Below, piece by piece: positions 1-64,000 of a DNA stretch of 64,000 bases (positions are counted from its first letter, which is position 1; each line of letters opens with the position of its first letter). The notes beneath the pieces are model-generated. The model searched no databases. It was not told the DNA's origin and saw only the letters and a list, made by a program, of their open reading frames with translations. A program made the translations under genes and the position numbers. This DNA is from Candidatus Hydrogenedentota bacterium (GTDB lineage Bacteria; Hydrogenedentota; Hydrogenedentia; Hydrogenedentales; Hydrogenedentaceae): the NCBI GenBank assembly GCA_026415215.1, contig JAOAHN010000037.1, positions 1-64,000 of the forward strand, in the 5' to 3' direction.

Positions 1-716
1 CCTTCAAGAAGTTTTCCCCCGGCAACATTTATGTTTTGTGATGCAAGACTATTTACTATATCTTCTAAGGATATCCCCAAGGATTTTATAATTTTGTTAT
101 CTACTAATATTTGAATTTCCTCTTCTTGTCCGCCTTTCACAGTTACCTGAGCGATACCTGGTTCAGCTTCGAGGTCGCTTTTTAATTTTTTCTGAACAGA
201 CTCTCTTAATGTGGTCAAGTATTTTTTCTTATCTTCATCTGATAAACCACTTGGTGTAGTGAATCCTATTCTTATTACCGGATCGAGGTTTGGATTAAAG
301 CGAAGAATTATAGGTTTTTTTGTAACTTCTTTAGGTGGTTCAAAAAGGTCTAATCTATCTCTAACATCTTGCTGGGCGATGTTCATATCAGTATTCCACA
401 GAAATTCAAGAGTTATTTCTGAAAGCCCCGCAGACGATGTGCTACTTATCTCTACAAGTCCACTTACAATACTCAACATCTCTTCTAAAGGTCTTGTAAC
501 TAACTTTTCTACATCCTCTGGCGCTGCTCCTTCGAACTCTGTTCTTACTGTGAGAGTTGGGTAGGAAATCTCGGGCATAAGGTTTATTGGCAGTTTTTGG
601 TAAGATCTCCAACCAAATACAAGTATAGTTAAGAAAATCATCACAGTGGTTACAGGTCTCGAAAGAGGAAATGATATAAGTCCGTAGGAGTTAGTATCTT
701 TGGAAATATTCTCCAC
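1..716 (-). CDS. RND efflux transporter permease (AcrB/HAE-type), N-terminal part, truncated by window edge
   Basis: Minus-strand translation from GTG at 716 (aggag upstream): VENISKDTNSYGLISFPLSRPVTTVMIFLT...LPINLMPEISYPTLTVRTEFEGAAPEDVEKLVTRPLEEMLS...GLVEISSTSSAGLSEITLEF, a typical RND N-terminus. Follows the adaptor gene. Confidence 0.9.
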   Translation of the reverse strand, partial: MENISKDTNSYGLISFPLSRPVTTVMIFLTILVFGWRSYQKLPINLMPEISYPTLTVRTEFEGAAPEDVEKLVTRPLEEMLSIVSGLVEISSTSSAGLSEITLEFLWNTDMNIAQQDVRDRLDLFEPPKEVTKKPIILRFNPNLDPVIRIGFTTPSGLSDEDKKKYLTTLRESVQKKLKSDLEAEPGIAQVTVKGGQEEEIQILVDNKIIKSLGISLEDIVNSLASQNINVAGGKLLE

Positions 717-750
717 CTTTACTCCTCTTTTGCATTGTTAGAAAAGATTA

Positions 751-1932
751 TTATAGGTTTAGAGAGGTAGACAATGGTGATGATGAATTTACAGATTCTT
801 CTAAAGAAGTTACTTTTATAATTGAACCTGGCTTTAGACTCATTTGACCTAAAGTTATTACCATAGTGTTATCGTCAATACCAGATACTACCTCTATACT
901 CATCGGATCTTCTAATCCAACCTGTATTTCTACTTTTTTTGCTATATATATGTTGTCGTCATTAGATTCTGTTTTTGTTTTGCTATTCTCACCTGACTCT
1001 GAACTTAATCTTTCAGCTATGAACACATATTTCTTACCACTTTCTTCTAATACAGCATCTTTGGGGATGGTTAATACATTTTCCCGTGTTTCCATTACCA
1101 GTTTCACTCGAGAAAAAGCGTAGTCCTTAATACAGTCCAAATCATTATTGAAATCAACAAATTTCAAAGTTGCTTTTACAGTACCTGAAGATGAGTCTAT
1201 AGTAGGACTTATTCTATCCACTACCGTTCTATATTTTTTCTCAGGGCATGAGTCTATAAAAACTTCCGCTTCTTGTCCATGAAAAACTTTAGAGATTTCT
1301 CTTTCGGGGATACTAATCGGTATACAGTATGAATCAGGGTCTACTATCGAGAATACTGGCATGCCTACACTTACCATCACTCCTTTGTTAATATTTCTCC
1401 TCGTTATTACACCACTTATAGGGGCGGTGATTGTTTGGTTTTTTAACTGAAGTTGTTGAATTTTCAATGTTGCCTCTGCTGCATCTAATGCAAATTTAGC
1501 ATTATCCCGTTCTACTTTAGAGCCAATCCCTTCTCTAAGGCTCTGTTCAGCTATTGCAAGTGCTGATTTACATTTCTCAATGTTCACCTTTGTCTGAAGT
1601 ATTTGAGTTTCTACCTCTGATGTATCTAACTTAGCTAAGACCTGACCTTCTTTTACTCGCTCTCCTTCTTCTACACATATTTCTACACAAATTCCCATTC
1701 CTTTAGATATAACATCTACTTTATTCTCTGCTGATACGCGGGATGTGGTTTCAAAGAATTTTGATATCTTATTCCTTTGAGGATATGTTGCCTCAACAGG
1801 AAATGCTACAGGTTTCGTTACATTTGATTCTACCTCATCATTGGCATTAGCCTTTTCGTATACATTACATCCCGTTAATACCTGAGTAAGGAAGATGGTT
1901 AAAGTAACTATGTAAATTATATGCTTAATCAT
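751..1932 (-). CDS. RND efflux periplasmic adaptor (membrane fusion protein), lipoprotein
   Basis: 393-aa ORF; lipobox-like LTGC; biotinyl-lipoyl/HlyD pattern (VEEGERVKEGQVLAKLDTSEVE...ITAPISGVITRRNINKGVMVSVGMPVFSIVD). Confidence 0.9.
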   Translation of the reverse strand: MIKHIIYIVTLTIFLTQVLTGCNVYEKANANDEVESNVTKPVAFPVEATYPQRNKISKFFETTSRVSAENKVDVISKGMGICVEICVEEGERVKEGQVLAKLDTSEVETQILQTKVNIEKCKSALAIAEQSLREGIGSKVERDNAKFALDAAEATLKIQQLQLKNQTITAPISGVITRRNINKGVMVSVGMPVFSIVDPDSYCIPISIPEREISKVFHGQEAEVFIDSCPEKKYRTVVDRISPTIDSSSGTVKATLKFVDFNNDLDCIKDYAFSRVKLVMETRENVLTIPKDAVLEESGKKYVFIAERLSSESGENSKTKTESNDDNIYIAKKVEIQVGLEDPMSIEVVSGIDDNTMVITLGQMSLKPGSIIKVTSLEESVNSSSPLSTSLNL

Positions 1933-2124
1933 AAATCCCTTTAGACACTTTTTTAGTTATATTTTACTAATTTGACTTTATTTTATTACAACAAGTAGCG
2001 AAAATTTTTCAACTGTTCTCCCAATTTGTATATAATTTCTTGACATTTTATAATAGAAATGGCATTATTAGTATAAGATTTTATCATGAGGAAAATTATG
2101 CTATTATAAAGGGAGATAAAGTAA

Positions 2125-5100
2125 ATGTCATTGAGAATATTTCGGATTTTAGTCGTTGTTTTGCTTACTTTCATTTCTATTGCCTGTCCAAGGGATGAAA
2201 TAGGCGGGGGATTAGCGGTTGCTCCAACTTCTATAGATTTTGGTAAGTATAAAAATTCTGCTACTTTAGAGGTATGGAAAACATACACTTCGTCTTCAAT
2301 AGGCCCTATATTTGCTGAGTCAACAGTCCCATGGATTATAGTGAAAAATTGTGTCAGTGCTTCCGATAACTGTGTTAGCTCTGGGCCATTCGATAAAGTG
2401 AGAATAGAGGTAAATGTAAATAGAGAAATAACATTGTTGGGGGAGAATAGTGGTACAATAGTTGTACGAGCTACTAATTCTCCTTCTGTGATTGTTCCTA
2501 TAACTCTTACCGATCTCATTTTCGTAGATTTCGATGCTACTAATAAGTTTTCCACCATAAGTGAACCAGTTAGATTCATTAATCAAAGTAATGTCTACGG
2601 AGCGGATATCGAAATAAAAAAATATACTTGGGATTTTGGTGATGGTTCTACTTCTAACGAGGTAAATCCTATTCATTATTACTTACAGCCTGGTAAATAC
2701 ACTGTCAGTTTAACTGTAGAGACAAATCAAGGAGATGAGAAAAAGATCAAAGAAGGTTTCATTAATGTAACCCCGGGAGAAGTGGTAGTAGATTTTACCG
2801 CAACTCCGCAAGTAGCTTTCGTAGGCGAGGAGATACAGTTCATTGATAGGAGTGTGTCTTCTCGTGAACCTATAGTAAGAAGAATTTGGGATTTTGGTGA
2901 TGGTAATAAATCTGAAGAAGCAAATCCTCTACATAAGTATTCCTCTCCTGGGATTTACAATATTACCTTGAAAGTATTTACAAATAATCAGGAGAAGGAG
3001 TTAACCAAACCAGGGTTTGTTACCATTCAGACTGGCATCCCCCCGATTGCAAAATTTTCAGTGTCGCAGGTGAAGCCATTCATATATGTCCCTGTTCAAT
3101 TTTATGACTTGTCTGTTCCTGGTAGTGCTCCAATCACGGAGTGGATATGGGATTTTGGTGATGGTAATACTATCAAGTATACTGACAAAGACCCAGTTCG
3201 TGAACCACAGTATGCTTTTTCTCGGATTGGCATACAGAATGTAAAATTGACTGTTTCGACCCGTTTTGGTACCAGTTCTTTTACCTTACCAGTAGAAGTT
3301 GTGTATATGCCTCCCATAGCAAACTTCTCCGCAGAGCCCACAGTAATTTATGAAGGAGAGTCTGTGTTCTTTGTTGATTTGTCGAGACAGGGCACTGACA
3401 AGATAGTTAGGTGGGTATGGAATTTCGGAGATGGAACAGCAGAAACAATTGAATACCGTCCATACTATAATGAAAATGGGAATGTAACACACACCTATGC
3501 TACAAAAGGAAAGTACAATGTAAAACTTACTGTGTATACGAGCTCCTCATCTAATAATGAATCCTCAGTAACAAAATCTGAGTTTATTACAGTTCATAAA
3601 CCCCCTATTCCTGCAGTAACCCTGTCCACTCGTAGTCCCCTCATAAACAAAAACACCACATTTCTCAATAGGACAGTCTTGGGTACCGAGACCGAGTTGA
3701 CCTATGAATGGAACTTTGGAGATGGGAGCCCAATTAAGACCACCTCTAATCTTGAGCCGGTAACTCACATATATACTGAACCTGGTGTGTTTAATGTTGT
3801 GTTAAAGGTGAAGACTCCTCTGAAAACTTTCACGAGTGATCCTCTTGAAGTTCATGTTGATGCTCCTCCAATACCGGACTTTGATTATGAGCCTAAGAAA
3901 GCGAGTATAGAGAATGTTATTCGTTTCATAGACACTTCTATAACTGAAGGGACGAGACCCATTGTAGGGTGGATATGGTCTTTCGGCGATGGCTCGCCTA
4001 TATCTAATTTACAAAATCCAACTCACCAGTATATATCTCCGGGTAGATACAAGGTAGAACTTTATTTAAAGTTTGTCCATTCTCGGAGTAGGGAAGAATT
4101 AGTAACAGACCCAGTTTCCCGTGTCCTCACTATAGGGAATGCTATTCCTCCTACTGCGAAGTTCCGAGTGGTGAGTCCTTGCGCTATTGTGGGTAGCGAG
4201 GTAAGATTTATAGATTTGTCAGTAAAAGGGTCTTCAGATATTGGTGAGTGGGAATGGGATTTTGGTGATGGAAGCACATCTGACGAAAAATCACCCTCAC
4301 ATGTTTATCAATCTCCAGGTTTATATACTGTTAAGCTAAAAGTTCGGAGTATAGGAGGATTAGAATCAGAATTTGTAAGAGAAAATTATGTAGATGTTAG
4401 GGATTATACTTCTCCTCTTGATGTTTTTGTTAACGAGATAGATCCAGAATATTCTTGGACTACCCCCACTGTTTATCCTGTAACCTTTTCATCAGGGTTT
4501 TCCACTATTAAGATAGCCACCGCATATATAACCAGAATGACTTCTCAAGCTTGGCGAAGTGCTTATGAAATATATAGGGGAAGGACTTGGCAACATAATC
4601 TAACGATATTAGTGCCTGAGAATCTAAGATATAGCACAGCTCTCTTGTTTGTTGATGGTGGTTCTATTAATAGTTCTCCTCCAGATGAATCTGAGAGGTT
4701 GTTCTTGGGACAGTTAGCAGCCTTAAGTGGGTGTACAGTGGTTCATTTGGATAATGTGCCAAGCCAGCCAATTGTTTTTATGGATGACTATGACCCAGAG
4801 ACTAATGAGATTCTTTATTCCCGTAGCGAAGACGCAATAATTTCTTATAGCTATGATAGGTTTATGAACGAATATAAAAATGGGAACTACGATTACAAAT
4901 GGCCAGTGCTCTTGGCTATGGCTAAATCCGCTGTGAGGGCTATGGATACAACTCAAGCTATTTTAGGGGATAGAGCACCTTCAAAATTTGTTATCTCAGG
5001 TGGATCTAAGAGAGGATGGACTACATGGTTAGCAGGGTTAACCGATTGTAGAATCAAGGCTATCTCCCCATTAGTAATTGATGTGATTAACATGGACAAG

Positions 5101-6906
5101 CAAATGGAACATCACAAAAAAGTCTATGGATATTGGGCTCCATCTATTTATGAATATGCACAAATGAAAGTATTTGACCGATTAGTAACTGAAGGAGGTT
5201 TACCTGAGGAAGCAATTGAATTGCTAAAAATAGTAGATCCCTATGAGTATTTAGATAGAATGGAGGATATACCTAAGTTCATTATGAACTCCTCCTGTGA
5301 TGAGTTTTTCGTGCCAGATTCCTCTCAGTGGTATTACGACGATTTGCCCGGAGAAAAATTACTAAACTATGTTCCTAATGTATCGCATTCTCTCGGAGAT
5401 GATTTTGATATTGAGACTCCGGCTGTTCAGAACCTTCTTGCTTGGTTCTTGGCGAAGTCGCAAGATGTTAACCTTCCAAAGTATAGATGGATAAGAGAAT
5501 CTCAGAATACCCTGAGAGTCGAGGTGGATAGCGCCTTTATAAATTCTATTCAGGAAGTGAAACTATGGAAATGTACAAATCCAAATGCAAGAGACTTCCG
5601 TAAGTATAAATTAGATTCATTAAATCTTAGATACGAAGAGGAGGTCCTTTCACCTATATCTTCAGGGGTATATAGAGTAACTGTTCCTACACCTAATGCA
5701 GGGTGGACTGCTTACTTTATACAGTTAAAGTTTAATAATCCTGCCAGGTTATCTGTGGCAATCCCAGGAGTAAGTGTTCCTCCTTTGGTGTTTACTACAC
5801 CAATATTTGTCATCCCAGAAGAATATCCGAGCTACCCATCAGAAAGAAAAGTTGTGGGATCCTATCCTCTCTTAGTGCTGAGAGGGAGTCCCTACGATAT
5901 AGGTTATAGCTATGGTAATTTGATGACTACCGAAATCCAAAATCATGTTAACTATGTGTTTGCTAACCTTACTAACAGATTTGGGATAGCGTTAAGCAAC
6001 CTAAATACTGTATGGAATATTCAGAAAAATTCTTTAGATGAAAGAATAAGAGAAGAGCTTGAAGGAATAGCAGATGCAACAGGCATATCTTTTGACGATA
6101 TAGGTAGACTACAGTTGGTAGAACTCCTTTCAATATATTCTTCAGATAACAATACTAATATCCGATCTTCAGGATCTACTTTGTGGTCCTCTGCTATAAA
6201 CATTGGAAGTTATTGGGGAATCTCCCCTATAGCACTAACTTATTCACTTAATAGAAGGCTGTATACAAATGGTCAACAAAATTATCCGGTTATACTTTTC
6301 TATATACCTGAACAAGGATTTCCACATGCTATAATGACATTTGCCGGTTTGGTCGTTGGAAGAGTAGGAGTGAACATAGCAGGGGTATCTTATGCAGATA
6401 TACCTGTCCTAAATGAAGTTCCAAATGAGAATGAGAATATGCTATTTGCTTTGAGAGAATCATTATATGATTCTAATAGATTAGAAGAAATGGTGAAAAA
6501 GATTAAAGAAGAGAGCAAAGGAAGAATACACAAGTATTTGCTTGGTGATGGTAGGTATGAAAAACGAGGAGCGAAAATCCGAATCGATAGTAGTGGCTTG
6601 GTTTTGATCAGAGATAACTCTACTATAGATGAGTATTACCCTAATGTAAAGAAATATGTTGTTTATACAGGCCACAATTCCACAACTGCAAACTCAATTT
6701 ACCAATACATATCAACCAATAATGGCCCACTTGACTTGAATGGAATTCTTAATCTCACCAATATTGGGGCTATATCCTCGCATAACCTAATGAATATTAT
6801 GATAAATGCCACAAGTTTCTCCGCTTATGTAGTGTATGCGTCTGGCACATCTGATGCTTCTACACAAACCTATAGATTAGTAGATTTTCAATCATTATTA
6901 CCTTAA
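2125..6906 (+). CDS. Large lipoprotein: seven PKD domains + PhoPQ-activated pathogenicity-related (PqaA-like) hydrolase + C45 peptidase/acyltransferase-like domain
   Basis: 1593-aa ORF; lipobox ISIAC; seven W[DNS]FGDG motifs; GGSKRGWTTW, DEFFVPDSSQ and NVSHSL blocks; LRGSPYDIGYSYGNLM...GIADATGISFDDI as in C45 proteins. Confidence 0.85.
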   Translation: MSLRIFRILVVVLLTFISIACPRDEIGGGLAVAPTSIDFGKYKNSATLEVWKTYTSSSIGPIFAESTVPWIIVKNCVSASDNCVSSGPFDKVRIEVNVNREITLLGENSGTIVVRATNSPSVIVPITLTDLIFVDFDATNKFSTISEPVRFINQSNVYGADIEIKKYTWDFGDGSTSNEVNPIHYYLQPGKYTVSLTVETNQGDEKKIKEGFINVTPGEVVVDFTATPQVAFVGEEIQFIDRSVSSREPIVRRIWDFGDGNKSEEANPLHKYSSPGIYNITLKVFTNNQEKELTKPGFVTIQTGIPPIAKFSVSQVKPFIYVPVQFYDLSVPGSAPITEWIWDFGDGNTIKYTDKDPVREPQYAFSRIGIQNVKLTVSTRFGTSSFTLPVEVVYMPPIANFSAEPTVIYEGESVFFVDLSRQGTDKIVRWVWNFGDGTAETIEYRPYYNENGNVTHTYATKGKYNVKLTVYTSSSSNNESSVTKSEFITVHKPPIPAVTLSTRSPLINKNTTFLNRTVLGTETELTYEWNFGDGSPIKTTSNLEPVTHIYTEPGVFNVVLKVKTPLKTFTSDPLEVHVDAPPIPDFDYEPKKASIENVIRFIDTSITEGTRPIVGWIWSFGDGSPISNLQNPTHQYISPGRYKVELYLKFVHSRSREELVTDPVSRVLTIGNAIPPTAKFRVVSPCAIVGSEVRFIDLSVKGSSDIGEWEWDFGDGSTSDEKSPSHVYQSPGLYTVKLKVRSIGGLESEFVRENYVDVRDYTSPLDVFVNEIDPEYSWTTPTVYPVTFSSGFSTIKIATAYITRMTSQAWRSAYEIYRGRTWQHNLTILVPENLRYSTALLFVDGGSINSSPPDESERLFLGQLAALSGCTVVHLDNVPSQPIVFMDDYDPETNEILYSRSEDAIISYSYDRFMNEYKNGNYDYKWPVLLAMAKSAVRAMDTTQAILGDRAPSKFVISGGSKRGWTTWLAGLTDCRIKAISPLVIDVINMDKQMEHHKKVYGYWAPSIYEYAQMKVFDRLVTEGGLPEEAIELLKIVDPYEYLDRMEDIPKFIMNSSCDEFFVPDSSQWYYDDLPGEKLLNYVPNVSHSLGDDFDIETPAVQNLLAWFLAKSQDVNLPKYRWIRESQNTLRVEVDSAFINSIQEVKLWKCTNPNARDFRKYKLDSLNLRYEEEVLSPISSGVYRVTVPTPNAGWTAYFIQLKFNNPARLSVAIPGVSVPPLVFTTPIFVIPEEYPSYPSERKVVGSYPLLVLRGSPYDIGYSYGNLMTTEIQNHVNYVFANLTNRFGIALSNLNTVWNIQKNSLDERIREELEGIADATGISFDDIGRLQLVELLSIYSSDNNTNIRSSGSTLWSSAINIGSYWGISPIALTYSLNRRLYTNGQQNYPVILFYIPEQGFPHAIMTFAGLVVGRVGVNIAGVSYADIPVLNEVPNENENMLFALRESLYDSNRLEEMVKKIKEESKGRIHKYLLGDGRYEKRGAKIRIDSSGLVLIRDNSTIDEYYPNVKKYVVYTGHNSTTANSIYQYISTNNGPLDLNGILNLTNIGAISSHNLMNIMINATSFSAYVVYASGTSDASTQTYRLVDFQSLLP
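2629..4272 (+). repeat. PKD-domain tandem repeats; an 18-nt core (tgggattttggtgatggw) is retained in four copies
   Basis: Core at 2629-2646, 2887-2904, 3148-3165 and 4255-4272; three further repeats are diverged. Confidence 0.8.
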
Positions 6907-6958
6907 TCTGAATCATTTATTAATATAATTCTCTCTATATGAAGTTTTAAGGGAGGAA

Positions 6959-7969
6959 ATGTTTATGCCTAATTGGAGGGAGATTATTTCTCGAGGTGAC
7001 AAAATATCCAAAAAATTGGAAAAACTGAGTGGAAAGACTTTAGTAGTTACTATGGAAATTCCGTGGGGTAAGTTAAGAAAAATCTCTCTTTTTGAACCTA
7101 CTCGTCTTATATATGCTAATCAGATGGAGATTCAGTTTTTAAACGAGATTGTAGAAACCCTTGATAATTTTGACTGGGTCATAGGTATAGGGGGGGGAGT
7201 TGCTTGTGATATGGCAAAGTTTATTTCGTGGAAGAAGGAAATCCCATTAATTTTACTTCCGACTGTGATTTCTGTTGATGCACCCTTTACTGCATCCATT
7301 GCTATAAGGGAAAACGATGTAGTTAAGTATGTTGGAAGTGTAGTTCCCAATGAAATAATTATAGATTATAATATTATTTCCCAAGCACCTCCTGAATTGA
7401 ATAGAGCGGGAGTAGCGGATATTTTAAGTATTCATACCGCTTTGTGGGATTGGAGACTATCATCGGAAAAAACAGGAGAGAGATATGACTCTAAGATAGC
7501 AGAAGAAGCAAAGAAATGCTTAGATTTTGTAGAAGAAAATGCTGAAGAAATAAGAAAGGTTTCTTCTAAGGGTATAGATGTTATAGTTGATATGTATTGT
7601 AGGGAGGTAGACCTTTGTACAGAGTTCGGTAATTCCCGTCCCGAAGAAGGCTCAGAGCATATAGTTGCATATTGTGCTGAATATCTAACTAAAGAACAAT
7701 TTCTCCACGGCAATATAGTAGCTTTCGGTATATTTTGTATGAGCAGACTACAAGAGAATTTTCCTGATTGGATAACAGGACTTATGGATAGGGTAGGATT
7801 AGACTTTTCGGCGGGGAATCTCACAAATGATAAGATTAGAAAAATTCTATTGAGTTTGAAGGAATTTAAAGACCAAAGCGATTTGTTTTATAGCGTAATT
7901 GATGAGAAAATTATAGATGAGAATTTTGTTTCTAATATACTGAAAGAACTAAATCGTTATGAAAGGTAG
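6959..7969 (+). CDS. sn-glycerol-1-phosphate dehydrogenase family protein (AraM/EgsA-like)
   Basis: 336-aa ORF with DWVIGIGGGVACDMAKFISWKKEIPLILLPTVISVDAPFTASIAIRE, as in G1PDH/iron-type dehydrogenases. Confidence 0.8.
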   Translation: MFMPNWREIISRGDKISKKLEKLSGKTLVVTMEIPWGKLRKISLFEPTRLIYANQMEIQFLNEIVETLDNFDWVIGIGGGVACDMAKFISWKKEIPLILLPTVISVDAPFTASIAIRENDVVKYVGSVVPNEIIIDYNIISQAPPELNRAGVADILSIHTALWDWRLSSEKTGERYDSKIAEEAKKCLDFVEENAEEIRKVSSKGIDVIVDMYCREVDLCTEFGNSRPEEGSEHIVAYCAEYLTKEQFLHGNIVAFGIFCMSRLQENFPDWITGLMDRVGLDFSAGNLTNDKIRKILLSLKEFKDQSDLFYSVIDEKIIDENFVSNILKELNRYER

Positions 7970-7979
7970 GAGAGGTCAG

Positions 7980-10403
7980 ATGGAGAAAATAATAGCTTAT
8001 ATACCTTTTATTATCGTGCTTTACCTTGTTGCACCTCTATTTGCTTACGCAGATGCGAAAACATATTTCAAAGAGGCAAAACCAGTGTGGGTTAAGGACA
8101 GAAGTAAAGTGATGAATGATTTTGTGGGTTTTAGGGGTGTATTTACTGTTGACGATACCAAGGGCTTAGTATTGACTTGTACCGGTCACACGAGTTATAG
8201 AGTTTATATAAACGGTAAATACTTAGGATATGGTCCTGCAAGAGGTCCCCATGGTTATTTCAGAGTAGATGAATGGAACTTAGATGAATTTGTGAAGAAA
8301 GGCACTAATATTGTTGCTATAGAAGTGGTGAGCTACAATGTAAATGGATACGGAATTACGAATCAACCGGGATTTATTCAAGCGGAAGTGAGAAAAGATG
8401 GAGAAGTATTATGTGCTACCGGGGATGGTGAAAAAAAGTTTATAGCCTTTGATCTCGACTATAAATTAAAAAAAGTGGAGAGGTATAGTTTTCAAAGAGG
8501 ATTCACAGAAGCGTATCGTTTAGGACAGAAATCTTTTGCGTGGAAATTTCAATTGGAGAATTCTCCTTCCCCTTGTGATATAGAAGTGTTTCCTTCAGTA
8601 AATATTATTCCCCGAAGAGTTCCTATTCCCAATTTTGAAATTTTGATTCCTACCCATGTTGTTAGAGAAGGAATAGTAGATTTGAATAAACCGGTGAAGA
8701 ATCCCTGGAGAAATAGGGATGTTGCTCCCCGGCAGGACTATTTGGCTTACCCTTTTGAGGAGTTAGAATATTCGCCCGTTTTAGATTTTCAAAGTATTAC
8801 TATAGATGAGAAGGGAAGGGAAGTAAATACTAAGCTTTCGTTACCTATAGATTTAAATAAAGCCTCTTATAAGGTATTTGATTTTAATAAAAGTCTAACA
8901 GGTTTTATATGTGTAAAATTATATGTAAACTCCCCTACGAAATTGTTTTTTACCTTTGATGAGATTATGAGAGATGGCAAAGTAGATTGGAAAAGATTAG
9001 GTTGTCATAATGTTGTTTCCGTGGAATTTTTGGAGAGTGGAGAATATGAGTTTGAGACTATCGAGCCTTATACCTTCAGGTTCTTGCAATTAGTTTCTAC
9101 AACGGGAAATGTAAGAGTCGAATCTATTGGTATTCGTTTATATGAGAATCCAGATTCTCAAAGAGCAAAATTTAACTCTTCCAATGAAATAATAAATAAC
9201 ATATTTGAAGCGGGTCGAGCCACATTTGCTCAGAATGCTGTAGATATATTTATGGATTGTCCCCACAGAGAAAGAGCAGGTTGGTTATGTGATTCGTTCT
9301 TCACTGCGAGGGCAGGGATGGTCCTTTGTGGAAATTTATCTGTTGAGAAGAATTTTATAGAAAATTTCTTACTTCCTGAAAAATTCGAATTTTTGCCTGA
9401 GGGCATGCTTCCTATGTGTTATCCATCAGACCATAACAATGGAGTTTTCATTCCTAACTGGGCTATGTGGTTTGTTATCCAGTTAGGTGAGTATGCAGAG
9501 AGAAGTAATGACTGGGATTTAGTAAACGCTTTAAAACCAAGGGTTCTAAATTTAGTAAAGTTCTTTGAAGGATATCGCAATGAGGATGGATTATTGGAAA
9601 AATTGCCAAGTTGGGTATTCGTGGAATGGTCTAAAGCAAATGATTTTGTTCAGGATGTTAACTATCCGTCAAATATGTTATATGCAGGTGTATTAGAAAC
9701 AGTAGCAAAGCTTTACAACCTTCCAGAATATAAAGAAGAAGCTGATAAGATAAAAGAAACCATCAGAAAACAGTCATTCGATGGCAAGTTTTTTGTAGAT
9801 AATGCTGTCAGAAAAAATGGGAAGTTAAAGGTTACCTCAAACAAAACTGAAGTATGTCAATATTTTGCTTTCTTCTTCAAAATAGCGACTCCCGAGACTT
9901 ACCCTGATCTTTGGAAGATAATTCAGCAAGATTTCGGTCCTCATCGCAAAGATAACAATAAGTTCCCTGAGGTTCATCTTGCGAATTCTTTTATAGGGAA
10001 TGTATTAAGAGCAGAATTGCTAACCCTTTATGGTAATCCACAACAAGTGCTCGATGAGTCCATAGGCTACTTGGACTATATGGCTAAGGAAACTGGAACT
10101 TTGTGGGAAAATGTTCATGATAGAGCGAGTTTAAACCACGGATTTGCCTCACATATTGTCTATATTTACTACAGAACTGGCTTGGGGATAAAGGAATTGG
10201 ATCCGGTCAACAAGAAAGCCAAAGTGGTATTCCAGCCTATTAGCTTTAGCTACTGTGAGGGAGAAATTCCCATAAACAATGAATGGATTAAATTATCTTG
10301 GAAGCAAGATAAAGATAAAATCCTTTACAGGATGTCTTTCCCTTCAGATTGGTCTGTTAGTGTAGAAAATCTTACTGGTAAAAAACTCATCGAAGAAAAA
10401 TAA
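7980..10403 (+). CDS. alpha-L-rhamnosidase-like glycoside hydrolase (GH78), secreted
   Basis: ORF 7959..10403; likely start ATG 7980 with gtaggagaggtc upstream; signal peptide; VDIFMDCPHRERAGWLCDSFFTARAG motif. Confidence 0.8.
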   Translation: MEKIIAYIPFIIVLYLVAPLFAYADAKTYFKEAKPVWVKDRSKVMNDFVGFRGVFTVDDTKGLVLTCTGHTSYRVYINGKYLGYGPARGPHGYFRVDEWNLDEFVKKGTNIVAIEVVSYNVNGYGITNQPGFIQAEVRKDGEVLCATGDGEKKFIAFDLDYKLKKVERYSFQRGFTEAYRLGQKSFAWKFQLENSPSPCDIEVFPSVNIIPRRVPIPNFEILIPTHVVREGIVDLNKPVKNPWRNRDVAPRQDYLAYPFEELEYSPVLDFQSITIDEKGREVNTKLSLPIDLNKASYKVFDFNKSLTGFICVKLYVNSPTKLFFTFDEIMRDGKVDWKRLGCHNVVSVEFLESGEYEFETIEPYTFRFLQLVSTTGNVRVESIGIRLYENPDSQRAKFNSSNEIINNIFEAGRATFAQNAVDIFMDCPHRERAGWLCDSFFTARAGMVLCGNLSVEKNFIENFLLPEKFEFLPEGMLPMCYPSDHNNGVFIPNWAMWFVIQLGEYAERSNDWDLVNALKPRVLNLVKFFEGYRNEDGLLEKLPSWVFVEWSKANDFVQDVNYPSNMLYAGVLETVAKLYNLPEYKEEADKIKETIRKQSFDGKFFVDNAVRKNGKLKVTSNKTEVCQYFAFFFKIATPETYPDLWKIIQQDFGPHRKDNNKFPEVHLANSFIGNVLRAELLTLYGNPQQVLDESIGYLDYMAKETGTLWENVHDRASLNHGFASHIVYIYYRTGLGIKELDPVNKKAKVVFQPISFSYCEGEIPINNEWIKLSWKQDKDKILYRMSFPSDWSVSVENLTGKKLIEEK

Positions 10404-10451
10404 TATTTAGGTCTTCAAGTCGTTACGAAGAGATATCAGATAACAGAAGGT

Positions 10452-11363
10452 TTATCCTATAAAATATTTAAATTCTTTATCCACTAAGGGGGTAAGGTTC
10501 TCTTTGAAGATAGGAGAAGAGACCAGGCTTTTATTATTTTCCCAAAAATTTCTCCACTCTTTTATGTTTTCTATGCGACTTCCTCCAAGGGTTCCTTTCC
10601 AAAGTATATTCAGTGCTTCTCTGCTCGTGTTTACAATTCGCATATCTGGATGCTCCAAGTAGTCTACTAACACAGGGGTGATTTCTTTTATGCCTAAGTA
10701 TGTTACCGCCTGGATGGAGATTATACACACATCTATGTCTGGGTCTACTAATCCCCTTATAATTGACTCTTTACTTGCTTCGTCTCTAACTGATGCGAGT
10801 AATTCAATTGCCTTTGCTCTTATAGTAGGGGCTGAATCGAAGAGTTTTTCCCTTAATAACTCCACAGTTTTATCTTTGTTTATTTTTAACATAATTTCAA
10901 GTATATGCGGAGCTACATTTGGAGAGAAAGAAGGAAAATAATATAAAAGGTAAGGATAAATATTGATTTTTTTATTTAGCTCTAACAATGCATCTTTAGC
11001 ACCTGCTCTCTCAATTTCTTCCCCCCATTGTAGTTTCCCCAATATAGCTTCTACCTGCACCCTTTGATCTTTATTCAACCCGGTTATTTGAGTGAGATAC
11101 TTATCTTTTTCTTCCCACTCTTTTAGATAAGATTCAATGTTTATTTCACCGGTTTTTTCATTTTTCTCTATCTTTTCTATTTCGTCTTTCTTATATTTAA
11201 GAATATGATTCCCTACTTTTATTGTTAATGTATTATCAGTCTCTTCACCAACGATTTTCCCATCAAACACTATTCCATTTTTCAAATAAAATGTATCCGG
11301 GTATGCTACTGCACTCAGGACCAGCATGAGAACATATACAATAATTATACCTATTTTTTTCAT
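10452..11363 (-). CDS. secreted HEAT-repeat protein
   Basis: Signal peptide; NGIVFDGKIVGE N-terminal segment followed by HEAT-like helical repeats (DSAPTIRAKAIELLASVRDEASKESIIRGLVDPDIDV). Confidence 0.65.
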   Translation of the reverse strand: MKKIGIIIVYVLMLVLSAVAYPDTFYLKNGIVFDGKIVGEETDNTLTIKVGNHILKYKKDEIEKIEKNEKTGEINIESYLKEWEEKDKYLTQITGLNKDQRVQVEAILGKLQWGEEIERAGAKDALLELNKKINIYPYLLYYFPSFSPNVAPHILEIMLKINKDKTVELLREKLFDSAPTIRAKAIELLASVRDEASKESIIRGLVDPDIDVCIISIQAVTYLGIKEITPVLVDYLEHPDMRIVNTSREALNILWKGTLGGSRIENIKEWRNFWENNKSLVSSPIFKENLTPLVDKEFKYFIG

Positions 11364-11440
11364 AGCTCCACTCCATCTTTCTTTTTTTATAACAATGTAA
11401 CTGTATTTTAAAAGGTAGTGAAGAAGTTATATTTCTCTTT

Positions 11441-13768
11441 TTATGTTTGATAACAAAAACCTAATTTTCTGAGACTTACAATATTTGGGTCGTTTATCTC
11501 GAGGAATCTTCTAACTCTCGGATCATAATAAACCGTGAGCCCTATTCCTACTCCGTTATTAGCAGGCACGAATACTCCTAAATCTGCAGCTATTACTCCT
11601 CCTCTTATCGTCATTTTACCGTAAGTATTTGAATTGTGTCTCGTTTTACTTCTAACTATGCACCATATAGAATTGTTACTATATAATAATCCGTCAAACA
11701 TGAATGGACGCCCAGATTCAGGTCTGGTAAGTTCATCATTGAACCAAATTCTTCTCAAGGTATTTTCGCTTATCCAGTTTTGGTCAGGATTGCAATAATG
11801 GTAAGTTGCCCGAGTTAGAATTTCAAGGGGTAAGCCTCTCTGAATTAAATAATCTCTTAGCAATTTTACCCCTGGGTCATTATATTTTACTGCGTGTTCA
11901 TCTGTAGCATCGTATATATATATTTTGTCAGGTTGGCTTGCTCTCAAACCGTAGAATCTCGGTTTATACTGAGGATTTGCGAGGGCTTTCTGAAGTTCCA
12001 TCCTGTTAAATAGCATCAGCTCTGAAGTTGTGAAACTAAATTGTTGTCCTGGTCGGCCGGTCACTGTTTGGCCTGCATCTACTGAAAATTGATCAAAGTA
12101 TCCCCACCTTAGTGTTTCAGTTTTACCACTTATAGTAACATTGTTAACTCTTGAAGGAGTTCTCATATCTATACTATATTGGTTCCATTGAGGATACTTT
12201 TCATTATTCCTAGCGCTGTGATTAACACCACGGACAGTTAGATAGTCGCCAATCATTATGCTTCCACCTGCGACGAGTGAAAAGGCATTTGTTGTTCCAT
12301 CCTCTGCTCTTCCAAATTCTCCAGGAGCATCATCATAAGTTACATCACCCACTACATATACATTTCCCCTTACAAGAAGTTGTCCTTCTCCTCGTATCTT
12401 TCCTGCTATAACTAAATCGCCGTTTACTGCGACTGTTCGTTCAATTCTAATTGGGTCGTCCTGGGTACCGATTAATATTAGATTTCCGTTATAAGTCCCT
12501 GTAGTGGAGAGACTTGTTAAAGCACTATTGGAGACGGTAGGTAGAGGGTTATTAGGATTTGCAGGATTATACACAGACCCGCGGGGAACACCATAAGCTA
12601 CTCCCGATGTAATTTGACCTGTGGGTCGTTCACCCTCCATTACTGCGTTTTCAAAATATACTCTCCCGTTTGCACTGTTTAAGACGATTTGAAATTCTTC
12701 GTCATCAACAATTCTGTTATTATTCTCGTCGGGAAAAGGTGCGGGAAAGTTGTTTGGCACTACTCCATCTGTCTGTGCTTGCTCATCTGTCGGATAGTCC
12801 ATGTAAAGGTTGCCGAATTGAAGTAGTTCGCCGTTAGCGTTTCTCGGTGTGTTTACCAATGATGTAACAATCATTTGGCCCGAAGAATTTTGCATTATTT
12901 TACCGTTAGTATTATTAATTCTGTATGCTTTAAGAGTAGAACTTTGGAGCTCGCTCGGAGTATATAGTGCTCCATCCGGTTTGTAGACTCTTCCTCTTGT
13001 ATAAAGTGTCCCTGCCACTCTTGAGTCTGCCTCATCTGGTCTTACCAACATTGACTCAAGAGAAGCTACTTTTATTCTATCGAAGGTATTATAGTTTGAA
13101 GGGTCAGTATTTCTATAGAGAGGTAATGATTGGAACTCCGCATGACATAGTACACAGCTTATATTGTTTGCTAATACAGAAAACTCAGTATGAGGACTCA
13201 TCCTTCCACCAATGGAGATAACTTGAATAGCAGTTTTAGACATGTTGTTTCTACTCGCGGTAGAAGTTATTGTTAATATTGATCTGGTCCATTCATCATA
13301 TCTGGAGATATGGACACTATTTATCAATCCCAATTCTTGATTGTTGTTTGGGTCTCTTATCGACAATGGACTTTGAAGTAGAGCCCATCCCCTACGGTCA
13401 TAGCCTGCAGGAAAAGTTTCAAAGATGCCATTCCCATTTCCGGTCTCATCGGGATCTTTTATCCCGTTAAAATTAAGATCTTCGTTAATTGGTAGTCCAA
13501 GTGTATTAAGATAATATCTATAGGAAGCCCAGTTACGAGTTGTATTTCCACTTGTTTCTAAATAGTCATCCCATAACCTCTTGATTGCCAAATCAATTCC
13601 TGATCTTGCTAATTCCGAGAGAATTATATCGTCCACAGCAAAATCGGATTCTCGCTTGTTATTTATTATAGTAGTTGTGATTATCCCAATAGCTCCAAGT
13701 ATTACAATAATCGCAACTGTAGTAAATATCATTGCGACACCTTTTTCTTGTCTTCTGATAATAAACAT
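11441..13768 (-). CDS. PilX-like pilus assembly-associated protein with a CxxCH motif
   Basis: 775 aa; EKGVAMIFTTVAIIVILGAIGIITTTIINNKRES N-terminal hydrophobic helix; immediately downstream of two prepilins in the same orientation; CVLCH at 13142-13156. Confidence 0.65.
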   Translation of the reverse strand: MFIIRRQEKGVAMIFTTVAIIVILGAIGIITTTIINNKRESDFAVDDIILSELARSGIDLAIKRLWDDYLETSGNTTRNWASYRYYLNTLGLPINEDLNFNGIKDPDETGNGNGIFETFPAGYDRRGWALLQSPLSIRDPNNNQELGLINSVHISRYDEWTRSILTITSTASRNNMSKTAIQVISIGGRMSPHTEFSVLANNISCVLCHAEFQSLPLYRNTDPSNYNTFDRIKVASLESMLVRPDEADSRVAGTLYTRGRVYKPDGALYTPSELQSSTLKAYRINNTNGKIMQNSSGQMIVTSLVNTPRNANGELLQFGNLYMDYPTDEQAQTDGVVPNNFPAPFPDENNNRIVDDEEFQIVLNSANGRVYFENAVMEGERPTGQITSGVAYGVPRGSVYNPANPNNPLPTVSNSALTSLSTTGTYNGNLILIGTQDDPIRIERTVAVNGDLVIAGKIRGEGQLLVRGNVYVVGDVTYDDAPGEFGRAEDGTTNAFSLVAGGSIMIGDYLTVRGVNHSARNNEKYPQWNQYSIDMRTPSRVNNVTISGKTETLRWGYFDQFSVDAGQTVTGRPGQQFSFTTSELMLFNRMELQKALANPQYKPRFYGLRASQPDKIYIYDATDEHAVKYNDPGVKLLRDYLIQRGLPLEILTRATYHYCNPDQNWISENTLRRIWFNDELTRPESGRPFMFDGLLYSNNSIWCIVRSKTRHNSNTYGKMTIRGGVIAADLGVFVPANNGVGIGLTVYYDPRVRRFLEINDPNIVSLRKLGFCYQT

Positions 13769-13779
13769 TGGGAATCTCC

Positions 13780-14433
13780 TTAATTTTCCAGTTTTATAGT
13801 GCCCGTGAGTTCTGACCTAATAATAGGACCTTCGCCCGGACCCATTCTCATGGTGCCTTCAAGATATACATATAAAACATTTAAAAAGTTTGAGCTACTG
13901 CTTCTGTCAGGCAATAATTGAAAACTCACATTGCTAATACAATTGGCACTACCTACCCCTGTTCTGTTATTACCTCGTTGGATTACAAGTCTCCTGGTGA
14001 GAGTTCCGTCATTATTAGCATCTTCTCCAGGATCAAGAAGTGCATTTGGAGGATTTGTTGCGTTTCCCATATCCTCGTTCTCAAAATTGATTAGAATAGG
14101 ACCAGAGGATTGAAAGAAAGCAGGAGTGTTTACTCTAACAGGTAAAAAGAATCGTAGTCCCTTCCCATTATTTGTTATTTGAATGGGCTCTACCCCTGGA
14201 GGTGCTGTAGGTGGAGTTACATTAGTTGAGGCTTCTGTATATGCCTGCTTAACTAAGTTTGTTAGCTCATTAAAAGTATTTCTCAGAGCTGAATCAATTT
14301 CATTCTGTGCGAAAGCTAAAGAAGAAGATTTAACTGAAGACTGGATAGCAAGAAAGCTCAAAATCGAAATAATACTCAACAACCCCGCTGATATGATTAC
14401 CTCTATAAGAGTCATTCCAAAGTTTTTTTTCAT
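13780..14433 (-). CDS. prepilin-type N-terminal methylation domain protein (PilW/GspJ-like)
   Basis: MKKNFGMTLIEVIISAGLLSIISILSFLAI class III signal peptide. Confidence 0.8.
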   Translation of the reverse strand: MKKNFGMTLIEVIISAGLLSIISILSFLAIQSSVKSSSLAFAQNEIDSALRNTFNELTNLVKQAYTEASTNVTPPTAPPGVEPIQITNNGKGLRFFLPVRVNTPAFFQSSGPILINFENEDMGNATNPPNALLDPGEDANNDGTLTRRLVIQRGNNRTGVGSANCISNVSFQLLPDRSSSSNFLNVLYVYLEGTMRMGPGEGPIIRSELTGTIKLEN

Positions 14434-14451
14434 ACCAACTCTTCCCTCAAT

Positions 14452-14922
14452 TTATCTTGTTGTGAGTATGCTTCCTAAAGTAGCTTGAAGTTGATATCCT
14501 CTCGAAGTTTGCCAGCTTGCGGTTACGAAAACTTGTATAGGGTTATCGCTTCCTCCTGCAGGCTCATTTTGCATATCCCTGCAATCGATATTTATTTGTA
14601 AATTCTGCAGGTTTATAGGATGCTCCTGTACGCTTACTAAAGATAACCAGTCTTGATTAGTTTGACTGTTCAACCAAGAATAAAAGCCCGTCCAGTTAAA
14701 ACTTTCGTCTCCTGTTATAAAATCTGTCCTTTTTTCCCTTATAACTTCAATGATACTTCTACATACATGGTATGCTTGAATTCTTTCTCGTTGGATTTGG
14801 AGGTTGTTATGCACAGAGACTACTGTTATAGCTGTTGTTCCCATAACAAAAGCAAAAATAGCCACTGCAATCATAATTTCAATCAATGTTAATCCCCATT
14901 TTTTGAGATATTTTCTATGCAT
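14452..14922 (-). CDS. prepilin-type N-terminal methylation domain protein (PilV/GspI-like)
   Basis: LKKWGLTLIEIMIAVAIFAFVMGTTAITVVSVHNN class III signal peptide. Confidence 0.8.
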   Translation of the reverse strand: MHRKYLKKWGLTLIEIMIAVAIFAFVMGTTAITVVSVHNNLQIQRERIQAYHVCRSIIEVIREKRTDFITGDESFNWTGFYSWLNSQTNQDWLSLVSVQEHPINLQNLQINIDCRDMQNEPAGGSDNPIQVFVTASWQTSRGYQLQATLGSILTTR

Positions 14923-15201
14923 ATGTTTTTCCTTTGTGAATCTAATAGAATAATACCATATACCGTGGAATTTTTCAAGGTAATTGCGAAAAAAATCGCA
15001 CTAAATTGTGATGATGTTGTTTTTTTCATACCCCCACTATATTAGAAAATTTTTATGGGATGGAGTTGAAAGGTAGGAGAATTTATGCCATCTAAGTATA
15101 GGTCTAATTGGGGAGAATATATCCGGTGGTAAAGGGTTTTTTTGGTTTACACTCAACTCAGCGATTGCACCATATAATTGAGCAATATATACTTATGAAA
15201 G

Positions 15202-16374
15202 TTAGTACCTCTTCACTATATTAGCTCCATCAGAGGGTGAAGAGATAATACAACTACCCTTTCTACCCGTTGCCTTCTCATATTCGGAAAGTAGAGTATC
15301 TATGAACTTTTCAGTGCAGTCTTTCCTGACTAAATTTATTGTGCATCCTCCGAAACCCGCACCGGTCATTCTTGCACCTATGCACCCCTCAATACTACGA
15401 GCAATTTGCGTTATAACCTCTAATTCTCTGTTTGTGACTTCGTAATTTCTCTGTAAACTGTAGTCTGATTCGTTAAGTAAGATGCCAAGATCTTCTATAT
15501 TGCTATTTTTTAGTGCGGATAGAAAGTCGAGAACTCTTTGGTTTTCGGTTATTACATGGAGTGCCCTTCTGTATATTGTATCCTCTAAATCATTTTTAGC
15601 ATTTTCAAGGTCCTTGAGCGTGAAGTCTCTAAGGTATGTTCCGGTTTTTCCAGAGGATTTTTGAAGTATTTCCACCGCTTTTTGGCATTCGTATACTCTC
15701 TCGTTATATTTGGAATCAGTAAGTCCTCGTGGATAGTTAGTGTTTGAAATTACAAATGTATGTTCACTTAGTTTTAGGGGAACAAGTTCAAAATTTAATG
15801 TTCTGCAGTCTATAAAGAGAGCGTGGTCTTTCTTTCCACACCTTGAGATGAATTGGTCCATAATTCCTGACTTTAGCCCCAAGAAGTTGTTTTCTACTCT
15901 TTGCCCTAATTTTGCAGATTCTACATCATCGAGATGAAACTCATTCAGCATCTCGAATAGTTTTAGGGTAGCCATCTCCAAAGCTGCTGAACTACTGAGT
16001 CCACATCCAATAGGGACTTCTCCATAAATGATACCATCTACACCTTTTAAAGTGAACCCGAGCTTTTTTAGTTCTGCCACTACGCCAACAATGTAGTCCA
16101 TCCAAGGCTCTATGGGATTCCTGACGGGGCAGTTTATATCTGCTATACTCGTTCTTTGAGTGTTTAGAGCTGTAAAATTTAAGATGGAATCGCTTCTTGT
16201 TCTCCCTGCTATATATATAGATTGCTCAAGAGCCATGGGTAATACATACCCGTGATTATAATCGGTATGCTCCCCTATAATGTTTACCCTTCCTGGGGCT
16301 TTTACTATTACTTGAGGTAAGACACCAAAGTTATGTTTAAAAGCATCTTCCAATATAGTAATTGGATTCCTCAT
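15202..16374 (-). CDS. galK: galactokinase
   Basis: APGRVNIIGEHTDYNHGYVLPMALE and GCGLSSSAALE GHMP motifs; 390 aa. Confidence 0.95.
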   Translation of the reverse strand: MRNPITILEDAFKHNFGVLPQVIVKAPGRVNIIGEHTDYNHGYVLPMALEQSIYIAGRTRSDSILNFTALNTQRTSIADINCPVRNPIEPWMDYIVGVVAELKKLGFTLKGVDGIIYGEVPIGCGLSSSAALEMATLKLFEMLNEFHLDDVESAKLGQRVENNFLGLKSGIMDQFISRCGKKDHALFIDCRTLNFELVPLKLSEHTFVISNTNYPRGLTDSKYNERVYECQKAVEILQKSSGKTGTYLRDFTLKDLENAKNDLEDTIYRRALHVITENQRVLDFLSALKNSNIEDLGILLNESDYSLQRNYEVTNRELEVITQIARSIEGCIGARMTGAGFGGCTINLVRKDCTEKFIDTLLSEYEKATGRKGSCIISSPSDGANIVKRY

Positions 16375-16411
16375 CTCTACACTCTCCTGATTGTGTTTGC
16401 TTACCTTTTAG

Positions 16412-17518
16412 TTATCGAATTGCAAGACTGGTATCTGAATCAAAGAAATGACATCTTTCTAAGTTTACACAGAAAAAGATAATGCTTCCAAGCTCAGGCT
16501 CTTTTTCCAATCTACTTTTCGCTACAAGTGTGGATTTTCCAGATGAGGCGTATATGTTCATTTCTGAACCCATTGGCTCTACTACTTCTGTTCTGCACCT
16601 AATAGATACGCCCTTAGAGGTGGGATTTTCCAAGGTTACTGTTATATCCTCCGGTCTTATACCTATGATTACCTTCCGGTCGAGATATCTTAAAAGTATG
16701 TTTTGGTATTTCGGATGTACTTCTAATTCAATATCGTCTTGGGTGTTGACAAAAAGTAGTTTTTCCTCTAATCTCAATATCGTGCCTTCAATCATATTCA
16801 TAGGAGGCGTTCCTATAAATCCCGCCACGAATTTATTGTTAGGCTTGTTATATAGTTCAAGAGGAGTTCCAATTTGTTGAACTTCTCCGTTGTTCATCAC
16901 TACAATTCTGTCGCCCATTGTCATAGCTTCTATTTGGTCGTGGGTTACATATATTATAGTAGCCTGCAACTGCTTGTGAAGTTTTGATATTTCAGCTCTC
17001 ATTTGGACCCGCATTTTTGCGTCAAGGTTTGAAAGTGGCTCGTCGAATAAGAAAACTTTTGGCTTTCTTACAATTGCTCTTCCTACTGCAACTCTTTGCC
17101 TTTGACCACCTGAGAGCACCCGAGGTCTACAGTTAAGGTACTCAGTAAGTCCCAAAATTTCTGCCGCTTCTCTTACTCTCCTATCTATCTCAGCTTTAGA
17201 CATCCCCCTAAGCATCAGTCCGAATGCCATATTCTTATAAACCGTCATGTGTGGATACAGAGCATAGTTTTGAAATACCATAGCAATGTCACGATCTTTA
17301 GGATGAGTATCATTTACTAATTTCCCATCTATGTATATCTCTCCTGAGGAGACCTCTTCTAACCCAGCTATCATTCGTAGGGTTGTAGTTTTACCACACC
17401 CTGATGGTCCAACTAAAACTACGAACTCTTTGTCTTCTACGGTTAGGTTTACATCCTTTACAGCGGTTGTTCCATTCGGGTAAATTTTACTCAAGTTTAT
17501 TAATTCAACCTTAGCCAT
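16412..17518 (-). CDS. sugar ABC transporter ATP-binding protein (MalK/UgpC/MsmK family)
   Basis: Walker A GPSGCGKTT, signature LSGGQRQRVAVGRA, FDEPLSNLDAKMR; C-terminal TOBE-like region. Confidence 0.95.
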   Translation of the reverse strand: MAKVELINLSKIYPNGTTAVKDVNLTVEDKEFVVLVGPSGCGKTTTLRMIAGLEEVSSGEIYIDGKLVNDTHPKDRDIAMVFQNYALYPHMTVYKNMAFGLMLRGMSKAEIDRRVREAAEILGLTEYLNCRPRVLSGGQRQRVAVGRAIVRKPKVFLFDEPLSNLDAKMRVQMRAEISKLHKQLQATIIYVTHDQIEAMTMGDRIVVMNNGEVQQIGTPLELYNKPNNKFVAGFIGTPPMNMIEGTILRLEEKLLFVNTQDDIELEVHPKYQNILLRYLDRKVIIGIRPEDITVTLENPTSKGVSIRCRTEVVEPMGSEMNIYASSGKSTLVAKSRLEKEPELGSIIFFCVNLERCHFFDSDTSLAIR

Positions 17519-17525
17519 TTTTTTG

Positions 17526-18305
17526 TTAGTCCTTTTCCGATTTTAGTATTGGAGGTGGCTCAATTAATAACTCTTCTCTAAATTTACTTCGAATTTCTTG
17601 AGGTATTTTCGGATTTTTTATTATAGAATATTCGACGATTTTTTCCGCTACTTCAGAGTATTTATGTGTTTTTAATTCTATAATATAAGTCTCTTCCCAC
17701 GCATATTTGTTACTTGTAAGTTTTTTTTCTGATGGGTTTTGTATTAGGACTGAAACGGGCTCAATGCTCTGTGAAAACACTACCTCACCTTTAGAGAATG
17801 ATATTTCAGAGAACAAAATGATAGAGTTAGAGATACTCTCTATCTCGTCTTTTTTCAGTAATCTTATTAATTGAGCGATATTTGTGCCATACTCTGGTAT
17901 TTTATAAATATTCAGACTCAATTTGTCAGAGGCAAACTCTAAACCAAGTGAAAAATTTCTCTCTTTCTGGATTAGAGTAGGCTTTATTCTAATATTTTCA
18001 AGTTTTAATAGGTAATCAGGTATATAACGATGCGGGTTTTTTATCTTGAATTCACTGATAACTAAACATCTATCCCATATATTGAACCTAAAATGTTCAA
18101 AATTTATTAATTTTCTAAGTTCAGGTGGACAAAAGTTTTGGATTGTTTTAATAGACAGATAATTTCTTATAGGGTAATATGTAATTATAGGAAGTGTATA
18201 AATAATCCATAACCATATTATTGAATTGACTAAAAATAAGATTTTTGATTTCTTTCTTTTCTTTCTATACTTTTTAGTGGTTTCTCTTCTTATATTTTTA
18301 ATCAA
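17526..18305 (-). CDS. hypothetical protein with one N-terminal TM helix (possibly AsmA/DUF748-like)
   Basis: 259-aa ORF overlapping the upstream gene by 8 nt; one N-terminal TM; ISEFKIKNPHRYIPDYLLKLENIRIKPTLI resembles AsmA-type text. Confidence 0.5.
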   Translation of the reverse strand: MIKNIRRETTKKYRKKRKKSKILFLVNSIIWLWIIYTLPIITYYPIRNYLSIKTIQNFCPPELRKLINFEHFRFNIWDRCLVISEFKIKNPHRYIPDYLLKLENIRIKPTLIQKERNFSLGLEFASDKLSLNIYKIPEYGTNIAQLIRLLKKDEIESISNSIILFSEISFSKGEVVFSQSIEPVSVLIQNPSEKKLTSNKYAWEETYIIELKTHKYSEVAEKIVEYSIIKNPKIPQEIRSKFREELLIEPPPILKSEKD

Positions 18306-18978
18306 AAGTGTGGGTCCAACTTAGTACACTTTTATGTGTCTTTCTGATTTTTTCAGAGATACATTTTTTACCTTCCCCTATTTTCATAGAAATAGGGGTT
18401 TCTACCTCAATGGCTTTAGGCTTCCAAATGAAGCCGAAAGAAGTATCGTAGCCTCTTATTAATAAACTTACAGATGTATTTTCTAAACCTTCCTTGGGAA
18501 CCATAATTTGAGAGGCTAATATTGGAAAGAATAATTCAATGTTCCTTCTGAATCTTATTAAGGTTCCTTCCTGAGTTTCTTTAAGCTCTTTATCAACTAT
18601 TATTTGGACCGGTTTGAATTGAGTATTTTCGTTCACCAATAAATTTATGTCAAAATTTCTTAGTCTCACACTGTCATAGGCAATACTCATATCTGGAAAG
18701 TTAGAGTCGAGAACAAGCTTTATCGTTACCATGCCATTAGAGGAAGTGGTTATCCACTCTGCTTCACTCTCAGGATTGAAAATTTGAGGATACCTACCCC
18801 CAAAACACTGTATATTAACTTTAGTCGGTTCTGGAGTAAACTGCATATATTCTCCTGCTTTTACTTTCTCTTTTTTTCCTTCTTTGGTTGTGCTACAAGA
18901 AAAGTATCCTATGGATATACAGAAATAGAATGCTAAAAAAATTATAATCACTATAGTTTTTTTACTATTTCCAGCCAT
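18298..18978 (-). CDS. hypothetical lipoprotein
   Basis: 226 aa; hydrophobic N-terminus ending in IGYFSCS. Confidence 0.5.
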   Translation of the reverse strand: MAGNSKKTIVIIIFLAFYFCISIGYFSCSTTKEGKKEKVKAGEYMQFTPEPTKVNIQCFGGRYPQIFNPESEAEWITTSSNGMVTIKLVLDSNFPDMSIAYDSVRLRNFDINLLVNENTQFKPVQIIVDKELKETQEGTLIRFRRNIELFFPILASQIMVPKEGLENTSVSLLIRGYDTSFGFIWKPKAIEVETPISMKIGEGKKCISEKIRKTHKSVLSWTHTFD

Positions 18979-18988
18979 AAATCTTATC

Positions 18989-19696
18989 TTACTTCTCTAC
19001 TTTTACATCTATATGTTCACTTGCTCGTTTATCTTCTTTTGTTTCCGAGCTACTTTCCTTGTCCTGTAGAAGGCTTGATTTTGATTCTACACCACCTTTT
19101 CCATGTTTTACGAGAGTCATCTCACCATCTTTTGACCTAAGTCTCACCAGGCCCAAAGGTTTTATTTCCGGAGCAACCCAGATATCTATTTCCTTATGCT
19201 CAATTTCTATATTATAATGCTTTGCTCTTACTTTTCCAGTTCTGTATTCGATGAGTTCTTCTCCTATTAGCTTCTTTTTAACCATTTCTTCTGCTGGTTG
19301 GTTTTGTATGGTGTCGTAATTATATGTCTCTGGTAAATTTGCCCCCTCTCTTGTGACTATTTTTAGTATACTGTGTTTACCTTCGCTCTCTGGCTGGATC
19401 AGGAATCTATATACGGACGCAAAACCTACAATGGGTATTATCTCAGTCTCTAACCAATAGCACTTCTTATTGTTCAGATATTCTTCGCCGGTTATGGCTT
19501 CTCTTAATATTAAGGTAGTTTTAGTAGGGTTATCTTTAACTTCATAGATTGACCAACTTCCTAAATCGAGTTCTAAGGGTAATATATCTAAAAGATTCTC
19601 TATTATATCTTGGGATGATGCGATTTTAGTGGTTAATAGAGTCGGCGCAGTAAAAATAAATATGATGGCTTTATTTATATGGATGTTTTTCCACAT
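18989..19696 (-). CDS. hypothetical secreted protein
   Basis: 235 aa; N-terminal hydrophobic segment; charged, low-complexity C-terminus. Confidence 0.5.
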   Translation of the reverse strand: MWKNIHINKAIIFIFTAPTLLTTKIASSQDIIENLLDILPLELDLGSWSIYEVKDNPTKTTLILREAITGEEYLNNKKCYWLETEIIPIVGFASVYRFLIQPESEGKHSILKIVTREGANLPETYNYDTIQNQPAEEMVKKKLIGEELIEYRTGKVRAKHYNIEIEHKEIDIWVAPEIKPLGLVRLRSKDGEMTLVKHGKGGVESKSSLLQDKESSSETKEDKRASEHIDVKVEK

Positions 19697-20949
19697 CCTT
19701 GTCTTTCTTCCTCTAACATCTTTAGTTCAGTTTCTTTTTCCTCAGGGATTTTAGCTATTTCGTTTAAAATGTGTGCAAGTTGGATTGAATTTTCTTTCAC
19801 GAGAGTGTAGATTAGTTTCAGAAGCAGTTCTCTTATTACTTTTGGAGAATCATTAAGTTCTTTTACAATGTGAAAAAGATGCGTAGCATAAGTCTCAAAA
19901 ATCTTTATCTCAATTTTTTGGTCTTCAGAGAGTAGGTCACTATCATTAGGTATCGGGTAAATGCCTTCGTCTTTCCATTCTTGAACGAGTCGCTTTCCTT
20001 TTTCTCCCTCTCTCAAAATAAAGTGTTCTCTTAGTTTTTTTCTGCATATTTCTATAAGGAACCTCACATCTTCGCTGAGTTCTTCTAATTGAAGTAGTCC
20101 TTGTTGGTCTAAGACTTTTACATATTCTGATTTAAAGTAGGCAGTGTAACTAAATCCCCTAAAATAAAGCTTGGGTAAGGGAGAGAACCTTGCAAATCCG
20201 TGTTCGTCACAGAAAAAGAGGCCTCTTTTACCTGGCGATGCCCATTCTACTATGGTTAGTGTCCCGTTGATTGTCTTGCCACTCGGAATGACAAGTCGGT
20301 CTATTTGATAGTTATTCGCTTCTATTCTGGCAGTAAGTGGATCTATTAATACACTATCATAATAGATTTTTACATTAGGATACTGCATCAAGTACGGAGC
20401 AAAGATTTCTGTTATCTCAGCGATTGCATTTACTCCTCTAAGGTAATTTACCCCATCGGTGAGGTCTGAAATCAGTACTTTCATACCTGTTGAGTCGACT
20501 TTTTGTTGTGAAATCTCAGGCTCTGTCAATATAAATTCGGTTAGATTATTTCCGGAAGCCAGTATTTTGTATGAAAGCAAATTGTCTCCTTCGAAGTATT
20601 TGCTTTCCCAGGTGACACTATTCCCAAGAGAAAAAGCTCTAAATCTCCCTTTACCATACTTTCCATGCAGTATCCTTTTTTCTCTCGGTGTTATTGTTTT
20701 CTCTTTTTTCCACGAGCCACCTAAACTACTGAATGACACAATAGCTTCTTCATATTTTAAGCCATGGCCATTATCGGTTATTTCTATATATTCTAATCCT
20801 GTAAGCTCGTTTTCTATGAAGTTCACTCTAACAATTGTCGCTTCAGCATCCAAAGCATTCCATATTAATTCTACTATGGCGTTTATAGGTCGAGTTTTTC
20901 CTATGATTTCTAAGTGGTCATCGCAAACCTGTACCTGAATCCTTCGCAC
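19675..20949 (-). CDS. GHKL-type ATP-binding protein (HSP90/MutL/MORC-like ATPase fold)
   Basis: GTG start; N box ELIWNALDAEA, ITDNGHGL (DxGxG), HGKYGKGRFRAFSLG glycine-rich lid. Confidence 0.8.
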   Translation of the reverse strand: MRRIQVQVCDDHLEIIGKTRPINAIVELIWNALDAEATIVRVNFIENELTGLEYIEITDNGHGLKYEEAIVSFSSLGGSWKKEKTITPREKRILHGKYGKGRFRAFSLGNSVTWESKYFEGDNLLSYKILASGNNLTEFILTEPEISQQKVDSTGMKVLISDLTDGVNYLRGVNAIAEITEIFAPYLMQYPNVKIYYDSVLIDPLTARIEANNYQIDRLVIPSGKTINGTLTIVEWASPGKRGLFFCDEHGFARFSPLPKLYFRGFSYTAYFKSEYVKVLDQQGLLQLEELSEDVRFLIEICRKKLREHFILREGEKGKRLVQEWKDEGIYPIPNDSDLLSEDQKIEIKIFETYATHLFHIVKELNDSPKVIRELLLKLIYTLVKENSIQLAHILNEIAKIPEEKETELKMLEEERQGCGKTSI

Positions 20950-21104
20950 TGTTGGACATCCTTGCTTTATGTGATAGATTTTTATTATCCAGAATATATT
21001 GTTATGTTAAAACAAACTTTTGCCTAAAATCTATTTTAGGGATAAGTTTTTTATTTTTATAATTTCCAGTGCCTCTCTCGTACAGCATGTAATGAATTTA
21101 GAAA

Positions 21105-21821
21105 AAAAGATTATACATTACTCATGTAACTGTTATGGCATGTCTTCTCTTTTCCAAGTATTTGAAAGAGGAGGAAATTCACATCTTCGATAATAAACAT
21201 GTAGTGGATTATTTAACTTTTTTAATTGAAAGTTAATATTATTTATCATCCGGATAGTAGTAATACCGCTCTCTGTCTGGGGAGTAATTTAGGAATTGAA
21301 AAAATCATAGTTAAGTTTAGCTGGATGACCAAGGAACAACAATGGTATGGAAGAAAAATTTAAGAATTGGGAGGATTTACTGGACAAAGCTTTCCACCTA
21401 AATTAATTATGGACGATTCTAAATGCTTTAGCCGAGTAGGTCGTATGTGACACGAAGTAAAGTATAAATCTGAGTTTCGGGGTATAGTAGAGGCGTTAAA
21501 AATATTTATCTTGGGATTAAGTCATAGCGATGTATGGTAGCCTTTGCATCAAGGTGCTTTTTAAGGCAGAGAGGTCAAAAGTGAAATAGGACGAATGCTG
21601 TGGGATGATTTGAGAATGCGAGGCTGGGAGTTATGGATGCAAACTTGAAAAAAATTGCCTTATTGTAGTGAGAATAGATTCGGAGGGTATTGTTTGAAAT
21701 AAAGTAGCATTTTAGTGTGGTAAGCCCGCGTATCCTGAAAAGGGGTATTGTTTAGTATGCTTAGGTGTTTCTGATTTTCAACTACTGATAGTAGATTCTG
21801 CTTTTCATTCAAGGGGGTGAA
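21105..21821 (+). pseudogene. decayed protein-coding remnant, identity unknown (HTH-like segment; transposase/integrase possible)
   Basis: No ORF of 60 aa or more, but coding-like text runs through three frames with stops: RLYITHVTVMACLLFSKYLKEEEIHIFDNKHVVDYLTFLIES* / VNIIYHPDSSNTALCLGSNLGIEKIIVKFSWMTKEQQWYGRKI*ELGGFTGQSFPPKLIMDDSKCFSRVGRM*HEVKYKSEFRGIVEALKIFILGLSHSDVW*PLHQGAF*GREVKSEIGRMLWDDLRMRGWELWMQT* / IVVRIDSEGIV*NKVAF*CGKPAYPEKGYCLVCLGVSDFQLLIVDSAFHSRG*. Confidence 0.6.
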
Positions 21822-21862
21822 TAGTATATAAATAATAAACTAATACTTTAAGAGGATAGAGT

Positions 21863-24214
21863 ATGAATACTTTTGAGAAATTATATTTAATATTAGCAGT
21901 GTTTTTTGTATTTATTTCTTCTGAAAGCTTTGTATATGGCTCAGTTTCGAGGGGCATTGTTTCTTCTGTATCTACTGAACTTTACGAATTGGTTCTTAAG
22001 AGGAGCGGAGTATTGGAGGTACGCTTTGCAGATGGTAGAACGGTTGTCAATTTTGATAATCCAATTTTGAAGAATGTAGATGAAAAAGAAAAGAGATTAA
22101 GAGTTAAATCCTTAGAATCCTATCGGGAGCCTGTCAGAAATAATTTAGGTGAAGGAATTGGAATATACCTGAGAGGAGAAGAATTCACTTCAGTAGTAGT
22201 TGGATACCCAAGCAAGCCTTTTATTACTGTAAGTTTCTTTTATACCAACATTACAAAAGAAATCCAAACAATTGAAAAAATAATTCCTATCAGTGGTTCT
22301 ATTGAACTTATGTCTGTGGATTCTTTTAATGGAGTGATTTTAGATAATGGGAACATACTCGAATCGATGGTCGATTTTCCTCAATGGTCTAAGGAGTTAA
22401 ATAGGAGAAGTGCTTGGAATTTAGCCTTATATGATTACAATATTCGAGAGACTCTTCTGTTAGGCTATTTGGAATTTTGGAAATCCTTTCCAATAGTAGA
22501 GATAAGAACTGAGGAGAAAAATAAGAAAATTTTATTTAGACTTGAGTGCATATATGATCCTCCTGTACAGTTAGCACCTGGGGAAAGTGTTCGGACGGAA
22601 ACTATATATTTTTCTTTGGGAGAAAGAGAACCGCTACGGGCTTTAGAAAGATATGGGGAATCTATAGCAGTTTTTAATGATTTCAAGAAAAACTATAAGT
22701 TAGTTCCTCACGGGTGGGATAGTTGGAGTACATCTATCCACCGAAAGATTAACGAGGGAATCGTATTACAGGAAGTGGATTTTGTTGATAAATATCTTAA
22801 GCGTTATGGTTGGACTAACTTTGCAATAGATGCAGGGTGGGAACGGGGACCAGCAGATTGGGAGCCTGATCCGGAGAAATTCCCGAATGGATTTATACCC
22901 ATAGTTGAGCATATACATAAAAAGGGAATGACTGTTTGTTTGTGGATAGACCTCTTTACAGTGCCGGAAAATTCTACTTTGGCAATTCAGCATCCTAATT
23001 GGTTAGTTCTACCAAATAGCAGAGGGAATCTGTTAATAGGGAAAGGCAAGAAAATTTTGGATATAACTATTCCCGAGGCTTATGAGTATGTCAAAAAAGT
23101 ATGTGAAAGGATAAGCAAAGAATGGGGTTTTGATGGTTTGGTAGAGGCTGATTTTGTATACCATTTACTCTTGGGTGAGAGTTACAGGAATACAAGGTTG
23201 AGTAAAGTGGAGGTTATGTGTAAGGGCTTACAAGCGATAAAGGAGGGTTTGGGAGAGGATAAGTTTTTAACAAGTATGGTTCCTATACAGGTTTCAAGTA
23301 AGTTTGCCGATAGCATAAGAATAGGATTTGATAATAAGCCTATTTGGAGTTCCCCCATTCTCTCTGGAAACTTTGGCTGTGTAGAGTCTTTAGCTAACTT
23401 TGCCAGAAGGTTTTATATGTTTCCTCACCTTGGTTTGCCGGATCAAGATTGTGTGTTCTTGGGAAAAAAGGATACTTATGCCCGATGGAATATAAAACCA
23501 GAAAGCGAATTAACCCGTTCTCAAATAATAGCTTGGGCAACTGGAACAGCTCTAACAGGAGGTGTGTTCAAGATAGGGGATAGGTTTACCTCTCTAAGTC
23601 CTGAAGATGTTGAAATTTTAAAGAAATGTTTGCCTCGTATATCCAAACCTGCGGTTCCTGTAGATTTGTTTGAAAACCCATATCCTAAAATTTGGTGTTT
23701 GCCTCTCGTGGGAAACTGTTTAAATGGTATTGTGTTGGCTATTTTCAATTGGGATGCTAATGTGGGGAGTGAAGTATCAATTCAATTAGATAGACTTGGT
23801 TTAGAAAGAAGTAAATATTACACCCTCTATGATTTTTGGAATGATAAATTTTTAGGGATAGTCCAAAATTCCTTCACTGTTTCAACTCCACCAGCATCTG
23901 TATCACTATTTTGTCTAATGTTAGTTAATGAAGCTCCTATTTTTGTAGCGTCTAACCACCACTTCACAATGGGAATTCTGGATGTGAACGAGTTTTCCTA
24001 TGATTCTTCTAACAAGGAGCTTATTGGTAGGATGAAGGTAATAGAAAATACGCCTTATGAGATTAAAATTTATGATGTAAGTAAGCGTAAAGTTTTGTCG
24101 TATAGTTTAAGTCTGCCTGATGGGGGTATTAAAGAAGAAAATGGGCTTGTAACCATCCAGTTTTATGTTCCTGAGACCGTAAAAGAAGTATTGTGGAAGT
24201 TAAATTTTCAGTAA
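21863..24214 (+). CDS. alpha-galactosidase-like glycoside hydrolase (GH36-type), secreted
   Basis: HGWDSWSTSIHRKINE, AIDAGWERGPADWEPDPEKFPNGFIPIVEHIHKKGMTVCLWID, WGFDGLVEADF; signal peptide. Confidence 0.8.
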   Translation: MNTFEKLYLILAVFFVFISSESFVYGSVSRGIVSSVSTELYELVLKRSGVLEVRFADGRTVVNFDNPILKNVDEKEKRLRVKSLESYREPVRNNLGEGIGIYLRGEEFTSVVVGYPSKPFITVSFFYTNITKEIQTIEKIIPISGSIELMSVDSFNGVILDNGNILESMVDFPQWSKELNRRSAWNLALYDYNIRETLLLGYLEFWKSFPIVEIRTEEKNKKILFRLECIYDPPVQLAPGESVRTETIYFSLGEREPLRALERYGESIAVFNDFKKNYKLVPHGWDSWSTSIHRKINEGIVLQEVDFVDKYLKRYGWTNFAIDAGWERGPADWEPDPEKFPNGFIPIVEHIHKKGMTVCLWIDLFTVPENSTLAIQHPNWLVLPNSRGNLLIGKGKKILDITIPEAYEYVKKVCERISKEWGFDGLVEADFVYHLLLGESYRNTRLSKVEVMCKGLQAIKEGLGEDKFLTSMVPIQVSSKFADSIRIGFDNKPIWSSPILSGNFGCVESLANFARRFYMFPHLGLPDQDCVFLGKKDTYARWNIKPESELTRSQIIAWATGTALTGGVFKIGDRFTSLSPEDVEILKKCLPRISKPAVPVDLFENPYPKIWCLPLVGNCLNGIVLAIFNWDANVGSEVSIQLDRLGLERSKYYTLYDFWNDKFLGIVQNSFTVSTPPASVSLFCLMLVNEAPIFVASNHHFTMGILDVNEFSYDSSNKELIGRMKVIENTPYEIKIYDVSKRKVLSYSLSLPDGGIKEENGLVTIQFYVPETVKEVLWKLNFQ

Positions 24215-24226
24215 GAGGGCACATCT

Positions 24227-24868
24227 ATGTTGTTCAAAGCTCAGCGGTTAATCGAGCAAAAGATTAGTAATTATTGTGAAACTGCCTTAAGGTGTGTAAA
24301 AGAGGGTATAAAAGTTTTGATTAAGTGTATGGAGGCTAAAGAGTGCGAAGAATGGAGAGAAATGATACATGAAGTCCATCGAGCAGAAAGCTCTGCAGAC
24401 GATTTGAGGAGAGAAATTGAGTATTTTCTTTTCTCGCGTTCCTTGTTTCCAGAGTCAAGGGGTGATATATTAGGACTGCTTGAAAAGTTAGATCGGATAC
24501 CCAATCAAATACAATCCTCTGTAAAAATGGTTTTAGAAGAGCAGATCCGTATTCCGGACCTCGTAAAGGAAGAGTTAGAGCAAATAGCAATTACTACTGA
24601 GAAGTGCGTGGATATTACAATAAAGTCAGTAAATTTGTTGTTTTCTGACTTTAAGTCTTCTTTAGAACTATTAGGGGAAATCGACGCTTACGAGAGTGAA
24701 GTAGATAGGTTTCAGTCTAAAGCTATTGAAAAGATCTTCTCTTCGGATTTGGACCCACTACAAAAAATATTGTTACGAGATTTGGTAAATGAGATCAGTT
24801 TTGTAACAAATTATGCAGAAGAGGCAGGAGATTTTATGAGGATAATAATTGTGAAGAGGATGATTTAG
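24227..24868 (+). CDS. DUF47/PhoU-like phosphate transport accessory protein
   Basis: 213 aa; all-helical, EVHRAESSADDLRREIEYFLFSRSLFPESRGDILGLLEKLDRIPN motif; next to Pit. Confidence 0.85.
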   Translation: MLFKAQRLIEQKISNYCETALRCVKEGIKVLIKCMEAKECEEWREMIHEVHRAESSADDLRREIEYFLFSRSLFPESRGDILGLLEKLDRIPNQIQSSVKMVLEEQIRIPDLVKEELEQIAITTEKCVDITIKSVNLLFSDFKSSLELLGEIDAYESEVDRFQSKAIEKIFSSDLDPLQKILLRDLVNEISFVTNYAEEAGDFMRIIIVKRMI

Positions 24869-24869
24869 A

Positions 24870-25808
24870 ATGGGGTATTTTTTAATGTTACTTTCTACAT
24901 TATCATTGGGTATTACCCTCGGAGCTAATGATGCAGGAAATGTTTTCGGGGCTGCGGTTGCTACTCGATTTATAAAGTATCGAACCGCAGTTATATTAAT
25001 TTTTATTTTTGTGCTGATAGGTTCAATTTTACAGGGAGGTAAGGGAATTGATACATTGAGAGCAGTAACGAACCAAAATGTGAATACCTCTGTACTTGTG
25101 GGTTTAGTAGTAGCTGGAGTGGGGATAATATTTACTTTTCTCGGACAACCGATCAGCCTCTCTCAGTCAGTAGTAGGAGGGCTTTTGGGGTTAGGCTTGT
25201 CCCAAAAGACATTAGACATAGGGATAATTGAAAAAATAGTTTTGAGTTGGATAACTGCTCCTTTGGGAGCTTGCATGTGTGCATTAATCCTGTACAAATT
25301 TTTCAATGCTATATTTTCCAATCTTAGTATAGGGATATTACAGAGAGAGCTTATTATAAAGGTGGGACTCATTATTGCAGGTGTGATAGGTGCATACGCT
25401 TTGGGTGCTAATAATGTAGCGAATACGGTCGGAATGTTTGCTGGAGTTTGGAGTGAAACTTCTACTATTGAATTGACTTTCCTCGGTGGCGCTTCGATAG
25501 GAATAGGTGCGCTCCTCTTCAGTAGAAGTGTTATGATGAATATTGGTGAAGGGATCGTTGCGTTAGACGGCTTCTCTGCATTTGTCTCTGTAGTTTCTTC
25601 AGGCGTTACTGTGTATATTTTTTCTATTATAGGGGTTCCAGTTAGCACTACTCACACAATTGTTGGTGCAGTGGTGGGGGTTGGGATTCACCATGGCTTC
25701 CACACTCTCAAATTTAAAACTATTAGAGAGATACTGCTAAGTTGGGTATTTGCTCCTGCTATTTGCCTCATACTTACCTCTTCAGGCTACGCTATTTTTA
25801 TAGCATAG
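24870..25808 (+). CDS. PiT-family inorganic phosphate transporter
   Basis: TLGANDAGNVFGAAVATR and YALGANNVANTVGMFAG repeats, GVPVSTTHTIVGAVVGVG. Confidence 0.9.
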   Translation: MGYFLMLLSTLSLGITLGANDAGNVFGAAVATRFIKYRTAVILIFIFVLIGSILQGGKGIDTLRAVTNQNVNTSVLVGLVVAGVGIIFTFLGQPISLSQSVVGGLLGLGLSQKTLDIGIIEKIVLSWITAPLGACMCALILYKFFNAIFSNLSIGILQRELIIKVGLIIAGVIGAYALGANNVANTVGMFAGVWSETSTIELTFLGGASIGIGALLFSRSVMMNIGEGIVALDGFSAFVSVVSSGVTVYIFSIIGVPVSTTHTIVGAVVGVGIHHGFHTLKFKTIREILLSWVFAPAICLILTSSGYAIFIA

Positions 25809-25875
25809 ATTCCTAACCTTTTGTATTTTTTCATAATGGATGGTAAAATATTTTCAAGATAGCGGGAGAATAGAA

Positions 25876-26061
25876 ATGTCTGAAGTCCCTGGAGTACAAT
25901 ATCCAAATCTCGGAATTGCCAGGGTACTTAACGAATATATGATAAGAGTTTTATCGCTAAGGAGAAATATTATTCAACAACAGGGGGAGATGATTATTAA
26001 ATTGATACAAAGTGCCACTCTTCCAGAATACCAAGGTAAGAATTTAGATATTAAAACCTGA
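25876..26061 (+). CDS. small hypothetical protein (about 61 aa)
   Basis: ORF 25840..26061; ATG 25876 is preceded by gcgggagaatagaa (SD-like). Confidence 0.4.
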   Translation: MSEVPGVQYPNLGIARVLNEYMIRVLSLRRNIIQQQGEMIIKLIQSATLPEYQGKNLDIKT

Positions 26062-26087
26062 TGGCCCTTTTGGAGTTTTTATAAGTA

Positions 26088-29000
26088 TTATTTCAGTTCT
26101 AACTTAACTGTAAGATGTGGGTTTTCAAGCCCGACTACGAGAGGGGATGTTAGTTCGATGCTGATTAGAGGTCTATTATAAGAATCGGTTGTTACCTCGC
26201 CAACAGTGAAAGATTTAGGTGGTAAATTAAATTTATCAGTAATTAAATCTGCTTTTCTAATGGATACCCTATCAACCGGAAGTAAAATCTTGGTTATCTC
26301 TAATTCTCCAAATTCCACATTTATAGTAAGGGTTACCTCATTTTTTTGTTTTTCAAAGATAAATGTTCCCCATCCTGTCCCAGTTGAGAAGAAAAATTTT
26401 CCATCACATGAGGGGGTTCTCGGAATAATTTTTAATGTTCGGTTGTCGTAGTAGAACCCAGATGCCAAAATTAGCATGGCATAAGAGGACATCGCTCGTG
26501 CATAATGTCCACCACATTCAATTTCGCTAAAGGGGTTTTTTCTCACACCTGTGTACCTTGATCTTACACCTTCTACAATTTCAAGTGCTTTGTCCCACAT
26601 TCCTTCAGCAATCATTAATCCCGCAATCTGATACTCCATCCCAGTCCATATTTCATCGCAATATAATATTGGAGATTCAGGCCTTCCTCCCTTAGGCCAA
26701 CTGCACATTAGTAATCCCGGTTCGTCATCCTCTGCAAATCTTCTCGGCGTCTGGATATGCCCGTAGAAATTTTTTCTCCAGTTGTATTTGTAAATTGAAT
26801 TTAGGGTGGTTGTTATGTATTCTTTAGGAAAGAGGTATCCTAAGTTTAGAATATTTGCCCACCATTGTCCTAATAACTGGTCGGAGTGGCACCCAGGTCC
26901 ATAGCAGTTCATTTGGTTATATACTTCTTGCCCGACATCCGGAGCGTCATACAGGTTAATAAAATATTCTCCATTCCAGCATTTTTCTATGTATTTATCT
27001 CTCCCAGAATTAAACCTTTTACTACACTCTTCTATCAAAATTTTGTCAGGATAATTAAATTCTTTTAGTAGAGTTTCCATAGCTTTAAGAGTAGCGAGGT
27101 AGAGTGTTCCTATGAATGTGTTAGAACCATACAAATGGGTGTCGTATGTATTGGGTTGTTCCCCTCTGATAAATCCTTCTCCCTCAGGATCATGGTATCT
27201 TAATATGTGTTTAAGGACTTTTACTGCATAGGGGATAAGAGGCTCGATCAACCTCTTGTTATTGGCTATACGATACTCTCTATAAAGCTTCAGTAGTGTG
27301 CCCAACTCTCCATCCAGTGCGTGATGAAAAGGTCCGCCTATTTCATTTTTGAACTGAGCTTCTTCTATTGGAACAATGAGTCTATGAGGAATATAATACT
27401 CTGATTTTTCCATTTGGAAAAAAAGTTCTTGAAATCGGATTCTTTGCTCCAGTTGAGGAAATAAGAAGGGTAATGCTTGGGCATAGTTATATACATGAGT
27501 GCAGTTAAGGGGACAGCAGGCATCTGTGCCCTCAAAACCTCCTACAGTGCCATTCTCAAGGAAAATATATACTGGAGAATGTATTGTTGCTATATTTGCT
27601 CCTATTGCTTCAAGTACAACTTTGGGCAGTGAGGAGGAATAAAAATTTCTGTGAAATTTCTGGGTCATCGAATATAGATAGTCGTACTTTTCTATTCCAT
27701 ACTTGGCAACTTCTAATGCACTCCGGAATAGGTTATTATAGAAGTTACCTAACCTGTAGTCGTATCTCAATGGCTTTAGTTTCCATAAATATTGGTTATG
27801 CCTTGTTCTGTTAGGAAAGTACCAAGATAAGAAGAATACTACGGAGTCTCTTTCTTTAGGATTAAGTTTGAATTTATAACCTATAGCGCTGTTCCAAGTA
27901 TAGTATCTTTCTGCTGGAAGAGTAGATTCAGGTTCTGGAAGGCATCCATCTTTTGAAAATTTCTCCCAGAATGAATAAAAATTTCTCCATTGGGATGTTA
28001 TTTCTACTTTATCCTGGGATTTTAGAATTCCCATGCAAGTGTTTCCCCAAAGTATATGGGATGGACTATATCCTGTTGGGGGAGTATATTTGTTATTAGA
28101 AATTACGCTTATAACTGTAGATATTATGTCCCTTCTGGTTAATCCCTCACCCCACTTAGTAATGTCACCATTACACCATAAGATTCTTCCTTTCCCTATT
28201 TTCTTCGTAATTAATAGCGGTGATTTGTCCCCGTCTCTCAAAATTATATTTGCTTCTTTCGAATATGAAACATCAGAAAACTCAAAGAATTTATTTGCCC
28301 GAACGCTGAATGAAGATAAATTATCACTTATATCTTTTGCGTTTATAATCACTTCTCCATCTTTAATTTCTCCCTCCATTTTTTTAAATGGTAACCAACT
28401 CTTTATTATATTGATGCTCTCTTTTTTTATAGGTATCTCATCGGTAAAGATTATTTCGTCTATTAAGATATGCCCCCATCCTTCCTGGTCATTATCAACT
28501 ATCTCAAGATGACCGTTTTTCCCTTTGTATTCCGATATGTTCCAGATAACTTTTTTTAATGCTTCTGAATTGTCCCCTGTTGCTGATTTAACCTTATTAC
28601 CTTCTACATACAAGGCAATATAAATAGAATTTGGTTTGTTACCGCCACCTATTCTAAAGGTCAGGAAACTATGCTTTATAAGAAAATCTTTTGATATTGC
28701 CTTTCCAGTCTTTCGATCATCTCCATTGAAAGTGTTAATAAAAAACCTTCCTTCTTGGCCTGAGATGTCAGTTTGGTTCTGGAACTTTCCATCTGCTGGC
28801 TTCTCACCGAAGGCATCTCCAGAAACTTTCCAGTTTTTATAATTGCCGTTTTCAAAGTTGTCAAAGACCCACGGTTTTCTTCTTTTGTTTGAACTTTCCA
28901 GTGCATATACTAAGTGAGAAATTGAGTTGGTACCTCCATTTATTATTATGTAGGCTCCGCTCTTAAGTTTATCGTTCAATTTTTCTATTTTTGCATCAGA

Positions 29001-29879
29001 TATGAGTTTTTCTGATGGACCTAACCAATAAATGTCTTTATAATTTGAATCGGGCATTACATCAGTTTCAATTTCATCCCCGTAAAATATTTCTAAATTT
29101 TTTGTGAACCTTAGGGGGTATGCGGAATCAAATTGGTTCGTAAATAATCTTAATTTTTTGTCGAATTTATCTTCTCCAGAGTACTCATTTTCCATAAATA
29201 ACATCAAAGAATCTGGCATATAGAGGACCGTATTTTTATTCCCCTCGAACTCAGAATATTTCAATTGATGCAGTTTCAAATTCTGTGTTTCTGATGTGGT
29301 GCTTACTAACTCTGAATTTCCATCCCACCCAATTAAATTAGGAACACTTCCTAACAAAGTTCCAGTTAGGGGTTTATCAGTTTTATTTTCTAAGATAAAC
29401 TTGAAAAATATCAGCGGTAAAGAAGAGTTTTGTGTATCCAGCGGGATAAATGGTGAAAAGCATTCCATACTAATTTCCAATTCTGGATGGTAATCAAGGA
29501 AACTCAACTTAGCAAATGGAAATTCTCCTATAAACTGGATTTTATTAATACCTGGAGCCGGAAGGACTGGGTCGATTTGAAGTAGCTTAGTATCGGTAAT
29601 GTCTGAAGATCTTGCTAAGAATAGGGCAAAGAATGCGTCTGAAACATTAGCATTAGAGTTGAAATTGTTCATAATTTCCCATGGACTCAGCTTTCCGTTG
29701 CCCTTTATATATACTTGTCCAGCTCCGAAGCCACCAAGGGGGAAAGCAATTTCTTTTAAGTTATCTCCTTCATAGACCTTGTTAAGCAGGAAATCGATGT
29801 CATTGGCGTGAGGATAGGAGTGCGGAAATAATAGTATTGGGAGACATAATCCTACAATATATACTGCTTTTTTCCTCAT
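26088..29879 (-). CDS. GH116 / GBA2-like glucosylceramidase-type glycoside hydrolase, secreted, with inserted domain(s)
   Basis: 1263 aa; FPLGGFGAGQVYIKGNGKLSPWEIMNN; CPLNCTHVYNYAQALPFLFPQLE; QPNTYDTHLYGSNTFIGTLYLA; QMNCYGPGCHSDQLLGQWWA. Confidence 0.85.
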   Translation of the reverse strand: MRKKAVYIVGLCLPILLFPHSYPHANDIDFLLNKVYEGDNLKEIAFPLGGFGAGQVYIKGNGKLSPWEIMNNFNSNANVSDAFFALFLARSSDITDTKLLQIDPVLPAPGINKIQFIGEFPFAKLSFLDYHPELEISMECFSPFIPLDTQNSSLPLIFFKFILENKTDKPLTGTLLGSVPNLIGWDGNSELVSTTSETQNLKLHQLKYSEFEGNKNTVLYMPDSLMLFMENEYSGEDKFDKKLRLFTNQFDSAYPLRFTKNLEIFYGDEIETDVMPDSNYKDIYWLGPSEKLISDAKIEKLNDKLKSGAYIIINGGTNSISHLVYALESSNKRRKPWVFDNFENGNYKNWKVSGDAFGEKPADGKFQNQTDISGQEGRFFINTFNGDDRKTGKAISKDFLIKHSFLTFRIGGGNKPNSIYIALYVEGNKVKSATGDNSEALKKVIWNISEYKGKNGHLEIVDNDQEGWGHILIDEIIFTDEIPIKKESINIIKSWLPFKKMEGEIKDGEVIINAKDISDNLSSFSVRANKFFEFSDVSYSKEANIILRDGDKSPLLITKKIGKGRILWCNGDITKWGEGLTRRDIISTVISVISNNKYTPPTGYSPSHILWGNTCMGILKSQDKVEITSQWRNFYSFWEKFSKDGCLPEPESTLPAERYYTWNSAIGYKFKLNPKERDSVVFFLSWYFPNRTRHNQYLWKLKPLRYDYRLGNFYNNLFRSALEVAKYGIEKYDYLYSMTQKFHRNFYSSSLPKVVLEAIGANIATIHSPVYIFLENGTVGGFEGTDACCPLNCTHVYNYAQALPFLFPQLEQRIRFQELFFQMEKSEYYIPHRLIVPIEEAQFKNEIGGPFHHALDGELGTLLKLYREYRIANNKRLIEPLIPYAVKVLKHILRYHDPEGEGFIRGEQPNTYDTHLYGSNTFIGTLYLATLKAMETLLKEFNYPDKILIEECSKRFNSGRDKYIEKCWNGEYFINLYDAPDVGQEVYNQMNCYGPGCHSDQLLGQWWANILNLGYLFPKEYITTTLNSIYKYNWRKNFYGHIQTPRRFAEDDEPGLLMCSWPKGGRPESPILYCDEIWTGMEYQIAGLMIAEGMWDKALEIVEGVRSRYTGVRKNPFSEIECGGHYARAMSSYAMLILASGFYYDNRTLKIIPRTPSCDGKFFFSTGTGWGTFIFEKQKNEVTLTINVEFGELEITKILLPVDRVSIRKADLITDKFNLPPKSFTVGEVTTDSYNRPLISIELTSPLVVGLENPHLTVKLELK

Positions 29880-29970
29880 ACCCGAGCCCCTTTCCCAGAT
29901 TTAATTGCGTATTTCTACTTTTTGATGCTTAAGGAAGTAATTAGAAGGAGGTAAAAAAGTATAGGTCTTA

Positions 29971-30231
29971 CTATTGTTGTTTTCCTTCTTTTTCCCTTTC
30001 TTTTGCTATGAGATCTTCGAGAACCTGAAGTAGGACATCAGTTTCTATTCCGTAAGCCATGCATACTTGTTCAATGGTTTCGAACCTGCTTATTCCACAG
30101 TGGGCACAGCCTCCGAGATGAAATGCTGCAAATACTTCCGCTACTCTCGGGTGAATTTGCATTGCTTCTGCAACAGGCATTTCCGGATAAAATGTTTTAT
30201 ATTCTTTTTCTGACATTTTGCTTCCTTTCAT
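29971..30231 (-). CDS. DUF1858 / hybrid-cluster-associated redox disulfide domain protein
   Basis: 86 aa; HPRVAEVFAAFHLGGCAHCGISRFETIEQVCMAYGI. Confidence 0.85.
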   Translation of the reverse strand: MKGSKMSEKEYKTFYPEMPVAEAMQIHPRVAEVFAAFHLGGCAHCGISRFETIEQVCMAYGIETDVLLQVLEDLIAKEREKEGKQQ

Positions 30232-30322
30232 GTTATGTTAGAGTTTGTTAGAAATAATACCCCAATCTAATGGTATTAAACAAAATAATATATGTTAAAA
30301 TTTCAAATATTCTGGTGTATAT

Positions 30323-30637
30323 ATGATACTAAGACTTATAAGGAAAAGCGAGCTTTCTGAAGGAGATACAAAGTTAAAGAAACTAATGGGAAAAACATAT
30401 CTCGTTAGGAAAAATGCATCCGGTATCCAGGTTATTGAGTATATGTGCAGACATCAGCTTGCATCATTAGAGTTAGGTAAATTAGAAGGAAATGTGATAA
30501 CTTGTCCAAGACACAATTGGAAATATGACATCACTACTGGCGAGTGCATTTTCGGAGATGGCACTCCCCTGAAATTTTGTAAATTTGAAGAAGATAGTGA
30601 GTGGATTTATCTCGTCGTGGATTCAGACTATGAGTAG
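30323..30637 (+). CDS. Rieske [2Fe-2S] domain protein
   Basis: 104 aa; CRH-x(16)-CPRH ligand pattern (MCRHQLASLELGKLEGNVITCPRHNWKYDITTGEC). Confidence 0.85.
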   Translation: MILRLIRKSELSEGDTKLKKLMGKTYLVRKNASGIQVIEYMCRHQLASLELGKLEGNVITCPRHNWKYDITTGECIFGDGTPLKFCKFEEDSEWIYLVVDSDYE

Positions 30638-31357
30638 CAAAGTTATCAATCCTATTTCTATTGCTAAGTGACACATAAAGGCAGGTATATTGTTTCTTCT
30701 TTTTTTAGTGTAAAATGTTGCCAATATAGAAAAGATGAACATTCCTACCGCTTCGGGGATAGGTTTTGATAAGTGATAAAGAGTTTCTACAGCTGGAACT
30801 AATAACCAGCCCTTGTCGGGGTATAGTGCCTCGCTTTCTTTAAGTAATAGATGTCTGTTTAACAATTCCCATCCCGGAAGCCAAGATATAATCCAAAACA
30901 CTTGTTGAAGAAAAAAGATAATCTTTGCCTCTTTTGGCAAGGCTCCTAATCCCGAATAGTAATTCCTCAAAGATGGCAATATAAATATCATTCCCAGAGA
31001 AAGAATACAAACCGCGGAGAAGACCATTAGGATGCATAGGTCCGGTTTTCCTAATTTAGCAATTGATAACCACTTAAGATCAATCCTTTTTTGAAATAAA
31101 AGAAGAGGTATCATAAACCATGTGAGGAATTTTAATATATCGAAGTGACTAAGGCAATTAAAGTGGGCAGAATATCTGACATTTCCCATTTTGTAAAAAA
31201 CATCTGAGATAGATATTCTTAGTACCGTGAAATTCAAAGGGATTTCTACCTCCATGGAAATGAGGAAATCAAGAGTTAATACAAAAATTATGTATCCGAT
31301 TATAAAGGCTGAGAAAAACTTTAATGAATGACCCTTGTTACTCTCCGCTTTTTTCAT
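30623..31357 (-). CDS. multi-TM membrane protein, CPBP intramembrane protease-like
   Basis: 244 aa; hydrophobic segments; GWELLNRHLLLKESEAL resembles the CPBP ExxxR motif. Confidence 0.5.
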   Translation of the reverse strand: MKKAESNKGHSLKFFSAFIIGYIIFVLTLDFLISMEVEIPLNFTVLRISISDVFYKMGNVRYSAHFNCLSHFDILKFLTWFMIPLLLFQKRIDLKWLSIAKLGKPDLCILMVFSAVCILSLGMIFILPSLRNYYSGLGALPKEAKIIFFLQQVFWIISWLPGWELLNRHLLLKESEALYPDKGWLLVPAVETLYHLSKPIPEAVGMFIFSILATFYTKKRRNNIPAFMCHLAIEIGLITLLLIV

Positions 31358-31985
31358 AGTAATATTTGCATATATCAGCTAATATACATTCACTGCAGGT
31401 TGGTTTCTTTGCTTTGCATACTTTTCTCCCATGAAATACCAGTAGGTGAGAAAAGAAAGTCCACTTTTCCCGAGGAAGTAAGTGCATTAAATCTATCTCA
31501 ATTTTTAATGGGTTATCGGATGATGTAAGCCCTAACCTTTTTGATACCCTTTTGCAATGAGTGTCTACAATGATGCCTGGCGTATTAAAGCATTCTCCTA
31601 AGATTACATTGGCAGTTTTCCGGCCTACGCCAGGGAGTTTCAATAGTTCCTCCATTCTGTTAGGAACTTCACCCCCATATTGTTTTACGATAAGTTTGGA
31701 AGCTTCTATTATGCACTTTGCTTTATTTCTGTAAAAACCAACAGGTCTTATGAGTTTCTCGAGGGTCTTTTGTGAGACTTTTGCAAAGTCATGAGGAGTC
31801 TTTAGTTTTTCGAATAAACCTTTGCATACCAAATTTACCCGTTCATCGGTACATTGAGATGCCATTATTGTCATTATAAGCAACTCGAAAGGCGATCGGT
31901 AGTTCAATGTGCATTTAGCATTAGGGTAAAGTTTACTTAATCTCTTGTATATTTCATTGGCTATCTCTTTTTTTTCTTGAACCAA
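31338..31985 (-). CDS. nth: endonuclease III
   Basis: HhH LLKLPGVGRKTANVILGECF, VDTHCKRVSKRLG, C-x6-C-x2-C-x5-C FeS cluster at the C-terminus. Confidence 0.95.
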   Translation of the reverse strand: MVQEKKEIANEIYKRLSKLYPNAKCTLNYRSPFELLIMTIMASQCTDERVNLVCKGLFEKLKTPHDFAKVSQKTLEKLIRPVGFYRNKAKCIIEASKLIVKQYGGEVPNRMEELLKLPGVGRKTANVILGECFNTPGIIVDTHCKRVSKRLGLTSSDNPLKIEIDLMHLLPREKWTFFSHLLVFHGRKVCKAKKPTCSECILADICKYYYEKSGE

Positions 31986-33676
31986 TTTATGAATTCCTCA
32001 GCTGGGTAGGTGTTTAATACATCTTCGGGTGTTAGAAGCCCCTTTCTGGCGATGGAAACTCCGTAAGATAGGTATCTCATGTCTGGAATATCATGTGCGT
32101 CTGTTGTTATAACGAACTTTAATCCCCTGCACATACCTTTGTATACATTTTTCCAATCCAAGTCGAGTCTTTGAGGCTGGGCGTTTATCTCAATAGCTAC
32201 ATTGTTTTTTAAGCACTCATCAAAGATTTTTTCATAGTTGAGGGGGTAGCCTGCTCTTGTGAGCAAAAGTCTTCCTGATGGGTGTCCTAAGATGTGCGTA
32301 AAAGGGTTATTTATAGCACATGTTATCCTTTGGGTAGCGATATTTTCATCCATTTCTAATTTTGAATGTACGGAAACTACTACGATATCGAAAGTAGTAA
32401 GGATATCGTTAGGATAGTCAAGAGTTCCGTCTAATCGAATGTCACATTCTATACCTTTGAATATTTTGAAGGGTTTCAGCTTGATATTTAAGTTCTCAAT
32501 CTCATCATGCTGTTTTCTCACCGTATCTATATTTAGCCCTTTTGCATACCCTGCAGATTGGCTGTGATCACATACTACAAGGTATTCGTAGCCGTTATCT
32601 TTGCAGTATTCAGCAAGTTCTTCAATCGTATTATGACCATCACTGTAATTCGAGTGACAATGCACGATACCTTTAATTTCTCCTTCTTTAATCAGTCTAT
32701 CTATTCTTTTTTTTAGAATATCTTCTTCATATAATATTTCTCTAACTTCGGGCGGTAAGTATGGCTCATTTAGTAGTTCGAATATTGCATTTTCCGATAA
32801 AACTTCAATCCTGTTCTTGTGATGAAATATATTAAATTCTTTATCTACTTCAAATCCTTTTCTCTTGAGAGCAAATTTATACTTTTCTACAAAATCTTTA
32901 GAGCCTGTGTAGTAGAAAAGTTTAGTGTACTTGTTATGGGGTTCAGAAAAATGTATATTAAGTTTAATATTCTTGTAGATAAATTCCACAGAGTTGCTGT
33001 CTGATTTTTGGGAAGTAGTTATATCAAGTTCTTTTTCAATTTTTTTTATTACTTCAGATTTATCTTGAGTTACTACCATGATGTCCACATTGTTGATGGT
33101 CTCCGTAAATCTACGAACACTCCCTACGATATATACTTCATCAATGTTAGAAATACCGACTATTTTATTTACTATCTCATTTGCGATTTCATAGCCTTTG
33201 TCTATTAGATGAAAGCCTTCCCATTTAGATATCAGTTCAACTCCTTTAAGTATTTTGTTTTCTATTTTTTTGTTAAATCCAGGCAAGTTTGCTATTTTCC
33301 CTTCTAAGCAAGCGTTTTTTAGTTCCTCTATGGTTTTTATGTTCAGATGTTCAAATAGGACTTTTATCCTTTTACCTCCTAAGAAAGGGATTGAGAAGAG
33401 AGAGAGTAAAGATTCTGGATATTTATTCCTCATCTTTTCTAATGCGGGAACAGGCTCTCCTTTATATAAGGAGATTATTTTCTTTTCTATTGCTTCTCCT
33501 ATACCTTCTAATTCTCTAAGCTTATTGGTATTTATCAATTCCTCTATAGATTCTTGAGTATGTTCTAATGTGTCTGCAGCCTTTAGGTAAGATCTTATTT
33601 TGAATGGATTTTCGCCATCTATTTCCAAATACAATGAAAGTTCTCTCAGAGCCCTTATAATTTCTGCCTTGTCCAT
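31961..33676 (-). CDS. polX: DNA polymerase X family protein with C-terminal PHP domain
   Basis: N-terminal HhH, VYIVGSVRRFTET, then PHP motifs HCHSNYSDG, CDHSQS, HPSGR, TTDAHD. Confidence 0.9.
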   Translation of the reverse strand: MDKAEIIRALRELSLYLEIDGENPFKIRSYLKAADTLEHTQESIEELINTNKLRELEGIGEAIEKKIISLYKGEPVPALEKMRNKYPESLLSLFSIPFLGGKRIKVLFEHLNIKTIEELKNACLEGKIANLPGFNKKIENKILKGVELISKWEGFHLIDKGYEIANEIVNKIVGISNIDEVYIVGSVRRFTETINNVDIMVVTQDKSEVIKKIEKELDITTSQKSDSNSVEFIYKNIKLNIHFSEPHNKYTKLFYYTGSKDFVEKYKFALKRKGFEVDKEFNIFHHKNRIEVLSENAIFELLNEPYLPPEVREILYEEDILKKRIDRLIKEGEIKGIVHCHSNYSDGHNTIEELAEYCKDNGYEYLVVCDHSQSAGYAKGLNIDTVRKQHDEIENLNIKLKPFKIFKGIECDIRLDGTLDYPNDILTTFDIVVVSVHSKLEMDENIATQRITCAINNPFTHILGHPSGRLLLTRAGYPLNYEKIFDECLKNNVAIEINAQPQRLDLDWKNVYKGMCRGLKFVITTDAHDIPDMRYLSYGVSIARKGLLTPEDVLNTYPAEEFINWFKKKKR

Positions 33677-33680
33677 ATTT

Positions 33681-36071
33681 TTATAGGTTTATTTTCAAGG
33701 CTATTTTGATTGCTTCACTTATAGTTGAGACAAGATATATATTCATTTTTTTTAATATATCTTTCGGAATTTCCTCTAAATCATTCTTATTTCTTTCGGG
33801 AAGGATAACTTTTTTTATTCCCGCTCTGGATGCAGCTAAAATCTTCTCTTTTATGCCTCCAACCGCAAGAATATTTCCTCTAAGAGTGATTTCGCCTGTC
33901 ATAGCAAGGTTGTGAGGAACACACCTTTTAGTTAATAATGAGACAAGAGAGGTAAGTATAGTTATTCCAGCACTTGGTCCGTCTTTGGGTGTTGCACCTG
34001 CAGGGACATGGATATGGATATCCTCTTTGAATAGTGTTTCTTCGGTAATTGAAAGCTTCTTGGCACATGATCTAACATAACTGAGAGCAATTTGCGCTGA
34101 CTCTTTCATTACATCCCCCAATTGTCCCGTCAAGATTAGGTTACCCTTTCCCGGCATAGAAGTAGACTCGATGAATAAGATATCTCCACCTGTTGGTGTC
34201 CATGCTAAGCCTATAGCCACGCCTGGAATTTTTGTTCGGGTTACAAAATCTTCATAAATTCTCTCCGGTCCTAAATAATCTTTTAGGTTGGTTTTAGCTA
34301 TTACTTCTTTCACAATCTCATTATTCGCTATTTTCCTTGCCACTCCTCTACAAATATTAGCAATTTCCCTCTCTAAGTTTCTGACACCTGATTCCCGAGT
34401 GTAAGAAGTAATAATCTTTGCTAATGCATCTTTCTTAATAACAATATTTTTAGAAGTTAGCCCATGCTCTCTAATTTGTTTAGGAATTAGGTATCTTTTT
34501 GCAATTTCTATTTTTTCCTCAAGAGTATACCCAGGTAGATGTAGAACTTCTAATCTATCTCTGAGAGCCCAGGGGATAGGATCTAATTCATTTGCAGTGG
34601 CAATAAAAAGTACTTTTGACAGATCAAAAGGAACATTTATGTAATTATCAACAAAGGAGTGGTTTTGTTCAGGATCTAATACTTCGAGTAATGCGGAAGA
34701 TGGGTCTCCGCGGAAGTCAGAACCCAATTTATCTATTTCATCAAGCATAAAAACTGGATTTTGAGATCCTACCTTTCTGATTCCCATCATTATTCTACCA
34801 GGCATTGCTCCTATGTATGTTTTTCTGTGTCCTCGGATTTCAGCTTCGTCATGGACCCCACCTAAAGCTACTCTAATAAACTTTCTACCTAATGCTCGAG
34901 CTATTGAGTGTCCTAAAGAGGTTTTTCCTACACCAGGAGGTCCTTGAAAACACAATATAGGGCCATGAGCATTAGGTTTAAGTTTTCTAACTGCAAGATA
35001 TTCAAGAATTCTCTTTTTAACCTTTTCTAACCCATAATGGTCTTCATTAAGTATTTTCTCAGCTTCTTGTAGATCTAGCCTATCTTCAGTAAATATTCCC
35101 CATGGGAGGTCTAAAACCGTGTCGAGGTAGGATATTATTACATGATACTCAGGTGAGTGCTCATTCATTCGAGAAAGGCGATTGACTTCTTTCAATAGTT
35201 CTTTTTTTGTTTCTTCTGAAGCTTTTAAATTTTCTATTTTCTCTTTATATTCTTTTACTTCTTGTTCAACTCCTTCTACTTCCCCCAACTCTTTTTGGAT
35301 AGCCTTAAGTTGCTGGCGCAAGAAATATTCTTTTTGGGATTTTTCTATGGTCTTTTGAACATCCTCTCTTATCTTAGATGAGGCACGTACGAGCTCTAAT
35401 TGATATTGCAGTTTTTCAACTAATTTAAGCATCCTGGATTTAAGATCCGGCATTTCAAGAATCTCTTGACGCTCTTCTACTTTTAGCCTAAGATTTGTAG
35501 CAACCACCGCGGTTAGAAATACAGGGTCTTCAATATTTTGGATAAATAACCTAGCTTCCTCAGGAACATTGGGTGTGTTTTTAAGTATCTCGTCAGTTTG
35601 GTTTTTTATGGCTAACATTATAGGTTCTATTTCTTTGGGGTCATGTTTAGGTTCCTCCAACAATAATACCTTGACTACTGGATAAGGAGATTCACGCATA
35701 ATCCCACCTGAGAAGAACCTCTTAATAGCTTGGATGAATACATTTAATCCTCCTTCAGGATCTGGTTGAACCTGGAGAATCCGGCCAATACAACCGATGG
35801 AGAAAGTTACTTTTTTATCTGTTTCTTTTCCATCTTTGAGTGTCTCCGGTTTTTCAGTAAGAAGCGCTACTAACCTGTGTGATTTTGAACAATCCTCTAT
35901 TAACATCTTTTCTGAGGAGCTTGTAATACGGAGAGGTAACATTGCAGATGGGAATGGGATTACATCCCGCAAAGTCAAAAGGGGTAGAGTATCAGGAATA
36001 TGGAATGAAGTAGGTGCTGGAAGTGTATCTAATTTTGGGCCTTCAATATCTTCATTACTTTTTTTATCCAT
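33681..36071 (-). CDS. lon: ATP-dependent protease La (Lon)
   Basis: GPPGVGKTSLGHSIARALGRKF; protease GATPKDGPSAGITILTSL; 796 aa. Confidence 0.97.
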   Translation of the reverse strand: MDKKSNEDIEGPKLDTLPAPTSFHIPDTLPLLTLRDVIPFPSAMLPLRITSSSEKMLIEDCSKSHRLVALLTEKPETLKDGKETDKKVTFSIGCIGRILQVQPDPEGGLNVFIQAIKRFFSGGIMRESPYPVVKVLLLEEPKHDPKEIEPIMLAIKNQTDEILKNTPNVPEEARLFIQNIEDPVFLTAVVATNLRLKVEERQEILEMPDLKSRMLKLVEKLQYQLELVRASSKIREDVQKTIEKSQKEYFLRQQLKAIQKELGEVEGVEQEVKEYKEKIENLKASEETKKELLKEVNRLSRMNEHSPEYHVIISYLDTVLDLPWGIFTEDRLDLQEAEKILNEDHYGLEKVKKRILEYLAVRKLKPNAHGPILCFQGPPGVGKTSLGHSIARALGRKFIRVALGGVHDEAEIRGHRKTYIGAMPGRIMMGIRKVGSQNPVFMLDEIDKLGSDFRGDPSSALLEVLDPEQNHSFVDNYINVPFDLSKVLFIATANELDPIPWALRDRLEVLHLPGYTLEEKIEIAKRYLIPKQIREHGLTSKNIVIKKDALAKIITSYTRESGVRNLEREIANICRGVARKIANNEIVKEVIAKTNLKDYLGPERIYEDFVTRTKIPGVAIGLAWTPTGGDILFIESTSMPGKGNLILTGQLGDVMKESAQIALSYVRSCAKKLSITEETLFKEDIHIHVPAGATPKDGPSAGITILTSLVSLLTKRCVPHNLAMTGEITLRGNILAVGGIKEKILAASRAGIKKVILPERNKNDLEEIPKDILKKMNIYLVSTISEAIKIALKINL

Positions 36072-36238
36072 AGGCCTATCCCCTATTACAATCTTTTCGA
36101 ATAGGATATAGGATTATATCAAATTAATAAGTGTATCTATTGGCTGTAGTTGGCATTCGAAGTTTATGCGGAGAATTTGATACACTATTTACCTATATTA
36201 TTTTAGTTTAACACTTAATATACTTGGGAAATTTGAGT

Positions 36239-37852
36239 ATGAAAAATAGAAATACCAAGCATGAGTTTTTATCTGTAACTATATTTCTTATAGCGCTTTT
36301 TCTCCTACTCACGAACGGTTTTTTCTCTAAAATTTCGGCTCAGTCGGGGAAAACAGATATTTATCAATCAATAGAACCTATCGGGCATACATTGCAGATT
36401 ATTTTGGATGAATATGTTAAAGAAGTAGATGTAAGTAAATTAGTTGAAGGTGCTTTAATAGGAATGATGAGTAGTTTAGACAGGCATAGTTCGTATATCT
36501 CTGCTTCAGATTTAAAGGCTTTGAAAGACGATACCCAGGGGGAGTTCGAGGGAATAGGAGTTTCTATTAAGATGGATGATAACCAGAATGTTATAGTCTT
36601 CATGCCTATAGCAAATTCACCCGCTGCAAAGGCTGGCTTAAAACCTTTTGACATAATTCGTAAAATTGATGATATTCCTGTAGAGGAACTCTGGAAACCA
36701 GGGATGAGTGAGCAAGAGAAGCTAAGTTCTGCTGCGGATAAAATACGCGGACCTGTTGGTACAAAAGTAAAATTAACCATAGAGAGACCCCACTCTGAAA
36801 AAGATTCTGAGACTTTCGATGTTGTAGTAGAGAGGGCAAAAGTCCCACTTGAAAGTATTAAGGAAAAAAGACTTCTTCCTTCTGGATATGGTTATATCAG
36901 AATTTCAGATTTCAAAGATACAACAGGAAAAGAGATTGAGACAGCAGTTAATGAAATGCTTAATAAGGGTATGAAGGGCTTGATACTCGATTTGAGATGG
37001 AATCCAGGGGGATTACTAACTGCCTCGGTTCAAGTTTGTGAATTATTCCTTCCCAAGGGTTCATTAGTAACTTACACAAAAGGAAGGGGAAAATTGACCC
37101 AAGAGGATGGTAAGGATTTGGAGTTGTATACAAGGAGAAAACCCATAATTCCCTTAAATATGCCGTTAATATTACTTGTTAATAATCAAACTGCGAGTTC
37201 TTCGGAGATTGTTACTGGGGCTCTGCAGTACCATCAAAGAGCTGTTGTAGTAGGGGAGAAGACATTTGGAAAGGGGAGTGTTCAAACTATTATTCCACTT
37301 CCTCCAAAAAATGATACCGCTCTAAGGTTGACTACCGCTCTTTATTACACACCCGCAGGAGTTACTATAGACCATCAGGGTATTTTACCTGATGTGGAGG
37401 TTGAAATGACTGATGAAGAAGAAAGATTGTTGGCTCTTCAAATGTATAGGTCTTATGAAAAAGACCCCTCAAAGATTAATGAGCAGAACCATGGATCAGC
37501 TACAGGAAATGAAGTAGTTAAAGTTTCTGATGAGAAGATTCGCCAACAAGAGGAACTACTTCACGAGTTAGGTAAAGTTGCGGGCGAAGACGCAGTAAAG
37601 TTAATGAGAGAATTTTTTAGAAGAAAGAACCTGTCAGAAGAGACGATTGAAGATAAACAATTAAAGCGGGCTGTAGAAATACTACAGGAAGAGCCTATTT
37701 GGGAAAATCTGCTTAAGAAATATCACAGAGATGTGAGAGAGACTCAGAAAGAGGCTAAAGAGGGAGATGACAAAGAGGAGATTGCTGTGAAGAGAAGATT
37801 ACTTGAAATAGAGCTTCAGAATAATACGATTCCTATACCTACTGCTCCGTAG
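36239..37852 (+). CDS. ctpA: S41 family C-terminal processing peptidase
   Basis: ORF 36224..37852, likely start ATG 36239; PDZ domain; NNQTASSSEIVTGALQYHQRAVVVGEKTFGKGSVQ catalytic Ser/Lys region. Confidence 0.93.
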   Translation: MKNRNTKHEFLSVTIFLIALFLLLTNGFFSKISAQSGKTDIYQSIEPIGHTLQIILDEYVKEVDVSKLVEGALIGMMSSLDRHSSYISASDLKALKDDTQGEFEGIGVSIKMDDNQNVIVFMPIANSPAAKAGLKPFDIIRKIDDIPVEELWKPGMSEQEKLSSAADKIRGPVGTKVKLTIERPHSEKDSETFDVVVERAKVPLESIKEKRLLPSGYGYIRISDFKDTTGKEIETAVNEMLNKGMKGLILDLRWNPGGLLTASVQVCELFLPKGSLVTYTKGRGKLTQEDGKDLELYTRRKPIIPLNMPLILLVNNQTASSSEIVTGALQYHQRAVVVGEKTFGKGSVQTIIPLPPKNDTALRLTTALYYTPAGVTIDHQGILPDVEVEMTDEEERLLALQMYRSYEKDPSKINEQNHGSATGNEVVKVSDEKIRQQEELLHELGKVAGEDAVKLMREFFRRKNLSEETIEDKQLKRAVEILQEEPIWENLLKKYHRDVRETQKEAKEGDDKEEIAVKRRLLEIELQNNTIPIPTAP

Positions 37853-37880
37853 TTAGAGTCTATAAGCGGTTTAGAGAATT

Positions 37881-38654
37881 ATGGAAAAATTTTCATTCCA
37901 TCCTTTCGATATACAAACTTTAAGGAAGGCAATGGGTATGCAGAGATCTTATAACAGGGCGAACGACGAATTGAGACCTATATCGATCGAAAGGAACTAC
38001 ACCAAGTTTGCACATGGTTCTGTGTTAGTCTCATTTGGGGATACAAAGGTTATTTGCACCGCATTCGTAGAAAGTAGGATTCCACCTTGGCTTAAAGATA
38101 CTGGTCAGGGATGGGTAACCGCGGAATACGGTATGCTTCCCAGTGCTACGCCACAAAGAGGTGATAGAGAATCTATTAGAAAAGGCCGATCCCAGGAGAT
38201 TAGTCGGTTAATAGGAAGGTGCTTAAGAGCAGTGGTAGATTTAAATTCGATTGGCGAGTGCCAGATTACAATCGATTGTGATGTTATCCAAGCAGATGGG
38301 GGAACGAGAACTGCTTCAATAACGGGGAGTTTTGTTGCAGTCTATGATGCCCTTAAGTGGTCAGTTGAACAAGGTTTTTTGAAGAAAGTTCCTATAGTTG
38401 ATATCTGTGCAGCGGTTAGTGTTGGAATTGTAAATGGGGAGTATTTATTAGACCTTGACTATAATGAGGATTCTCAAGCGGTAGTGGATATGAATGTAGT
38501 TATGAACTCTAAGGGGCAACTTATAGAGGTCCAGGGTTGTGGAGAACATGGAGTATTCACCAGGGAGCAACTTAGTAACCTTCTTAATCTTGCGGAGAAA
38601 GGGATAAATAAAATTATAGAGATACAAAAGAAGGTCATTAACTGGAATGGATAA
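37881..38654 (+). CDS. rph: ribonuclease PH
   Basis: HGSVLVSFGDTKVICTA, GWVTAEYGMLPSATPQR, DCDVIQADGGTRTASITG. Confidence 0.95.
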   Translation: MEKFSFHPFDIQTLRKAMGMQRSYNRANDELRPISIERNYTKFAHGSVLVSFGDTKVICTAFVESRIPPWLKDTGQGWVTAEYGMLPSATPQRGDRESIRKGRSQEISRLIGRCLRAVVDLNSIGECQITIDCDVIQADGGTRTASITGSFVAVYDALKWSVEQGFLKKVPIVDICAAVSVGIVNGEYLLDLDYNEDSQAVVDMNVVMNSKGQLIEVQGCGEHGVFTREQLSNLLNLAEKGINKIIEIQKKVINWNG

Positions 38655-39264
38655 GAAAGCATTAATAGTTGCATCGGGGAATAGAAATAAGATAGAAGAA
38701 ATTAAGAGTATAATGAATCTACTTGATTGGGATATAAGAGGAGCGGGTGAATTTGATGGCTTTGTATTGCCTGAGGAAACTGGGACAAGTTATGAGGAAA
38801 ATGCCTTTATAAAGGCTAAGGCTTGTGTGGATAGTTTAAAGTTGCCATCTCTCGCTGATGATTCAGGATTGGAAGTAGATATATTGGATGGTGCTCCTGG
38901 AGTAATTTCATCCAAATATGGAGGTATAGAGGGAGATTCGAAAAGAAATATTGAGAAATTGTTGGGGGAACTTGAAGGTGTGCCCTGGGAAAAACGAAAA
39001 GCAAGGTTTGTCTGTTGCGCTCTACTAATTCTTCCTGATGGATATACCCATACAGAGTGGGGTATAGTTGAAGGTTATGTGAATTTCGCACCTGTAGGCG
39101 AGAAAGGTTTTGGATATGACCCTATATTTGTTCCTAATGGTTATCATAAAACTTTTGCACAATTTGAGCAAAGCGAGAAAAATAAAATTAGTCACCGTGG
39201 ATTGGCTTTCAAAAAAATGGCAGAATTCATAAGGTCAATCACCTATGGTAATTCTTCCTTGTGA
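38647..39264 (+). CDS. rdgB: XTP/dITP diphosphatase (RdgB/HAM1)
   Basis: IVASGNRNKIEEI, SLADDSGLEVDILDGAPGVISSKYGG, GFGYDPIFVPNG, SHRGLAFKKM. Confidence 0.95.
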   Translation: MDKKALIVASGNRNKIEEIKSIMNLLDWDIRGAGEFDGFVLPEETGTSYEENAFIKAKACVDSLKLPSLADDSGLEVDILDGAPGVISSKYGGIEGDSKRNIEKLLGELEGVPWEKRKARFVCCALLILPDGYTHTEWGIVEGYVNFAPVGEKGFGYDPIFVPNGYHKTFAQFEQSEKNKISHRGLAFKKMAEFIRSITYGNSSL

Positions 39265-39850
39265 TGAAGGAGGCTTAATAAAAGCAGTCGAGGCATTAAG
39301 AAGAGATGAGGTAGTTGCATATCCTACTGAGACTGTTTACGGGTTAGCTGTTAACCCATTTTCCGAAAAAGCTCTTGAAAATTTGTTTAATGTGAAAGGC
39401 AGAAAAGATGATAGTCCCGTTCTTTTAGTGATTGGTGAATTAGAGATGTTGTATGCTCTTGTAGAAACTGTTTCTGATAATGCTCGAAGATGTATCGAAA
39501 AATTCTGGCCCGGGCCACTTTCACTTTTATTTACCCCATCTGCAAAACTTTCCCCTAAACTATGTGGAAGATCGGGTAAAGTCTGCATAAGGTGGTCTTC
39601 TCATCCCACTTCTCAAAAACTTTCATCTATGTTTGGAGGCGCTATAACATCTACCTCCGCTAATAAATCAGGTGCTCCACCTGCGAAATCGGCTGGAGAG
39701 ATTCTCCACTTAGAGGGTATAGCGTTAATACTTGATGGAGGCTGTTTAAGTTCCAACTATGTATCTACTGTTTTTGATCCTGATACCTGTGAAATAATAA
39801 GAGAAGGTGCTATAAAAAGGGATGAATTATTAAAAATAATTGGTGATTAA
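39245..39850 (+). CDS. tsaC: L-threonylcarbamoyladenylate synthase (Sua5/YciO/YrdC)
   Basis: VVAYPTETVYGLAVNPFSEKALENLFNVKGR; FWPGPLSLLF; TSTSANKSG. Confidence 0.92.
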   Translation: MVILPCDEGGLIKAVEALRRDEVVAYPTETVYGLAVNPFSEKALENLFNVKGRKDDSPVLLVIGELEMLYALVETVSDNARRCIEKFWPGPLSLLFTPSAKLSPKLCGRSGKVCIRWSSHPTSQKLSSMFGGAITSTSANKSGAPPAKSAGEILHLEGIALILDGGCLSSNYVSTVFDPDTCEIIREGAIKRDELLKIIGD

Positions 39851-40331
39851 AGAGGATTCGAAGGTGAAAATAGGTTTAGGTTGTGATCATGCAGGTTACG
39901 AAGGACCTCCGCCATATTACAAACCATGTATCAAACAACATCTTCAGAATAGAGGGTTAGAGGTGATAGATTTCGGAACCTTTAGTTCAGCACCTGTTGA
40001 TTATCCAGATGTTGCAAAGTCTTTATGTGAAGCAATTGGAAGGGGAGAAATTGAAAGAGGTGTACTCTTATGTGGTACGGGAATAGGGATGTCCATAAGT
40101 GCTAATAAATTTCCGTGGATAAGGGCTGCTGTTTGTACTACCCCTTTTATGACTATTTTGTCGAGGACACATAACGATTCAAATGTCTTATGTTTAGGTC
40201 GGAGAATACTTACATTGGAGGAGTGTTTACACATCATTAATATCTGGTTAGATACACCTTTCTCTGGAGAAGAGAGACACTGTAGAAGGATTGAAAAAAA
40301 TCGCAGATTGTTAGGAGGGAAGGAATGTTAA
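39840..40331 (+). CDS. rpiB: ribose-5-phosphate isomerase B
   Basis: [48 protein letters not shown]. Confidence 0.93.
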
Positions 40332-41722
40332 ACGAAAATGAACTACTTCCTAAAAAAATTGTAGAGGAATTAGATAAATATATAGTTGGTCAGGAAGAGG
40401 CGAAGAAGAAAGTCGCTATTGCTTTGAGGAATAGATGGAGAAGGCAAAGAATCGCTTCCGAACTCAGGGATGATGTGATTCCTAAGAATATAATATTAAT
40501 AGGACCAACGGGAGTGGGCAAGACTGAAATTGCTCGGAGACTGGCAAAACTCGTAAATGCCCCTTTCATAAAAGTGGAAGCCTCAAAATTCACAGAAGTG
40601 GGATATGTCGGGAGAGATTGTGAGTCAATGGTCAGAGAATTAGTAGATGTAGCTGTGAGTATGGTCAAAGAAGAGTTAAAGGAAAAGAAGAGAGAAGAAG
40701 CACAAGAAATGGTGGAAGAAAAACTTCTGGACCTCCTTCTTCCCAAGAAAACTCGCTCCCATCCTAAATATAATCCTTTTGATTTGAATCAAGGAGACGA
40801 AAAGCCTGTTGCTACTGGATCAGAAGAAGATGTTTTTCAGAGGGCACGAGAGGTGTTGAGACAAAAGCTCAGAAAAGGTGAATTAGAAGAAAAAGAAGTA
40901 GAAATTGAGATTAAAGACTCTAAATCTTTGCCTCTTTTTCAAGTTTTTTCTGGAGGTAGTTTTGAAGAAATTGAAATCTCTCTCCAGGAAATGCTCGGAA
41001 AAATGATGCCCCCGTCACATAAAAGAAAAAAAATAAAGATAAGTGAAGCTAGGAAAATACTTGAAAATGAAGTTCTTCAGGAAATGATAGATCTCGACCA
41101 AGTTACAAGAGAGGCATTAGACAGAGTTCAAAATTCGGGGATAATTTTTCTCGACGAAATAGATAAAATTGCGTCAAGAGGCGCTCCTACACACGGACCT
41201 GATGTTTCGAGAGAAGGCGTTCAGAGGGATATCCTGCCTATTGTTGAGGGTAGTACTGTATTAACGAAATACGGCCCGGTTAGAACCGACCATATTTTAT
41301 TTATAGCTGCCGGAGCGTTCCACATGACAAAGGTTTCTGATTTAATTCCAGAATTACAGGGTAGATTTCCAATAAGAGTTGAACTGAAGAGTTTAACAAA
41401 GGAGGACTTCAAAAGAATACTTACTGAACCAAAAAATTCTCTTATAAGACAGTATAGGGAACTTCTCGCAGCTGAAGGAATTGAATTAGGTTTTACTGAA
41501 GAGGCTATAGATTTAATGGCTGAGTATTGCGAAAGAATTAATCAAGAGATGGAAGATATAGGGGCTCGAAGACTACATACGATTTTAGAAGTTGTTCTTG
41601 AAGATTACTTGTTCGATGTTGAAACCTATGCAAACAAAAAAGTCATCGTTGATAAAGATATAGTAGAAGAAAAACTGAAAAAAGTGGTAGAAAGTAGAGA
41701 TTTAAGTAGGTTTATATTGTAA
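40325..41722 (+). CDS. hslU: ATP-dependent protease ATPase subunit HslU
   Basis: [56 protein letters not shown]-terminal LSRFIL. Confidence 0.96.
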
Positions 41723-41746
41723 ACCAGATTTATCTTGAGGTGTTAA

Positions 41747-42454
41747 TTGGTAAGGTTTTCTATTCTCGAGAGAAAAGGTTTAAGCTTCGCTGGGGTTTTT
41801 CGTAAAGAGGATCTATATCCTGAATACGGAAAAAATCTTGGTTTTTGTGTGGAGAGAGTTATTAATGAAAAACTTCAGGAAGTAAATATTTACCCCAGGG
41901 ATGTTATTAAGTTAAAACAGGAACACACTGATACCGTAGTGATAATCGATTCTCTGTATAAATCTTATAAGCAAATTTATTCTCAAATTCCTGCAGACGG
42001 AATGATAACTAATTTACCCGGTTTAGCATTGGTGATAACTGTGGCGGATTGTGTTCCTGTATTTTTGTTTGATGTAAAGAGGAAAGTGTTAGGTTTGATC
42101 CATGCAGGAAGGGAAGGAACGAGAAGAAAAATAGTCCTAATAGCTTTGAAAAGGTTTTTTACAGACTTTCATTCTTCTCCTGAAGATATCCATGTGTTAA
42201 TTGGACCCTCGATAGGCCCATGCTGTTATGAGGTGTCCGGAGAGGTTGCTAAGTTATGTGCTGAAGAGGGGCTAATAGTTGGTGATAGTAATAAAGTAGA
42301 CCTTTGGGCATCTAACATATCTCAGGCGGTAGGTATGAAGGTACCCAGCACCAATGTGATATTGACAGGGGAATGTACTTTTTGCTCTGATAAGTATTAT
42401 TCTTACAGAAAGGGGGACGAATATGCCCGGAATCTCGTTATAGGAATGATTTAA
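41747..42454 (+). CDS. pgeF: YfiH-family (laccase-domain) peptidoglycan editing factor PgeF
   Basis: TTG start; LKQEHTDTVVII, DGMITNLPGLALVITVADCVPVFLFD, IGPCCYEV, ECTFCSDKYYSYRKGDEYAR. Confidence 0.88.
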   Translation: MVRFSILERKGLSFAGVFRKEDLYPEYGKNLGFCVERVINEKLQEVNIYPRDVIKLKQEHTDTVVIIDSLYKSYKQIYSQIPADGMITNLPGLALVITVADCVPVFLFDVKRKVLGLIHAGREGTRRKIVLIALKRFFTDFHSSPEDIHVLIGPSIGPCCYEVSGEVAKLCAEEGLIVGDSNKVDLWASNISQAVGMKVPSTNVILTGECTFCSDKYYSYRKGDEYARNLVIGMI

Positions 42455-42591
42455 GATTAACTCTTAAGTTTCTGGTAGTTATCCGCGAAGATCAAGGACC
42501 TACTTGGAATTGTTAAATTCTCTTAATGTTTTAATATTATTGAAAAGAATAGGATAAGTGTGATACACTATTTTTTAATCACTTATGAGGT

Positions 42592-42614
42592 AGAGTGGGT
42601 GTTAAACCCACTCT
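42592..42614. terminator. perfect 9-bp stem-loop upstream of rimP (terminator or leader structure)
   Basis: AGAGTGGGT-GTTAA-ACCCACTCT followed by TTATTATTA. Confidence 0.5.
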
Positions 42615-42659
42615 TTATTATTATAAATATTTGTTTTTACATAGTTTTGGAAGGCTGTT

Positions 42660-43127
42660 ATGGTCCCAAAGGAAAGGGTAAAAAAATTGTGGACTATTTT
42701 AGAACCTTATGCAAACGAGCACGGGTTCGAAATCATAGAGTTAGAGTTTTCATCATACGGGAGAACTCCGGTACTTAGGGTTTATATAGACACATCGGAA
42801 GATGCTAATAGAAAGGTAAGTATAGATGATTGTGCATCTGTTTCTCAGGTTTTTAGTAATGTGTTAGATACGGTTTACATGGAAGAGGAGAGCTACATAC
42901 TTGAGGTATCGTCTCCAGGATTTGATAGACCTCTTAGAAGGGAGAAAGATTTTCTCCGATATAAAGGAGAAATGATAAAGGTGCAAACTGAAGTGCCCGT
43001 TGAGGGTAGAAAGGTTTACAAAGGTATATTGGAAGGAATAGAAGAAGGAATGGTAATACTCAATATCGATGGGAATTTGGTGAGAATACATTTGGAGAAT
43101 CTCAAGCGTGCAAATCTGATTAGGTAA
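42660..43127 (+). CDS. rimP: ribosome maturation factor RimP
   Basis: LRVYIDTSEDANRKVSIDDCASVSQVFSNVLD, YILEVSSPGFDRPLRREKDF; precedes nusA. Confidence 0.92.
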   Translation: MVPKERVKKLWTILEPYANEHGFEIIELEFSSYGRTPVLRVYIDTSEDANRKVSIDDCASVSQVFSNVLDTVYMEEESYILEVSSPGFDRPLRREKDFLRYKGEMIKVQTEVPVEGRKVYKGILEGIEEGMVILNIDGNLVRIHLENLKRANLIR

Positions 43128-44221
43128 TGAAAATAAGGAGACCTGGATTGAACGAAGACCTTAAAGTAATAATTGAACAGCTCGAGTTGGAAAAGAATAT
43201 AGACCGTTCGACTCTATTAGAGGCTGTTAGGAGTGCTTTAGAGGTTGCTGCTCGTAAGAGTATGAACCCTAAGACCAGTGTAACAGTCGAAATAGACCCC
43301 GAAACTTATGAGTTTAGGGTTTATGAGATTAGACAAGTAGTGGAGGATGTAACTGATCCTACTACTCAAATATCTCTTGAAGAAGCACTTCAATTAAATC
43401 CTGATGTGGTGGTCGGAAATAAACTAAAGGTTCTCACTGAACCAAAAGATTTTGGGAGAATTGCAGCACAAACAGCTCGGCAAGTCATAATCCAGAAGAT
43501 TAAGGAAGCCGAGAGGGAACAGGTTTATAACGAATTCAAACAAAGAGAGGGTGATTTAGTAACAGGCACAGTTAAAAAAGTTACAAGGGGTGAAATAATT
43601 GTTGCTTTAGGAAAAGCGGAGGCGATTTTACCTGCAAAGGAACAAACTCCAGGGGAGATTTATAGACCTAATGATAGAATAAAGGCTTATGTGCTAAAAG
43701 TTGACTTAAAAGATAAGTCTCAGAAAGGCTCTCCTCCTGTTATTCTTTTGTCACGGGCAACGCCATACCTTGTAAAGGCTTTGTTTGAAAATGAAGTTCC
43801 TGAAATATACGAGGGCGTAGTCGAAATAAAGGCAATTGCGAGGGATCCTGGGAAGAGGACAAAAGTAGCGGTGCTCTCCCATGACCCAAATGTAGATGCG
43901 ATAGGTGCTTGTGTAGGGTTAAAAGGTGCAAGAGTAAGGGCGGTGGTGGAGGAGTTAGGAGGAGAGAAAATTGATATAATCCAATGGAGTGATGACCCGG
44001 CAGAGTTATGTGTGCGAGCTTTGAGTCCGGCAGATATACTCGAAGTGACTATCGATGAGGAGAATAGATGTATCCATGTGGTAGTTCCTCAAGACCAGCT
44101 ATCTCTTGCTATTGGGAAGCACGGTCAAAATGCGAGATTAGCATCTAAGATTGTGGGATGGAATATAGATATTAAACCTGAGAAGGTTACTGAACAAGGA
44201 AACATTTTGGAAACGGAGTAG
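43127..44221 (+). CDS. nusA: transcription termination/antitermination factor NusA
   Basis: GKRTKVAVLSHDPNVDAIGACVGLKGARVRAVVEELGGEKIDIIQW; KH domains; AIGKHGQNARLASKIVGW. Confidence 0.96.
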   Translation: MKIRRPGLNEDLKVIIEQLELEKNIDRSTLLEAVRSALEVAARKSMNPKTSVTVEIDPETYEFRVYEIRQVVEDVTDPTTQISLEEALQLNPDVVVGNKLKVLTEPKDFGRIAAQTARQVIIQKIKEAEREQVYNEFKQREGDLVTGTVKKVTRGEIIVALGKAEAILPAKEQTPGEIYRPNDRIKAYVLKVDLKDKSQKGSPPVILLSRATPYLVKALFENEVPEIYEGVVEIKAIARDPGKRTKVAVLSHDPNVDAIGACVGLKGARVRAVVEELGGEKIDIIQWSDDPAELCVRALSPADILEVTIDEENRCIHVVVPQDQLSLAIGKHGQNARLASKIVGWNIDIKPEKVTEQGNILETE

Positions 44222-44259
44222 AAGGAGGTAATTTTAACTTCCAGGGAGTCTAAAATCGA

Positions 44260-47200
44260 ATGGCAAAGACAATTTCTGAATTCATAAACTCAAGATGTAA
44301 AAATTTGCTTGAGGCAGTAGGGCATAGTGAGGAGAAGTTAAAAGAAATTGTGAGAGATCTGACGGGGGAGGAGAATCTTGAAATACCTATTGGAGAGTAC
44401 CAAGATCTGTTTCTTGATTTGAATGAAAAATTGGAGGGAGCAAAAGATGAGGATCAGGAATCTGTTATTCGAAGTTATATAGAAGAGAATAAGGTAGTTA
44501 AGGGGAAAGGAAAGGGGAAATCACAAAAAACTAAAATAACTGTAAAAGAAAAAGAAGAGAAAGGGGCTGAGGAAGAGAAAAAGCCAAAATCGAGAAAAAA
44601 AACTAAAAAAGAAACAGCTCCGCCGGAGATTGGTGCAGAAGAAAAGCCCCCAGCTAAAGAAATTAAAGTTAAGAGGGAGAAAAAGAAAAAGGAAGAGAAG
44701 CCGGAAGAAGTTCCGTCCACCGAGAAGGAAGAGATTCTAACCACTGGAAAAGTGGGTAGAGCCCGTAAAAAAGTTCTTGATTCTGGAGAGAAACAATCTA
44801 AACCGCCTGAACTTCAGTTGTTATCTGAGGAGAAGGTAAAGACAGATACGATAGCTGGGGCTTCACCGCACTTAGTCCAGGAGAAGAAAACCGAAGTAAA
44901 ATCGGAACAGAAAGTATCCCGTGTAGCAGAGATAATTAGGGAGGAAACTTCTGAAACACTTACTCAACAACTATCTCCAACTCCTTTTGAAAAGAGTCCG
45001 GTAACCAAAGATGAGTCTAAACAGAGTACCCTCGGAATAGGAATTGGAACCGCTGCAGAGCAAGAGGAGCCCGAAGCAGTGGTTATTCTCCAAGATGGGA
45101 CGAGAGCAAGGGTAGGGGATGCTGATTTTGATGAGAAGATTAGAAAAGCCCAGTTTGGTGTTGAAGATGAAATGACAGAAAGTGTGGATAAGTATAGTGG
45201 ATATAAGGAGGTAGAAGATAGAGAACAAAAGAGGTTTTCAAAACATACTATACTCCCTGACCCAGAAGTTGTTGAAAGAGTTAGGAGAGAATCTGAAGAA
45301 AGGCTAAAGAAGAAAAAGGAAAAGAAAAAACTTAAAGGTAAAGTAAAACCTAAAGGCAGTGGTAGTGTAGTGGAAAGGATTGATAAAGAGAAACTTTTTC
45401 AAGGTAGAGGGGAATTTTCTAAGGTTAAGTGGGAGAAGAAGGAAAAGAAAAGACATAAATTTGAAAAATATGATTATTATGAGGAAGATGACTTACAAAG
45501 GGAGGCTGAGGAGGCTGTAAGAGCCTTTGAAGCGTTAGGCCCTGGTATTCATGCAAGACGGAAAAAGAAGAAGAGAGAGAGAGGAAGTGTTGAGGAAGTC
45601 ACGGAAAAGGTTGAGGCTCCTGTGATCGAGGTAACAGGTGCTATGACGATAGAAAGTCTTGCACAAATTATGGATGTTCCCTCAGCTGACCTCATCGTAG
45701 ACTTGATGGATCTTAACATAATGGCTACTAAAAATCAGGTTGTAGACATTGATGCAATAAAGTTTTTGGCACAAAAGCATGGTTATGAGGTGAGATTGGT
45801 TATTCCGGAGGAGGAAGATATTCTCAAAGAAGAACCGGACAACCCTGAAGATTTAATTCCTCGTCCTCCTGTTGTAACAGTGATGGGGCATGTGGATCAT
45901 GGGAAAACTTCCTTACTGGACAAAGTAAGGTCTACTAATGTTGCCGCTTCAGAAGCGGGTGGTATAACTCAGCACATAGCAGCTTACGAAGTGAACACTC
46001 CGAGTGGGAAAGTAGTTTTCTTGGATACTCCAGGTCATGAGGCATTTACTCAAATGAGGGCGAGAGGAGCAAAAGTAACTGACATAGTTGTGTTAGTAGT
46101 TGCAGCAGATGATGGGGTTCAGCCCCAAACTATAGAAGCAATAGATCATGCTCGCTCTGCAGAGGTGCCCATAATAGTCGCGATTAATAAGTGTGACAAG
46201 CCCGATGCCCAGCCCGATAAAGTGAGACAACAACTTGCTGCTTATGGTCTTATTGACGAAGCATGGGGTGGGAAAACAATTATGAAAAATATTTCTGCTC
46301 GCACAGGCGAAGGAGTTAATGAGTTGCTCGAACTAATAGTTCTTCAATCTCAAATGATGGATTTGAAAGCCAATCCAAATAGAAAAGCCCGTGGGACTGT
46401 GATAGAAGCAGAGATTAGTAGATATTTAGGTCCTGTAGCATGGGTGCTGGTTCAGAATGGAACCTTAAGAGTAGGTGATGTAGTTTTAGTGGGTGATACC
46501 TGGGGTAAAGTCAGAGCAATGTACAATTCTAATGGTGAATCTATAAAAGATGCATTGCCATCTATCCCTGTACTTATTACCGGTTTAGAAAATTTACCTG
46601 AAGCAGGTGATAAGTTAATAGCCCTCGATGATGAACGAAAAGCCAAAGTCATTTCTGAAAAGAGAAAAGAGCTGAAGAGATTCCAATCTAAAGAGTCGTT
46701 AAAACCCCTTACACTTGAAGATTTGCAGAATTTGATTTCTGCAGGTGAGGTTAAGAAGCTCCCAATAATAATAAAGGCCGATGTGCAAGGTTCTGCGGAT
46801 GTTTTGAAAACTAGCCTGGGGGCAGTAGGAAATGAAGAAGTTACGGTAGATATTATAAGAGCAGGGGTAGGTGAGGTTAGCGAGTCCGATGTTCTACTTG
46901 CTCAAGTTACAAAAGCAATCATTATAAGTTTTAATGTCGAAGTACATCCAAGAGCTCAGAAATTGGCTGAGGAGAAAGGCGTAGAGGTTAGAAAATATTG
47001 TGTTATATATGATGTGCTTGAAGATATACGCAAAGCTCTATCAGGGTTATTGAAGCCTGTGACACAAGAAATAGTTCTCGGGCGAGCTGAGATTAGAAAA
47101 GTCTTTAGGTCTTCATCAATTGGAAATATTGCAGGGTGCTTTCAGTTAGATGGATTGACAGTCAGAGGAGCTCATGCGAGAGTAATCCGTAATGGAGTAG

Positions 47201-47367
47201 TAGTGGCTGAAGATAGAATAATCTCTTTGAAGCGTCTTAAAGATGATGTAAAGGAGGTCTCAGCAGGATACGAGTGTGGTATAAAATTAGAGAAATTTGA
47301 GGATATAGAAGAAGGTGATATTATTGAAACATATAAGTTGGAAGAAGTAAAGCCTTCGCTAAACTAA
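44260..47367 (+). CDS. infB: translation initiation factor IF-2
   Basis: PPVVTVMGHVDHGKTSLLDKVR, DTPGHEAFTQMRARGAKVTDIVVLVVAADDG; Lys/Glu-rich N-terminal half. Confidence 0.97.
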   Translation: MAKTISEFINSRCKNLLEAVGHSEEKLKEIVRDLTGEENLEIPIGEYQDLFLDLNEKLEGAKDEDQESVIRSYIEENKVVKGKGKGKSQKTKITVKEKEEKGAEEEKKPKSRKKTKKETAPPEIGAEEKPPAKEIKVKREKKKKEEKPEEVPSTEKEEILTTGKVGRARKKVLDSGEKQSKPPELQLLSEEKVKTDTIAGASPHLVQEKKTEVKSEQKVSRVAEIIREETSETLTQQLSPTPFEKSPVTKDESKQSTLGIGIGTAAEQEEPEAVVILQDGTRARVGDADFDEKIRKAQFGVEDEMTESVDKYSGYKEVEDREQKRFSKHTILPDPEVVERVRRESEERLKKKKEKKKLKGKVKPKGSGSVVERIDKEKLFQGRGEFSKVKWEKKEKKRHKFEKYDYYEEDDLQREAEEAVRAFEALGPGIHARRKKKKRERGSVEEVTEKVEAPVIEVTGAMTIESLAQIMDVPSADLIVDLMDLNIMATKNQVVDIDAIKFLAQKHGYEVRLVIPEEEDILKEEPDNPEDLIPRPPVVTVMGHVDHGKTSLLDKVRSTNVAASEAGGITQHIAAYEVNTPSGKVVFLDTPGHEAFTQMRARGAKVTDIVVLVVAADDGVQPQTIEAIDHARSAEVPIIVAINKCDKPDAQPDKVRQQLAAYGLIDEAWGGKTIMKNISARTGEGVNELLELIVLQSQMMDLKANPNRKARGTVIEAEISRYLGPVAWVLVQNGTLRVGDVVLVGDTWGKVRAMYNSNGESIKDALPSIPVLITGLENLPEAGDKLIALDDERKAKVISEKRKELKRFQSKESLKPLTLEDLQNLISAGEVKKLPIIIKADVQGSADVLKTSLGAVGNEEVTVDIIRAGVGEVSESDVLLAQVTKAIIISFNVEVHPRAQKLAEEKGVEVRKYCVIYDVLEDIRKALSGLLKPVTQEIVLGRAEIRKVFRSSSIGNIAGCFQLDGLTVRGAHARVIRNGVVVAEDRIISLKRLKDDVKEVSAGYECGIKLEKFEDIEEGDIIETYKLEEVKPSLN

Positions 47368-47389
47368 GGGTGTAGAAAGGAAGTCTCGT

Positions 47390-47674
47390 GGGGTAGCTAT
47401 TGGACTTCTTCATCTGGATTTCTCTATTTACGGAGTTCATTCATTAAAGGAAAAAAGACGGATTGTGAAAAGTATTGTAGCTCAGATAAGAAGTAAATTT
47501 AATTGCTCCGTGGCAGAAACTGATTTTCACGATTTGTGGCAAAGAGCAAGGATTACAATTTGCGTTGTGGCTAATGAACACCGATTTGCAAATACCCAAT
47601 TAAATGAAATAGCAAAATTTGCGTTCACCCATGCAGACGCTGAAATATTAGACTATAGGATTGAGATGTTATGA
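47390..47674 (+). CDS. DUF503 family protein (start codon uncertain; the ORF track start at 47465 is too short)
   Basis: In-frame text upstream of 47465: GVAIGLLHLDFSIYGVHSLKEKRRIVKSIVAQIRSKFNCSVAETDFHDLWQRARITICVVANEHR...DAEILDYRIEML matches the DUF503 pattern (SLKEKR...FNVSVAE...DLWQRA). Confidence 0.8.
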   Translation, partial: GVAIGLLHLDFSIYGVHSLKEKRRIVKSIVAQIRSKFNCSVAETDFHDLWQRARITICVVANEHRFANTQLNEIAKFAFTHADAEILDYRIEML

Positions 47675-49014
47675 CAAAAAAGGTGAGGATAGAAAGAGTA
47701 GCTGAATTCATTAGAGAAGAAATAGCGAAGCTTTTAATAGACGGAATAAAAGATCCTCGATTAGGTTTTGTTTCTGTAATGAAAGTTAGAATGTCCAACG
47801 ATTTGAGATATGCAGATGTTTATGTAAGTTTGTATGGCGATGAGAAACAAAGAAAAAGCTCCTTAATTGCCCTACAAAATTCCGCAGGCTGGGTTAAGTC
47901 TATGATTGCCCAAAACCTCCATATGAGGTATATACCTGATATTCGGTTTCTACCAGACGATAGTTTAGAACGTGCTTATGCTATGGAAGAAGTTTTTAAT
48001 AAGATCCATCAAGAGCGTTCAACATTACCCTTTTTAAGATTAGAGTTATCTGAATTGATTGAAGAAATTTTAAGCTCAAATAAGATAATGATAACTACTC
48101 ATGAAAGACCTGATGGGGATGCTCTTGGTAGTTTGATAGGCTTATGGATCTGGTTAGAACAAAAGGGAAAAGAGGTAATCCCTTTGATTTCAGCACCAGT
48201 TCCGAAGATGTATAGTTTTTTACCTCGATCTTCTCAAATCCGTCATCTTGAAGAAGATAAACTGCCTCGTTGGGACTTTGATACAGTTATAATAGTAGAT
48301 GTTGCTTCTACTTCGAGAATTGGGGAGGTTAACAAATACGTTAAACCGACTCATAAAGTGATTGTAATAGACCACCACGAGACACTTGATGCAAATGGCT
48401 TGATGGGTTATGCAAACTCATCATATTCTGCTTGTGGAGAAATAATTTCGGAGATTTATATCAATACAGATGTACCATTTTCCAAGGAAAGTGCTATTGC
48501 TCTTTATGTAGCAATTGCCACTGATACAGGTGGGTTTAGATTTTCCAACACTACATCGTTAACACACCAGATTACATCCACTTTGTTAAAAACAGGGCTT
48601 GACTTAGAAGAGATTAATACTCGAATTTTCGAGTCGTTTACTAAAGAACAGTTTGAACTGTTAAGGCGGATCTTGAGTAGGACAGAATTTACTGCGGAGG
48701 GAAAAGTGTCTTATTCATCCTTATTCCTTAAAGATTTTCAAGAAACAGGGGCGACTCTTGAAGACTGTCATAACTTAACGAATTTCTTACGAGATATAGA
48801 GAATGTTGTAGTAGGAGTATTATTTGTAGAATTAGAAAGAAAAAAGACGAAAGTAAGTCTACGCTCCAGGAAAGTGTTTAATTCTGGCGAGTTTATGATG
48901 CGGTTAGGTGGGGGAGGACATAGATGTGCAGCGGGCGGTACTTTAGACATGCCTATCGATCTTGCTAAGAAAAGTATCTTAGCTGAATTAGAAAGTAGTT
49001 TGAAGACTATATGA
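47671..49014 (+). CDS. fusion protein: ribosome-binding factor A (N-term) + DHH/DHHA1 phosphoesterase NrnA-like (C-term)
   Basis: MTKKVRIERVAEFIREEIAKLLIDGIKDPRLGFVSVMKVRMSNDLRYADVYVSL (RbfA) then IMITTHERPDGDALGSLIGL, DHHETLD, RLGGGGHRCAAGGTL (NrnA) in one ORF. Confidence 0.92.
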   Translation: MTKKVRIERVAEFIREEIAKLLIDGIKDPRLGFVSVMKVRMSNDLRYADVYVSLYGDEKQRKSSLIALQNSAGWVKSMIAQNLHMRYIPDIRFLPDDSLERAYAMEEVFNKIHQERSTLPFLRLELSELIEEILSSNKIMITTHERPDGDALGSLIGLWIWLEQKGKEVIPLISAPVPKMYSFLPRSSQIRHLEEDKLPRWDFDTVIIVDVASTSRIGEVNKYVKPTHKVIVIDHHETLDANGLMGYANSSYSACGEIISEIYINTDVPFSKESAIALYVAIATDTGGFRFSNTTSLTHQITSTLLKTGLDLEEINTRIFESFTKEQFELLRRILSRTEFTAEGKVSYSSLFLKDFQETGATLEDCHNLTNFLRDIENVVVGVLFVELERKKTKVSLRSRKVFNSGEFMMRLGGGGHRCAAGGTLDMPIDLAKKSILAELESSLKTI

Positions 49015-49051
49015 ATCCCATTTTATTGCTGTTTTCTTAGGAGTTTTTAGA

Positions 49052-49966
49052 ATGGAACATGGTTTGCAAAGCGGTATTCTGCTTGTAGATAAACCTACTG
49101 ATTGGACTTCACACGATGTTGTTCAATATGTGAGAAAAAAAACCGGAATTGCCAAGGTAGGACACACCGGAACATTAGACCCTATTGCTACTGGTTTGCT
49201 AATTTTGTGTATCGGCAAGGCTACTCGGTTATCTGAGTTTTTTATGTCTATGGACAAGACTTACGAAGGTAGGATGCGCTTAGGCTTAATAACCGATACC
49301 CACGATATTTTAGGAAAGGTTTTAGAGGAAAGGCAGGTTGTTGATGTAAATAAGTCTACCTTGTATCAACTCACGAATCAGTTCATAGGTGAAATAGAAC
49401 AAGTACCTCCTATGGTTAGTGCCCTGAAGGTAGGGGGACAAAGATTATATGAACTTGCACGGAAGGGTATTAGTGTGGATAGAAGGCCTAGAAAGGTGCG
49501 TGTCTACGAGTTCTCTATACTTGGACTTGAACTTCCATATATTAAAGTTAGGATATCATGTGGAAAAGGAACTTATGTGCGAACTCTAATTCATGATTTT
49601 GGATTAAAACTTGGATGTGGAGCAGTAATGGCTGAATTGCGAAGAATTAAATTGGGAAAATTCTCCGTTGAGGATGCTATCCCTGTCAAAGAAATTACAG
49701 ACTTCGATTCAGTTTCAGAGAGGATAATTCCTATAGACTCCGCTCTCTCTATGCCTAAGGTCTCAGTATATCCAAAGGGAGAGGAGCAATTTAACCAAGG
49801 GCGGAAAGTATTTCCGAAGGATATTAAAGAGTTTGAAGGGGGAACAGCTGAGTATGTTCAAGTGTTAAATGAGATGGGTAAGTTTCTTGGCATAGGTACA
49901 ATAAAATTTACTGCAATAGGTCCTTTTGTGACCCCCAAAAAGGTACTTGCGGACACAGGTCTATGA
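49052..49966 (+). CDS. truB: tRNA pseudouridine(55) synthase TruB
   Basis: GILLVDKPTDWTSHDVV, GHTGTLDPIATGLL, YLR-type C-terminal domain. Confidence 0.96.
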   Translation: MEHGLQSGILLVDKPTDWTSHDVVQYVRKKTGIAKVGHTGTLDPIATGLLILCIGKATRLSEFFMSMDKTYEGRMRLGLITDTHDILGKVLEERQVVDVNKSTLYQLTNQFIGEIEQVPPMVSALKVGGQRLYELARKGISVDRRPRKVRVYEFSILGLELPYIKVRISCGKGTYVRTLIHDFGLKLGCGAVMAELRRIKLGKFSVEDAIPVKEITDFDSVSERIIPIDSALSMPKVSVYPKGEEQFNQGRKVFPKDIKEFEGGTAEYVQVLNEMGKFLGIGTIKFTAIGPFVTPKKVLADTGL

Positions 49967-50898
49967 TTTTTATAGAAAATGTTCTCGGACTTTCATATAA
50001 AGATTCCAGGGTAGTTTTGACTATAGGCAGTTTCGACGGCGTTCATTTAGGACATCAGGAGATAATTAGAACCGTAGTAGAGTTGGCAAAGCAAAAAAAT
50101 TGTAAATCTTGCGTGATAATTTTGAGACCTCATCCAAGGCAATACTTCTTCCCAGGTATTCCTCTAAATACACTTACTTCAGAAAAAGCTCAGATAAATT
50201 TAATGACTTCTCTCGGAGTAGAAATCGTAGGTATTTTACCATTTGATGGAAATGTTGCTTCCATTGAGCCAGAGAACTTTGTATTACATGTTCTTATGAG
50301 ATTCGCGGAGATCGATACAATAGTAGTGGGACATGATTTCAGATTTGGCAAAGGAGCAAAGGGGGACTTTAAGTTACTTTCTAAACTCGCTGAAAAATGT
50401 TCTTTTGATGTGGTTCAGGTTCCCCCTTTAGTAATCCAAGGTGAAAGGGTAAGCAGTTCATTAATTAGAGAATTAGTATTAGAGGGGGAAATGGAGGAAA
50501 TACCTATTTTTTTAGGGAGGGAATATTCTATTATAGGTAAAGTTGTGAAGGGTAAAGGTATAGGTAAAGTGTTAGGCTTTCCTACTGCTAACATTATCCC
50601 GTTAAATACCGCAATTCCTCCTCATGGAGTTTATGTAGCTAAAAGTATCCTCGAGGATGGCTCTAAATATCCATCTGCGGTAAACATAGGCATTGCTCCC
50701 ACCATTAGGAAAAGTGATTTCGCCATAGAGAGCCATCTTATAAATTTTGAGGGGGACCTTTTAAACAAAGAAGTAGAAGTTATTTTTTACAAGCGAATAA
50801 GGCCAGAAAAGAAGTTTTCCAATAAAGATGAGCTCATCAAAGCAATTGAACAGGATGTGGAAATAGTTAAGTCTTATTTTCCTAATGATTTTTTCTAA
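49963..50898 (+). CDS. ribF: bifunctional riboflavin kinase/FAD synthetase
   Basis: TIGSFDGVHLGHQEIIR, VVGHDFRFGKGAKGD, VSSSLIRELV, GKVLGFPTANI. Confidence 0.95.
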   Translation: MIFIENVLGLSYKDSRVVLTIGSFDGVHLGHQEIIRTVVELAKQKNCKSCVIILRPHPRQYFFPGIPLNTLTSEKAQINLMTSLGVEIVGILPFDGNVASIEPENFVLHVLMRFAEIDTIVVGHDFRFGKGAKGDFKLLSKLAEKCSFDVVQVPPLVIQGERVSSSLIRELVLEGEMEEIPIFLGREYSIIGKVVKGKGIGKVLGFPTANIIPLNTAIPPHGVYVAKSILEDGSKYPSAVNIGIAPTIRKSDFAIESHLINFEGDLLNKEVEVIFYKRIRPEKKFSNKDELIKAIEQDVEIVKSYFPNDFF

Positions 50899-50964
50899 AA
50901 ATAAAACCTGTAATTGAGCTTGGAAGTCTTTTTCAAAAAGTTTGATGTATCTACTAAGGAAGTT

Positions 50965-52788
50965 ATGGTAAATTTTTCTACTAAAGGTAAACTTCTCTGT
51001 ATACTAATTTTAGCTTTCTTGTTTTTGTTTTCTGCTTGTTCTAAATATAGATATAAAGCTTCCGCTGACAGAGAAACTCTTCAAATAATTAAAGAAAAAA
51101 GTTCAATGGTGCCTGGAATGTTGAAGGATTTTTCAATAGAAGAAACTAAAGAGTATGATCCGTATAGGGACTTGCCGGAGTATATAGAGTCCGACCCTGC
51201 GTTTGGATTAGGAGGGGAACCGGAAAAGTTTTATTCAATTTCTCTTGAAAAAGCTTTAGAAATTGCAATAAATAAAAATAGGGAATATTTAACTAAGAAA
51301 GAGTCTGTATATTTGTCTGCGCTTAGTTTATCTTTGGAAAGATATTACTATGGGCCCATATTTACAAGTAAACACTCCGCAACGGTTACTCAAAAAGCCA
51401 CTGAGATCTCTGTTCCTTCAGAGTATACTAATATGCTCGAAGCTTTTAAAAGAGCTATTCCAAGTATTCAGTCACTAACAGGTGCATCTGCACAGTTACT
51501 GAATGAATATCATAGTATACTCAAGCAAGCAGGAGATATTGCGGGTTGGACAGAATCAGGTGTTGTAACTGTAGATAATCAAAGCTTAGCAAGTAGTTTA
51601 AAGCATGGTGTTTCAATTTTGTTTCTGGGGGGAGGTAGGTTAGCCATACAACTTACTAATAATTTTTTGAGATTCTTATCAGGTGGGACTACAGAATCAG
51701 CTCAAAGTGTGTTATCAGCAAGCTTCACACAGCCCCTCTGGAGAGGACGAGGGAGATTAGTATCAGCGGAAAATTTAACTCAAGCTGAGAGAAATGTGTT
51801 ATACGATTTAAGAGATTTTACAAGATATAGGCAAGAGTTTGTTGTAGATATATGTAAATCCTATTTCTCAGTTTTGCAACAGCGAGATATTGTAAAGAAT
51901 AACTATCAAAGCTACTTAAATTTTAAGAAAAGTTTTGAAAGAGAAAGTGCTTTTGCACAGGAGGGGAGAAAAACACTTACCGAAATAGGCAGAATACAGC
52001 AAGCACTTTTAACTGCAGAGGATACATGGATCAATTCGTTGAGAAGATATAAAGAATCCTTAGATGAATTTAAGATTACTTTAGGTCTTTCTACAGATAG
52101 CCCAATTATGCTCGATCCTAAGGAGTTGGAGAGAATTAAGGAAAGCGGAGTGGCTCATCCTAAGCTTCCTGTTGAGGATGCGGTAGAAATTGCCCTTGTG
52201 ACCAGGTTAGATTTGTATAATCAGCGAGATTCTATTGAGGATGCGTTAAGAAAAATTAAAGTAGCTGAAAATGCTTTGAAACCCGGATTAGATTTGGTTT
52301 TTGAGGCATCAGTATCCAATAGAGGAAAAACGAATTTTGAGTCCTTAGACCCAAGGAGAGGGAGTTATTCTGGAGGTATTAACTTGGATATACCATTTAG
52401 CCAAAAAGAACGGCGTAACGCCTATCGAATATCTCTTATTAACTATGAACGAGCAAAGAGAGACTTAAGTTTAGCAGAGGATAAAGTGAAAATGGATGTT
52501 AGAACTGCTTGGAGAAATCTTGAACAGGCAAGAAGGAATTACGAGATTGCTTTGCAAAGTGTAGAGTTGAGTAAAAGGAGGGTAGAGGAACAAAACTTGC
52601 TAGCGGAGCTCGGGCGTGCTACTGCTTTAGATTTAGTGGATGCTCAAAATGATCTCACCAGGGCTCAAAATAATCTTACATCTGCCTTGGTTTCTCACTA
52701 CTTGGCAAAATTGGATTTTTGGAAAAATATTGGGATTCTCTATGTTAAAGAAAACGGGCAGTGGGAGGAAATTAAGGATGTTTATTAG
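50965..52788 (+). CDS. TolC-family outer membrane efflux lipoprotein
   Basis: ORF 50914..52788, likely ATG 50965; lipobox FSAC; two OEP-type coiled-coil repeats (VEDAVEIALVTRLDLYNQRD..., ARRNYEIALQSVELSKRRVEEQ). Confidence 0.88.
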   Translation: MVNFSTKGKLLCILILAFLFLFSACSKYRYKASADRETLQIIKEKSSMVPGMLKDFSIEETKEYDPYRDLPEYIESDPAFGLGGEPEKFYSISLEKALEIAINKNREYLTKKESVYLSALSLSLERYYYGPIFTSKHSATVTQKATEISVPSEYTNMLEAFKRAIPSIQSLTGASAQLLNEYHSILKQAGDIAGWTESGVVTVDNQSLASSLKHGVSILFLGGGRLAIQLTNNFLRFLSGGTTESAQSVLSASFTQPLWRGRGRLVSAENLTQAERNVLYDLRDFTRYRQEFVVDICKSYFSVLQQRDIVKNNYQSYLNFKKSFERESAFAQEGRKTLTEIGRIQQALLTAEDTWINSLRRYKESLDEFKITLGLSTDSPIMLDPKELERIKESGVAHPKLPVEDAVEIALVTRLDLYNQRDSIEDALRKIKVAENALKPGLDLVFEASVSNRGKTNFESLDPRRGSYSGGINLDIPFSQKERRNAYRISLINYERAKRDLSLAEDKVKMDVRTAWRNLEQARRNYEIALQSVELSKRRVEEQNLLAELGRATALDLVDAQNDLTRAQNNLTSALVSHYLAKLDFWKNIGILYVKENGQWEEIKDVY

Positions 52789-53368
52789 GCAAAAGAAGAG
52801 AAAATATCTAACTGCCCTAATAGTAGTTGTTTCGGTTCTTTCCATAATAAGTTGGGGATTATATGTTAGAAAATCTACTAATTCTATTTCGAAAAGAGTA
52901 GTGTTTCCTGTGACGAGGGGAAATTTAGAGATAACAGTTCTTGAAGGAGGAAGTGTCGAAGCCAAGGATTCATTAGAGATTAAGTCTGAAGTACAAGGAG
53001 AGACTAAAATATTGAGTATAGTTGAAGAGGGTTACTATATCACTCCTGAGGATGTCCAAAACGGAAAGATTTTAGTAGAACTTGATGCCAAAAAATTATT
53101 AGACCAGCAGACTGAGCAGGAACTCAGGTATCAAAATGCAAAGGCATCCTTAGCTGATGCTCAAGAACAATATGAAATCCAAAAAAACCAGAATGAGATA
53201 GATATACGCCAGGCTGAGTTAGAAGTAAAATTCGCGAGGATGGATGTTGAAAAATATCTTGGGATTAAAACGACCGAGGAGATTTTCAGACAGATAGGTA
53301 TAGATGAAGAGACTATAAAAAAATATTCGAGTCTATGGTGGAGTCTAATGAAGTTGAAGACTTCATAA
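52778..53368 (+). CDS. HlyD/MacA-type efflux adaptor, N-terminal part (frame 0 product)
   Basis: ATG 52778 after gtgggaggaaattaagg; TM segment, RGNLEITVLEGGSVEAKDSLEIKSEVQGETKILSIVEEG lipoyl-like domain; ends in the -1 overlap. Confidence 0.8.
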   Translation: MFIRQKKRKYLTALIVVVSVLSIISWGLYVRKSTNSISKRVVFPVTRGNLEITVLEGGSVEAKDSLEIKSEVQGETKILSIVEEGYYITPEDVQNGKILVELDAKKLLDQQTEQELRYQNAKASLADAQEQYEIQKNQNEIDIRQAELEVKFARMDVEKYLGIKTTEEIFRQIGIDEETIKKYSSLWWSLMKLKTS

Positions 53369-54606
53369 ATTCACAGGAAAGTGAACTCACTAACTTGAGT
53401 TCGAGTGTAACTAATGGGGGGAGGGTAAGTGGGACAGAGAATTTGAACGAGAAACAAGACTCTATTGCTCCCGCTAATACAGACACTGCTTCGACTTTGG
53501 TCTCACTTATTACTACAGGCTCTGTAGATTTTAGAAAATATGCAGACCCCTCACTTTTGGGAGATGGAGAAGCTCAACAAACTCTACAGAAATATACTAC
53601 TGATGCTATCCTTGCGGAAGAAGATGTTAAACTTGCCCAAAAAAAACTCGAAGGCACAAAAAGGTTATTTGAAAAAGCCTTTGTGACGCAAACAGATCTT
53701 GAAACTGATGAGTTGACCCTCAAACGCAAACAAGTGGCTTTGGAGCAAGCAAACACTAATAAGTCTCTCTACATTCAGTATGAATTTCCAAAACAGGCAG
53801 AGAAGTTAGTCTCCGCTTATATCCAGGCACTGTGGAAATATCTTAGAATTCAAAAAGTAGCTAGATCTCGTTTAGCCCAGGCGGAAGCTAAACTTAACTC
53901 TGCAAAAGCCCAATTTGCACTCGAAAGTAGGAAAAAGAAGGAACTGGAGGAACAAATTGCTAAGTGTACAATAAGAGCAACTAAACCAGGTTTGGTGGTT
54001 TATGGAGGTGGAGAAGATAGATTTATGCAAGATAGGATTCAAGAAGGGGCTTCCGTGAGAGAAAGACAAGTAATTATAACTATTCCAGACACTTCAGTAA
54101 TGAGAGTTAGAACAAAAGTTCACGAGTCTAATATAAAAAGAATAAAGCCTGGGCAGAAAGCAAGAATTAGAGTAGATGCGTATCCAGAGGAGGAATTGAC
54201 TGGAACTGTAGAAAAAGTGGGGGTACTACCCAATGCCCAAAATAGATGGCTAAATCCAGACTTAAAGGTCTATGATACATTCGTTGTTATAAGCGGAACT
54301 TATCCATGGCTTAAACCCGGAATGACTGCCCAAGTGGAAATCGTTGTTGCTGAATTAGAGAATGTATTGTATGTCCCAATTCAAAGTGTATTCAATATCG
54401 ACGGGGAGCAAGCTTGTTATGTACAGAAAGGAGATACAATAGAGCTCAGATTTGTGAAAACTGGCGAATATAACGAATCTCTAATAGAAATAAAAGAAGG
54501 TTTAAAAGAGGGCGAATCTGTACTTTTGCAATCACCTCACACTTCTACACCTTCTTCTGATGAGAAACATATCAGAGATAGGCAAACGAAAGACTCAGTG
54601 AGCTGA
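53317..54606 (+). CDS. HlyD/MacA-type efflux adaptor, remainder, -1 frame relative to 52778 ORF
   Basis: Coding text KKIFESMVESNEVEDFINSQESE...KKKELEEQIAKCTIRATKPGLVVYGGG...ITIPDTSVMRVRTKVHESNIKRIKPGQKARIRVDAYPEEELTGTV; complements the upstream ORF. Confidence 0.8.
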   Translation, partial: KKIFESMVESNEVEDFINSQESELTNLSSSVTNGGRVSGTENLNEKQDSIAPANTDTASTLVSLITTGSVDFRKYADPSLLGDGEAQQTLQKYTTDAILAEEDVKLAQKKLEGTKRLFEKAFVTQTDLETDELTLKRKQVALEQANTNKSLYIQYEFPKQAEKLVSAYIQALWKYLRIQKVARSRLAQAEAKLNSAKAQFALESRKKKELEEQIAKCTIRATKPGLVVYGGGEDRFMQDRIQEGASVRERQVIITIPDTSVMRVRTKVHESNIKRIKPGQKARIRVDAYPEEELTGTVEKVGVLPNAQNRWLNPDLKVYDTFVVISGTYPWLKPGMTAQVEIVVAELENVLYVPIQSVFNIDGEQACYVQKGDTIELRFVKTGEYNESLIEIKEGLKEGESVLLQSPHTSTPSSDEKHIRDRQTKDSVS

Positions 54607-54643
54607 ATTAGGTTATGTAATAGGACTAAAAATTCGAAACACT

Positions 54644-55330
54644 ATGTCTGAAGAAATAATAGAGTTAAAAGGTGTTAAAAAATTATACAAGTTGGGTAAG
54701 TTAGAAGTCCCCGCTTTGAGGGGAATTGACCTAAAAATTAATCGGGGAGAGTTCGTTTGTATTATGGGCCCTTCAGGATGTGGTAAATCAACGCTTCTTA
54801 ATATATTAGGATGTTTGGATAGACCGTCAGAGGGCAGGTGCTTACTAAATGGTGAAGATGTGGCTGAGTTAGATGATGACACTCTTTCCGAAATCAGGTG
54901 TAATTATCTTGGATTCGTTTTTCAGTCATATAATCTTATACCACAACTTTCTGTGGTAGAAAACATAGAAATCCCCCTTTATTACCAAGGTGTTTCTCCT
55001 AAAGATTCAAGGAGAAAAGCTATTCTTTTGGCTGAAAGAGTAGGGTTAGGTGATAGACTCGACCATAAACCTATGGAGTTGTCTGGGGGGCAACAACAAC
55101 GAGTAGGTATTGCACGAGCCCTTGTGAATGACCCTCTTCTCATCCTTGCTGATGAACCCACGGGTAACCTTGATTCCGCCTCAGGTAAAGAAATAATGAG
55201 TGTGTTCAAAGAACTTCATGCCTCAGGAAAAACTATCGTCTTAGTTACTCACGATGAAAATATTGCAAGATATGCGGAAAGAATAGTAAAACTGAAAGAT
55301 GGTTTAATTGAGACTGACGAGAGGATATGA
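54644..55330 (+). CDS. MacB/LolD-type ABC transporter ATP-binding protein
   Basis: [55 protein letters not shown]. Confidence 0.95.
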
Positions 55331-56715
55331 TTTATTTTTCTTTTCACTACATCCTATTTAGAACAGTTGTTATGGGATTTAGAAGCCTATGGCTTCATAG
55401 ACTCCGCTCTTTTTTAACAATGTTAGGTGTAGTTTTTGGAGTCGCTTCTGTGATAGCTATGCTTGCTGTCGGCGAGGGAGCAAGTTATGTAGCACAAGAG
55501 CAAATAAGAAAGCTGGGCAGTAGAAACATAATAATTAGAAGTGTGAAACCTCCTCTGGAACAAAGGGCTTCTGTTGAAAGAAGCAGAGCAATTGAGTATG
55601 GTATAAAGAGAGAGGATGCGGTAAGAATTAGGAACTCTATTCCAAATGTAGAGGTCATAGTTCCTAATAGAATTATAAGAGATATAGTGTGGAATAACAG
55701 GTGGAGAATAGATGCACAGATAGTAGGTACAGTTAGTTGGTTTCATCAGATGCGGAAATTGAGCGTGATTGAAGGAAGATACTTTACAGAAAGAGAAGTA
55801 GACGAGGTAAAAAATGTATGTGTTTTATCGGTATCTTCCTTCCGAGCACTTTTCCCTATGGGTAGTGCCCTTTACCAGAGCATTAGGATAGGGTCCTCTT
55901 ACTACAAAGTAATTGGTATAATAGAAGATGAAGATACAAGTGCCAATATTCAGCCCTCTTCCTCCTCGGGTATTTTGCTTGGTCCCCAGGAAAGAGAACT
56001 ATCTAAAGAAAGAGTTGGGCAATCCGAGGAAAGGATTTCTGCCTTAAAGCCGAAATCAATTTTGGCGCCCCCTGCTTCTTATAAAATATACATTCCAATT
56101 TCTTGTGCTCAGAAAAGGTTTGGAGAGACTCTTATTAGACGGTCTGCTGGAAGTTTTGAAGCCGAAAGAGTTGAATTGCATGAGATTATTACCGTGGTTG
56201 ATTCAGAGGAAAGAGTTGAAGAAGTCGCAAAAATAGTAGAAGATATATTCCAGAAAAATCACAAGCAGAGAGACTATGAGATAGTGGTTCCTCTTGAGCT
56301 CCTTCGTCAGGCACAAAAAACTAAGCAAATATTTAATCTTGTCTTAGGAACAATTGCGGGGATATCTCTTCTTGTCGGGGGCATTGGAATAATGAACATT
56401 ATGTTAGCTACCGTCACAGAAAGAACTCGTGAAATAGGCATAAGAAGAGCCCTCGGTGCGAAAAAGCGTGATATTGTTATTCAGTTTCTTGTTGAGGCAG
56501 TTATAATGTCGGGAACAGGTGGTATTTTTGGAATCATCTTGGGTTTTTTAATTCCGGAGATTATTACTTACTTTTCTTCTATGCCCACTATAATACAATT
56601 TTGGAGCCCCTTGATAGCCTTTGGCATATCTGCAGGGGTGGGGATACTTTTTGGTATTTATCCCGCTTTTCGTGCAGCTAATATGGACCCAATAGAGGCT
56701 CTCCGTCACGAATAA
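55327..56715 (+). CDS. MacB-type ABC transporter permease (FtsX/MacB_PCD)
   Basis: LRSFLTMLGVVFGVASVIAMLAVGEGA; GIGIMNIMLATVTERTREIGIRRALGAKKRDI; YPAFRAANMDPIEALRHE. Confidence 0.94.
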   Translation: MIYFSFHYILFRTVVMGFRSLWLHRLRSFLTMLGVVFGVASVIAMLAVGEGASYVAQEQIRKLGSRNIIIRSVKPPLEQRASVERSRAIEYGIKREDAVRIRNSIPNVEVIVPNRIIRDIVWNNRWRIDAQIVGTVSWFHQMRKLSVIEGRYFTEREVDEVKNVCVLSVSSFRALFPMGSALYQSIRIGSSYYKVIGIIEDEDTSANIQPSSSSGILLGPQERELSKERVGQSEERISALKPKSILAPPASYKIYIPISCAQKRFGETLIRRSAGSFEAERVELHEIITVVDSEERVEEVAKIVEDIFQKNHKQRDYEIVVPLELLRQAQKTKQIFNLVLGTIAGISLLVGGIGIMNIMLATVTERTREIGIRRALGAKKRDIVIQFLVEAVIMSGTGGIFGIILGFLIPEIITYFSSMPTIIQFWSPLIAFGISAGVGILFGIYPAFRAANMDPIEALRHE

Positions 56716-56822
56716 TCAGGCTCAAGTTCTGAAGGCAAGTTTATAGTATAATCTCTTTAATTTGTTATGTGTAAAGAAGGTTTTTAGAAGTTTCATAGTA
56801 ATACGGGAAATAATCTGTTGAT

Positions 56823-58046
56823 ATGCATGAATGTATAGAAATAAGAGGAGCAAAGTCTTCTGAGGTAGGTAAGTATATCTCGTTACTCGATAGTTTAGAA
56901 ACTACGGATTCTGAAGTCGCTAAATATAAGCTATTAGTGAAAGCAAGGTATCCATATTTCCCTCCCGAACAGATAAGGGTCGTAATTTCAGGGAATGAGA
57001 TACTTTCGGCATTATTGGTTTTCCCTGAATTTATACAATTAGGAGAAGCTCGCCTCAGAGTTGGTGTTTTAGGTAGGCTGTTTACTTCACCACTGAATAA
57101 TAAAAGAGGCGTGGGAAGTAGACTTATAAGGGATAGTGTGGCCTATTTAGAAAAGCAAAAATTTAACTTGGCTTTGGTTTTTGATGTTCCTCGGTTTTAC
57201 CAGCGATTTGGTTTTGTCCCTGCTTTTTTTGAATCTTATAGAGATTTGAAGTACAGGAAAGAATACCTTGTGAGTTATGTGCCTCCCCCTTTTTACAGGG
57301 TTCGAAGAATAAAGCCTGCTGACATACCTATAGTTCAAAAAATTCACGATCAGTTGGATGAAAATACCTTCGGTTCTGTTTTAAGAGCACATTTTCACTA
57401 CTCATTAAAATGGAATGAGTATAGGAATTCTTGGGTTATTTACGATGCCATAGGAAAGGTCCATGGATACTTTTGTACCGGGTTCGTATGGAAACAGATA
57501 ATGACTATCAAAGAAATTGGCTGTATTGGTAAAGATTCGATGATTCCTGTTGTTAATAATATACTCAATTTGGCAAATAGATTCGGATGTAAAATCATAC
57601 GATTCTTAGCACCACCTGATTATGTGATTTTCAACTGGCTGGAAGAGTTGGGTATAAAGTTATCGGAAACATCTGTTAGCAAATCTCATTTTGGAATGGT
57701 GAAGATCCTGAATTTGGAAGATACTTTTGAATGTTTAACTCCGGAATGGGAAAAAAAATTACATGGGAGTGTTTTGAGAAATAAAGATGTCGAGGTAACT
57801 TTTATTATAGACTCACAGCCATTTAATATTTATTCAAGAAAAGGGAATATTTCCATTTCAAATAGGATGGGTAAAAACAAAGTTTCTCTGGATAAAGAAG
57901 ATTTGGCATTGCTGATTTTGGGCTCAGAAAGTGGTGAAGACTGGGTATCTAATTGGGGATTTGGTATTTCGGATGATGCCAAAAACCTTATTAAAATCAT
58001 GTTTCCTAAAAGATTTCCATATATTTGGTATTTGGATAGGCTGTAG
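56823..58046 (+). CDS. GNAT-family acetyltransferase (Eis-like tandem GNAT)
   Basis: RVGVLGRLFTSPLNNKRGVGSRLIRDSVAYLEKQKFNLALVFDVPRFYQRFGFVPAF; 407 aa. Confidence 0.8.
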   Translation: MHECIEIRGAKSSEVGKYISLLDSLETTDSEVAKYKLLVKARYPYFPPEQIRVVISGNEILSALLVFPEFIQLGEARLRVGVLGRLFTSPLNNKRGVGSRLIRDSVAYLEKQKFNLALVFDVPRFYQRFGFVPAFFESYRDLKYRKEYLVSYVPPPFYRVRRIKPADIPIVQKIHDQLDENTFGSVLRAHFHYSLKWNEYRNSWVIYDAIGKVHGYFCTGFVWKQIMTIKEIGCIGKDSMIPVVNNILNLANRFGCKIIRFLAPPDYVIFNWLEELGIKLSETSVSKSHFGMVKILNLEDTFECLTPEWEKKLHGSVLRNKDVEVTFIIDSQPFNIYSRKGNISISNRMGKNKVSLDKEDLALLILGSESGEDWVSNWGFGISDDAKNLIKIMFPKRFPYIWYLDRL

Positions 58047-58072
58047 CATTAACCAGAGCGGGGTAAAAAATC

Positions 58073-59932
58073 ATGAGAAAAATTAATAGTCTAAAGACAA
58101 AACTTATAGGTGGGCTGATATTAGTATTCTTATCTTTATCAATTGCGATTTCCATTTTACAAATGGAAATTGTCAATAGGTTAGTTATAAGGTCATCAAA
58201 TGAAAGAATTAAATTGAATATGAGAAGCGGATGGTTCTATCTGAACCAGAAGATTTCAAAGTTGGAAATGTTGTGCAATTTCATAGAAGAACTCTGTAAA
58301 TATAAGGATTTTTCCGAGCATTCATTCAGATTCCAGGTAGAGAATATTGCTCGTCTCTACATAGAACAGAGAGACTTGGATTGGGTTTGGATAGACAAAG
58401 TGGATTCTTCTATTTCAGGAGAAAATAAAGCGTTCTATCAAGATTTATTTGGTGCTCGACAGTCACTAAGTGGTTATATAAAAATTCCTCGGCAACTTTT
58501 AGATGAATCACATTTTATTTCAATGAGTAATGGAACTCACCCTAAATTAACAGACTCGCCTTTGGCAATGTTTTCCGCAAAAAAAATTTCTTGTAATCAG
58601 GTAGATAATATATATGTCTTTCTTGGTATTTGGCTTGAAGAGGCTAATTACATAGTAGATCAAATACAAGGCCTTGTTTTTGAAGATAGATTTTACAATG
58701 GGAAGAGAGTCGGCACTGTGACAATATTCAATGAGGATTTGAGAGTTGCCACAACTGTTTTGTTGCCCGATGATAGGCGTGCGGTCGGAACTTATGTATC
58801 TATTCCAGTCAAGCAAAAAACATTGAAGAATGGAGAAGTTTGGATAGGTAGAGCTCAGGTTTTGGATGATTGGTATCTTGCTTGTTATGAGCCTATTCTT
58901 GACCATAAAGGTAAAATTATAGGGATGTTATATATGGGTGAACTTGAGAGGGTTTCCAAAGATATTCGTTTCAGGACAATTCTGATTACTATTTCAACTA
59001 TTATAGTAATAATGATTTTTGCTTTCTTAGTTAGACTTAGGCAAACGACTGTTTTGCTCAGAAGAATTCGCACCATTGGAGGTTGTGCTAAAGAGTTCGC
59101 AAGTGGAAACTTTTCTGTAAGGATTCCTGAAGATAAGGAGAATGACGAATTATCTGAACTTTCAAAAATCTTCAATAAGATGATGGAGACCGTCGAAAAA
59201 GATAGAGATAAACTTCTTGAACAACAAAGAATGATTGAAGAAGCCAATAATAATTACCTTGAAATGTTAGGTTTTGTTACTCACGAACTTAGGAATACAT
59301 TGGGATCTGCTCTATTTAATCTACTCTCTGTTAAAGAGGGTACTTACGGTGAAATTTCAGAATCGGTGAATGAAGGCTTATCTATTGTCGAGGATAGCCT
59401 CATTTATTTGAAGGATATTACGAATAATTATCTTCAACTCTCTAAGTTAGAATCCGGCGATTTGTATGTGGAAAAAAGAGATCTATACTTGATTACTGAT
59501 GTTATAGAGCCAGTAATATTGGAATTCCGAAAACTTTTAGATTCTAAGAAAATGGAATTAATTATTGATATACAGGAAGATTTCCATTTCCCTGCTGACC
59601 CTAATTTGATGAGAGTAGTGTATGAGAATCTGATTGGTAATGCTATTAAGTATGGGAAGGAGGAAGGAAGTATAAAATTATCTGCGAGAAAGACAGAGGA
59701 TTTTATTGAGTTGGTAGTTTGGAATGATGGTGAACCGATTGACCAATCTATAATCCCTACTTTGTTTCATAAGTTCAGAAGATACGATGTAAAGCCCATA
59801 GAGGGGAGGAGAGGTTCGGGTTTAGGCTTATTTATCGTTAAAAGAATCGTAGAGATACATGGAGGAGTTGTTACTGTCGAATCGAGTGAACAAAAGGGGA
59901 CAAGCTTCATTATTAAGATACCACGGAGTTAA
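58073..59932 (+). CDS. sensor histidine kinase (Cache-type sensor, HAMP, HisKA, HATPase_c)
   Basis: Two TM segments; [54 protein letters not shown]. Confidence 0.92.
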
Positions 59933-62189
59933 ATTGTTTTCTTATTATGTTTAGTGCTCCACCCGCTTTATACCACTCGATTTGAGTTTGGTTGTATGAG
60001 TGTTTTACCTGTATATCCTCAATAGTTCCATCTGAATGGTGTAGTCTTACCATCAATGGTAAACCTGGTGTGAAATTATCTATGCCTATTATGTCTACTA
60101 TGTCGTCTTCTCTAATTTGTTCATAGTCGTTCGGGTTATTGAAAGTGAGAGCTAAAATTCCTTGTTTCTTAAGATTAGCCTCGTGAATACGAGCAAAACT
60201 TTTGACTAATATTGCTTTAACTCCTAAATACCTCGGTTCCATTGCTGCGTGTTCTCGTGACGAACCCTCTCCGTAATTTTCATCCCCTATGACAATAGTA
60301 CCTATTCCTCTTTCTTTATAGAACTTTTGCACTTTAGATATTTCACCGTATTCTCCAGTTATTAGGTTTCTAACTTTATTCACCTCATTAGTAAACGCGT
60401 TCAGCGCTCCCATAAAGCAATTATCAGAGATTTTTTCTAAGTGTCCCCTGTACTTAAGCCACGGACCAGCAGGCGAGATATGATCGGTTGTGCATTTACC
60501 TTTAATTTTCAAAAGTACTCTTAATCCGTATAGATTTCCTTCATTTGGGGGAAATGGCTCTAACAACTGGAGTCGTTCAGAGTCAGGTTTTACAATTATT
60601 TCAATATTATTTGTGGCTTCTAAAGGAGCCACATACCCTAACTCACTACACACAAAACCATTCGTAGGAAACTCTTCGCCAGACGGAGGAGATAATTTTA
60701 CTTCTTTTCCATCCTCACTTGTGAGTGTATCTGTTAATGGATTGAATGTTAGCTTACCGCTTATGACAAACGCGGTAACTATCTCCGGCGATGCTATAAA
60801 AGCATGGGTCTTGGGATTTCCATCGTTTCTTTTTGCGAAATTTCGGTTGAATGAAGTTACTATGGTATTTGGTTCGTCTTGAGGTCCGTATCTATGTCGT
60901 GCCCATTGACCTATACATGGACCACAGGCATTTGCCATTATTTTACCACCTATACTTTCAAATATTTGCAAGATACCGTCTCTTTCAAGTGTTTCTCGAA
61001 TTTGTTCCGAACCCGGAGTAATTATAAATTCTGACTTTACTTTCAATTTTTTCTCTAAGGCTTGTTTTGCGATTGATGCTGAACGGGTTAAATCTTCGTA
61101 AGAAGAGTTTGTACAGGAACCTATAAGCCCGACCTCTACAATTTCAGGCCAGGAATTTTCTCTAACTTTGTATTTTAGTTGAGAAATAGGTGTAGCGAGA
61201 TCGGGAGTGAAGGGACCGTTGACATAAGGTTCTAAATCTGAAAGATTGATTTCAATAACTTTGTCAAAAAATGTTTCAGGGGAAGCTACGACTTCAGGGT
61301 CCGGAGCAAGAGCATCCTTTATTTTTTCACAAAGTTCTCCTATCTTTTCTCTTCCGGTCATCATTAGGTACTTGTGCATTCTTTCATCGTATGGAAAAAT
61401 GGATGAGGTTGCTCCCAATTCTGCACCCATATTACATATAGTTGCTTTACCCGTGCAGGAAATAGAAGTTGTCCCTTCTCCAAAATATTCAATAATATAT
61501 CCCGTGCCTCCTTTTACTGTTAGTAATCCAAGGAGTTTAAGAATTACATCTTTGGGGGAGGCCCAATCAGAAAGTGAACCGATTAGCTTTACCCCAATAA
61601 TCTTTGGAAATTTCAGTTCCCACGGAAGGCCTACCATGACATCCACAGCGTCAGCTCCTCCCACGCCTATTCCTAACATCCCTAATCCTCCAGAATTGGG
61701 AGTATGAGAGTCTGTGCCTATTAGCATCCCCCCCGGGAATGCGTAGTTTTCGAGTATCACTTGGTGAATAATTCCCGATCCTGGTTTCCAGAATCCTATC
61801 CCAAATTTCTGGGAAGCACTTAGCAGGAAGTCATAGACCTCTTTGTTAGCAGAAAGTGCTTTTTCTAAGTCCTCTTGAGCACTTTTTTCTACTAATATTA
61901 GATGGTCACAGTGAACTGTACTCGGTACTGCTACTTGGGGACGGCCAGCTTGGATGAATTGAAGTAGAGCCATTTGGGCTGTTGCATCTTGCATAGCTAC
62001 ACGGTCGGGACGAAATTCGACATATTCTTCTCCGCGTTTTATGTCTCGGACATTTTCATTCTCTGCTAAATGTGAGTAAAGAATTTTCTCTGAAAATGTC
62101 AATGGCCTTTTCAATTTCTCTTTAACTTTTTCTATCTTTACAATAAAATTGCTTAATGCTTTCTGAACATGTTTAAAATCAAACAACAT
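59913..62189 (-). CDS. acn: aconitate hydratase
   Basis: [76 protein letters not shown]. Confidence 0.96.
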
Positions 62190-62259
62190 ATTAATCTCCT
62201 GTAATTCAAAGTATATTGGAAGTTAGGAGATGAGATGGATGAAATTATATCTTAAATAC

Positions 62260-64000
62260 TTAATGGTTTGCGATTATATATAGCACTTCTTCAGCTAACA
62301 GATTTGGTAAGAAATTGATTTTACCGCGGTTAGTTAGAGGTATTTCTTTGATGATTTTAATACCTAATGAGCCACATAGATTTTTGAAATCTTTTAGGGT
62401 AAGGAAGTGTCTATTAGGGGTATCATACCAAGAGTAGGGCAAATTCGGGGTTACTGGGGATATACCCTTTAAAAGGAGTTGACTCCTTACTTTCCAATGT
62501 CCAAAATTAGGAAAGCTTACAATACATTTTTCTCCTATTCTTGTCATTTCCCTTAAAACAAAGTCAGGTTTTTTTACTACTTGGAGTGTCATACTTAGTA
62601 TTACATAATCGAAGCTTTTATCAGGCAGTTCTGAAAGCCCTTCATCAATATCGGCCTGGATAACCGGAAGTCCGCAGGTTACCGCACTGATTATATTATC
62701 TTCATTAATTTCTATTCCTAATCCCTGAACGCTTTTTTCTCTATCCAATCTACACAGTAGCGTGCCTGTACCACATCCCAAATCTAACACTCTCGAATTG
62801 GGTTCTATTAAGTTAACGATAAGGTCAAAATCTATTCTTTTACTTGAGAATATACTGTTAGGAAGAACAATTTTTGGTCCTGTTCTTAATTCTCTCTCTG
62901 AGGCATAGCAATTGGGGCAGGGTCTACCTGGAGTATATGCGTGTTTAAGAAAACCACTGACTAATTCTGACATTTTCTCATAGTCTATTAAGAAAGAATC
63001 ATGTCCGTAAGGTGATTTTATGTTACAGTAACTCACATTTTTTGATTGTCTTGCAAAAGCAAAAGCTAACTTTCTCGATTCTTTTGGAGGATATAACCAG
63101 TCTGAAGAAAATGAGATTATTAATATTTTGGCACTTACATTTCTTAACGCATCGTCGAGGTCTTTGTATCCTCTTGAGATGTCGAAGTAGTCTATGGCTT
63201 TCGTTATATACAGGTAGGAGTTAGCATCAAATCTATTAACAAATTTTTCACCCTGATATTCAAGATAATTCTCTACAGAGAACTCCTTGTCAACCGAATA
63301 CTTGAAATTCTTTTGATTTTGGAGTTTTCTGCCAAACTTTTGTTTCATTGAGTCTTCCGATAGGTATGTTATGTGAGAAAGCATTCTCGCGACTGCGAGT
63401 CCTTTTGCAGGTGGTGTCTCTTTGTAATAGTTACCTGAGAGGAAGTTAGGGTCAGAGAATATCGCATGTCTTCCTACCGCATGAAAAGCAATTTGCTGTG
63501 CATCACTTTTCGGAGGTGCTGATATTATTACTACAGATTTAGTAAATTGGGGGAAATGTACTGCCCATTCTAAGGCCTGCATTCCGCCCATTGAACCCCC
63601 AATAACACAGAGCCATTGGGAGATTCCCAGGTGTTTCATCAGTTCTAATTGTGCTTTTACCATATCTCGGATTGTAACAAATGGAAAGTCGAGTCCATAT
63701 GGGTTCCCGGTGTCAGGATTTATGGAACCTGGTCCTGTAGAACCTGAACATCCTCCCAATACATTTGAGCAGACTACAAAATACTTAGTGGTATCCAAAG
63801 CTTTTCCTGGACCAATCATAGGGTCCCACCACCCGGGTTTGGGATCCGACTGACTATGAAATCCAGCAGCGTGGGCGCTTCCGGATAATGCATGACATAC
63901 AAGTATAGCATTGTCTTTTTGAGTGGTAAGTTCACCGTAACATTCGTATGCTATTGTTACTGGGCTTAGCTCTTCACCACTTTCGAGAACGAACTTTAAT
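62260..64000 (-). CDS. fusion: homoserine O-acetyltransferase (MetX) + MetW-like methyltransferase; 5' end beyond window
   Basis: ORF track starts at M 63819 but the frame continues to the window edge: LKFVLESGEELSPVTIAYECYGELTTQKDNAILVCHALSGSAHAAGFHSQSDPKPGWWDPMIGPGKALDT; GGSMGGMQALEWA; then SRVLDLGCGTGTLLCRL...PDKSFDYVILSMTLQVVKKPDFVLREMTRIGEKCIVSFPNFGHW (MetW). Confidence 0.92.
   Translation of the reverse strand, partial: LKFVLESGEELSPVTIAYECYGELTTQKDNAILVCHALSGSAHAAGFHSQSDPKPGWWDPMIGPGKALDTTKYFVVCSNVLGGCSGSTGPGSINPDTGNPYGLDFPFVTIRDMVKAQLELMKHLGISQWLCVIGGSMGGMQALEWAVHFPQFTKSVVIISAPPKSDAQQIAFHAVGRHAIFSDPNFLSGNYYKETPPAKGLAVARMLSHITYLSEDSMKQKFGRKLQNQKNFKYSVDKEFSVENYLEYQGEKFVNRFDANSYLYITKAIDYFDISRGYKDLDDALRNVSAKILIISFSSDWLYPPKESRKLAFAFARQSKNVSYCNIKSPYGHDSFLIDYEKMSELVSGFLKHAYTPGRPCPNCYASERELRTGPKIVLPNSIFSSKRIDFDLIVNLIEPNSRVLDLGCGTGTLLCRLDREKSVQGLGIEINEDNIISAVTCGLPVIQADIDEGLSELPDKSFDYVILSMTLQVVKKPDFVLREMTRIGEKCIVSFPNFGHWKVRSQLLLKGISPVTPNLPYSWYDTPNRHFLTLKDFKNLCGSLGIKIIKEIPLTNRGKINFLPNLLAEEVLYIIANH

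Follow-up and report, generated by a model that had tools for sequence, protein, structure and literature searches.

A fused RbfA and NrnA-type phosphoesterase in Hydrogenedentota

Does the frame that follows DUF503 and precedes truB in this bacterium encode a ribosome assembly factor and a phosphoesterase as one protein, and what would be gained by joining them? The question is raised by a locus in a 64,000-nucleotide stretch of Candidatus Hydrogenedentota DNA (hereafter the window), in which an rbfA-like sequence runs into a DHH/DHHA1 phosphoesterase sequence.

One frame holding two complete domains

In the window, positions 47671–49014 of the forward strand form a single open reading frame (ORF), from an ATG at 47671 to a TGA at 49014, that encodes 447 amino acids and has no stop at the junction (Table 1). 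Pfam assigned RBFA to aa 6–108 (1.3e-30), DHH to aa 138–282 (1e-17) and DHHA1 to aa 351–443 (3.5e-12), all three over the curated cut-offs. An earlier sequence-only reading, which had described RbfA and an NrnA-type DHH phosphoesterase in one 447-aa ORF, is borne out, and the same frame is found in relatives. The RbfA domain that it described is present, with a length of 116 aa in place of about 117, and the DHH/DHHA1 motifs that it quoted were found as DGDALGS, DHHE and GGGGHRCAAGG.

The RbfA module scored 106 bits against PF02033 (cut-off 34.7; model positions 1–104 of 105) and 111.9 bits against TIGR00082 (cut-off 51.15), and phmmer matched it to the S. aureus and E. coli RbfA structures at 4e-18 and 1.3e-17, respectively. 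As in the RbfA of these two species (PF02033/TIGR00082), the domain is complete including its C-terminal helix, and it lies in a nusA–infB–rbfA–truB operon neighbourhood. Unlike them, the fusion has no free C-terminus, the helix continuing into the phosphoesterase, and the position aligned with the AxG of the helix-kink-helix in the type II KH fold reads SAG (aa 71–73), compared with ASG in E. coli and AKG in S. aureus. SAG is common to most of the phylum; AAG occupies this position in G101, a genome outside it. The fusion is the sole RbfA of the window genome.

AlphaFold2, run on 28 fused sequences, returned two well-formed modules joined by a short linker (mean pLDDT 92, pTM 0.73): an RbfA module with pLDDT mostly above 90, a helix at aa 98–116, the linker at aa 117–125 and then the DHH/DHHA1 fold. 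With a pTM of just 0.73, the relative placement of the modules is not fixed by this model. Alignment and the junction table show that linker length is constant within the main fused clade; linker sequence is poorly conserved.

Table 1 Features of the fusion gene and its operon in the window
Feature	Coordinates	Strand	Evidence
nusA, operon member	43127..44221	+	Order conserved in phylum loci
infB, operon member	44260..47367	+	Order conserved in phylum loci
DUF503 frame, upstream	47363..47674	+	Pfam DUF503 1.1e-18
RbfA module, aa 1–116 (KH-like domain and C-terminal helix)	47671..48018	+	Pfam, phmmer, AlphaFold2
RbfA C-terminal helix, aa 98–116, second enzyme joined at its end	47962..48018	+	DSSP on AlphaFold2 model
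Linker, aa 117–125, STLPFLRLE	48019..48045	+	Alignment, junction table, AlphaFold2 model
Relic of former nrnA start codon, aa 121 (F121, TTT)	48031..48033	+	Junction table
NrnA-type DHH/DHHA1 phosphoesterase module, aa 126–447	48046..49011	+	Pfam, Foldseek
DHH domain	48082..48516	+	Pfam, alignment
DHHA1 domain with R398 and GGGGH(413–417)xxAAG	48721..48999	+	Pfam, alignment
truB, downstream	49052..49966	+	Pfam TruB_N 1.6e-55
ribF, downstream	49963..50898	+	Named from sequence

The gene order around the fusion is nusA–infB–DUF503–rbfA::nrnA–truB–ribF, and the order from nusA to ribF is kept in the phylum loci examined wherever contigs are long enough. The DUF503 stop overlaps the rbfA start in an ATGA at 47671–47674. 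At its other end, the DUF503 frame has a conserved N-terminus without ATG, GTG or TTG in the window genome and both congeners (47388–47396 in the window; L049 and L050). The codon at that position is ATG or GTG in relatives and GTA in these three, in each of which it forms part of xTG-GGG-TAG, a start-Gly-stop in the −1 frame; the gene may involve a non-AUG start, a frameshift or a mini-ORF. A separate observation concerns 16S rRNA, of which only two partial pieces were recovered, about 20 bases apart near a contig end (G000:C19:20358-21117; L032, L033).

Distribution and repeated origin

The same fusion, for which the earlier reading had suggested looking in relatives, is present in 33 of 68 sampled phylum genomes (one order, 11 families); 27 encode two separate genes, and 8 are incomplete or gave no match. 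Nine families (f1–f3 and f6–f11) are fused wherever a full-length gene is present; f5 contains split genomes only, as does f4 apart from G019 (L047). The latter carries a second, apparently independent fusion in an otherwise split family, and its junction lacks the proline of the main clade.

Where the genes are split, nrnA is read in the +1 frame with respect to rbfA. Its probable start in most cases overlaps the end of rbfA, which carries a short, often acidic tail. The fusion lacks this RbfA tail of its split relatives: throughout the main fused clade it is missing, and the terminal helix passes into a proline and then, in most genomes, into a methionine, the old nrnA start. The overlapping rbfA and nrnA of an ancestor would have entered one frame, with loss of the RbfA tail.

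A tree was built from the flanking-gene products NusA, InfB, TruB and RibF, rooted with three outside genomes (quick search, SH-aLRT support). On it the split state is ancestral and there were two gains, both forced by starred branches; the main gain lies at the base of the nine-family clade and was retained in all 23 sampled genomes, never reversed, and the other lies in G019. A careful tree of the DHH domain that includes outside lineages requires five changes, of which starred branches force four or more. Outside the phylum, a survey of about 320 genomes recovered true single-frame fusions, among the best matches, in three lineages: G200 and G337 (both sampled genomes of their phylum), G101 (one of the four sampled from its phylum) and G098 (the only one sampled from its phylum, with the stop inside its match being the terminal one) (L074, L075, L076, L079). 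By alignment, their linkers are unlike that of the window. The survey gives best matches only, so further fusions outside the phylum may exist. The RbfA–NrnA fusion is old and arose several times, with about five separate origins.

Other candidates (G383, G187, G373, G235, G367, G362 and others) were rejected as split neighbours, the match having run through one stop. That rbfA and nrnA are commonly separate neighbours, as the earlier reading had it, is true of many sampled bacteria. In L082 (G142), L099 (G081) and others, the neighbouring frames overlap or abut, so that many lineages are a small step from fusion.

Comparison of close relatives gave dN values of 0.04–0.08 for the RbfA part and 0.12–0.24 for the DHH part, with dS of about 0.7–3; both modules are under purifying selection. 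Such selection reveals constraint on each part, but a benefit of the link does not follow from it alone, and overlapping neighbour genes can fuse by accident, without functional meaning. The join might then be neutral or matter for expression only, the two domains working independently at a fixed 1:1 ratio and the tether having no role. One frameshift and the loss of the RbfA tail would be enough for this, because the genes of split relatives overlap in the same order, and the poor conservation of the linker sequence also speaks for it. It accounts less well for about five separate origins, for the absence of any fission in 23 sampled descendants and for the behaviour of the other adjacent operon pairs, which serve as an internal control for chance fusion: nusA/infB, infB/DUF503, DUF503/rbfA, nrnA/truB and truB/ribF are never fused in the phylum loci examined. 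All three observations are nevertheless compatible with neutrality, and we consider a neutral join possible but rather unlikely.

The phosphoesterase and its proposed place on the 30S subunit

Scores of 65 bits for DHH (cut-off 28.1) and 47.1 bits for DHHA1 (cut-off 25.9) place the second module in the DHH/DHHA1 phosphoesterases, whose metal-binding Asp/His and GGGHxxA[A/S]G motifs are intact; H144, D148, D150, D210, D234-H235-H236, D285 and GGGGH are invariant in 28/28 aligned fused proteins. The top Foldseek match for the AlphaFold2 model was TM1595 of Thermotoga maritima (5o1u, 5o4z; TM-score 0.94 by target, E 8e-33), to which the module is 30–31% identical; other NrnA-like enzymes also align. 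The fusion shares its fold and catalytic motifs with stand-alone NrnA/DHH-DHHA1 phosphodiesterases such as TM1595, and differs from them in bearing RbfA on its N-terminus. A hydrolase with an N-terminal partner domain is also found in GdpP and other multi-domain DHH-DHHA1 proteins, but the GdpP partners are membrane, PAS and GGDEF domains (PMC9757072), whereas the partner here is a ribosome assembly factor. Against the NCBIfam NrnA equivalog NF053633 the module scored 131 bits, far under the 350-bit cut-off. It is NrnA-type by homology and fold and stands outside that narrow equivalog. Of the R-x-R-x-R substrate motif of NrnA (R262/264/266 in B. subtilis), the fusion would retain two of three arginines if S-L-R-S-R (aa 396–400) is so aligned; the first is also missing in TM1595 (VSMRSK).

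The window genome encodes two DHH proteins, the fusion and a 564-aa protein read as RecJ from its sequence, and has no GdpP-type DHH protein. An Orn model gave no match in this genome or in 20 others (21/21 without Orn). For the fusion, a viral structure library returned only distant DHH matches, and a single-protein search of genome contigs gave a DHH relative in Polycladospora as its sole match.

B. subtilis NrnA is a 5′–3′ exonuclease on RNA of 2–4 nt with little activity on pAp, and NrnA proteins in published assays show little pAp phosphatase activity (PMC9757072). TM1595, the closest solved structure, was determined with pApA, AMP and GMP. Because of these assays and ligands, pAp, proposed as a substrate by the earlier reading, is a weak candidate, and 2–4-nt RNA or pApA would be the likelier substrate. 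NrnA proteins characterised to date are dimers (PMC11229311).

As for where such an enzyme would be held, aa 98–116 of the fusion match the region that forms the uS7-contacting C-terminal helix of S. aureus RbfA on the 30S subunit (PMC9917171). In one E. coli structure, the RbfA C-terminus points toward the 16S 5′ end, and RbfA helps the 5′ leader to refold against helix 1; in another structure RbfA lies elsewhere, at the mRNA exit (PMC9032327, PMC8201178); RbfA placement differs between published RbfA–30S structures (PMC9032327). From the position of this helix and the activity of B. subtilis NrnA we infer that the hydrolase would be delivered to the neck region of the pre-30S particle. The RbfA part would most likely dock in the pre-30S neck cleft, like RbfA in other bacteria, with the phosphoesterase hanging by its short linker from the end of the C-terminal helix and carried near uS7, the mRNA exit and the 16S 5′ end. 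So tethered, the hydrolase could cleave very short RNAs or pApA. We therefore favour, as the probable reading, one bifunctional protein that serves as the sole RbfA and as an NrnA-type hydrolase, likely docked on pre-30S and hydrolysing very short RNAs or pApA. The likeliest consequence of the fusion would be to bring a nanoRNase to the pre-30S particle.

A more specific role is conceivable but improbable: the hydrolase, tethered beside the mRNA exit and the 16S 5′ end, might trim or clear the last short RNA pieces from precursor rRNA, or might couple pApA hydrolysis, and with it c-di-AMP breakdown, to RbfA occupancy and so gate 30S maturation. A part for c-di-AMP is possible because each of the 21 genomes tested, whether fused or split, encodes a diadenylate cyclase (DAC) domain. 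As the feature that separates fused from split genomes, c-di-AMP was rejected, the cyclase being present in 21/21.

Alternatively, the phosphoesterase could act mainly as a bulky cap that obstructs the path of the mRNA on immature 30S, its catalysis being incidental. Mitochondrial RBFA offers a precedent, as its C-terminal extension follows the equivalent helix into the mRNA path (PMC9917171). The fusion resembles it in carrying an extension after the terminal helix, but this extension is a phosphoesterase, whereas no enzyme domain is described in the mitochondrial one (PMC9917171). A pure cap would not need the catalytic residues that all 28 aligned fused proteins retain, which makes this role very unlikely.

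One product, and what the fusion may mean

Could the gene yield the full-length fusion and also a free NrnA, started internally at the old nrnA position? An ATG is kept there in most other fused genomes, and in G013 the sequence upstream of it resembles a ribosome-binding site. However, the codon was lost in f1, G008 and G035: TTT stands in its place in both congeners as well as in the window genome, with CTA in G008 and CTG in G035. These Phe and Leu replacements keep a hydrophobic residue, which would fit packing better than initiation. Across aa 96–146, G008 lacks any ATG, GTG or TTG in frame, and inspection by eye found a clear ribosome-binding site missing in most ATG-bearing fused genomes. 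In the window gene, the closest alternative start codons in frame are a TTG at aa 129 and an ATG at aa 140; both lie inside the phosphoesterase domain and would truncate it. Internal initiation had been named by the sequence-only reading as an outcome that would refute it; because the old start codon is TTT, two proteins are unlikely in the window genome, and we regard this scheme as highly improbable. A sequencing or assembly artefact joining two genes, for which nothing speaks beyond the draft status of the genome (146 contigs), can practically be dismissed, since the frame is open in all 33 genomes and their linkers match in length, and a missed stop at the junction is excluded because two congeners (67–68% identity) and 30 further phylum genomes carry the frame uninterrupted.

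The window gene is therefore confirmed as a genuine RbfA–NrnA fusion, and the physical link proposed from the sequence holds, with no junction stop in 33 genomes, purifying selection on both domains and TTT at the old start. In the open-access literature we found no published description of an RbfA–NrnA fusion. It is a new composite of known parts, both families being known and the gene neighbourhood widespread, and the architecture may well be listed already in automatic domain databases.

That 30S maturation and nanoRNA turnover are also linked functionally is plausible, given that the fusion has arisen repeatedly and that the C-terminus of RbfA is directed at uS7 and the 16S 5′ end. Genes that fuse repeatedly and do not separate again are a classic hint that their products work together, and in this case the hint leads from a 30S assembly factor to the remover of the last RNA fragments, a link absent from the literature searched. 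For ordinary laboratory bacteria, in which rbfA and nrnA are separate, this opens the question of whether the two proteins act in the same place, and the fusion would provide a naturally ribosome-targeted nanoRNase for study.
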